In this document: in pieces, positions 1 through 31,099 of the stretch | Layout: each line of letters starts with the position of its first letter | How positions within the stretch are numbered: position 1 is the stretch's first letter | Virus record (IMG/VR): IMGVR_UViG_3300046167_000361 | Span: 1-31,099 of that record | Length of the DNA stretch: 31,099 bases | Strand: one strand, 5' to 3' | Source of the DNA: a virus | Made by a program: the position numbers and the translations under genes | The notes under the pieces: generated by a model | Database searches by the model: none | Told to the model about the DNA's origin: nothing | What the model saw: only the letters and a program-made list of their open reading frames with translations

Positions 1-395
1 GTTTGTAAAGCGAAGCAGATCCTGCACCACCTGTATTGACTACTTGTAATTTTATTGCTTTATTATTCCCAAACAAATCCTTTACATCAGTCGTTTGTGT
101 TGCCGTTACTCCATTCTTTTGCCATTGATAGCCATAATTCTCTGACCAATTAAAAAGGTTTGTGCTTTCTGGTTCTTGCAACAATGCAGGGCAACTGCTT
201 TTTGTGTAATCTAAACGTGGTATGTTCTGATCCAGAAACAACCTCCATATAGCCGTCATCTTTTATCCTCCACGCACTACCTGTTCTTGCAAAATCTAAA
301 TCTGCACCTCCGTCTTTGGGACGTGGACAAAACAATTTTCCTGTGTCATATCCGCTTGGTATAAAAACAATACTTGCATCCTTGTACAAACTCAT
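1..395 (-). CDS. Tail fibre/adhesin, N-terminal part, one frame break, runs off window
   Basis: The ATG at 395 (MSLYKDASIVFIPSGYDTGK) opens a protein of the kind found in phage tail or head fibres. This reading frame stops at 150, but the family-like continuation IPRLDYTKSSCPALLQEPES starts in another frame near 230-220 and stays open to base 1 (ESTNLFNWSENYGYQWQKNG follows). Removing one G from the GG in TCTGGATCAG (minus strand, about 228-238) joins VVS to DQNIPRLDY. The likely role is a receptor-binding or host-surface adhesin, the last gene of the late operon. Its start overlaps the stop of the 27-residue gene upstream as ATGA. The C-terminal part appears to be the gene piece at 30273-31099 at the other end of the window. 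The frame break may be a sequencing indel. Family placement is by recognition of the PRLDY...CP.LL.EP...TNL pattern. Confidence 0.7.
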
Positions 396-475
396 TTTTT
401 AGTTTTTTTATATTTAGCTAAAAACTTATTTAGCAACTCAATATTTTTCTTTTTTGGTTTACTCTTTCGCTTCAT
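392..475 (-). CDS. 27-residue lysine-rich microprotein
   Basis: The protein is MKRKSKPKKKNIELLNKFLA followed by KYKKTKK. Its start codon overlaps the stop of the connector gene as ATGA (472-475), and its stop overlaps the start of the fibre gene as ATGA (392-395). This double coupling is the main reason to call such a short frame real. The peptide is strongly basic, with no membrane segment, and function is unknown. A basic virion or DNA-associated peptide would fit its place among head genes, but that is inference. Confidence 0.55.
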   Translation of the reverse strand: MKRKSKPKKKNIELLNKFLAKYKKTKK

Positions 476-972
476 AAAACCCAACCTGTAAAGTTAGCAT
501 CTGTGTCTGGGTACATATCCTCATTTTGGTTTTTGTTATACTCTGGAAATTGAGTACTGTTAAAGCACATATAATCAACAAATCTCCTTGTATAAAATTG
601 AGCGAAATTTCTGTGTTTATCGATCAACGTATCAATCTCATTTTTTGTAACACTTTCGCTATTTTCTGAAACGTGCTTAAATACTCCTCCATTAGCCACT
701 TGGTATGCCGCAAAAGGTAGATAGTCAACCATTGCATAATGTATTAACATATCCTTTATGTAGTCACTAACTAAACTCAAATAAGGGTCTGCTAATGTAC
801 CGTTACTAATATCCTCCGAAATTCTATTGTATAACGCTCCTCCTAAATAATTCTGTATGTGGATCTGTTGAGAAATTTTTATAAACTGAATAAATTTGTC
901 AATGTCCACGTTGCCGTCTATCAACGAATTTCTTTTTAAATCTGTGGGTGTTATGAATAATGCCGTTGCCAT
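472..972 (-). CDS. Head-tail connector-like protein (DUF6712-type)
   Basis: A 166-residue protein beginning MATALFITPTDLKRNSLIDG. It is helical, with GGALYNRI near residues 44-51 and aromatic-rich central and C-terminal parts. It follows the portal gene directly (portal stop 975, this ATG 972), the place of head-completion/adaptor proteins that dock under the portal. The sequence style recalls a family of Bacteroidota phage proteins (DUF6712) that I associate with connectors. The adaptor role is inferred from position and resemblance. The start is the first ATG, three bases after the portal stop. Confidence 0.6.
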   Translation of the reverse strand: MATALFITPTDLKRNSLIDGNVDIDKFIQFIKISQQIHIQNYLGGALYNRISEDISNGTLADPYLSLVSDYIKDMLIHYAMVDYLPFAAYQVANGGVFKHVSENSESVTKNEIDTLIDKHRNFAQFYTRRFVDYMCFNSTQFPEYNKNQNEDMYPDTDANFTGWVL

Positions 973-974
973 AA

Positions 975-2798
975 TTATTTCTTTTTTCCTTTTTTACCGC
1001 CTCCCCAATTTGGGTGGTGTCCATTGTTCGGCATATCAACAGGCGCAACAATCGACTCCTTTGTCCCTCGTGGATTAATATTGTATGTTTTTGGTATTGT
1101 TCTCGTTCTCTTGTAATCTGCAAACTCTGGACTCTCAATTGTCTTGTCAACCAATCTAAACAAAACTTTTTTCCAAACGTGGTGGCAATATGGTCCTCCT
1201 TTGTATTTAAATAAATCGTAGGGTTGGCTTTTATGTCCAAACTCACTATTAACACCCTCTCGACTTGCTTTGTCAATATCCTCCAAACGATAAACCGCAG
1301 GGTAGCCTTTACTATCAAATCTGCTCATCATTGTAGAGCAAAAATCTCGACTATCTCCAGAACTTTGTTTTTTCTGAAAATACTTATAACGTATCTTATA
1401 AAACGATTTGTCCAAATAACTAAATCCGCTTGGTTTTGGGGTAACATACCCTGCTAATTTTTGAGCCAAATTTTGTTTTGGGTTTAATAAATAATTCGCC
1501 CAAACCTCATCGTCAAACTCTTCTCCGTCACACTCGACCTCATCGACCTGCTCCCACTCATCGCCAATCTCATCGTGTTTTAGGTTGTTTAAAATAGCCG
1601 TAGAAATCTCGTCTGTTAATTCGACTTGTTCCGACATCTTAACTCCTGTTTCCTCCTCCTGTGTTTCATCGTCCACAAGTTCGCTATCAATCTCGGTAAA
1701 TTCTAATGGTTGTAATGTTTTAAAATATAGGTTTAAGCTAATTCCATTGAATGCCAAAATTTCGTCAAAAGCTTCGATTAGCAACTCTTGAAATGGTCTG
1801 ATAACCGTATTGTCCATTAATGTGCTAGCCGTCTTTAATTCATCTGCATTGTTCCCTAAACCGCTATTGTCTTTAATTCCTAACAACATTGGCGACACTA
1901 CTCTGTGAGCAACCATAATTTTTCGCATTGACTCGTCACTCAAAAACTGATATTGGTTGTGAGCATCCGATAATTGAACTGCCTCAATACTACTCTGTGT
2001 GTCTACGTTCTCGTTAAAGGAAAGTATAAATTTCCCTGCATTGGAACTGCCACTGTATTTCTCTAAAATACGTCTTTCGATTAGTTCCCTCTCCTCTTCA
2101 TTCGGTACTCCGTTGTTGAAGTTGATCAACATACTTGGTGCCAAGCCGTTCATTATGTTGTTTAGGTGGTAATTGGAAACCTCCTCCTCCAACTCTGCAT
2201 ATTGTAAGCCACCTTGGTAATCAACAGGCGAAAAGTAATAATGTCCTGCAACATATGGTTTAACGTATATCAATTCGATTGACTCACTACTCGTGCCAAA
2301 TGCAGGTATTCTTGTAACCTCATCTCCTTTTTTATACTTCGCCCAATCGTGGAAATAGTAATATCCGTTTACATCTCCGTTCTCATCACATTTTTCAATT
2401 GCGATTGTTTCAACAGGTAGATGCTCTACTCGTGCTATCTTTTTTCGATCCTTTGAATAAATAACTTGAATAGCACATTGTCCCATTAATTTAAGGTCAT
2501 TTGCTAACTTCCTAACGCAATCCTTTTTTATAAGCGATATTGCCTCCGCATATTCATTTGGTTTCTTGTTAGAGTCCGTTGCATCGAGTCCCTTGCCGTA
2601 TATCATTTGGCTAATACCATTCACAATAGCATTGTTTGTTGGACTGCCAGAATATCTGTCTAATAAATAATTAAAATATTCGTTCTTGTCTCCATACGTT
2701 ACCCAATCCTCGTTTTTCTGGACTTGAATATTTGGGCTCGTATAATTACTTAAATTGACAACATTGACCTTGCCTTGTATTGGTTTTCTCCTGCTCAT
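975..2798 (-). CDS. Portal protein with an extra C-terminal domain
   Basis: A 607-residue protein. The first ~370 residues look like a phage portal: an N-terminal region with GDKNEYFNYLLDRYSGSPTNN, then a beta-rich wing, then a helical stem/crown region with MVAHRVVSPMLLGIKDNSGL near residue 300, typical of portals that carry a 'P.L.G....G..N' segment. The portal forms the dodecameric ring through which DNA enters and leaves. From about residue 420 an acidic linker (EEETGVKMSEQVEL onward) leads to a second domain of about 140 residues with RDFCSTMMS, YRLEDIDKASREGVNSEFGH and GGPYCHHVWKK. Similar segments occur in other Bacteroidota phage head proteins; I do not know its activity. The start overlaps the upstream gene as ATGA. 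The tail is glycine/lysine rich (GGGKKGKKK). Confidence 0.8.
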   Translation of the reverse strand: MSRRKPIQGKVNVVNLSNYTSPNIQVQKNEDWVTYGDKNEYFNYLLDRYSGSPTNNAIVNGISQMIYGKGLDATDSNKKPNEYAEAISLIKKDCVRKLANDLKLMGQCAIQVIYSKDRKKIARVEHLPVETIAIEKCDENGDVNGYYYFHDWAKYKKGDEVTRIPAFGTSSESIELIYVKPYVAGHYYFSPVDYQGGLQYAELEEEVSNYHLNNIMNGLAPSMLINFNNGVPNEEERELIERRILEKYSGSSNAGKFILSFNENVDTQSSIEAVQLSDAHNQYQFLSDESMRKIMVAHRVVSPMLLGIKDNSGLGNNADELKTASTLMDNTVIRPFQELLIEAFDEILAFNGISLNLYFKTLQPLEFTEIDSELVDDETQEEETGVKMSEQVELTDEISTAILNNLKHDEIGDEWEQVDEVECDGEEFDDEVWANYLLNPKQNLAQKLAGYVTPKPSGFSYLDKSFYKIRYKYFQKKQSSGDSRDFCSTMMSRFDSKGYPAVYRLEDIDKASREGVNSEFGHKSQPYDLFKYKGGPYCHHVWKKVLFRLVDKTIESPEFADYKRTRTIPKTYNINPRGTKESIVAPVDMPNNGHHPNWGGGKKGKKK

Positions 2799-3151
2799 AA
2801 TATTATGTAATCATTATTGCTTGTTGGTTGAGGTTTGTACTGATCTTTATTAATTGTGTAACTGTCTTGATTGACTTGATCGATCACTTGGTTTGTAACA
2901 AAAACCTTGTCCTTGTAAATTATTTTTTCTGTGTTCGTATCTTTGATCCTCAACGTATAAAAAGTATTTTCTAATAAACCGACAAAATCCAAACTGCATT
3001 TTAAATAATCTCCGTGCAATTCATAAACACCGACTCCTGTATATTCAGTTCCTGTAATATCGTCAGTCAAAATCGTTTCCACATTAACCGAAGTTTCCCT
3101 CGTAATAATATAGAATGTTTGTGTGTCTGTTATTGATTTTAATACTATCAT
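2795..3151 (-). CDS. Beta-rich virion protein of unknown function
   Basis: 118 residues starting MIVLKSITDTQTFYIITRET. A longer frame upstream to 3301 exists, but it runs through a terminator hairpin and a low-complexity lysine stretch, so the ATG at 3151, just after the CGTTATACAATT motif, is preferred. The protein has alternating hydrophobic/polar strands (EYTGVGVYELHGDYLKCSLD) and resembles short immunoglobulin-like or beta-sandwich proteins next to portal genes in Bacteroidota phages. It is the first gene after a terminator, so it heads the portal operon. A role in the virion is inferred from position. Confidence 0.6.
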   Translation of the reverse strand: MIVLKSITDTQTFYIITRETSVNVETILTDDITGTEYTGVGVYELHGDYLKCSLDFVGLLENTFYTLRIKDTNTEKIIYKDKVFVTNQVIDQVNQDSYTINKDQYKPQPTSNNDYIIL

Positions 3152-3153
3152 AA

Positions 3154-3163
3154 TTGTATAACG
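3154..3163 (-). promoter_or_regulatory. Late leader/promoter motif, copy A
   Basis: Minus strand CGTTATACAA, followed by TT and the ATG at 3151. It sits 28 bases downstream of a terminator, so some promoter must lie here. A weak host-type promoter (TTG, 18 bases, TGGTTTTG, one mismatch to TAnnTTTG) also fits just upstream. Same motif at 7426, 15165 and 20404. Confidence 0.45.
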
Positions 3164-3191
3164 ACAAAACCAGAACTTTTTGCATAAAGAC

Positions 3192-3221
3192 AAAAAAAAA
3201 CCCCCACATTTCTGCAGGGGT
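3192..3221 (-). terminator. Rho-independent terminator after the moron-like gene
   Basis: On the minus strand ACCCCTGCA, loop GAAA, TGTGGGGGT, then a run of T. The 9-bp stem includes two G-T pairs. It ends transcripts of the gene at 3253-3525. Confidence 0.8.
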
Positions 3222-3252
3222 ATCGAATAATTTTTTTTAATTTTTATTTTTT

Positions 3253-3525
3253 TTAGTTTATAAAATCCTCTTTTGTTAAGTGGTCTGTTCCTATTATCCA
3301 ACCGTCAAATTTTCTAATTGAACAAGTTGTATTGGTAAATTGGTCATCTCCCCATTGTACAGGTTCGTGAGTTGTTTCAAATGTTATTGAGTATTTATCC
3401 TCCCAAACTCTTGTTACTACTGCTTGAACTTCTAAACCTGTTACCCACTTTGTAATTGTTTTTCCAATCATTTTGTGGTTTTTAATTTGTGTAAATTCTT
3501 TTGATGTTTCAAATTGTGATTTCAT
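3253..3525 (-). CDS. Moron-like small gene inside the head module
   Basis: A 90-residue soluble protein (MKSQFETSKEFTQIKNHKMI ... DHLTKEDFIN) that I do not recognise. It is charged and Trp-containing, with alternating beta-like segments (ITKWVTGLEVQAVVTRVWED) and no membrane segment or obvious catalytic motif. Its context is the notable part: a terminator lies upstream (3617-3647), a host-type promoter at 3558-3587, an early-type AAAAAAAGACAAAATT leader, and a terminator downstream. It is therefore an autonomous unit between late head genes, the arrangement defined for phage morons. Possible roles include host take-over or anti-defence, but nothing in the sequence shows which. The start ATG is fixed by the leader. 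Confidence 0.75.
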   Translation of the reverse strand: MKSQFETSKEFTQIKNHKMIGKTITKWVTGLEVQAVVTRVWEDKYSITFETTHEPVQWGDDQFTNTTCSIRKFDGWIIGTDHLTKEDFIN

Positions 3526-3557
3526 AATTTTGTCTTTTTTTATTATTAATTACATTA

Positions 3558-3587
3558 CAAAGATATTAACTTTTTTTGATAAAACAA
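3558..3587 (-). promoter_or_regulatory. Bacteroidota-type promoter for the moron-like gene
   Basis: Minus strand TTG (3585-3587), 19-base spacer, TATCTTTG (3558-3565), a full match to TAnnTTTG. Preceded by GC and followed by an AT-rich leader, nearly the same as the promoters at 17499 and 22136. Confidence 0.8.
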
Positions 3588-3616
3588 GCCTTTTGTAAAA
3601 AAAATGAAAAAAAACG

Positions 3617-3647
3617 TAAAAAAAAAGGGCAACCTCTCGGCTACCCT
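3617..3647 (-). terminator. Rho-independent terminator after the tail-tube-like gene
   Basis: Minus strand AGGGTAGCC, loop GAGA, GGTTGCCCT, then a T run. The 9-bp stem has two G-T pairs. It ends the capsid/tail-tube transcript about 25 bases after the stop at 3672. Confidence 0.8.
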
Positions 3648-3671
3648 CTTATAATTATTGGTTAGTTGATA

Positions 3672-4208
3672 TTAAATATCATCAATTTCATTAGTAGAAA
3701 CTGTAATCCCAACTCCAGAAACCCCACCTTGCAAGAAGTTTGCAGGTTTCTTCTCCATACCTTGTAATGTCAAAGTGTAGCCGCTCAAATCGCCCATAGC
3801 CGCACCTGTTACAACAGTACCGCCATTCACGTCTGCGCCCCATTCCAGACCTACCAAAAAGGCATTTCCGTTATTATCCTCAACAACTACGTGAGGTCTT
3901 GCTACTGCGATCAACGCTAATTCGTCGTGTGATTGTGGACTCAATTTTTTCAAAGTCAAAGTAATTAACTGATCGTAAAAAGTAGTTCCGTTTTCACGAC
4001 TTGATGTAATTGTTTGCTCTAAATTAGAGTTTCCTTTTAATGTATATTTGAAAGCCGTAGGTGTTCCTGCCAATGCAGTAATCTCATCACTATCGGTAGC
4101 ATAACTGATTGCTCCTAATGTTCCGTAGTCGATAAAATAAACTGCCTGCAATCCTCCAACGCTATCCTTGCAGGGCTCTAATCGTCCCTTGTTTAGTGTA
4201 CAAGCCAT
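3672..4208 (-). CDS. Major tail tube-like protein
   Basis: 178 residues. The C-terminal half carries a pattern typical of siphophage tube proteins: RPHVVVEDNNGNAFLVGLEW, then a GGT..TGAAMGDLSGYTLTLQG stretch and PANFL. The N-terminal half has SSRENGTTFYDQLITLTLKK. Tube proteins of this kind polymerise into hexameric rings around the tape measure. The gene follows the major capsid gene, separated by a strong hairpin (4239-4256), and is the last gene before a terminator. Capsid-proximal position could instead mean a head decoration protein; the tube call is by resemblance. Start: ATG at 4208, first in frame. Confidence 0.6.
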   Translation of the reverse strand: MACTLNKGRLEPCKDSVGGLQAVYFIDYGTLGAISYATDSDEITALAGTPTAFKYTLKGNSNLEQTITSSRENGTTFYDQLITLTLKKLSPQSHDELALIAVARPHVVVEDNNGNAFLVGLEWGADVNGGTVVTGAAMGDLSGYTLTLQGMEKKPANFLQGGVSGVGITVSTNEIDDI

Positions 4209-4238
4209 TTGTTATTTTTTTTTAAAAGATTAATAAAA

Positions 4239-4256
4239 GGGTGGGTTTCCCCACCC
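4239..4256 (-). terminator. Strong hairpin right after the capsid gene
   Basis: Minus strand GGGTGGG, loop GAAA, CCCACCC: a perfect 7-bp GC-rich stem with a tetraloop, 8 bases after the capsid stop. Only four T follow. It may be a partial terminator that lowers tail-tube expression, or an RNA end-protection hairpin for the capsid message. Confidence 0.5.
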
Positions 4257-4264
4257 CTTGAAAA

Positions 4265-5203
4265 TTATGCTCCGTAATAAACGATATCCGATGCAATTCC
4301 GTACTGAACTCCTGCGGTGTAACGTGCTACAAATCTCACATTTTTACTTCCGTCAATGTCCGCCATATCAATGACTTTCAATTCGTTGTGATCCGCAAGC
4401 AAGCCTGTGCCGAAATATAGGTTTGACTTTTCAGCCAATACTGCTGTGTTATCAGCAAGACCATTTGCTACAACTATTTGAACTCCGTCAATAGAAAGTC
4501 CTGCACCTCCATTATACCACATAGCACCTTTGTTATCGATACCTGCACCACCGATGTTAGCAGCGAAACCTCCTAACGCTTGAACATATGCTCTTGCGAT
4601 GTTTTGTGAAACATAAAGAAGCACACCCTCTTTTCCGTAAAGAGCATTAGGCATAGCATCTACAATTTTACGTAATTCAGCAAGTACGTTAGCCGCGTCA
4701 ACTGCCGCAGGTGCGATAGTTTGTCCTCCGTCTGTTCCAAAATCAGCCTCTCCGAATAGAGTGGTAAATCCTTTAAATGTTCCTGCAGTACCTGCTCCAG
4801 ACCAAATTTGTTGTTCTGTTACTGATGCCATATCGCCCAATACTCGAGCAATAAAGAAATCCGAAAAACTTGGTGGTAAAGAGTCGTGTGCCGAAAAGCC
4901 CATTTGTTCTGCCTCCCAATCCGATTGAAACGGAGTTTTACATAATTCAAGGTTTACTTGTAATTCAGTTGGCTCTAAAATTCTCTCTGTTAGAGTGACT
5001 CCTCCTTGTGCGTCAAATCCACAAGATGCATCAGCGATAGCTGAACTGTAATCCACTTTCTTAATAACCTCTTTTAACTTTACGTTAGGTTTAACTGTAA
5101 TCAGTTGGTTAGCCAAAGTGTTACCAGCCAATAAACTTGCTCCGATATACTCTCCTGCAAACTGTCCTGCATAGGTAGTTGTAATTGATGTTGTTGTTGC
5201 CAT
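4265..5203 (-). CDS. Major capsid protein
   Basis: 312 residues. The gene lies between a scaffold-like gene and a tail-tube-like gene. Composition is Ala/Gly-rich with a helix-then-beta layout typical of HK97-fold shells: an N-terminal segment (TTTSITTTYAGQFAGEYIGA), a long central region with LAELRKIVDAMPNALYGKEG (spine-helix-like) and a C-terminal strand region ending VRFVARYTAGVQYGIASDIV. No N-terminal delta domain of HK97 size is seen; the separate acidic protein upstream may replace it. It forms the icosahedral head. The start ATG is 3 bases after the upstream stop. Assignment is from position, length and composition; the best alternative would be another abundant head protein. Confidence 0.75.
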   Translation of the reverse strand: MATTTSITTTYAGQFAGEYIGASLLAGNTLANQLITVKPNVKLKEVIKKVDYSSAIADASCGFDAQGGVTLTERILEPTELQVNLELCKTPFQSDWEAEQMGFSAHDSLPPSFSDFFIARVLGDMASVTEQQIWSGAGTAGTFKGFTTLFGEADFGTDGGQTIAPAAVDAANVLAELRKIVDAMPNALYGKEGVLLYVSQNIARAYVQALGGFAANIGGAGIDNKGAMWYNGGAGLSIDGVQIVVANGLADNTAVLAEKSNLYFGTGLLADHNELKVIDMADIDGSKNVRFVARYTAGVQYGIASDIVYYGA

Positions 5204-5205
5204 TT

Positions 5206-5826
5206 TTATTTATTATTAAAATTGTTAATTTTTTCGACTATAACGTCATAAGCCGACTTATGTGTATTTTTGTTAAATTTAAATTTAGGAGTAAATTTGC
5301 TCTCCTCTTTTGGTGCGTGTTTTAGTGGCTCTGTTGCAGGTTCTGATAATTGAGCATTTAACTCAACTTCTTCCTCTGTTTCCTTAACCTCTTCAACCTC
5401 TGACATTTCTGTTTGCTCTGTTTCGGTTTCCTCTGACATTTCTTTTTTGTCGCTTTTTAGGTCTTCGATCATCGCAACAATCTCCTCCAGAGCAGTAATA
5501 AACTCCTCTTTTGAAACGTATGCCATTTCTTTTTCGTCTTCTGCTTCAACCTCTTCGGTTTCCTCCTCTTCGACTTCCTCAACCTCTTCGTCTCCGTATT
5601 GAGCAATAACGCCCTCCTCTTCAACTACAAGTTTAGTTCCGTCCTCCAATTCGTACTCGCCAACAGGTAGAGCAACTTTTTCGTCCTCTGTAACAATAAA
5701 AACCGACTCTCCTGCCTCGAATTTTTCTGCCTCGATCACAGTCCCATTGTCAAGTTTCATTTGCTCCAAAGACACTGTTAAGCCAAGTATGGCTTTTACT
5801 CTCTTCAATGTTTCTGTTGCATTCAT
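5206..5826 (-). CDS. Acidic scaffold-like head assembly protein
   Basis: 206 residues. The N-terminal ~75 residues form a beta-rich domain (VALPVGEYELEDGTKLVVEE), then a very acidic, Glu/Val-rich low-complexity region (residues ~78-150, EEVEEVEEEETEEVEAEDEK) with a likely coiled coil (EEFITALEEIVAMIEDLKSD), then a basic C terminus (HKSAYDVIVEKINNF). An acidic helical protein immediately before the capsid gene (spacing 2 bases) and after the XkdF-like protease fits a scaffold that is removed during head maturation. The basic tail would be the capsid-binding end. The function is inferred from context. Confidence 0.65.
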   Translation of the reverse strand: MNATETLKRVKAILGLTVSLEQMKLDNGTVIEAEKFEAGESVFIVTEDEKVALPVGEYELEDGTKLVVEEEGVIAQYGDEEVEEVEEEETEEVEAEDEKEMAYVSKEEFITALEEIVAMIEDLKSDKKEMSEETETEQTEMSEVEEVKETEEEVELNAQLSEPATEPLKHAPKEESKFTPKFKFNKNTHKSAYDVIVEKINNFNNK

Positions 5827-5875
5827 AAAATTGATGTTTATAATTAATTAACGATTAATAAAAAAAAATTTGCGT

Positions 5876-6319
5876 TTAAGCCTTTTTCTGAATAATAAAC
5901 CACTCGTCTCCACTACTCCAAATATAAATGCCCTCGTACGCTTTATTGATTTCGTAAACATCAGTACTGCCGTCCAGTTCATTATTAACAGAGGGTGTTA
6001 GATTTACTCTTGTATTTGTTTCAAAAGTTCTATCAGTTATTATTCTAATTGCTCTATTTTCCGATGCTTGTGGTAGGTTTAAGGTCATAGTACCTGACGC
6101 TCCACTCCATTGCAACCTTATTAACTTCCAATCGCTATACTGACTATCGTTGAGGTTTATAGTAGTATCTGCACTTACTGTTAAATCGTGTCCTATTACT
6201 CGGTTGTCTATTTCGTTCAAACTGACTCTCCTTGACTCATTACCTTGAACAAAAACAAATTCCTCGCTACCTTGTAAAGCTGTTGCGATAGGTAGTTCAC
6301 TTATTCTCTTGTCTGCCAT
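5876..6319 (-). CDS. Virion-associated beta-rich protein
   Basis: 147 residues. It opens with MADKRISELPIATALQGSEE, an N-terminal stretch widely seen in phage structural proteins ('ISELP.A....'), then a beta-rich region ending in EGIYIWSSGDEWFIIQKKA. Such proteins decorate heads or serve as trimeric fibre-base modules. It starts on the last base of the preceding stop (6319), so the two are coupled. Exact role unknown. Confidence 0.6.
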   Translation of the reverse strand: MADKRISELPIATALQGSEEFVFVQGNESRRVSLNEIDNRVIGHDLTVSADTTINLNDSQYSDWKLIRLQWSGASGTMTLNLPQASENRAIRIITDRTFETNTRVNLTPSVNNELDGSTDVYEINKAYEGIYIWSSGDEWFIIQKKA

Positions 6320-6531
6320 TATAATTTTATTTTGTAATCATTTTCTTGTAACAAATCAAAACCATTCTCCTGTAATAGATTGTTTGTTATTCTCACAATA
6401 GTTCCAATACCTTGTGCCTGTAAACTTCCGTCACAACATTTTTTGCTATATGTTCCGTCTGGACATAAACAAGCCTGTCGTCCGTTTTTTGGACTCGATT
6501 TGCTTGGTGTTTTAAATACTCTATTACGCAT
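6319..6531 (-). CDS. Cysteine-rich small phage protein
   Basis: 70 residues from the ATG at 6531. A TTG two codons earlier is possible, but the ATG overlaps the end of the protease gene and gives MRNRVFKTPSKSSPKNGRQA. The core CLCPDGTYSKKCCDGSLQAQ has four cysteines, a compact signature I recall next to head genes of other Bacteroidota phages. The C-terminal half has a short internal repeat (LLQENGFDLLQEND). Function is unknown; metal or disulfide stabilisation is possible. Confidence 0.65.
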   Translation of the reverse strand: MRNRVFKTPSKSSPKNGRQACLCPDGTYSKKCCDGSLQAQGIGTIVRITNNLLQENGFDLLQENDYKIKL

Positions 6532-7423
6532 TGTCAATTTCTTTTAATTTACTGATTGCCCAATTTACACCTGCCGAGCCTCCCCAAGCATCCCACATTA
6601 AACCACCGCAACCCTCTGAATAAGGTACATCTTTATTCTGTTGATGTCTTTTAAAACTTGCCATTCTTGCAATCGTTGATCGGCTGAAATTTTTCTTTTC
6701 GACTCAACTGTCCCTGCACTCGTCCAACCCACCTGTGTTCCGCAATCACTTCCATTCTCCTCTTTCCACTTTATTGCCCGTTTTGCATTGTTTACTGCTC
6801 CTTGTGGATAATCATTATACGTTTCCAACTGAACACCTCTTAAAACGTCCTTTAATTCCTTTAAAACCTCGTCTGCGTATAATTCCTCCTCATTTACTTG
6901 ACTTAATTCAGCCTTATCAGCAAAGTAGCCCTCAATAGAAAAACCTTTGACCTTGCCTGTTTTTACATAATCATTCCAGACCTCATCGTTATCAACCTTT
7001 ACTGCTCCAACCCAAGTCCCCTAATGGTAAATCCATTCCGTACATATTGGATTTGTCATTTTCTTTGTCCTCCACAAGCCAACTCTCAACAAGCGTTAAA
7101 CCCTCAATCGCACTATTATGCTCCAAAGTGGAGTTACTTTGGTTACCTTGTTTTAAGTATAGTTGTGAAGCCTTTCGCACCGTCTCTCTACTAAAATAAA
7201 TGTAATACTCTTCATCTCCATTTTTTCGATAAATTGGTTTGTTAGGGATCAATATTGGTCCAATAAGTATTTTCTTGTCCTTATCTACTTCGGCAAATTT
7301 ATACTCCTTTGTTTCTGTTTTTAATGCAACAAAATCCTCCTCAATCGCAGGGTTTTCTACAACAGAAATTGCCTCAACAAAATTGTCTTGCTCTTCGTCT
7401 AAAATTAACTCAACTATTTTCAT
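6524..7423 (-). CDS. XkdF-like prohead protease, two frame breaks
   Basis: The ATG at 7423 starts MKIVELILDEEQDNFVEAIS. The first frame stops at 6992 and a second stretch is open at 6828-6598, but both look like one protein. Near 7019-7023 removing one G from GGGG turns DLPLG-DLGWSSKG into GTWVGAVKVDNDEVWNDYVK followed by GKVKGFSIEGYF. Near 6690-6700 one extra A in the AAAAA run turns KRKISADQR into KRKNFSRSTIARMASFKRH. The frame then runs to TAA at 6524, ending SAGVNWAISKLKEIDNA. The total is 299 residues. Features match the XkdF-type phage serine protease family: His102 in TLEHNSAIEG, VESWLVEDKENDKS, and Ser about 162 in GFSIEG. It would cleave scaffold and capsid during head maturation, consistent with its place before the scaffold and capsid genes. 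The breaks probably are sequence errors. Confidence 0.75.
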
Positions 7424-7425
7424 AT

Positions 7426-7435
7426 TTGTATAACG
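7426..7435 (-). promoter_or_regulatory. Late leader/promoter motif, copy B
   Basis: Minus strand CGTTATACAA, then AT and the ATG at 7423. It lies in the 34-base gap between the tape-measure stop (7458) and the protease gene, after an A-rich stretch. It would start a separate head operon. Confidence 0.4.
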
Positions 7436-7457
7436 TTTTATTTTTTATTTTTTGTGT

Positions 7458-10032
7458 TTAACCGAGTCCTGCCTCCTGTACAATGTTCCTATCTAAACTC
7501 TGTGCAGATGTTACGTCATTTGAGGTAACGTATGCCTGTATTGGTTGTTGTGTCTGACCTGCTACCTGCTTCGGCTAATTGACTTGTTTCACTTGCTCCC
7601 ACTACATTAAATGCAGGTGCTTGTGCTTGACCTCCTCCAATACCGCCAACACTTGTACTCGGTGATGCACTTCCGCCTCTCACTTGACCACCCAACGAAC
7701 TCGCAACACTCTTTGTCTTTTTTGTGGCTCTCATTACTCCAGAAATAATCCCTGCCGCCGCAACTCCATAACCTACCAATGCAGGTATCGCCGCAGGAAA
7801 CCCTAATGCTAATGTTTTTGAAAAACCTGTCGCAACAGATCCTCCACTCTCAACACCTTGCAAACTTGCCTCTGCCGTTGCCTTTGTTGCTTTTGACTTC
7901 AACACTCCCAAATCAATTAACAACTCCTCTGCCGCCATCATTTGTTTTGCAATTAATGCCGCTCTCCCCAAAGCACTCTCCTCTCCTGCGAGTTTGACTA
8001 CGTTATCTAATGTTTGTAATTTCTCTTGACGTTTTCCTTGTTCAAGTTCTGCCTCTTGTTCGGCAATCCCTTTCATTAATTCCATTTTCTGCTCCTCCGA
8101 AAGCAGTTCGTCATCTAATATCGCTTGTCTTCTCTCATTCAATAACAACCTCTGCTCTTCAAAAGCCAAAGCCTCCTCTTCTTTTGTTAAAGCGAGTTCA
8201 CTCATTCTCTCCTCTTGTTTCTTGGCTCTCTCCTCCTTTTCCTTTTCGTCATCACTTATTTTCGCCTCTGCCTCTAATTGGTCGTAATAATCATTAACCG
8301 ACTTTATTGCCTCCCTCTTATCTGTTTCTGTTAGTTTAAGTGCCTCAATTTCTTCTAACGCTCTTTTTCTTTTTCTTTGTGCCTTTGCAAGATCTGTGGT
8401 GTCTTGTAAATCCTCCGATTGTTTTGCGTATTTCTGCTCAATCTTGGCTAATTTCTCCAACTCCTTTTTTCTCTCTTCTAATCTCTTTTTTCTGTCCTCT
8501 TCACTTTCTGCCTCTTGTTGTTTCTTTTGTTCTTGTAATTTCTTATTTTCTTTGGCTTGTTGGACTCTCTCTGCTTTACCCTCTTGTTGAGCGGCAAATC
8601 TTGCGATAGCCGTTACACGATTAACTGCCGCCTGTTTAAACTTCTCAACTCCTGCTTGTATTCTCTCCGTTCCTTTGACTAATGCATCTTTTGCCTCATT
8701 GATATTTGCCTCAACTTCTGCCTTGTCAATAGCTTTCCCAATAATCGGCACATCTGCTAACGCTAACATCGCCTCGTTTGCAAACAATTTTATGCCGTTT
8801 CCTAATATTGTCAAATAACCAACCATAATGTCAGTAGCACCGCCAACAAATAACTTCATCTCCGTCCACCTTTCATTAAACGCAAACGCAATTACATCAA
8901 CAACAAACCCCAAATTTGAAATTGCCCAAGTTAACCCCTGCACTACGTTTCTCTGTAAATCGTTTATCGGTCCAGATCCGTCCTCAATACCTAATAAAAA
9001 CCCCTCCCAAGCAGAGCCGAGTTTAGTCATATCTCCCTCCAGATTATCCAAACGAACTTCTGCCATTTTCTGTGCTGATCCCTCTGCATTTAAAAATTGA
9101 CTTTCTAAATCATTAAGTTGATCTTTACCTGTTGATGCCAAGTTAAGTAACGACTTTGCACCATTAATCCCCACCAACTCAATAGCCGTATTCAATCCAT
9201 TTGACGAGTTGTTTACCTTGTCCATTGCCTCCTCCAGAGTCATTCCCTTTTTTGACAATTCAATAAAGGTCTTTGATAACCCTGTCCCTGCCATTGATCC
9301 AGAAATCCCTCTGTCTGCTAACGCACCTAATAAAGCCGTAGTTTTTTCAACCGACACACCTGCCGCACTCGCAACAGGGGCAACCATTTTCATTGACTCT
9401 CTTAACTTCTCAAAATCTAATGCCGAGCGACTTGTTGATAAAGCCATAACATCAACAACTCTTTGTGTTTCCTCTGTTGATAAACCAAAACCTTTGACCG
9501 TAGCACCTGCAAAAGCCGCCGCACTTGCTAAATCAACCTCCAAAGATGCCGCCAAATCTAATATCGCAGGGGTTGAGTTCTGAATGTCATCAATCGTAAA
9601 ACCTAACTTCGCTAATTCGGTCTGTAAATCCAAAACTTGTTTAGCCGTAAATGCCGTTGTTGCTCCTAATTGTTTTGCTTGATTAGTAACCGCCTCCAAC
9701 TCTTCTGCCGTCTTTCCTGTAACTGCTCGTAAAGTAGAAACTCCTTTGCTAAATTCTGCGCCCTTTTGAGCCGCCTTTGCGAACACTCCAACCAATGCAC
9801 CTACTCCAACCACCAAAGCACCAACTCCTGTGCTTATCATCGCTATTTTTAACGAATTTAAAGCAGGTATAGCTGAAAATACACCTTGTTTGATGCCTCC
9901 AAATATTCCTCCAACACCCTTGCTTGTTTTTTTAGCTGACTTATTGGTTTTCCCTAATTCATTGTTTAACTTGCCAACCTGTTTAGATGCCGAGCCTGTT
10001 TCAATCTTTATAATTATTTTTTCCGTAGCCAT
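7458..10032 (-). CDS. Tape measure protein, one frame break near the end
   Basis: About 857 residues. The N terminus (MATEKIIIKIETGSASKQVG) is followed by hydrophobic Gly/Val-rich segments (residues ~45-90) and a core like the TP901-type minor tail protein: AVTGKTAEELEAVTNQAKQL and GISGSMAGTGLSKTFIELSK. Residues ~480-680 form a charged Lys/Glu/Gln coiled coil, then an Ala/Gly-rich hydrophobic region. The first frame stops at 7516, but removing one G in GCAGGTAGC (about 7565) gives the normal-looking end AVAGQTQQPIQAYVTSNDVT ... NIVQEAGLG with TAA at 7458. The protein sets tail length and is released on infection; at about 1.5 angstrom per residue the tail would be near 130 nm. It is the longest gene, as usual in siphophages. 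Confidence 0.9.
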
Positions 10033-10163
10033 TGTATCTCTTTTACAAGTTGTTTATATCCGTCCTTTAATGTAACAGGTAATTTATTTTTACCTTGTGC
10101 TATTCTTATGTTTTCGGTTTCTCCATTACAATGTGGTAAAACCTGTAATATATTTTTTATCAT
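10014..10163 (-). CDS. 49-residue protein between tail genes
   Basis: MIKNILQVLPHCNGETENIR is the N terminus, and the C terminus is KDGYKQLVKEIQWLRKK. The start overlaps the upstream tail gene's stop as ATGA and the end overlaps the tape-measure start by 19 bases, so the three genes are translationally coupled. It is small, basic and of unknown function. It could be a tail-assembly accessory, by position only. Confidence 0.5.
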   Translation of the reverse strand: MIKNILQVLPHCNGETENIRIAQGKNKLPVTLKDGYKQLVKEIQWLRKK

Positions 10164-12220
10164 ACCTCGTTTAATAGTTCAATTTTACTTTCTCCTGTCT
10201 TTAAATTTGTGGTAATTTTATTTATTAAATACCTCCTGCCATTTATATCAAACCTATCTGCTAATGTGAAATTTAACAAGATTTTTAATGGTAGATATGC
10301 AGTGACTTTTGTTAATCTTCTTTTTGGATTAAATATGTCTTGAATATAGGTCTTGTAAAACCTCTCAAATAATGTGTCTGTAAATGCAGTAGTACGTGTA
10401 AACTCGTTTACTTCTGGTTTGAAATTTATATTTTCCGATGAAACTGCTGCATTAAATGTTCTGCTATTTGACGGCATATTTATTTGACCACTTGCGTTTG
10501 AAATACTTAAAAAATCTCCATTGTTGTCAATCAATGTAACTATGTTTATACTTTTATTTTGTCCGTCATCTTTTATGGTGTTATAAACAGGGTAAAACAA
10601 TAGTGGATCTCCCTTGTATGGCTCTTGGTTGTCATCTACATTCCAACCCCATTGTATTGTAGTATCTGTTTCATCATTAACATCAATAAGTCGTTCATAC
10701 TTCATATGCCCAAAGGGTGCTTGTATGTTGTATATTTTTCCGTCAACAAACCTACCTCCAACACTTTGTTGGTAAAACTCCTCACCCCATTCTGATCCAA
10801 ATAGTTGTTGGTGGAACGCAGAGAAAAAAGTGTCTGTATCTTTATAACCTATATTAATTCGTCTATATGGTAACGCTACATCAACTTGACTCTTTTTAAC
10901 ATCAATGTATTGGCTAATATCATAAGCACCTGTAATAGATCTTTTATTTGTATAATAATTGTCTAACGTATCCACATATATTGTTCCGTCTGTTTCGACA
11001 AATGTGGTTAGGTTAAACATCTTAAACAATCCTGTCAAAAAATCAATGGTTTTCATTTCTGGGATTTGTTGAGGTATAATAAATTCTGTTACAGGTACAA
11101 TCTGTATAGTGTCTGCCTCCCACCTCTCATTTGAACAACCGATAGGTACTCCTAATGGTCTCCAATCTATATCCCAAAATATGTTTGTAAACGTAACTGT
11201 ATTTGTGTGCTTAATAATAACTTTAAAATTATTTCGCAAATCTGTTGCCCTACTATCTAGATCAATGTTAATACTTGTTCCTGTCCAAGTTGCTGACTGG
11301 TAAATAATGTCTTCATTCTCATAAATTACAATTTGAATTGGCTCATTGTTTGTTCTTTGTATTCTTAAATCAATATCACAATAGTAATTTTCAAAAGGTA
11401 TAAAAGAAATTTCATTATCAACCACAAATGCAAACTGTTGGTAATCTGACGGAAACTCAATAAGTGTTTCGTAAAATTGTATTTGCTCATCTTTTGCTAC
11501 TTCGCCTTTTTTTCTGTGCAACCACATAAACAAATCGTTATACGTAGGGTTGGTATCATTAAAAAAATCTGTACTAAATGTCAGTCCGTATTTACTCTCA
11601 ATTGCCTCAACTATTCTCGGCACTCTTAACGCATATTTTAAATTGTCCCAACGCACTCCTTGTAACGTACTACTATAAAAAAGATTTCCAGAATTTGCTT
11701 CTGTAATTCCACTATCATAAAACAACCTTTGCGTGTGTGTGATTAGTGGGCAAATAATATCATTTGTTGCAGGATTATCTTCTAATTTGTTGATAACCTC
11801 ATCTGCTGAATAGGAGTCGTTATATTGGTTTAACGGTAATGATCCTAGTTTGTCCTCGCCTATAATATCCTTTAAACTAACAGTATTGCCAAAAAAAGTA
11901 ATTCTGTATGCGTATGGTTTTTTGTTTCTTAAATCGACTCCGTCTAACTTGACTTTTCCATTTTTAAAAGGTAGGTCGTTTAATTCTAACGTAGCATCAA
12001 CTTTTAACCTCGCATCGAAACCACCGTCTATATCGAAATTATAGTAGTGTTTAAATACTTTATTATTCGTTTTTGAAGCAGGAATTGTGAATGTTTTGGT
12101 AAACTCTGTAAATACCTTTTGAATGTCTTTAACATCTTGTATGGTTTGTGTAATAGATACGCTCTCGTCCTTAAAAACATCTAACCTCTGACTCCCTATG
12201 TATAATTGAATGCTCTGCAC
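10160..12220 (-). CDS. Large tail protein (distal tail/baseplate type)
   Basis: 686 residues. The N-terminal ~120 residues (VFTEFTKTFTIPASKTNNKV, FKHYYNFDIDGGFDARLKVD, YRITFFGNTVSLKDIIGEDK) are very like a family I know as a conserved structural protein of many Bacteroidota phages, always beside tape measure genes. The middle is beta-rich, and the C terminus (RLTKVTAYLPLKILLNFTLA) resembles the end of distal-tail/hub proteins. It probably belongs to the tail tip or baseplate that carries fibres. No enzymatic motif is seen. Its start shares its first base with the upstream stop at 12220. Confidence 0.65.
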   Translation of the reverse strand: MQSIQLYIGSQRLDVFKDESVSITQTIQDVKDIQKVFTEFTKTFTIPASKTNNKVFKHYYNFDIDGGFDARLKVDATLELNDLPFKNGKVKLDGVDLRNKKPYAYRITFFGNTVSLKDIIGEDKLGSLPLNQYNDSYSADEVINKLEDNPATNDIICPLITHTQRLFYDSGITEANSGNLFYSSTLQGVRWDNLKYALRVPRIVEAIESKYGLTFSTDFFNDTNPTYNDLFMWLHRKKGEVAKDEQIQFYETLIEFPSDYQQFAFVVDNEISFIPFENYYCDIDLRIQRTNNEPIQIVIYENEDIIYQSATWTGTSINIDLDSRATDLRNNFKVIIKHTNTVTFTNIFWDIDWRPLGVPIGCSNERWEADTIQIVPVTEFIIPQQIPEMKTIDFLTGLFKMFNLTTFVETDGTIYVDTLDNYYTNKRSITGAYDISQYIDVKKSQVDVALPYRRINIGYKDTDTFFSAFHQQLFGSEWGEEFYQQSVGGRFVDGKIYNIQAPFGHMKYERLIDVNDETDTTIQWGWNVDDNQEPYKGDPLLFYPVYNTIKDDGQNKSINIVTLIDNNGDFLSISNASGQINMPSNSRTFNAAVSSENINFKPEVNEFTRTTAFTDTLFERFYKTYIQDIFNPKRRLTKVTAYLPLKILLNFTLADRFDINGRRYLINKITTNLKTGESKIELLNEV

Positions 12221-13341
12221 TATCTTATGTTGTTTATTATGTCAAACGACCTTTCAAACTCTATTGTATAATTTGCTAACTTGTCATTTCTACTTGTCTT
12301 GTATCTTACATTTTTTGTCTTAATATTAACAGGTATTGTCTGTCCATTATCTAAATACCAGATCTGTTCGCTTAACATTAATTGTTTGATCACTTCATTG
12401 TAGTCATCATTCACAAAACCTGTATTCATTGTAATGGTGTCTTGACCATTAACCATAAAAGACTGTTGTTGATGTTGGTATGTTTTGTATGACAAATCTG
12501 CTTGGCTGAATATACTCGCCTTGTACTCCTCTCCTTTTACTCTTGTGTTTTCTACTGACTTTTTGAAAAACCAAATGTCTTGAAATGCACCGAACTTGTT
12601 CACAAAAGTAACCCTGTATGGTACATACCTACACTCATCTAAATAATAAACATCAACCGTCTTGGTAGTTGTTGGTGTGTTAATTACCACTTTGGTAACG
12701 CAACTCTCCAATTCCTCCATAAAAGATGTTAAACAACTGCTCCCAACAAAAGTCCCTCCTGCCGTTTCAACTCTATTTTGGTAATCCTCAACATTTTCAA
12801 GTTGAGCATAAACGATCATATCGTCTGTGTTGGTTGATGTTGTAAGCGTTTCAGTATTGACTAACTCGTCTTCGCAATAAAAATCAACTGTTGTATTTGT
12901 CTGTGCATAAATTGGTACGTGCAAATCACTCCCATTCAATATGTATAATGTTCTATTTGACATTAACAGGTCTTGTGATAAACTTGGATTAACACCCTCC
13001 TCAAAATATCCGTAGCCGTCTAAACCTATGTAATCAACAGACGTTGGGTTTTCTGTTCCTGCACTTGTTGTCAAGGTAAAGACAGGACGTACCCATACTG
13101 CATAGCTATTATAGTCACTATCAAACTCCAACTCAATAAAATCCTTTATTAATTCAGCAATCTCAAAAACCACAAAATTGTTTGTCCCTATTGGTGTTTT
13201 AGTTAATGTATATCTTAACTCTGTTGGGGTTGTCTGGAACTCTCCTGTATAAATGTATAACTGCATTTCTGCTGATATTAAGTTTCCAGAACTTGGTATT
13301 ACTTTTATAAAATACGGACTTCGTGTATTGATTATGCTCAT
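12220..13341 (-). CDS. Tail tip-associated protein
   Basis: 373 residues, beta-rich, starting MSIINTRSPYFIKVIPSSGN. Several cysteines lie in the middle (SSCLTSFMEELESCVTKVVI) and the C terminus is YTIEFERSFDIINNIR. The repeated strand pattern and the tight coupling with the large tail protein suggest a second tail-tip component. I associate this pair with Bacteroidota siphophages. No domain can be named with confidence. Confidence 0.55.
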   Translation of the reverse strand: MSIINTRSPYFIKVIPSSGNLISAEMQLYIYTGEFQTTPTELRYTLTKTPIGTNNFVVFEIAELIKDFIELEFDSDYNSYAVWVRPVFTLTTSAGTENPTSVDYIGLDGYGYFEEGVNPSLSQDLLMSNRTLYILNGSDLHVPIYAQTNTTVDFYCEDELVNTETLTTSTNTDDMIVYAQLENVEDYQNRVETAGGTFVGSSCLTSFMEELESCVTKVVINTPTTTKTVDVYYLDECRYVPYRVTFVNKFGAFQDIWFFKKSVENTRVKGEEYKASIFSQADLSYKTYQHQQQSFMVNGQDTITMNTGFVNDDYNEVIKQLMLSEQIWYLDNGQTIPVNIKTKNVRYKTSRNDKLANYTIEFERSFDIINNIR

Positions 13342-13928
13342 TTCTGTTCTTTTTGTCTTTTGTAAAACTCTTCTCTTATTTCATCTGCCAAATCCATTGC
13401 AAACGCAATAGCGGCTTTTTTAGGGAGTTTCTTTTTTGAAACGTTATAAGGGTTGGTAAAAAATAAAGACGGCTTTATCCCCCTATTATAAATGTTCCCT
13501 GCTATAATCCTCCCAATGGTTTGATAGTCTCCTCTTTTAAATCTGCCTTTTTCGTCCCTTAATCTGTAACCCTTTCTTTTTGCCCAATCTCCAACACTAC
13601 TTGCAAAATCATCAAAACTCCCTTTGAATGTACCTCGTCCAAATTTATAAGGCGACAAAGGTGCTTGTTGACCTCTTATTGCTTTTTTCCCTCCGATCAC
13701 TTTGCTTGGGTCTTTTCCCTTGACTCCCTTATCAACAAAGTTTCCGTACTTTCCTAAATCAAAAATAACAAACGAACTTTTTTCGCCAACTATTGTTTTG
13801 TAGCTTAAACCTGCATAGAGCCGTCCAGTATCTGTTTTCTTTTTGCGTGTAAGGTTAGACCTCGATTTTGCAATAACATTCCTGCCAAAGTCATTTAAAG
13901 CCGTATTAAGGTGTTTTAAGTAAGACAT
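13338..13928 (-). CDS. Tail completion/neck-like protein (HK97 gp10 type)
   Basis: 196 basic residues. SYLKHLNTALNDFGRNVIAK begins a helix, followed by KKKTDTGRLYAGLSY and a region with YGNFVDKGVKGKDPS, the 'Y..FVE.G' pattern of HK97-gp10-like proteins that sit at the head-tail joint or tail terminus. The C terminus is helical and charged (ADEIREEFYKRQKEQK). It overlaps both neighbours by a few bases. The role is inferred from the motif and place. Confidence 0.6.
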   Translation of the reverse strand: MSYLKHLNTALNDFGRNVIAKSRSNLTRKKKTDTGRLYAGLSYKTIVGEKSSFVIFDLGKYGNFVDKGVKGKDPSKVIGGKKAIRGQQAPLSPYKFGRGTFKGSFDDFASSVGDWAKRKGYRLRDEKGRFKRGDYQTIGRIIAGNIYNRGIKPSLFFTNPYNVSKKKLPKKAAIAFAMDLADEIREEFYKRQKEQK

Positions 13929-14405
13929 CTATTTATATTGTTTCGTGTTTCCACTTGAAATGTGAATGCCCAACCTGCAACCAGATTTTCAAATCTGTCT
14001 TTAAACGGCTCTGCAACTACTGTTTCCCTCATTATCCTTGTATTGCCGTCATTTAGATCTCCAGAATTGAACTCGTCTGTAATATGGTTTCCTGCATTTA
14101 GCATTGTATTTAAAACGTAATTCTCATTATCTGTCGAATAGATTGTTGGCTCATTTTCTGTGCTATCGTTATGTACAATATCCATAAATAAAACGGTAAT
14201 ATTGTAGGTAATAATCGTGCTACTAAATTGTGCCGTATTGACTATCGTGTGAGCCAAAGGAAAAATAGTTTGTTTATTTAAATCAACCTCCTGAAATGTC
14301 CCCAACAGTAAAGGTGTTTATGTTCTTATTAGCCAAAGCCGTATCTCGTAAAATTTCTATTACATCAATATAACTCCTTGCTCCTTGATATTCATTTACT
14401 GCCAT
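13916..14405 (-). CDS. Tail terminator-like protein, one frame break
   Basis: The true start is probably the ATG at 14405 (MAVNEYQGARSYIDVIEILR). That frame stops after about 38 residues, while the family-like continuation TFQEVDLNKQTIFPLAHTIV begins in another frame. Removing one G from GGGG at 14300-14303 joins INTFTVG to TFQEVDLN and gives 162 residues. The latter part has VNTAQFSSTIITYNITVLFM and FENLVAGWAFTFQVE. Small proteins of this size before gp10-like genes often are tail terminators or connectors, but the call is mainly positional. Confidence 0.55.
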
Positions 14406-15162
14406 TATTTAAATTTTTTCTTAATGTTATTGTCTTCGATCATTGCCTTGTCTTTTTTGAATGCCAACATCGTTAAACAGAAATTAACATTTAATTTTGT
14501 CACATTTTCAAATTTCGTAATGTCTCCATTACAGAGTGTGTAGATAGATTGGTAATATCCCCATTTTTTACCAAATCCTGCCGTAGAAGTCGTTGTGCTT
14601 CCTTGTTCTCCCCCTCCTCCAAATAGTTCATCATAACGCTCGTGCAATCTATTCCTAAACTCCAAAAAAAAACCACACTACTGACAACTGCAGACATCGG
14701 CATATTTAGCATAGCCTCGTGGAATAAATCTCCCTTGTACTCATCAATTAAATACTTTTCTTTATGCTCCTTTACTATTGGTCTGTACAATACCGCCATT
14801 GCTTTTTCAATGTTATTCATATCGTGAATGTAAGTGTCCAGATCAACATACTCTCCGTAGGTCATCTCCTCCAAATCTGGAATAAAACCAAACGTGCTAT
14901 CGCCCATTTTAAATTTAGTAACTAACTTTGGTTGTTTAATGAGTATATCCGTTATCTGTGTAACGATCCTCTCAAAATCAACTAAACGCATTTTGTTAGC
15001 ATATTCATAAGGTAAACCACAAAAAATCTCAATCATTTTAAGGTAAATAAACCTCTCACTATTTTTATCGTCTTTGTTTGACTTAATGATTTTTTCGTAC
15101 TCCTTGTACTGCTTTAATGTGATGTCATCTAAACTCTGTGGTATGTTAATTTCTACTTCCAT
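14405..15162 (-). CDS. Tail assembly chaperone-like protein with -1 frame change
   Basis: Starts at the ATG 15162 (MEVEINIPQSLDDITLKQYK), directly after motif C. The zero frame ends at 14500. A second frame, -1 relative to it, runs to 14405 and carries FGKKWGYYQSIYTLCNGDIT and KLNVNFCLTMLAFKKDKAMI, which I recognise as the usual C terminus of this phage protein type. Changing frame in the G run at 14610-14614 (LEEG-GEQGSTTT) gives 252 residues. N-terminal features include KQYKEYEKIIKSNKDDKNSE. The change could be a missing G in the read or a programmed -1 frameshift as in lambda G/GT tail chaperones; a T9 run at about 14666-14674 is another possible slip site. It leads the tail operon. Confidence 0.55.
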
Positions 15163-15164
15163 AA

Positions 15165-15174
15165 TTGTATAACG
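15165..15174 (-). promoter_or_regulatory. Late leader/promoter motif, copy C
   Basis: Minus strand CGTTATACAA, then TT and the ATG at 15162. It follows a terminator by 31 bases, and no host-type TTG/TAnnTTTG pair fits between them, so this motif is the best candidate for the start signal of the tail operon. Confidence 0.5.
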
Positions 15175-15193
15175 ATTTTTTAAATTTATTTTA
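15168..15193 (-). repeat. 26-base direct repeat, copy 1
   Basis: Identical over 26 bases to 20407-20432, and in both places placed 5 bases before the ATG of an operon's first gene. It contains an A-rich block (AAATTTAAAAAA) and TCGTTATA. Its identity in two unrelated gene contexts suggests a regulatory unit. Confidence 0.85.
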
Positions 15194-15204
15194 GATCTAA
15201 TGTA

Positions 15205-15234
15205 CAAAAAAAGGGGTACATCTCTGTAACCCCT
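15205..15234 (-). terminator. Rho-independent terminator after the small-gene cassette
   Basis: Minus strand AGGGGTTACA, loop GAGA, TGTACCCCT, then T7. The stem has one bulged T. It separates the cassette at 15260-17463 from the tail operon. Confidence 0.8.
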
Positions 15235-15259
15235 CTTCAACTTAAAAAACAAAACTAAT

Positions 15260-15484
15260 CTACTTTGTAATAAATTTCGCTAATTCCTTGTATTTTTCTT
15301 GTATAAATCTTTTTTCGTGAGCAACCTCATCAAAGGTTAGTTGCACAATACTTGGTAAATCATTCATTAAATTATAAGCATTGAATGTGATAATAATTCC
15401 GTCTTCTAATTGCATATTAACTTCTCCGTTTTGACCTCCCCAAAGCGACTCCGTTCTGTCTATGTATATTTGTTCCTCTTTCAT
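15260..15484 (-). CDS. 74-residue hypothetical protein
   Basis: The ATG at 15484 overlaps the previous stop as ATGA and is preferred over an ATG 20 codons upstream. The protein begins MKEEQIYIDRTESLWGGQNG, continues NMQLEDGIIITFNAYNLMND and ends with a helix (KRFIQEKYKELAKFITK). Unknown function; last gene before the terminator. Confidence 0.6.
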   Translation of the reverse strand: MKEEQIYIDRTESLWGGQNGEVNMQLEDGIIITFNAYNLMNDLPSIVQLTFDEVAHEKRFIQEKYKELAKFITK

Positions 15485-15672
15485 TTTTCTAATTTTAACT
15501 GTTGGTATTCTTTTGATTGCATCGATCTCGAATGTCCGTACCATTCAAATAATATCTGCAACCTATCTTTTTTTAGTCGTGTAATATCTAATTCCTGTAA
15601 TAATGTCTGGAACTCTAAATCGTACTCCTTTGATCTTTTTAAGTGTTGTTCGTATCTCTCTTTTGTTGTCAT
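15481..15672 (-). CDS. 63-residue helical protein
   Basis: MTTKERYEQHLKRSKEYDLE and later LLQELDITRLKKDRLQILFE: a charged, probably coiled-coil protein. It is joined to both neighbours by ATGA overlaps. Unknown function. Confidence 0.6.
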   Translation of the reverse strand: MTTKERYEQHLKRSKEYDLEFQTLLQELDITRLKKDRLQILFEWYGHSRSMQSKEYQQLKLEK

Positions 15673-15821
15673 CTCATATTGTTTATGTAACTAATTATTC
15701 TGTCCCTCTCATCTCTCAACCCTGTCAATGTTATTGATCTGGGTGTGTAAGCGACCATTAAATCAATTTGTTTATTAACTTCTTTTAACTCGCCCTTTAA
15801 ATCATCTAATTGTGTTCTCAT
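15669..15821 (-). CDS. 50-residue helical protein
   Basis: MRTQLDDLKGELKEVNKQID, then TPRSITLTGLRDERDRIISY. Likely two helices. ATGA overlaps on both sides (15669-15672 and 15818-15821) support it. Unknown function. Confidence 0.6.
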   Translation of the reverse strand: MRTQLDDLKGELKEVNKQIDLMVAYTPRSITLTGLRDERDRIISYINNMR

Positions 15822-16012
15822 TTTTTTAAATTTTCTATTTCTTGTAATAACTTCTCAATGTAAACTGTTGCGTCCATTAACTCCTCCTGCAGATGTTTGA
15901 GCCAATCGGACAAAGATAGGTCGCCTCGCTCCATAGTAACTCCGTACTTCTTTTTTCCTATCTCTGCCCTCTCGTTTATACGATCAATGACTCTCTGTTC
16001 AATCTTGCTCAT
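15818..16012 (-). CDS. MazG-like small protein
   Basis: 64 residues with RAEIGKKKYGVTMERGDLSL and DWLKHLQEELMDATVYIEKL. This pattern is common in short phage proteins related to the helical MazG/dUTPase-like nucleotide pyrophosphohydrolase fold (the EE..DA segment would be part of the metal site). The domain is shorter than a full MazG, so enzymatic activity is uncertain. It may influence nucleotide pools or ppGpp. The single-base overlap with its upstream gene at 16012 suggests coupling. Confidence 0.6.
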   Translation of the reverse strand: MSKIEQRVIDRINERAEIGKKKYGVTMERGDLSLSDWLKHLQEELMDATVYIEKLLQEIENLKK

Positions 16013-16395
16013 TAATTTGTTCTAAATATGTAATAGTCCTCTTCTCCAAATGTGTACTCAAATTCCGATCCGTCATATCCAGAAAAGTGATGTCCATATC
16101 CGTCAGCATCTAAACAATTTTTTGCCGTCTTCTCCCAATCTAACTCAATCCACCAATATTTGTCTAAATCAGTACCTCCCAAATAACACTCCTCAACTGT
16201 ATTTTGTATCTCCTCAACAAAGGTCTCCCAAATAGTTTCTGCATTAATTACTCTGTACTCGTTTCCGTCAATCTCAATGTAAAAATCATTCTCTGAATTT
16301 AACGAGTTTTCAAACTCCTTGACCTCTTCTCTGTTAATGTCAAGTTCCAACTCTTCACTAATAAACTCTAAAATTTGTCTTTTAATTGTTTTCAT
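16012..16395 (-). CDS. 127-residue acidic hypothetical protein
   Basis: An acidic, Trp/Tyr-rich protein: MKTIKRQILEFISEELELDI, DFYIEIDGNEYRVINAETIW, and a C-terminal region with GGTDLDKYWWIELDWEKTAK and YGHHFSGYDGSEFEYTFGEE. The composition is DNA-mimic-like or anti-defence-like only in a loose sense; I do not recognise a family function. A GC hairpin (16413-16429) and the AAAAGACA leader precede it. Confidence 0.65.
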   Translation of the reverse strand: MKTIKRQILEFISEELELDINREEVKEFENSLNSENDFYIEIDGNEYRVINAETIWETFVEEIQNTVEECYLGGTDLDKYWWIELDWEKTAKNCLDADGYGHHFSGYDGSEFEYTFGEEDYYIFRTN

Positions 16396-16412
16396 TATTT
16401 TGTCTTTTAATT

Positions 16413-16429
16413 GGGGGCTATTAACCCCC
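16413..16429 (-). promoter_or_regulatory. Leader hairpin upstream of the 16395 gene
   Basis: Minus strand GGGGGTTAATAGCCCCC, a 5-bp GC stem with no T run. It lies 17 bases before the ATG and is followed by AATTAAAAGACAAAATA. A similar hairpin precedes the 17264 gene. It could stabilise the message end, shape the leader, or terminate weakly. Confidence 0.35.
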
Positions 16430-16439
16430 TTTGTTATTA

Positions 16440-16592
16440 TTATAATCTATCTAATTGTAAAACGCTATTCGCTGATTGTTCTGGTGTCTCTCCAAATGTT
16501 TTGTGAAACATTGCATAAGCAAACTGCATTTGGTCTTTTGTTAATTTTTTTCCTGTTCTTACTACTTTTACTACAAAATCTAAATACTCCAT
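16440..16592 (-). CDS. 50-residue hypothetical protein
   Basis: MEYLDFVVKVVRTGKKLTKD, then QMQFAYAMFHKTFGETPEQS. A promoter at 16621-16651 and the AATTTAAAAGATAAAAAAA leader lie just upstream, which supports it. Unknown function. Confidence 0.55.
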   Translation of the reverse strand: MEYLDFVVKVVRTGKKLTKDQMQFAYAMFHKTFGETPEQSANSVLQLDRL

Positions 16593-16620
16593 TTTTTTTA
16601 TCTTTTAAATTATTATACGT

Positions 16621-16651
16621 TAAATATAATACGTTAAATAGTTTTATCCAA
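16621..16651 (-). promoter_or_regulatory. Bacteroidota-type promoter
   Basis: Minus strand TTG (16649-16651), 20-base spacer, TATATTTA (16621-16628). The spacer ends AACGTAT, as in the promoter at 16965. It drives the gene at 16440-16592. Confidence 0.65.
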
Positions 16652-16669
16652 ATTTTTTAATAATTATTT

Positions 16670-16939
16670 TTAATTTATTTTAGTAACATTCATTACTCTG
16701 CCAAAACTATCTGTGTAAATATCTTTTACTCGATCCATTAAAGTGTCGTATAAGAAATCTGCTTTTATATCGTACCAAGCATTCTTGTCCCCCTCCAACT
16801 TTATGTAATCAACGCTATCCTTGTAACCTTTATAATCTCTGTAATGAACGACTGCCTTGTGGTCTGCTATTAATGATCCGATTGTCTTTGTAGTTTCGAT
16901 CGTGATCTCTTTTTTTGGAAATTGATTTGTAAAATTCAT
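16670..16939 (-). CDS. 89-residue hypothetical protein
   Basis: MNFTNQFPKKEITIETTKTI, KAVVHYRDYKGYKDSVDYIK and DRVKDIYTDSFGRVMNVTKI. A small alpha/beta protein with its own promoter (16965-16995) and the AAAAAAAAGACA leader. Unrecognised. As part of a cassette of separately promoted small genes, a host take-over or anti-defence role is conceivable but not shown. Confidence 0.6.
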   Translation of the reverse strand: MNFTNQFPKKEITIETTKTIGSLIADHKAVVHYRDYKGYKDSVDYIKLEGDKNAWYDIKADFLYDTLMDRVKDIYTDSFGRVMNVTKIN

Positions 16940-16964
16940 TGTCTTTTTTTTAATTATCTTGCGT

Positions 16965-16995
16965 TAAATATAATACGTTCCCTTTACTTATCCAA
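16965..16995 (-). promoter_or_regulatory. Bacteroidota-type promoter
   Basis: Minus strand TTG (16993-16995), 20-base spacer, TATATTTA (16965-16972). Nearly the same core as at 16621. It drives the gene at 16670-16939 and overlaps the end of the short frame at 16984-17103. Confidence 0.65.
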
Positions 16996-17103
16996 ATTTT
17001 TTAACAACTTTTTTTGTATTTTTTTTCTAACATCTAATTGTTGTTTGCTATTTGGAAACATTTTAAATGCCTTGTTATATAGTTTAAGTAACTCCAGATC
17101 CAT
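16984..17103 (-). CDS. 39-residue basic peptide
   Basis: MDLELLKLYNKAFKMFPNSK, then KKIQKKLLKNLDK. It starts 2 bases after the stop at 17106 of the upstream gene. Short and helical; coding status is uncertain because a promoter overlaps its end. Confidence 0.35.
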   Translation of the reverse strand: MDLELLKLYNKAFKMFPNSKQQLDVRKKIQKKLLKNLDK

Positions 17104-17105
17104 TG

Positions 17106-17264
17106 TTATACAAATTTTAAACATTGTTTTAAGTCCTCCAGATCCCAAAACTCAATAACTCCCTTTGTTATATTGTTAATCGTAACCTTGTCATTGTTTA
17201 ACCCAATGATCTCTGCCTTGTGATTGACTTCATCTGTTCTAATAATTTCTATTTCTGTTCTCAT
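17106..17264 (-). CDS. 52-residue hypothetical protein
   Basis: MRTEIEIIRTDEVNHKAEII, then DKVTINNITKGVIEFWDLED. It is preceded by a GC hairpin (17281-17298) and the leader AATTAAAAGACA directly before ATG. Unknown function. Confidence 0.5.
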   Translation of the reverse strand: MRTEIEIIRTDEVNHKAEIIGLNNDKVTINNITKGVIEFWDLEDLKQCLKFV

Positions 17265-17280
17265 TGTCTTTTAATTTAAA

Positions 17281-17298
17281 GGGGGTTTTTACACCCCC
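17281..17298 (-). promoter_or_regulatory. Leader hairpin upstream of the 17264 gene
   Basis: Minus strand GGGGGTGTAAAAACCCCC followed by TTTAAATTAAAAGACA and ATG. It resembles the hairpin at 16413. With three T it could be a weak terminator of the 17463 unit, or a leader structure. Confidence 0.35.
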
Positions 17299-17310
17299 AT
17301 TGTTTGTTAA

Positions 17311-17463
17311 TTATATTATTTCTAAATCGTAAATTGACTTATTCATTTCATTACATTTTTGCAATAATTTACTTGCAATAAATGTTATTTCTGAATTTGG
17401 TAATCTGTTTCCAGATTTTCTTAATTTGTTTTCAATGTAGTTTAATTTAAATTCTGCACTCAT
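17311..17463 (-). CDS. 50-residue hypothetical protein
   Basis: MSAEFKLNYIENKLRKSGNR, then LPNSEITFIASKLLQKCNEM. Predicted mostly helical. The clear promoter 36 bases upstream (17499-17528) supports the call. First gene of the cassette after the terminase. Confidence 0.55.
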   Translation of the reverse strand: MSAEFKLNYIENKLRKSGNRLPNSEITFIASKLLQKCNEMNKSIYDLEII

Positions 17464-17498
17464 AATATTGTTTTTTAAGTTTCTAATTAATTACAATA

Positions 17499-17528
17499 CA
17501 AAGATATTAAAAAAATTTAATAAAACAA
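17499..17528 (-). promoter_or_regulatory. Bacteroidota-type promoter for the small-gene cassette
   Basis: Minus strand TTG (17526-17528), 19-base spacer, TATCTTTG (17499-17506), exact TAnnTTTG. It lies in the gap after the large terminase gene. Confidence 0.8.
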
Positions 17529-17561
17529 GCATAAAGCAAAAAAAAATAAAAAAAAATTTTA

Positions 17562-18719
17562 CTAACGTATTGCGTAAGTACCATATTTTGGTCTGCCTAA
17601 CTTATTGACAATAGAATAACGCAGGGCATCAAGCGAGTGATTAAAGGCATCGATTGGTTTATTAGTTAATTGTCCATTCTTGTCCTCAATATATTTATAG
17701 TTTCTTAACTCTTTGATCATATTAATACTGTCCTCTGTAACGTGGAGTTTATATCTCCGTATCATATCAATAGACAAATTAATAGCACCCTTGTATGTTT
17801 TCTTTGCATTGAAGCCCATTCTAAATAGCTCCTCAATACTCTTCGGCTCTGCGCTATCGCACCAGATCTCGTCCCTCCGATCTAATCCTAACCTCTGCAA
17901 CTCTCTCCCAATATCTTGGTTTGTCATTCCTGTTCGGTAGATCAACTCCCTTGCATACATATTGTCTCCCTCAACGTAGGTTTCTACTAATGCCGTACTG
18001 TCGTTGCTAAAACCAAAATCAAGCCCTCTGCCGATTAGTTTTGCGTTGGGTGGTATATTGGGTACAGTATTGAAATTAAACACCAGAGCACGACTCTTAC
18101 CACGCTCTCCCAAGCCATAAACCCTCCAATAGTTCTCGTCAATATTTTTTAATCTCTCAATCTCATCAATCAAAGTGGACTCCAGAAACGGATTGTCCCT
18201 GTATGTAGTTTGGTAAAACTCTACGTCCTCCCTTGTTAATACCTTGTCATATATCCAATGGTACTCTTCACTTGGATTGTAGTCGATAATTATTTTTTCT
18301 GTTGTTCTGAATATCAACTGTTGCCAATCCTCAAAATTCAACTCATTCGCCTCGTTTATAAATAGTAGGTTTCTTTTTCGTCCTCGTATCTTGGTAGGTT
18401 GATCCAAACTAATAAACTCAACACGATTGTTGTTTAAGTAATACTCGTGTGTACTCTTAATATGTAACTCCTCAAAATATAGATTGTTCTGTTTGAGTAT
18501 ATCGTAGAAATCTCGCATCACAGTCCCACGAACTGCAGGAAATGTTTTCCGTACTATCGTAATTGTTTTCCCCTCATTCTTTACGCAATAATCAAATATA
18601 AGCCACAATAAGATGTTGTAGGTTTTTCCAGATCTTGTGCCTCCCTGTTCAACTACAATCTTTTTTGTACTATCTTGTAAATGTTCGTAAACTACGTTAC
18701 TCCGTATCTTCGTCTTCAA
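17562..18719 (-). CDS. terL: Terminase large subunit
   Basis: 385 residues, Terminase_3-like. Walker A GGTRSGKT at 26-33, Walker B NLLFINEAN at about 117-125 with the catalytic Glu at 123. The C-terminal RNase H-type nuclease shows Asp234 in RGLDFGFSND, Asp288 in WCDSAEPKS and Asp357/364 in DAFNHSLDALRYS. It pumps DNA into the prohead and cuts the concatemer. It overlaps the small subunit gene by 23 bases. The length is on the short side of the usual range but all motifs are present. The start ATG 18719 gives MKTKIRSNVVYEHLQDSTKK, a typical N terminus. Confidence 0.95.
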   Translation of the reverse strand: MKTKIRSNVVYEHLQDSTKKIVVEQGGTRSGKTYNILLWLIFDYCVKNEGKTITIVRKTFPAVRGTVMRDFYDILKQNNLYFEELHIKSTHEYYLNNNRVEFISLDQPTKIRGRKRNLLFINEANELNFEDWQQLIFRTTEKIIIDYNPSEEYHWIYDKVLTREDVEFYQTTYRDNPFLESTLIDEIERLKNIDENYWRVYGLGERGKSRALVFNFNTVPNIPPNAKLIGRGLDFGFSNDSTALVETYVEGDNMYARELIYRTGMTNQDIGRELQRLGLDRRDEIWCDSAEPKSIEELFRMGFNAKKTYKGAINLSIDMIRRYKLHVTEDSINMIKELRNYKYIEDKNGQLTNKPIDAFNHSLDALRYSIVNKLGRPKYGTYAIR

Positions 18720-19056
18720 TCTTTTTAATTATTTCAACATCAAAAAGTTTAGTCCCCTCAAATCCTGTAATCTCTTGCCTCTCAACGTAACCTCTCTTTT
18801 TTCCTTTGGTCTTTAAATAGAAAATAGTAGCCGATGTGCTACCCTCTCGAATTTGTTTGTGTAATTGACTCTCTGCAAAATCTAATGTTATATTGCTGAT
18901 GTCCTCAACCTCTCGTTTGAAATCTGGATCATCTTTTAACCATTGGTAAAATTGTGTTCGACCAATGCCCACCTTTTTACAAGCCGTTGTTACAACTCCT
19001 AAACTTTGCTCCAATGCTTGAATTATTGCTTTTTTATGTTGTTCGGTTTTGTTCAT
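18697..19056 (-). CDS. terS: Terminase small subunit
   Basis: 119 residues. An N-terminal helix-turn-helix (KKAIIQALEQSLGVVTTACK, KVGIGRTQFYQWLKDDPDFK) and a helical oligomerisation region (SQLHKQIREGSTSATIFYLK) followed by TKGKKRGYVERQ, typical of phage small terminases of the HTH/'YQWL..D..F' kind. It recognises the packaging site and recruits the large subunit, which overlaps its end. The start follows the glycosyltransferase stop directly (TAAATG). Confidence 0.85.
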   Translation of the reverse strand: MNKTEQHKKAIIQALEQSLGVVTTACKKVGIGRTQFYQWLKDDPDFKREVEDISNITLDFAESQLHKQIREGSTSATIFYLKTKGKKRGYVERQEITGFEGTKLFDVEIIKKIEDEDTE

Positions 19057-19794
19057 TTACATTCCTTTTATTGGCACTTTCATTATTGGGTTGTAATCAA
19101 AACTTCTCTTGCTCGTGTTATCCATTTTAATAACATCTTTCCCCCATTTTCTTTGTAAATCAAAAAATTGACTCTTTTCGTAATCTAAATTTCTGTATGC
19201 CGCACAACCTCCTGCCTGTTCTGATTGTTTAACTTGGTAATGAGCAAAATTAAATCTCAAACAACCTCCATTGGTTTTTATGTGTTGTAATGTTATATCG
19301 TAATCCTCTTTTAAAGGTAATGCCTCATCGTATCGTATTTTATTTTTAAGGTGCGCTTGAAATGGTCCACCTATGTATTGTAATGTTCCAAAAGGCGAGT
19401 ACTCCCTGTATGCTCCTTTGTCCGTTACACAATTCAACCCCCAAAACTTAAAACCAAACTCATTGCAAAGTATTGATGCATTCTCGCAAAACTCCTCCAA
19501 CTCTTCTGGCTTAAAAACTTTTTTCTTTTGATCTTGCCACCTCCCAACTCCAGAGCAGTCATCGTCCAAAATTACAAGGCAATCAGCATCGTCAAACAAG
19601 TTGTCTAATATCCAATTTCTAACTCTGCAGAGGTTTCCCTGTGCGCTATCTGGACAAACAACAATATCGTTGCCATTTTTCCTATATGCCTCTGCCTCGC
19701 TTTCCTTGACTACTAATTTGACAAAAGGGTATTTTTTTTGTGTAATACTCTTCTCTGGTCTTTTATAACTTGGTGCATAAAATTTAACTCTCAT
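19057..19794 (-). CDS. GT-A glycosyltransferase-like protein, possibly DNA-modifying
   Basis: 245 residues. The N terminus MRVKFYAPSYKRPEKSITQK, then GNLCRVRNWILDNLFDDADC and VILDDDCSG with DDD at 77-79 fits a GT-A nucleotide-sugar enzyme with a DxD metal motif. A later KEDYDITLQHIK (about 162-173) and FNFAHYQVKQ are in the right place for the acceptor/catalytic acidic region. By eye it resembles the phage glycosyltransferases described beside TET/JBP oxygenases (TAGT-type). No oxygenase or DNA methyltransferase is seen in the window, so the acceptor is unknown: DNA base, protein or host glycan. It overlaps the ParB-like gene by 11 bases and precedes the terminase, which favours a job on phage DNA before packaging. 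That job is inference. Confidence 0.65.
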   Translation of the reverse strand: MRVKFYAPSYKRPEKSITQKKYPFVKLVVKESEAEAYRKNGNDIVVCPDSAQGNLCRVRNWILDNLFDDADCLVILDDDCSGVGRWQDQKKKVFKPEELEEFCENASILCNEFGFKFWGLNCVTDKGAYREYSPFGTLQYIGGPFQAHLKNKIRYDEALPLKEDYDITLQHIKTNGGCLRFNFAHYQVKQSEQAGGCAAYRNLDYEKSQFFDLQRKWGKDVIKMDNTSKRSFDYNPIMKVPIKGM

Positions 19795-20401
19795 TCTTAA
19801 TTCTGTTTATAGCTTCAACTCCATTAAGTACTCGTCCTGTTCCTTTGCTCCATTCTTTACCATTGGCTCGCCTCGCAGTTTCTGTCTGTAATCCAAATAT
19901 CGTTTTAGCCTGTAACCAATCAATGTCCTTGTCGAACTTCAAAACAAGGTAATTGCTTTCCGCATCTAATTCAGTTGCAAATATATTTTCTGTGTCTATA
20001 TTGTCTGGGTTAGTCATCTCCTCAACCTCTTCATCAGTAAAGGGTACATCTACACCCCAATCGCTTAATTTGTCGGTGTCCCACTCATTCGCTAGTTGGT
20101 CCCAATCCCATTCGCCAAAACCAACGTTATCTTTAATAATAAACTCTTGTTGTTGTTCATCTGTTAAATCTTTGGCTTGTATAATGTAAACCTCTTCTAA
20201 ACCTGCCTCCAGACTTGCCTTGTAACGCATATTTCCTCCCAATATAACATTGTCCTTGTTTACTACTATTGGTCGTATTTTTAGCATCTCTGGAAATTGT
20301 CGTATGCTCTTAACTAATTTCCCAAACTTGAAATCCTTAATAATTCGTGGGTTAGCCTTGTTTGGTTTAACGCTTGTTATTTTTACTTTTTTGATTTGCA
20401 T
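19784..20401 (-). CDS. ParB-like nuclease-domain protein
   Basis: 205 residues. An N-terminal ParB/Srx-fold domain: KANPRIIKDFKFGKLVKSIR, then IRPIVVNKDNVILGGNMRYK (residues ~42-61, a variant of the ParB 'GERRYRA' box) and EEVYIIQAKDLTDEQQQEFI. After it comes IIKDNVGFGEWDWDQLANEW, common in phage ParB proteins linked with DNA-modifying enzymes. There is no ParB helix-turn-helix and no ParA gene, so plasmid partition is unlikely. The ParB fold can bind CTP or nucleotide-like ligands; here it may assist base modification or packaging with the overlapping glycosyltransferase. The gene begins the terminase operon behind motif D. Confidence 0.75.
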   Translation of the reverse strand: MQIKKVKITSVKPNKANPRIIKDFKFGKLVKSIRQFPEMLKIRPIVVNKDNVILGGNMRYKASLEAGLEEVYIIQAKDLTDEQQQEFIIKDNVGFGEWDWDQLANEWDTDKLSDWGVDVPFTDEEVEEMTNPDNIDTENIFATELDAESNYLVLKFDKDIDWLQAKTIFGLQTETARRANGKEWSKGTGRVLNGVEAINRIKNES

Positions 20402-20403
20402 AA

Positions 20404-20413
20404 CTCTATAACG
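20404..20413 (-). promoter_or_regulatory. Late leader/promoter motif, copy D
   Basis: Minus strand CGTTATAGAG, then TT and the ATG at 20401. One C/G and one A/G difference from the other copies. It heads the ParB/glycosyltransferase/terminase operon. Confidence 0.4.
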
Positions 20414-20432
20414 ATTTTTTAAATTTATTTTA
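20407..20432 (-). repeat. 26-base direct repeat, copy 2
   Basis: Identical to 15168-15193. Its upstream end includes the stop codon of the DnaA-like gene (20425-20427), and it ends 5 bases before the ATG of the ParB-like gene. Confidence 0.85.
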
Positions 20433-20844
20433 TAACTTCAATCTCTTCTGCCCTAACCTCTTCGTATGCCGTCTGCACTATGTCATACACCGCATCAACA
20501 TCACTATTATTTAGTTTAGGTAAAGCACTCTGAATAAAAGCAACTCTATTGTTTTGACCTCCTACGCTATCCAAATATTTTAAAAATCTACTTTCCAGAT
20601 CTTTGTTAAATCTTATATAAACAGGGTAATTTTTTATTGCGTGTAATACTGTTGCGTGGTTAGGTCTATATCCTGTTGATCTCTCAACTTCATTAACTAT
20701 GTCTGTTAATCTCATTCTGCAATAAGTGTATAGGTAATAATAAAAAACTGCTCTCGCCTCAACGTATTCTCTCTTCCTTGTGTGTTTAAATAGTTTTAGG
20801 TTAAATTCAAAACTAAAATCATTTATTGTCTTTTTTAAATTCAT
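20425..20844 (-). CDS. Stand-alone DnaA domain IV-like protein
   Basis: 139 residues. Residues ~23-75 match the DNA-binding domain IV of DnaA: KREYVEARAVFYYYLYTYCR, MRLTDIVNEVERSTG, then YRPNHATVLHAIKNY. The last aligns with the DnaA signature 'RDHTTVLHA'; His63, Thr65 and Val66 are kept, while the usual Asp is Asn62. There is no AAA+ domain. It could bind DnaA boxes to compete with or redirect the host initiator, or recognise a phage origin. The C-terminal half is acidic and helical. It lies between the RecE-like exonuclease and the packaging operon. Confidence 0.75.
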   Translation of the reverse strand: MNLKKTINDFSFEFNLKLFKHTRKREYVEARAVFYYYLYTYCRMRLTDIVNEVERSTGYRPNHATVLHAIKNYPVYIRFNKDLESRFLKYLDSVGGQNNRVAFIQSALPKLNNSDVDAVYDIVQTAYEEVRAEEIEVIK

Positions 20845-20846
20845 TT

Positions 20847-21620
20847 TTATAATGTTCCGTTAATAATATAATTGTCCAACTCTGGCTCTCCAGAAGTAAA
20901 AAAATCTTTGTAGATCTGAATTCCGTATTGTACTTTCCTTTCGCCCTCCAAATAAAACTCCTCACTCACATCAAAAACTCCAATGTCTAAACTCCCCTTG
21001 TCAATAACCAGAAATTTAAAATCCGAGTAATGAACATTGAATAAATTGCAATAAAGGTACACCTGTATATCGTAACCATATTTTTTTGCTGAATAAGGAA
21101 ATGCCTTGATGTCGCTTGTCGTCTTAATGTCTGTGATCCCTTTGTTAGTTAGTATATCTGCTTTCCCTCTGAACGGTACACCCATAACCTCGCCCAATAT
21201 CGGCACCTCAAAACTCGCACCGCTTAACATTCGCAAAGCAACTTCATTCTTTAATAAAGCATCAGCGACTCTCTCCGCATTCTCTTTTTCTGTTCTCGTA
21301 TATACAACTCCAAACTCTGCTTTTGCCTCCTTGTATGCCTTTGCATTCTTACTTGCCACATCTACAAAATGAAACTTCTCCCACTTCTCTGGCTCTAATA
21401 TTAAGGTATGTAACAACGTTCCGTCTCTCAATCCTTGACTCTCTGCTTGTCCATACTTGGTAATGTAATGGTATTTCTTTGGACTATCAACCAATAGCTT
21501 TATGCTACTGCTACTCAACGCAAGTCTGTTTAACTCTCCGTAATAAAACTCATCGTCTGTCATTCTCTCAATGACTTTTGCCTTGTCGTATTTCTTTTGA
21601 TCTAATAATTGAATTTTCAT
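20847..21620 (-). CDS. RecE-like 5'-3' exonuclease (PD-(D/E)XK)
   Basis: 257 residues. LSSSSIKLLVDSPKKYHYIT and DGTLLHTLILEP (His71) open the fold; VPFRGKADIL (Lys153, Asp155) and ITDIKTTSD (Asp164, Lys166) form the active site; YGYDIQVYLYCNLF completes the motif set. This is the exodeoxyribonuclease VIII/RecE C-terminal type, which resects double-stranded ends to give 3' single strands for annealing. The partner would be the annealing-protein candidate at 26466, unusually far away. The start overlaps the upstream gene stop as ATGA. Confidence 0.85.
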   Translation of the reverse strand: MKIQLLDQKKYDKAKVIERMTDDEFYYGELNRLALSSSSIKLLVDSPKKYHYITKYGQAESQGLRDGTLLHTLILEPEKWEKFHFVDVASKNAKAYKEAKAEFGVVYTRTEKENAERVADALLKNEVALRMLSGASFEVPILGEVMGVPFRGKADILTNKGITDIKTTSDIKAFPYSAKKYGYDIQVYLYCNLFNVHYSDFKFLVIDKGSLDIGVFDVSEEFYLEGERKVQYGIQIYKDFFTSGEPELDNYIINGTL

Positions 21621-21766
21621 TTTTTAAAGTATTTCTTTTTAACAACAGACCACCAAAGCCCTATTTGATTAAAATTAATAAATTCCTCTTTTGTTAATAC
21701 GTGAACGTGTCCTGTCTTATCTATGTACGTCCAAAGTCCTGTTTCTAATTTTTTAAATGTTTTCAT
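21617..21766 (-). CDS. 49-residue hypothetical protein
   Basis: MKTFKKLETGLWTYIDKTGH, then VHVLTKEEFINFNQIGLWWS. It has the AATTTAAAAGATAAAAAAA leader and a coupled ATGA with the exonuclease gene. Unknown function. Confidence 0.6.
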   Translation of the reverse strand: MKTFKKLETGLWTYIDKTGHVHVLTKEEFINFNQIGLWWSVVKKKYFKK

Positions 21767-21782
21767 TTTTTTATCTTTTAAA

Positions 21783-21908
21783 TTATCTCATATCGCCCTC
21801 AAAACAACTCCCACTGCAATACTGCTTGTCATCGTACATTGGCTTTCCACAAAAACTGCATTCGTAATCTGGCTCATAAGCAGGGTTTCCGTAATCTACT
21901 ATCTCCAT
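21783..21908 (-). CDS. 41-residue zinc-ribbon-like protein
   Basis: MEIVDYGNPAYEPDYECSFC, then GKPMYDDKQYCSGSCFEGDM. Cys17-x2-Cys20 and Cys31-x3-Cys35 form one probable zinc site. Very small; could be a DNA- or protein-binding knuckle. The next gene starts 16 bases downstream. Confidence 0.55.
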   Translation of the reverse strand: MEIVDYGNPAYEPDYECSFCGKPMYDDKQYCSGSCFEGDMR

Positions 21909-21910
21909 TT

Positions 21911-22102
21911 TTATAAGTTTTCCATTATTTGATAAAGTGAATTGTCATATCTGTTGCCGTTACCCAACGCTTGATCCAATCCGTAACAACCATACGCTTT
22001 ATAGTTATTGTAATACTCTGTTCCTCTCAACGTCTGATCGATTAACTCTTTTGCCTCCTCGATCATTTCGATTGCCTCTTGTAAATTTTCAAATCTATTC
22101 AT
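21911..22102 (-). CDS. 63-residue conserved-looking phage protein
   Basis: FENLQEAIEMIEEAKELIDQ, then YNNYKAYGCYGLDQALGNGN and a final NSLYQIMENL. An N-terminal helix plus a Gly/Tyr-rich turn; I have seen similar short proteins in Bacteroidota phages without a function. Expressed from the promoter at 22136-22165. Confidence 0.6.
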   Translation of the reverse strand: MNRFENLQEAIEMIEEAKELIDQTLRGTEYYNNYKAYGCYGLDQALGNGNRYDNSLYQIMENL

Positions 22103-22135
22103 TTTTTTGTCTTTTGAATTATTAATTAACTACGT

Positions 22136-22165
22136 TAAAGATATTAAATTTTTTTAATATAACAA
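22136..22165 (-). promoter_or_regulatory. Bacteroidota-type promoter
   Basis: Minus strand TTG (22163-22165), 19-base spacer, TATCTTTA (22136-22143). It drives the genes from 22102 through the RecE-like and DnaA-like proteins, since no terminator follows. Confidence 0.75.
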
Positions 22166-22173
22166 GCACTTTG

Positions 22174-22470
22174 TTAAATTTTTTTCCAAATTTTTAATTC
22201 TCTCTCCAACTCTTCAATTTTTATCTCTGCTTTTCTGGATCTTAATACGGCTCTGTTTTTATCCTCTCTGTATTGACTCATTGCCTTGTCGTACATTTTA
22301 CGATCCATTTGCAGGTTGTTTACGTAAAAGAAAATCCTTGCTATGGCTTTACTCATTTCGGTCAAAGTAGGGGTTTCTTTTTTCTTGCATTGATCCAGAA
22401 TAAGAGTACTCAACATCTCAATGTCAGTTAAGTACTCCATATCTTTTAATAGGTCTATTTTAGCATTCAT
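22174..22470 (-). CDS. 98-residue helical protein
   Basis: The ATG at 22470 is preferred over a TTG two codons upstream. MNAKIDLLKDMEYLTDIEML, then KKETPTLTEMSKAIARIFFY, then a coiled-coil end (KAEIKIEELERELKIWKKI). It overlaps the 58-residue gene upstream. No recognisable domain. Confidence 0.6.
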   Translation of the reverse strand: MNAKIDLLKDMEYLTDIEMLSTLILDQCKKKETPTLTEMSKAIARIFFYVNNLQMDRKMYDKAMSQYREDKNRAVLRSRKAEIKIEELERELKIWKKI

Positions 22471-22636
22471 CTCCAAAAGCCTCTTGCAACTTTAACTCTT
22501 CTTTTGCCTCCTCCAATTTCTTGGTAAATAACTCAATCAAGCACTTTGCTTTTTCAACCTTTGATGTATGGTAATCTAATTCCCATTTAGCATCTTTTAA
22601 CTCCTTTTCGTAAATCTCGATAAATTGTGTCTTCAT
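22460..22636 (-). CDS. 58-residue coiled-coil protein
   Basis: MKTQFIEIYEKELKDAKWEL, then KAKCLIELFTKKLEEAKEEL. Charged heptad-like pattern. It overlaps the next gene by 11 bases, which supports translation. Unknown function. Confidence 0.5.
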   Translation of the reverse strand: MKTQFIEIYEKELKDAKWELDYHTSKVEKAKCLIELFTKKLEEAKEELKLQEAFGDEC

Positions 22637-22646
22637 ATCTATTAAA

Positions 22647-22925
22647 TTAATTGTTATAAACTATTCTACTATTTTGTAATACTTCTAATTTCTTTTTAAA
22701 ATCTCCTTTGATCTTTCCGCATAGTGGGTACAACTCTGTAACAACCTTTGTCCCTGCTTTTAATTTTTTATTCTTGTAACTCCAATCCTCTGTCAGCACC
22801 ATTTCTTTGCGACCACAGTAACCCATAGTCTCTCTGTCTGGATTTTCTAACTTAATACTTCCGTAATATTTATTTTGGTACATAATATCCATATGGTAGC
22901 CAAACGTTTCAAATATCTTGTCCAT
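22647..22925 (-). CDS. 92-residue hypothetical protein
   Basis: MDKIFETFGYHMDIMYQNKY, GYCGRKEMVLTEDWSYKNKK and GTKVVTELYPLCGKIKGDFK. A small alpha/beta protein of a sort I associate with other Bacteroidota phages, function unknown. It starts 4 bases after the stop of the upstream gene. Confidence 0.6.
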   Translation of the reverse strand: MDKIFETFGYHMDIMYQNKYYGSIKLENPDRETMGYCGRKEMVLTEDWSYKNKKLKAGTKVVTELYPLCGKIKGDFKKKLEVLQNSRIVYNN

Positions 22926-22929
22926 TATC

Positions 22930-23142
22930 TTAATATTTTAAATCGTCTAACTTTAATTTTTCCTCAAACTCCCAAAAATCTGCTCCGTTATGCTCTTCTA
23001 AAATATGATTAACAATATCAACACATTTTTGAGCATCTATATTTTTATAGGTTGGGTTTAATAAATCGGAAATGTCATAACCATTCATAGCATAAGTTTC
23101 TACCATTTTAACGTATGCTCTTTTTGTAACTTTTAAATTCAT
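22930..23142 (-). CDS. 70-residue hypothetical protein
   Basis: MNLKVTKRAYVKMVETYAMN, GYDISDLLNPTYKNIDAQKC and an acidic end (EHNGADFWEFEEKLKLDDLK). Directly behind a promoter (23173-23202) and the leader ACTTAAAAGATAAAAAG. Unknown function. Confidence 0.6.
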   Translation of the reverse strand: MNLKVTKRAYVKMVETYAMNGYDISDLLNPTYKNIDAQKCVDIVNHILEEHNGADFWEFEEKLKLDDLKY

Positions 23143-23172
23143 CTTTTTATCTTTTAAGTATTAATTCTTTGA

Positions 23173-23202
23173 CAAATATAAAACGTATAAACGACTTATC
23201 AA
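23173..23202 (-). promoter_or_regulatory. Bacteroidota-type promoter
   Basis: Minus strand TTG (23200-23202), 19-base spacer, TATATTTG (23173-23180), exact TAnnTTTG. It drives the genes from 23142 downwards. Confidence 0.75.
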
Positions 23203-23233
23203 AATTTTTTAATAAAAAAAGGTAAAAAAAATG

Positions 23234-23707
23234 TTATTTCTTTTTGTTAAAGTAATCTTTCCAGATGCTAACTCTATCCTCTCCAACCTTGTCCACAATA
23301 CTTGCAAGTTCCTCTTTTAATAAAAAAACCTCCTTTTGAATTTTATTGTTTCCCCAATATGAAGTCGTAGGGCAACTCTTCTCAAAAACTTTTATGTCTT
23401 TTAATTTATCCAACCAAAACCAATAGCTACCTTGTGGATCACTAACAAAATAAATCTTTACAATATCGGAGTCCAATTCCATTAATGTATCGTATTTCTT
23501 TTTTTCGAGCATTTTGGTCTCATAATACTTTTTGCGAAACTTCATCTCAATAACGCATTTGTTTCCCTTTGGTGTAACACCTATCGCATCGTAGCACAAA
23601 TTCTTATCTCCAACCCACTCCAACTGCCAATCGTCAAATGTATTCAACATTAAGACAAATGCTTTTTCAAATTTATTAGTTGTTTTTATCTTGCTCATAA
23701 ATATCAT
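23234..23707 (-). CDS. PD-(D/E)XK nuclease-like protein
   Basis: 157 residues from ATG 23707; a second ATG at 23698 (MSKIKTTNKFEKAFVLMLNT) is an alternative start. Asp40 in CYDAIGV and Glu54-x-Lys56 in CVIEMKFRKK, with Glu15 upstream, fit the restriction-endonuclease fold. The rest (YFVSDPQGSYWFWLDKLKDI) fits the later strands. Possible roles are a structure-specific or Holliday-junction nuclease or host-DNA degradation. The motif is short and the call moderate. Confidence 0.5.
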   Translation of the reverse strand: MIFMSKIKTTNKFEKAFVLMLNTFDDWQLEWVGDKNLCYDAIGVTPKGNKCVIEMKFRKKYYETKMLEKKKYDTLMELDSDIVKIYFVSDPQGSYWFWLDKLKDIKVFEKSCPTTSYWGNNKIQKEVFLLKEELASIVDKVGEDRVSIWKDYFNKKK

Positions 23708-23882
23708 TTAATTGAGCAATCCAACTCTTTATTGTTTTAGGGCTACAGGTACAAGGTTTATAAAAGGTATGATTAAAATACTTTGCGTGTAATTCACAAA
23801 CCATTGTAAACTCCTTTTTACTTAATACATTTTTTTGGCTACTTCTAAACTTCTCCCAATCTTTTTTGTCTATTTTATCCAT
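23676..23882 (-). CDS. 68-residue Cys-containing phage protein
   Basis: MDKIDKKDWEKFRSSQKNVL, then CELHAKYFNHTFYKPCTCSP and KTIKSWIAQLNDIYEQDKNN. The CTCSPKTI..WI..L segment is one I recall from many Bacteroidota phages without assigned role. Overlaps its neighbours on both sides. Confidence 0.65.
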   Translation of the reverse strand: MDKIDKKDWEKFRSSQKNVLSKKEFTMVCELHAKYFNHTFYKPCTCSPKTIKSWIAQLNDIYEQDKNN

Positions 23883-24034
23883 TTGTCCAATCTGTCAATT
23901 TTAATTTCGTTCCACTCTTCTCGCCTCTTATCGCAACCGCAATCCTCATATCCAAAAACTTTTGTGAGTTTTTTTACGATCCAACGAATGCCTGTATATT
24001 TTGTAAAATAGTAAACTAAATCTCCCAACCTCAT
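23870..24034 (-). CDS. 54-residue phage protein with CGC motif
   Basis: MRLGDLVYYFTKYTGIRWIV, then KVFGYEDCGCDKRREEWNEI. Similar small proteins ('T..TGI...CGC..RR..LN') are frequent beside replication or tail genes in Bacteroidota phages. It begins as ATGA with the upstream nuclease gene and overlaps the next by 13 bases. Confidence 0.65.
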   Translation of the reverse strand: MRLGDLVYYFTKYTGIRWIVKKLTKVFGYEDCGCDKRREEWNEIKIDRLDKWIK

Positions 24035-24537
24035 AACAATTTTGTTATATCGTTTAAATCTTTATTTTTGATCTCATATGTAGTGCAACCAAAAACTGTA
24101 AACGTTCCGTTGTCTCTTTGCCTCTTCGTTCCCTTTTTAAACTTCTCGGCTCTCTCAAATAACTCCTCCTTTGTAACCCAACCGCAAGCAGTAACATCGC
24201 TTGTCTTTTTATTCAATGAAGCAAATATGTAAATGTCACATTTGAAATGTTTTTGCAATCCAGAAAAATTGTGTACATAATCTGGTCGCATATTCACGTT
24301 TCTGCCCATTGTTTTAATATCGACTTTTTTGTCTCCGAGCATCATATCGTAACCTCCGTCAAAATCATTTTTAAACTCAAAATCCTGCTTGAATAATTGG
24401 TGTACTTTCATTTCTCCCAAAAGTCCAATATATTGATGTACTTTTTTTCCGTCAAAGTCTCCTCTGTTTCCTATGTCATTATTTTTAAGAAACTCCCAAA
24501 CCTTGTTTTTTTCTTCCTGTGTAATTGTTATTCTCAT
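24031..24537 (-). CDS. PD-(D/E)XK nuclease-like protein
   Basis: 168 residues. GLLGEMKVHQLF (Glu42), DFDGGYDMMLGDKKVDIKTM (Asp64 and Asp73-x-Lys75) form a full PD-(D/E)XK-type set. A C-terminal region with CGWVTKEELFERAEKF and FTVFGCTTYEIK follows. It could process replication intermediates or degrade host DNA. Joined by ATGA overlaps to the sigma-like gene and the next gene. Confidence 0.65.
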   Translation of the reverse strand: MRITITQEEKNKVWEFLKNNDIGNRGDFDGKKVHQYIGLLGEMKVHQLFKQDFEFKNDFDGGYDMMLGDKKVDIKTMGRNVNMRPDYVHNFSGLQKHFKCDIYIFASLNKKTSDVTACGWVTKEELFERAEKFKKGTKRQRDNGTFTVFGCTTYEIKNKDLNDITKLL

Positions 24538-25037
24538 TTTTTTATTTTTTGGTTTAACATCTTTTTAATTTTCAAAACTGTTCTCCGTATGGAGTGATAA
24601 TCAATCCCTGTTTTTTCAGCAAGTTGCGACATATTCCAACCCTCCAGAAAAACCAACTCATAAATTTTAATTTCATATAAATGCCATTTTTTTATGTCCT
24701 CCTTAATTTCCTGTAATCTCTCTTCATATTCAAAACCTCCATTCAAAACAAATGGCTCATTGTGAATTTCGTCTGTAAAAATAATTCTCTTTTTTTTCTT
24801 TGACTGATCCAGAAACATATTACGCAGAACTTTAAAAACAAAATAATAATTGACCTCTGTTTCATTAAACATCAACGTCTTGTTATACTTTCCTTTCCAA
24901 CTATAAATTTTAATATACATATCCTGCACCATATCCTCTGCAACGCTATCCGCTCCAAATGACTTGGCAATCCGTACCCACTTATCGTGGTCCTGTGCTA
25001 ACAATGTAATAACGTTATTCCTCTTCGTCTGGTTCAA
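24534..25037 (-). CDS. Sigma-70-like transcription factor
   Basis: 167 residues starting at a TTG (25037); an in-frame stop lies two codons further up and the first ATG (codon 36) would remove region 2. Region 2-like: FGADSVAEDMVQDMYIKIYS (about 27-46) and YYFVFKVLRNMFLDQSKKKK. Region 4-like helix-turn-helix: FLEGWNMSQLAEKTGIDYHS and IRRTVLKIKKMLNQ (about 130-162). The layout is that of a small ECF-like sigma factor, about 50 residues between regions. It may redirect the host polymerase to late genes. It overlaps the 40-residue gene upstream by 23 bases. Confidence 0.75.
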   Translation of the reverse strand: MNQTKRNNVITLLAQDHDKWVRIAKSFGADSVAEDMVQDMYIKIYSWKGKYNKTLMFNETEVNYYFVFKVLRNMFLDQSKKKKRIIFTDEIHNEPFVLNGGFEYEERLQEIKEDIKKWHLYEIKIYELVFLEGWNMSQLAEKTGIDYHSIRRTVLKIKKMLNQKIKK

Positions 25038-25137
25038 TTTTATTTATAATTTTATGGACTAAAATGTACAACTCTGCAATCGCTTTTTCAATTCTTTTGA
25101 TCCTTTGATCGACTGTATATTTTTTTGGTGTTTTCAT
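25015..25137 (-). CDS. 40-residue charged helical peptide
   Basis: MKTPKKYTVDQRIKRIEKAI, then AELYILVHKIINKIEPDEEE. It starts inside the helicase stop region and its end overlaps the sigma-like gene by 23 bases, so translation may carry ribosomes to the TTG start. Unknown function. Confidence 0.5.
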   Translation of the reverse strand: MKTPKKYTVDQRIKRIEKAIAELYILVHKIINKIEPDEEE

Positions 25138-26054
25138 ACTGTTACTAATTTTTTAAACTCTTCTCTTATCGGCTTTTCCAATATCGGCTCTCCGTTGATC
25201 TCAAAACCCACATTGCCAACCATACTGCGAAACCTTATTGGCTCATCTATTGATGTTGGTTTGCCTCCTGTCTCAATCTCCTTGACTTTCCTAACGTGAA
25301 TATGGCTTTGCATCCAATCCGCAGGGTGTTGTATGTAGCGATGTATTACAATAAAATCGTCTGCACGATTAACAAATTTTCCGCCGCCCTCAACATCTGA
25401 TGCCATTGGTGGTATAGGGTGTCCGACATACTCGTGCCCAATAGGGTGTTTCTGTCTTAACGCATTGGTATTTGCGTGAGTATTTAACCACGTTGTAACT
25501 CCATATGTTTTGCTAAAAACTCTCATCTCTGTTGTTGCTTGGTAGTCATATTCGTGACCTCCTAAACTCTTCATAAGTTCATTATCTTTAATTAAACTAT
25601 TGTACGGATCAATAAGCAACCCTTGATAGTCCCACGCTTTTTTGTATGCCGTTGCCAACTCAATAATTTGTCTATATGTGTACAACTGCCCATTGTCAAT
25701 AATTTTAAAATAGCCACTAATAAAATCCAAATGACTATTAAAAACCTCCTCACTTATTTTTGTTATTGGTTTCTGCTCCAGAAACTCAACCAACTTTCGC
25801 AAAATACTATGTGGCTCGTTCTCACTACTAAAAATTAGCCACCTCTTATTTAGCCGTTTAGCAAAAACTAACATTAGGTAAAGGATCACTGTTGTTTTAC
25901 CAACATTTGCGTGTCCTAAAATTACATTAAAATTCCCCTCTTTAAATCTGATGTAGTCATCTATTGCAGGAACTCCAATTTTTTCGCCCTCTTTAATTTC
26001 TCCTGTTCGTATCTTATTTAGTTTGTCTTTTACTGTGTTGAAATCTATTAACAT
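25134..26054 (-). CDS. DnaB/RecA-fold replicative helicase-like ATPase
   Basis: 306 residues. Walker A GHANVGKT at 47-54, Walker B GLLIDPYNSL at 145-154, a DnaB-type motif WLNTHANTN around 189-197, and a C-terminal HIHVRKVKEIETGGKP with the arginine/lysine expected after the last strand. It is the C-terminal motor domain of DnaB-family helicases without the usual N-terminal or primase domain. It would unwind phage DNA as a hexamer. It has its own promoter (26070-26099) behind a terminator. Confidence 0.85.
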   Translation of the reverse strand: MLIDFNTVKDKLNKIRTGEIKEGEKIGVPAIDDYIRFKEGNFNVILGHANVGKTTVILYLMLVFAKRLNKRWLIFSSENEPHSILRKLVEFLEQKPITKISEEVFNSHLDFISGYFKIIDNGQLYTYRQIIELATAYKKAWDYQGLLIDPYNSLIKDNELMKSLGGHEYDYQATTEMRVFSKTYGVTTWLNTHANTNALRQKHPIGHEYVGHPIPPMASDVEGGGKFVNRADDFIVIHRYIQHPADWMQSHIHVRKVKEIETGGKPTSIDEPIRFRSMVGNVGFEINGEPILEKPIREEFKKLVTV

Positions 26055-26069
26055 TTTTTGGTTTTTTTA

Positions 26070-26099
26070 TAAAATTATTAAATTTTTTTGAATATACAA
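26070..26099 (-). promoter_or_regulatory. Bacteroidota-type promoter for the helicase unit
   Basis: Minus strand TTG (26097-26099), 19-base spacer, TAATTTTA (26070-26077), a match to TAnnTTTA. It lies 10 bases after a terminator. Confidence 0.6.
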
Positions 26100-26108
26100 A
26101 TTAAAAGC

Positions 26109-26137
26109 AAAAAAAAAGAGAGCCGTTAAGCTCTCCT
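26109..26137 (-). terminator. Rho-independent terminator after the SSB-like gene
   Basis: Minus strand GAGAGC, loop TTAACG, GCTCTC, then T9. Ends the unit from 27292 to 26152. Confidence 0.85.
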
Positions 26138-26151
26138 CTTCTTAAATTAAA

Positions 26152-26436
26152 TTAAAAAGGCAGGTCTGCCTCCTCTTCTCGACCTTTCAAATGATCCTCA
26201 ACTGCTACATCATTTTTAGGTGTCGGTTTAAATGTTGAAAGTGATGCATAAAGTTTCCCTGCTTTACTTTCGCAAATCTGGATCTTTCCGTAACCTTTGT
26301 TGGCTTCAAAAACGTCTTTGTACTCAACTAACATTTTCGCTAATTCGTCAACCTTAAAAGCTAACTCCATTTTAACCCATTCAACGTTGCCGTCATTTAT
26401 AAACATTCCTTTTACTAATTCGCTACTTTTACTCAT
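26152..26436 (-). CDS. Protein with SSB-like acidic tail
   Basis: 94 residues. A beta-rich first part (KGMFINDGNVEWVKMELAFK, GYGKIQICESKAGKLYASLS) and a C-terminal linker ending KGREEEADLPF. The acidic tip with Pro-Phe matches the SSB tail (DDDIPF) that recruits replication and repair proteins. The folded part is shorter than a bacterial SSB, so it could be a reduced OB fold or a different ssDNA-binding protein. It follows the annealing candidate by 29 bases. Confidence 0.6.
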   Translation of the reverse strand: MSKSSELVKGMFINDGNVEWVKMELAFKVDELAKMLVEYKDVFEANKGYGKIQICESKAGKLYASLSTFKPTPKNDVAVEDHLKGREEEADLPF

Positions 26437-26465
26437 ATCTATGTTATTTATTATGTTAATTTATG

Positions 26466-26903
26466 TTATTTATTAATTTTCTGAATAGTTGGTTTACTAC
26501 CGTAAGTTTGACCTTTTTTTGGTTTCTGGAAACTTTCGCTTTCGTCCTCTCCAAAAACTCCTAATTCATAAAAGCCTGTCAATTTAAGCACCGCTCTGCT
26601 CATTGCTCTTTTTTCAGCCATTTCCGCAACATACCACGAATTGGTATTGCCGTCCTTATATCCCTCGCCTTTTAATGCTGATCCAAACGTTTGTATTGTT
26701 TTATCTGCTTTGGTTGCGATTGCTTTAAATACCGCGAAACTTGGCTCACATCTTATCACTTCATAATCAATCGACATCTGTTCAATTGCCTGTATCTTAT
26801 CAATACCTTGTCTTGTAATAATTGTGTAGTGTTGATGTTTAAAAAAGTCCTCCTTTTCTAATTCATATTTTCTGTATAAATCTACTAACTTGTTTTTGTT
26901 CAT
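26466..26903 (-). CDS. Single-strand annealing protein candidate
   Basis: 145 residues. MNKNKLVDLYRKYELEKEDF, then ITRQGIDKIQAIEQMSIDYE, FAVFKAIATKADKTIQTFGS and AEMAEKRAMSRAVLKLTGFY. The layout (a beta sheet with a helix rich in A/K/R that ends 'RA..R.....') recalls Rad52/ERF-like annealing proteins of phages. It lies in front of the SSB-like gene, as such proteins often do. The C-terminal tail is basic and disordered. Not a secure assignment; a search is needed. Confidence 0.45.
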   Translation of the reverse strand: MNKNKLVDLYRKYELEKEDFFKHQHYTIITRQGIDKIQAIEQMSIDYEVIRCEPSFAVFKAIATKADKTIQTFGSALKGEGYKDGNTNSWYVAEMAEKRAMSRAVLKLTGFYELGVFGEDESESFQKPKKGQTYGSKPTIQKINK

Positions 26904-26907
26904 TTTA

Positions 26908-27048
26908 TTAATTATTAAATGTTACTTGTTTTGCAATTTCTAATTGTGCAGATAAAAACTCAATCTTATCATTTAGTTTCTGGATCTCTCTGCTCATCGC
27001 TTCAATCCTTGCATCTTTTAATCTCATTAAATCCTCTATATGTGTCAT
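26908..27048 (-). CDS. 46-residue coiled-coil peptide
   Basis: MTHIEDLMRLKDARIEAMSR, then EIQKLNDKIEFLSAQLEIAK. Clear heptad pattern. Between two genes of the same unit; unknown function. Confidence 0.5.
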   Translation of the reverse strand: MTHIEDLMRLKDARIEAMSREIQKLNDKIEFLSAQLEIAKQVTFNN

Positions 27049-27058
27049 ATTATCTATT

Positions 27059-27292
27059 TTAAATTGTTTCTGTTTCTACTGCCTCCAATGTGAAAATCCC
27101 ATTGTCTCCGCTGAACTCAATAGTATCAGCATCAACTCTAATTGATCCACCCTCGTGCATCTCAATGTCCCAAAAAATTTCTGTGTGTTTGTGTTCTAAC
27201 CAATCCCAAAGTTTAGTTTCTAACTCTAATTGGTTTAAGTCGATTGAAACAAGAATATTTTGTCTCCCTGTTGTTGATTGAAATAGTGTCAT
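27059..27292 (-). CDS. 77-residue acidic hypothetical protein
   Basis: MTLFQSTTGRQNILVSIDLN, TKLWDWLEHKHTEIFWDIEM and EGGSIRVDADTIEFSGDNGI. Tryptophan-rich and acidic; I recall similar short early proteins in Bacteroidota phages. First gene behind the promoter at 27322-27351, with the AATTTAAAAGACAAATAAA leader. Confidence 0.65.
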   Translation of the reverse strand: MTLFQSTTGRQNILVSIDLNQLELETKLWDWLEHKHTEIFWDIEMHEGGSIRVDADTIEFSGDNGIFTLEAVETETI

Positions 27293-27321
27293 TTTATTTG
27301 TCTTTTAAATTATTAATACGT

Positions 27322-27351
27322 TAAAGATACTAAAAAAATTTAATAATACAA
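27322..27351 (-). promoter_or_regulatory. Bacteroidota-type promoter
   Basis: Minus strand TTG (27349-27351), 19-base spacer, TATCTTTA (27322-27329), preceded by GC. Sits between a terminator and the gene at 27059-27292. Confidence 0.75.
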
Positions 27352-27371
27352 GCACTTTGTAAAAAAAATTC

Positions 27372-27404
27372 AAAAAAAAAAGAGGCAACCAATTGGTTAA
27401 CCTC
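27372..27404 (-). terminator. Rho-independent terminator after the NinG-like gene
   Basis: Minus strand GAGGTTAACC, loop AATT, GGTTGCCTC, then T10. The stem has one bulge. Confidence 0.8.
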
Positions 27405-27454
27405 CTTTCCGTAGTTAATAGATAACTTAAAAGACAATCAAATATAGTAAAAAA

Positions 27455-27847
27455 TTATAAGTCTGCAAGTTTATTTTGGTAATATTCGATTAATGACATT
27501 AAATCGTGGTTGTCATATTTCACGATCTTGTTGCTTAATATGTTTAACTCCTCTGCCAAACCCTCACGAACATAAATATCTAAATTTCTGCCAAACGTAT
27601 ATTGTTCTCCATATCTAAACACATTGCAACCTGCACACTGTACTTGGCAATTCTCCTCGTTCCAACGAGTTGCGTAATGTTTTCTGGATTGAAAATGACC
27701 GCATTGTAGTTTTTTCCAATGATCATTTTTTCCACAGGTAAAGCACTCCGTTACTCCATTATCGTCTGCATACCTCCTCCGTATGTATTCTGAAAATACC
27801 TTGTCTGCTTTATTGACTAATGTTTTACGGCTTGGTTTTCTTGGCAT
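27455..27847 (-). CDS. ninG: NinG-like HNH-type recombination protein
   Basis: 130 residues. Two zinc knuckles: Cys35-x2-Cys38 (ECFTCGK) and Cys71-x2-Cys74 (CAGCN), with LQCGHFQSRKHYATRWNEEN between, the hallmark of lambda NinG (Rap)-type proteins. In lambda the protein acts as a Holliday-junction nuclease or helper in Red recombination. The N terminus is basic (MPRKPSRKTLVNKADKVFSE). Its ATG overlaps the stop of the 55-residue gene (TAATG). With the RecE-like and annealing proteins it suggests a recombination set. Confidence 0.85.
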   Translation of the reverse strand: MPRKPSRKTLVNKADKVFSEYIRRRYADDNGVTECFTCGKNDHWKKLQCGHFQSRKHYATRWNEENCQVQCAGCNVFRYGEQYTFGRNLDIYVREGLAEELNILSNKIVKYDNHDLMSLIEYYQNKLADL

Positions 27848-28014
27848 TAAATTGCGTTATCTAACTGCTGAATAATGTGTCGTATTTCACTACGTTCAAA
27901 TTTACCAGAAATTTCAGCATTGTATGTTTTAAAAGAAATAAAATACATATCCTTGTCGGCATCGTGTTTACTTTCTTTTTTTCCTAAATGTTGGATAGTG
28001 AGTTTTAAATTCAT
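27847..28014 (-). CDS. 55-residue hypothetical protein
   Basis: MNLKLTIQHLGKKESKHDAD, then DMYFISFKTYNAEISGKFER. First gene after the promoter at 28098-28128 and coupled to the NinG-like gene. Alpha/beta, unknown function. Confidence 0.6.
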   Translation of the reverse strand: MNLKLTIQHLGKKESKHDADKDMYFISFKTYNAEISGKFERSEIRHIIQQLDNAI

Positions 28015-28097
28015 AATTTTATATAGTTATTGCGTATTTATCTCAATATATCTGGTTTTTTCTCTTTATATCGAAAAAAAATTGATACAATAGATGT

Positions 28098-28128
28098 CGA
28101 AGATATATAAAAAAATTTAAAAAGTCAA
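28098..28128 (-). promoter_or_regulatory. Promoter of the first early unit
   Basis: Minus strand TTG (28126-28128), 20-base spacer, TATCTTCG (28098-28105), one base off TAnnTTTG. It opens an 83-base AT-rich leader with several GATAT/GATAA words that could be operators; no clear palindrome was found. Confidence 0.6.
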
Positions 28129-28130
28129 GT

Positions 28131-28523
28131 TTATTTTTTAATTGTAATCTTGTCTGCTATTTTTTCTGCGCTCCTACCGATCACATAGCCACCAATTCCA
28201 ATCTGTAATAAATCCCAAAACTCGTTTTCTAATTCTGGTATTTTAAGATCAAATAAAGGTGCAACAAACTTCACATAAATAACAATAAAACCAAAAGACA
28301 ACATTAATATTGGTCTCCACGATCTCTGTAACCAATTTCCGCTTGCCTCTGCTACAATAATCTCTGTCTGTAATTTCTGCAACTCTAATTGTTGTTGCTT
28401 TAAAACCTCCAGAACTTTAATTTTAGCATTTGCTCTCTCCTCATCACTTGTGAAAAGGTCATCAATGACATCGCCAATTTGTTTAATAACTCCTCCACTA
28501 AACCAATCAAGTATTTTTTTCAT
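28131..28523 (-). CDS. Holin (three-transmembrane type)
   Basis: 130 residues. An amphipathic N terminus (MKKILDWFSGGVIKQIGDVI), a charged coiled coil (VLEVLKQQQLELQKLQTEII), then WLQRSWRPILMLSFGFIVIY and VKFVAPLFD (about 64-92) as membrane helices and LLQIGIGGYVIGRSAEKIAD as the last one. The order matches the GTA/3TM holin family. It makes membrane holes for the amidase. It is joined to the upstream basic protein by ATGA. Confidence 0.75.
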   Translation of the reverse strand: MKKILDWFSGGVIKQIGDVIDDLFTSDEERANAKIKVLEVLKQQQLELQKLQTEIIVAEASGNWLQRSWRPILMLSFGFIVIYVKFVAPLFDLKIPELENEFWDLLQIGIGGYVIGRSAEKIADKITIKK

Positions 28524-28642
28524 CTGCCTTGTCCTCTGTATTTTTGTTTATATCCTGTTTGACCTTTACTCGCATTTTTAGAATGCACACCCTTGCGTTT
28601 TTTTCTTACTCTTTGTATAAATGCTGAAATATTTTTTTTCAT
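28520..28642 (-). CDS. 40-residue basic protein of the lysis region
   Basis: MKKNISAFIQRVRKKRKGVH, then SKNASKGQTGYKQKYRGQGR. Very basic, a type I recall next to lysis or tail genes of Bacteroidota phages. ATGA overlaps with both neighbours. Unknown function. Confidence 0.65.
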   Translation of the reverse strand: MKKNISAFIQRVRKKRKGVHSKNASKGQTGYKQKYRGQGR

Positions 28643-28782
28643 TGCCACCTATATTGAATTTGTATAATACCTAAATAAATGTTGATCTCTTCATATTTGA
28701 AATCGCCCTCTGGTGGTAAATAAGAAACACCAAATAAAAATTGGTTAGGAAATAAAACAATAATGCCAAACTCAAAATCCAT
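28639..28782 (-). CDS. 47-residue hydrophobic/beta protein
   Basis: Start chosen at ATG 28782, the first base after the amidase stop, giving MDFEFGIIVLFPNQFLFGVS, then EINIYLGIIQIQYRWQ. Upstream in-frame ATGs at 28824 and 28866 lie inside the amidase gene. Short, possibly membrane-associated; unknown function. Confidence 0.5.
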   Translation of the reverse strand: MDFEFGIIVLFPNQFLFGVSYLPPEGDFKYEEINIYLGIIQIQYRWQ

Positions 28783-28783
28783 A

Positions 28784-29206
28784 CTAAAATTGGTTGCTGA
28801 TCCATTCGTACTCTTCTCTCGCATCAAAACTTGGGCAAGCCTTATTGCTGAAATCCCTATGCCCATAAATTTTTGCTTGGGAGTATAATACCTTTAAATA
28901 GCACAAAAGGTCTTCTAATGCCGTTTTTTGTGCCTCATTCCTTGTGTCGTGCCAAGCTACATCATCTCCCAAACCTCCTGCATAAGCGACTCCAATACTG
29001 TCGTGATTTTCTCCCTTAACGTGAGCACCTGTTCTCTCGATTGGTCTGCACTCGTGTACCTCTCCTTTTAAATCGATAAAAAAATGGTAACCTATATCAC
29101 TCCAACCTCTCTCCTCAACGTGCCACTTTCGTAGATCCTCAACCGTAACATCGTGATCCTTTTTTGTAGCCGTACAGTGAACAATTATTTTTTTTATTTT
29201 TCGCAT
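28784..29206 (-). CDS. N-acetylmuramoyl-L-alanine amidase (endolysin)
   Basis: 140 residues from ATG 29206. The T7-lysozyme/Amidase_2 zinc site is complete: His10 (KKIIVHCTAT), His62 (GAHVKG is at 60-65; T7 counterpart His68), His116 (YGHRDFS) and Cys124 (ACPSF), with Tyr40 (DIGYHFFI) and Lys122 as catalytic partners. The spacing matches T7 lysozyme residues 17, 46, 68, 122, 128 and 130. It cleaves the amide bond between MurNAc and L-Ala. No signal peptide or wall-binding domain. It needs the holin 3 genes downstream. Confidence 0.95.
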   Translation of the reverse strand: MRKIKKIIVHCTATKKDHDVTVEDLRKWHVEERGWSDIGYHFFIDLKGEVHECRPIERTGAHVKGENHDSIGVAYAGGLGDDVAWHDTRNEAQKTALEDLLCYLKVLYSQAKIYGHRDFSNKACPSFDAREEYEWISNQF

Positions 29207-29328
29207 ATACAATTTTTGCAGTAATGTACCTTTACTTTTCTTTTATCCAGAAATTCGTTCCACTTTTGACCTGCTTGGCAATTCTTAACCTCCAACCAAT
29301 CTGCTAAATTTCTCAATCCCTTAACCAT
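29194..29328 (-). CDS. 44-residue Cys-containing protein
   Basis: MVKGLRNLADWLEVKNCQAG, then QKWNEFLDKRKVKVHYCKNC and ICEK. Four cysteines, Cys37-x2-Cys40-x-Cys42 at the end suggest metal binding. It overlaps the amidase start by 13 bases. Unknown function. Confidence 0.55.
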   Translation of the reverse strand: MVKGLRNLADWLEVKNCQAGQKWNEFLDKRKVKVHYCKNCICEK

Positions 29329-29338
29329 AATTTATATT

Positions 29339-29806
29339 TTATATTGGACAACTAATTGTAGTTTCAAATGACGTACCTCCAACAGGTGCGTAAACGTAAA
29401 CATAAATTGGACTCAATGAACTAACAGTAAATGTAGCTGATCCACTACCAACACCTTGTATTGTTTCTGGAGGTAAACCCCTGTCAGCCAAAGCATTATT
29501 TAAATCCGTTTGGTATGTTGCGCTACCTCTGTACCCTGTATCTAAAATAACAACTCCGTCCTGTACAATAATCCATTTGTCTGGTATATTGTAGGCTTGA
29601 TATGTCAATGTAGATGTACCTGTGACTCCTAAATTAAAAACGTATCTCTCTGGGTAATCTTGGTTTCCTGTATAGGTATATGAATTCCCACAAGTACCTT
29701 GTATAATTTCGCAAAACTCTGGAAACTCTGGAACGGCAAATTTGTTACTTTCGTCTCCCCATTCCGATTTGCAATAAATATCTCCCCAACCTGTTGGTAG
29801 TGCCAT
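29339..29806 (-). CDS. Beta-rich, probably secreted or virion protein
   Basis: 155 residues without signal peptide. MALPTGWGDIYCKSEWGDES, YTYTGNQDYPERYVFNLGVT, DKWIIVQDGVVILDTGYRGS and PIYVYVYAPVGGTSFETTIS. Two Cys pairs. The repeated beta pattern resembles carbohydrate-binding or adhesion modules; position after the fibre gene suits a tail decoration or fibre-associated protein. I do not recognise a named family. Confidence 0.55.
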   Translation of the reverse strand: MALPTGWGDIYCKSEWGDESNKFAVPEFPEFCEIIQGTCGNSYTYTGNQDYPERYVFNLGVTGTSTLTYQAYNIPDKWIIVQDGVVILDTGYRGSATYQTDLNNALADRGLPPETIQGVGSGSATFTVSSLSPIYVYVYAPVGGTSFETTISCPI

Positions 29807-29809
29807 AAT

Positions 29810-29962
29810 CTATTTGTTTTTATTCATTAACCACCATTTCTGTATGGTATATCCTATCGTTAAAAGTAATACAACTATTTTTAATATTGTTTCAACTTGC
29901 GTAAAAGAAAAAACCAATGCCCCTCCGTTCAATGCATATATTTTTAAATCTGTTAAATTCAT
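29810..29962 (-). CDS. Small membrane protein, holin-like
   Basis: 50 residues: MNLTDLKIYALNGGALVFSF, then ETILKIVVLLLTIGYTIQKW and a basic end (MNKNK). One or two membrane segments with the short basic tail seen in class II holins. Starts as ATGA with the upstream gene. It may act with the holin at 28131 or as antiholin. Confidence 0.55.
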   Translation of the reverse strand: MNLTDLKIYALNGGALVFSFTQVETILKIVVLLLTIGYTIQKWWLMNKNK

Positions 29963-30276
29963 TCCTTTGTGTAATTATAACCTGCAAAGGTATGAGCACC
30001 ATTGCCGTCTGTTACTATTTCTTTTGACCTCCAACCATATGGCTCGTCAAGTTCTCCATTCTCATCTGTAATCAAATCTTTTTGCCACAATACATCAACC
30101 GAGTACATATCGCTAAAAACTGCCTCTGTAACTATCTCCTCATTTTCATCAAACGTAGGCTCCTCAATCACAATAAAACCCAACTCAACAAAAACGTGTC
30201 TTGAATCTAAATCCTCAATTCTTTCGTGCGCTTTTTCTTGCGTTTCAAACTCGTATTTTTTAAATATATGTGTCAT
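29959..30276 (-). CDS. 105-residue acidic hypothetical protein
   Basis: MTHIFKKYEFETQEKAHERI, DSRHVFVELGFIVIEEPTFD and GWRSKEIVTDGNGAHTFAGY. Alpha/beta with acidic middle. Similar short proteins stand after fibre genes in Bacteroidota phages; no function known. ATGA overlaps both sides. Confidence 0.6.
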   Translation of the reverse strand: MTHIFKKYEFETQEKAHERIEDLDSRHVFVELGFIVIEEPTFDENEEIVTEAVFSDMYSVDVLWQKDLITDENGELDEPYGWRSKEIVTDGNGAHTFAGYNYTKE

Positions 30277-31099
30277 ACGCTTGTCAATTCATTCATTTGG
30301 CTATCTGACAGTAATTCGTCAAAAACCATAACCTCTTTTATATGTCCATTAAAACAATGGTCTTCCTCTGGTCTACCAAAGATTATTTTTTCCAAAGCAT
30401 TATCATTAAACGTAGCAGAACTTGGTGGTGTTGTTTCTTTAATCTTTTGTCCGTTTACATACAAAGTATGCAACCCCTCTTGCCAACGAAATGCAACTTT
30501 AATAAACTCGGTTTCATCGCCCTCAAATATGCCAATAGTATCGTAAACCTCTGATGAGTTTTTAACATATTTGGCTCGTATCTGATTTGGTCCTTCCTGC
30601 ATAGTACCCTATCGAAATTCTATCAGCAGTTCCTGTTCCGTATATGTTTATTCTATTTAGTACACCACCTAAATTTTCTGTACCCATAGCGTACTCGCCA
30701 TACAATACACCTTTTTTGCTATTGATGTAATTAGATACGTTTAGTTTTTTAGTAGTCTCTGCGTTTCTTGTTACTATACTACCCAATGTTGGTATGTATG
30801 AAGTCGGACTTAAATTTCCGTCGCCTAAATCACGTTTTTCAACTTGACCACCATAAGCATAAATATAAGTTTGTCCGTCTCTTGGTATGTAATCATCTCC
30901 GTTGTCTTCGGCTAATCTAACTCCACAATTATAAGTGCCACTTGTACTTAAATTGTAAAAAACAGATATCGCACATCTGTACCAACCATTTGGGTATTGT
31001 TCAATAAATACATTGTTTGTATTTCTATTTCCTACAGCTCCATTTTCTAAATCAAAAAAAGCATAAAACACACCATTCGGTGCAGTCATTTGTAACTTA
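30273..31099 (-). CDS. Tail fibre/adhesin, C-terminal part with LamG-like domain, one frame break
   Basis: The frame is open from the window edge (KLQMTAPNGVFYAFFDLENG) and reaches 30562; the rest continues in another frame from about 30600 to 30273. Removing one G in CAGGAAGGACC (about 30590-30598) joins RISIGYYA to EGPNQIRAKYVKNSSEVYDT. The first part has VFIEQYPNGWYRC and LSPTSYIPTLGSIVTRNAET, the pattern of phage head/tail fibre domains. The second, about 100 residues, is LamG/concanavalin-like: TEFIKVAFRWQEGLHTLYVN, FGRPEEDHCFNGHIKEVMVF. It binds a host surface sugar. It is probably the continuation of the gene at 1-395. It ends as ATGA with the next gene. Confidence 0.7.

Follow-up and report, generated by a model that had tools for sequence, protein, structure and literature searches.

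The locus studied here raises the question of why a 90-aa gene with transcription signals of its own lies among the head genes of a phage, and whether it is a moron, as had been proposed from the sequence alone (the sequence-only reading). The window analyzed is a 31,099-base IMG/VR virus record from a marine bacterial virus, and the locus was read on the minus strand. In this direction, a capsid-like gene and a late gene at 3672–4208 are followed by a terminator of type A (3624–3649; GGGTAGCC...GGTTGCCC with T9) predicted to end the transcript of 3672–4208, an early-type promoter with a conserved upstream stretch (3558–3597), an A-rich early-type leader of 32 nt (3526–3557), the 90-aa gene itself (3253–3525) and a terminator of type B (3200–3221; ACCCCTGCAGAAATGTGGGGGT with a T run) predicted to end the transcript of this gene. 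The next operon starts with a late-type promoter (3157–3183; GCAAAAA...CGTTATA) located few nt 5′ of the ATG of 2795–3151, which encodes a 118-aa protein with no assigned function, and continues with the portal gene (975–2798; PHROG 33693, E 8.6e-106). L001 and L004, two other contigs, show the same arrangement of the 90-aa gene unit. The genes on this strand include an MCP-like gene, the portal gene and further head genes, in agreement with the late head genes that the sequence-only reading had named as neighbours. Its placement of the gene between tail-tube and portal genes was found to be correct in part: the portal gene follows only after the gene for the 118-aa protein, and no support was obtained for a tail tube encoded by 3672–4208, for which the match was PHROG 19091, with no function assigned.

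The motif TTG-N19-TATCTTTG, with TTG at −33 and TATCTTTG at −7, was found as an exact match at 3558–3587 on the minus strand, which bears out the perfect TTG-N19 promoter previously claimed, except that the −33 element reads CTTG and not the full TTTG. The more general form TTG-N19-TANNTTTG showed seven matches in the window compared to 1.24 expected from shuffles. A matrix for which the promoters before 27292, 22102, and 17463 served as training sites gave the promoter of the 90-aa gene a score of 36.9, compared to 12.4 for the best non-member and a highest score of 16.1 in 40 simulated 31-kb strands. It ranked fourth among 62,120 window positions with this matrix and seventh when six training sites were used, in both cases behind training sites only. 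The distance from the −7 element to the ATG was 32 nt, and this A-rich leader resembled those of the other early genes in the window, as the earlier description of an early-type leader implied. In L004, the promoter motif was retained and the spacer was altered. The Flavobacterium consensus given in PMC6847099 (TTTG / TAHHTTTG) is close to the TTG-N19-TANNTTTG of the window. By its sequence, the promoter is the seventh member of the early-promoter set predicted for this phage, and the gene is predicted to have a promoter of its own, as expected of a moron.

With strict criteria, five terminators were predicted on the coding strand over the whole 31-kb window, two of which (3624–3649 and 3200–3221) bracket 3253–3525, confirming that there is a predicted terminator on each side. 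The gene is thereby predicted to have its own terminator and to be insulated from its neighbours. The upstream one is of the same type as the single terminator of the relative L006, which carries type A alone. Terminator 3624–3649 followed by promoter 3558–3597 forms a composite of a stem-loop and an early promoter, and this was the one clear composite of its kind in the window.

Comparison with relatives showed that the junction itself is conserved and its content is not. The gap between the flanking genes was 94 nt in L086 and L089, which lack the 90-aa gene, and 521 and 511 nt in L001 and L004, respectively, which carry it. DNA identities to the window over the flanking genes and the portal gene ranged from 88 to 97% (95–97% for L086 and 88–93% for L089). 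L001 was identical to the window at the gene, and carriage in the window, L001, and L004 indicates that the gene is stable in that part of the lineage. In L088, L091, L101 and others, the same junction was filled by different small genes. Presence or absence among close relatives, on which the sequence-only reading had made its proposal depend, thus favours a moron, and the opposite outcome that it had named, a structural gene conserved at this site throughout the relatives, is ruled out with regard to the place. Downstream, the window has 72 nt in common with L086, among them terminator B; upstream, the first 17 nt are common to L004 and L086. The difference between filled and empty sites therefore consists of terminator A, promoter, and gene. 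At the sequence level, both the position of the unit and its mobility are established. Comparison of L101 (filled with another gene) and L102 (empty) showed an insert that begins and ends within a terminator T-tract, and in two empty/filled pairs the insert was bounded by terminators or T-tracts. Given that type A is the only terminator in L006 and similar relatives, L086 and L089 may once have carried a cassette of which the terminator was left behind.

For a census of the junction, profile searches were run over 345 loci, of which 268 had both flanking genes in order, representing 221 distinct sequences that do not include the window. The loci were the best matches (best 80 per query) of four syntenic searches, started from the window (twice), L119, and L071, all of them filled-site phages, and of searches with cargo proteins. 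Hand sorting divided the 221 sequences into 187 with a gap below 140 nt (empty), 18 with coding cargo, and 16 others, the last including L067–L069 with a doubtful 53-aa ORF; as the cargo class was hand-picked and the searches started from filled sites, these frequencies are not prevalences, and counts of best-matching loci that are related among themselves are neither prevalences nor independent. Inserts were also present in L023 and L087, each truncated at one flank, and in Nonlabens phage P12024S, none of which is among the 221. P12024S and P12024L carry an ORF on the opposite strand at this position. Overall, the junction was occupied by at least nine distinct families of small genes. Among the cargo families tested, only DUF7258 gave a family match above the cut-off, and a function was assigned to none. 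The same spot in relatives is thus either empty or occupied by other small genes, and therefore appears to be a parking place for swappable genes.

TANNTTT(G/A) was found 25–46 nt before the ATG of 10 of the 18 first cargo genes (shuffles: average 1.7, maximum 9 in 2000); the remaining 8 had no −7 element at the expected distance. All 187 empty sites had one terminator, while 15 of the 18 cargo sites had two and three had three; the other class had one (14/16) or two (2/16), and Markov-shuffled cargo inserts contained 0.01 on average. A CAGA(A/G)ATG loop was present downstream of the cargo in 9/18, upstream in 0/18, and in 15/187 empty-site stretches.

Enlarged gaps, defined as exceeding median+150, were found at 31/194 junctions between 3672–4208 and the 118-aa gene, a number that includes duplicated 118-aa genes and inserts without ORFs. 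The corresponding numbers were 0/226 for MCP and 3672–4208, 1/211 for the 118-aa gene and portal, 3/194 for 5206–5826 and MCP, and 5/192 for portal and 472–972. The interval between 6992–7423 and 6319–6537 was enlarged in 22/67 cases, a value that allows no fair comparison since the interval contains further genes in the window as well, and early-region junctions were represented by 6–15 loci each, with 0–2 enlarged. Among well-sampled structural junctions, this junction is hot. Docking at every operon boundary was rejected as an explanation, since there were no enlarged gaps between TMP and 7423 (0/27, a count that misses the distant L185 and L186, whose 121-aa gene adjoins the 7423 homologue) despite a late-type promoter, and none between MCP and 3672–4208 despite a terminator.

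Some gaps were not accepted as morons. Those of L038, L041, L047, L048, and L064 contain what is apparently a tandem duplicate of the 118-aa gene, ahead of the portal gene, and those of L018 and L092 hold inserts without ORFs. The latter inserts are about 180 nt long; that of L092 contains repeated GTACGTT motifs, and a stretch of this type also precedes the cassette of L088. At the same junction, L263 and L245 have an insert with a cargo gene of 129–132 aa (77% identity within the pair). Its product showed no Pfam match and has a GDCVVRA...NHLV pattern reminiscent of papain-like proteases.

In their early region, L002/L003 carry a copy with 91% identity to the 90-aa gene, whereas the other 14 matched genes of L003 were 25–75% identical to those of the window. 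Besides, the GC content of the 90-aa gene was 0.311 compared to 0.38–0.42 in the late neighbours. Both differences point to horizontal acquisition of the sequence. Relatives with 43–47% identity were located directly 3′ of the terminase gene in L166–L168 and in L169/L170 (terminase 38% identical), and those of L167 and L168 carry their own TATATTT(G/A) promoter. In the window, this post-terminase place holds a twin of the moron promoter (17499–17538, minus strand). PF23919 was found in 6/46 records behind the loci. In Bacteroides phages such as DAC16, a longer DUF7258 relative lies beside a ribonucleotide reductase gene, a neighbourhood that was considered too thin to assign a function. Other cargo was also found at more than one place. 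The 90-aa cargo gene of L088 and L091 was present at the same junction in L291, after the terminase gene in L174, and before tail genes in L173; L176–L178 have it in their early region, on the opposite strand. The 121-aa cargo gene of L088 was found again in L119 and L023 as well as in L185 (portal 28%), where it lies on the opposite strand.

The product of 3253–3525 belongs to Pfam DUF7258 with a score just above the cut-off (28.6 bits vs. 27). The dN/dS was 0.10–0.14 in three pairs, and judged from these substitutions the gene is a real protein-coding sequence under purifying selection. No PHROG, NCBIfam, or PADLOC match and no family beyond DUF7258 were found, and a PDB sequence search gave no relative (the best match, ATP synthase gamma with E 0.14, was regarded as fortuitous). 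A small, SH3-like barrel is suggested by the AlphaFold2 model (mean pLDDT 75). Foldseek with this model against PDB and viral models gave no match at E 0.001 or better, and a function was not derived from the fold, as only common small-barrel matches (Tudor/chromo/SH3) were obtained (best Z 5.6, rmsd 2.4 over 57 residues). Alignment of the gene against genome contigs gave no relative. A portal search of these contigs gave three MAG contigs, which do not show lysogeny; PF23919 was present in 0/3 of these MAG genomes, where the controls were silent as well. No paper on DUF7258 by name was found in the literature searched, and nothing ties this family to any host target. A role in host take-over or anti-defence, as suggested from the sequence alone, is a guess at a candidate function with about an even chance of being right.

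Three other explanations of the gene were weighed. Its place between head genes on the same strand would fit a small virion or assembly gene of the head module that merely has a promoter of its own, but such a gene would not be expected to be missing from L086 and L089 with intact flanks or replaced by unrelated genes elsewhere, and the family is also found in the early region of L002/L003 and beside the ribonucleotide reductase gene of DAC16; we consider this explanation highly improbable. An ordinary early gene of the lineage that was relocated within its own genome and kept, and does not come from a pool shared among phages, would explain why promoter and leader match the early genes of the window and why relatives have the family in their early regions. 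Against this, an identity to L002/L003 above that of the other matched genes speaks for transfer from phage to phage, and many unrelated genes use the junction, which makes relocation unlikely, if a little less so than a virion role. The presence of a single small gene of unassigned function at a probably neutral site would also be compatible with a selfish stowaway of no benefit to the phage, yet the insert has no second ORF as a possible nuclease, transposase, or antitoxin, and the gene is under purifying selection; of the three, this one has the smallest chance of being correct.

Thus, 3253–3525 is very probably a true moron, i.e., a one-gene early-type transcription unit that was added horizontally and docked at a late operon boundary, and the description as a textbook moron agrees with its presence/absence pattern, promoter, and terminators. 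Such a unit would arrive in the phage genome by horizontal transfer and dock between the terminator of one late operon and the late promoter of the following one, so that neither operon should be disturbed. Its promoter, of the same class as the phage early promoters, would fit the main sigma factor of the host, and the gene should therefore be read once the DNA enters, which implies early expression, while its terminator would keep the transcript away from the late genes. Gain and loss would take place by recombination at terminators or T-tracts, and the small, predicted SH3-like protein would have a dispensable, host-directed role. The claim that the phage has no visible lysogeny genes held for integrases (PF00589 0/25 and PF00239 0/25 records, many of which may be fragments; controls positive in 14/14 and 10/14 genomes).

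A second promoter class, with CGTTATA few nt before the ATG, was found at four operon starts on the minus strand (3157–3183, 7429–7435, 15168–15174, and 20407–20413), preceding the genes that start at 3151, 7423, about 15162, and 20401. At the junction, this promoter was conserved in an alignment of 42 distinct empty sites. To judge from their sequence, these transcripts are probably nearly leaderless and late. The product of 24534–25037 (minus strand) is a predicted ECF-like sigma factor and a candidate switch for these late promoters. It showed weak Sigma70_r2 and r4_2 matches, Sigma70_r2 being detected in 7/9 members of its family (best E 9.2e-5), and its two PDB sequence matches were both sigma factors. 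ECF sigma factors were also the top structural matches (E 2.5e-4 with Foldseek), with Z 9.3 over 137 residues, the rmsd of 17.7 being due to a different placement of the two domains, and Z 8.9 at an rmsd of 2.3 over 79 residues for region 2. This protein may read the CGTTATA promoters.

Morons with their own promoter and terminator are textbook elements of lambdoid and other phages (described in parts of PMC2147016 and PMC6316719), and the unit resembles them in being a single gene with both signals, located between conserved genes in some relatives only. It differs in that no integrase was found in this phage group, the promoter is of the early-gene class in a phage that seemingly runs its late genes by a separate sigma factor, and many different genes use one docking junction. 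In the lytic siphovirus SPP1, for which morons in the late region are described (PMC6316719), moron genes bracketed by transcription signals likewise interrupt the virion gene order, but SPP1 belongs to another lineage with a host of another phylum, its segment also has a replication origin, and empty and filled sites can here be compared across many relatives. By analogy, the nearest known mechanism is that of the PeSL promoter-terminator cassettes of T4-like phages (Arbiol 2010; Comeau 2014; both as cited in PMC4503421), in which a stem-loop terminator is likewise joined to an early promoter and small orphan genes are shuffled among phages, although sequences and phages are different and the window has one clear composite. 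A common early promoter also marks small accessory genes in archaeal viruses, where anti-defence genes were found by their early regulatory sequence and their function was tested (PMC11065993), whereas the present case concerns a bacterial virus and is based on sequence alone. No account of this junction was found in the literature searched, although one may exist. The moron is of a kind already known, and the junction is unusually clean to study. Reading between two conserved genes offers a route to host-interaction genes of uncultured marine Bacteroidota phages, with the junction as a bait site and, if some cargo genes block host defences, as a ready-made collection for functional screening. 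The contrast between one and two terminators makes gain and loss of morons in lytic phages testable from sequence.

Tentatively, and with somewhat less than an even chance of being right, late-operon boundaries of this group of marine flavobacterial siphoviruses, each made up of a terminator followed by a phage-sigma late promoter, could be docking sites for small early genes that have a promoter for the host sigma factor, in many cases also a terminator of the CAGAAATG type, and are swapped by recombination at terminators and T-tracts. Such swapping would imply one host-directed gene pool common to several sites and phage lineages, and the lone terminator of an empty site, as in L086 and L089, would be the scar left by a lost cassette.

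Small genes preceded by early-type promoters form a second zone (15545–17538, minus strand; about 15.5–17.5 kb), which starts with the twin promoter directly 3′ of the large terminase gene and in which relatives carry DUF7258 or the 90-aa cargo gene. In L174 (227–1958), about 1.7 kb separates the genes 20425 and 20401, which are adjacent in the window, and contains an ORF with a methyltransferase-like TSPPYN motif.
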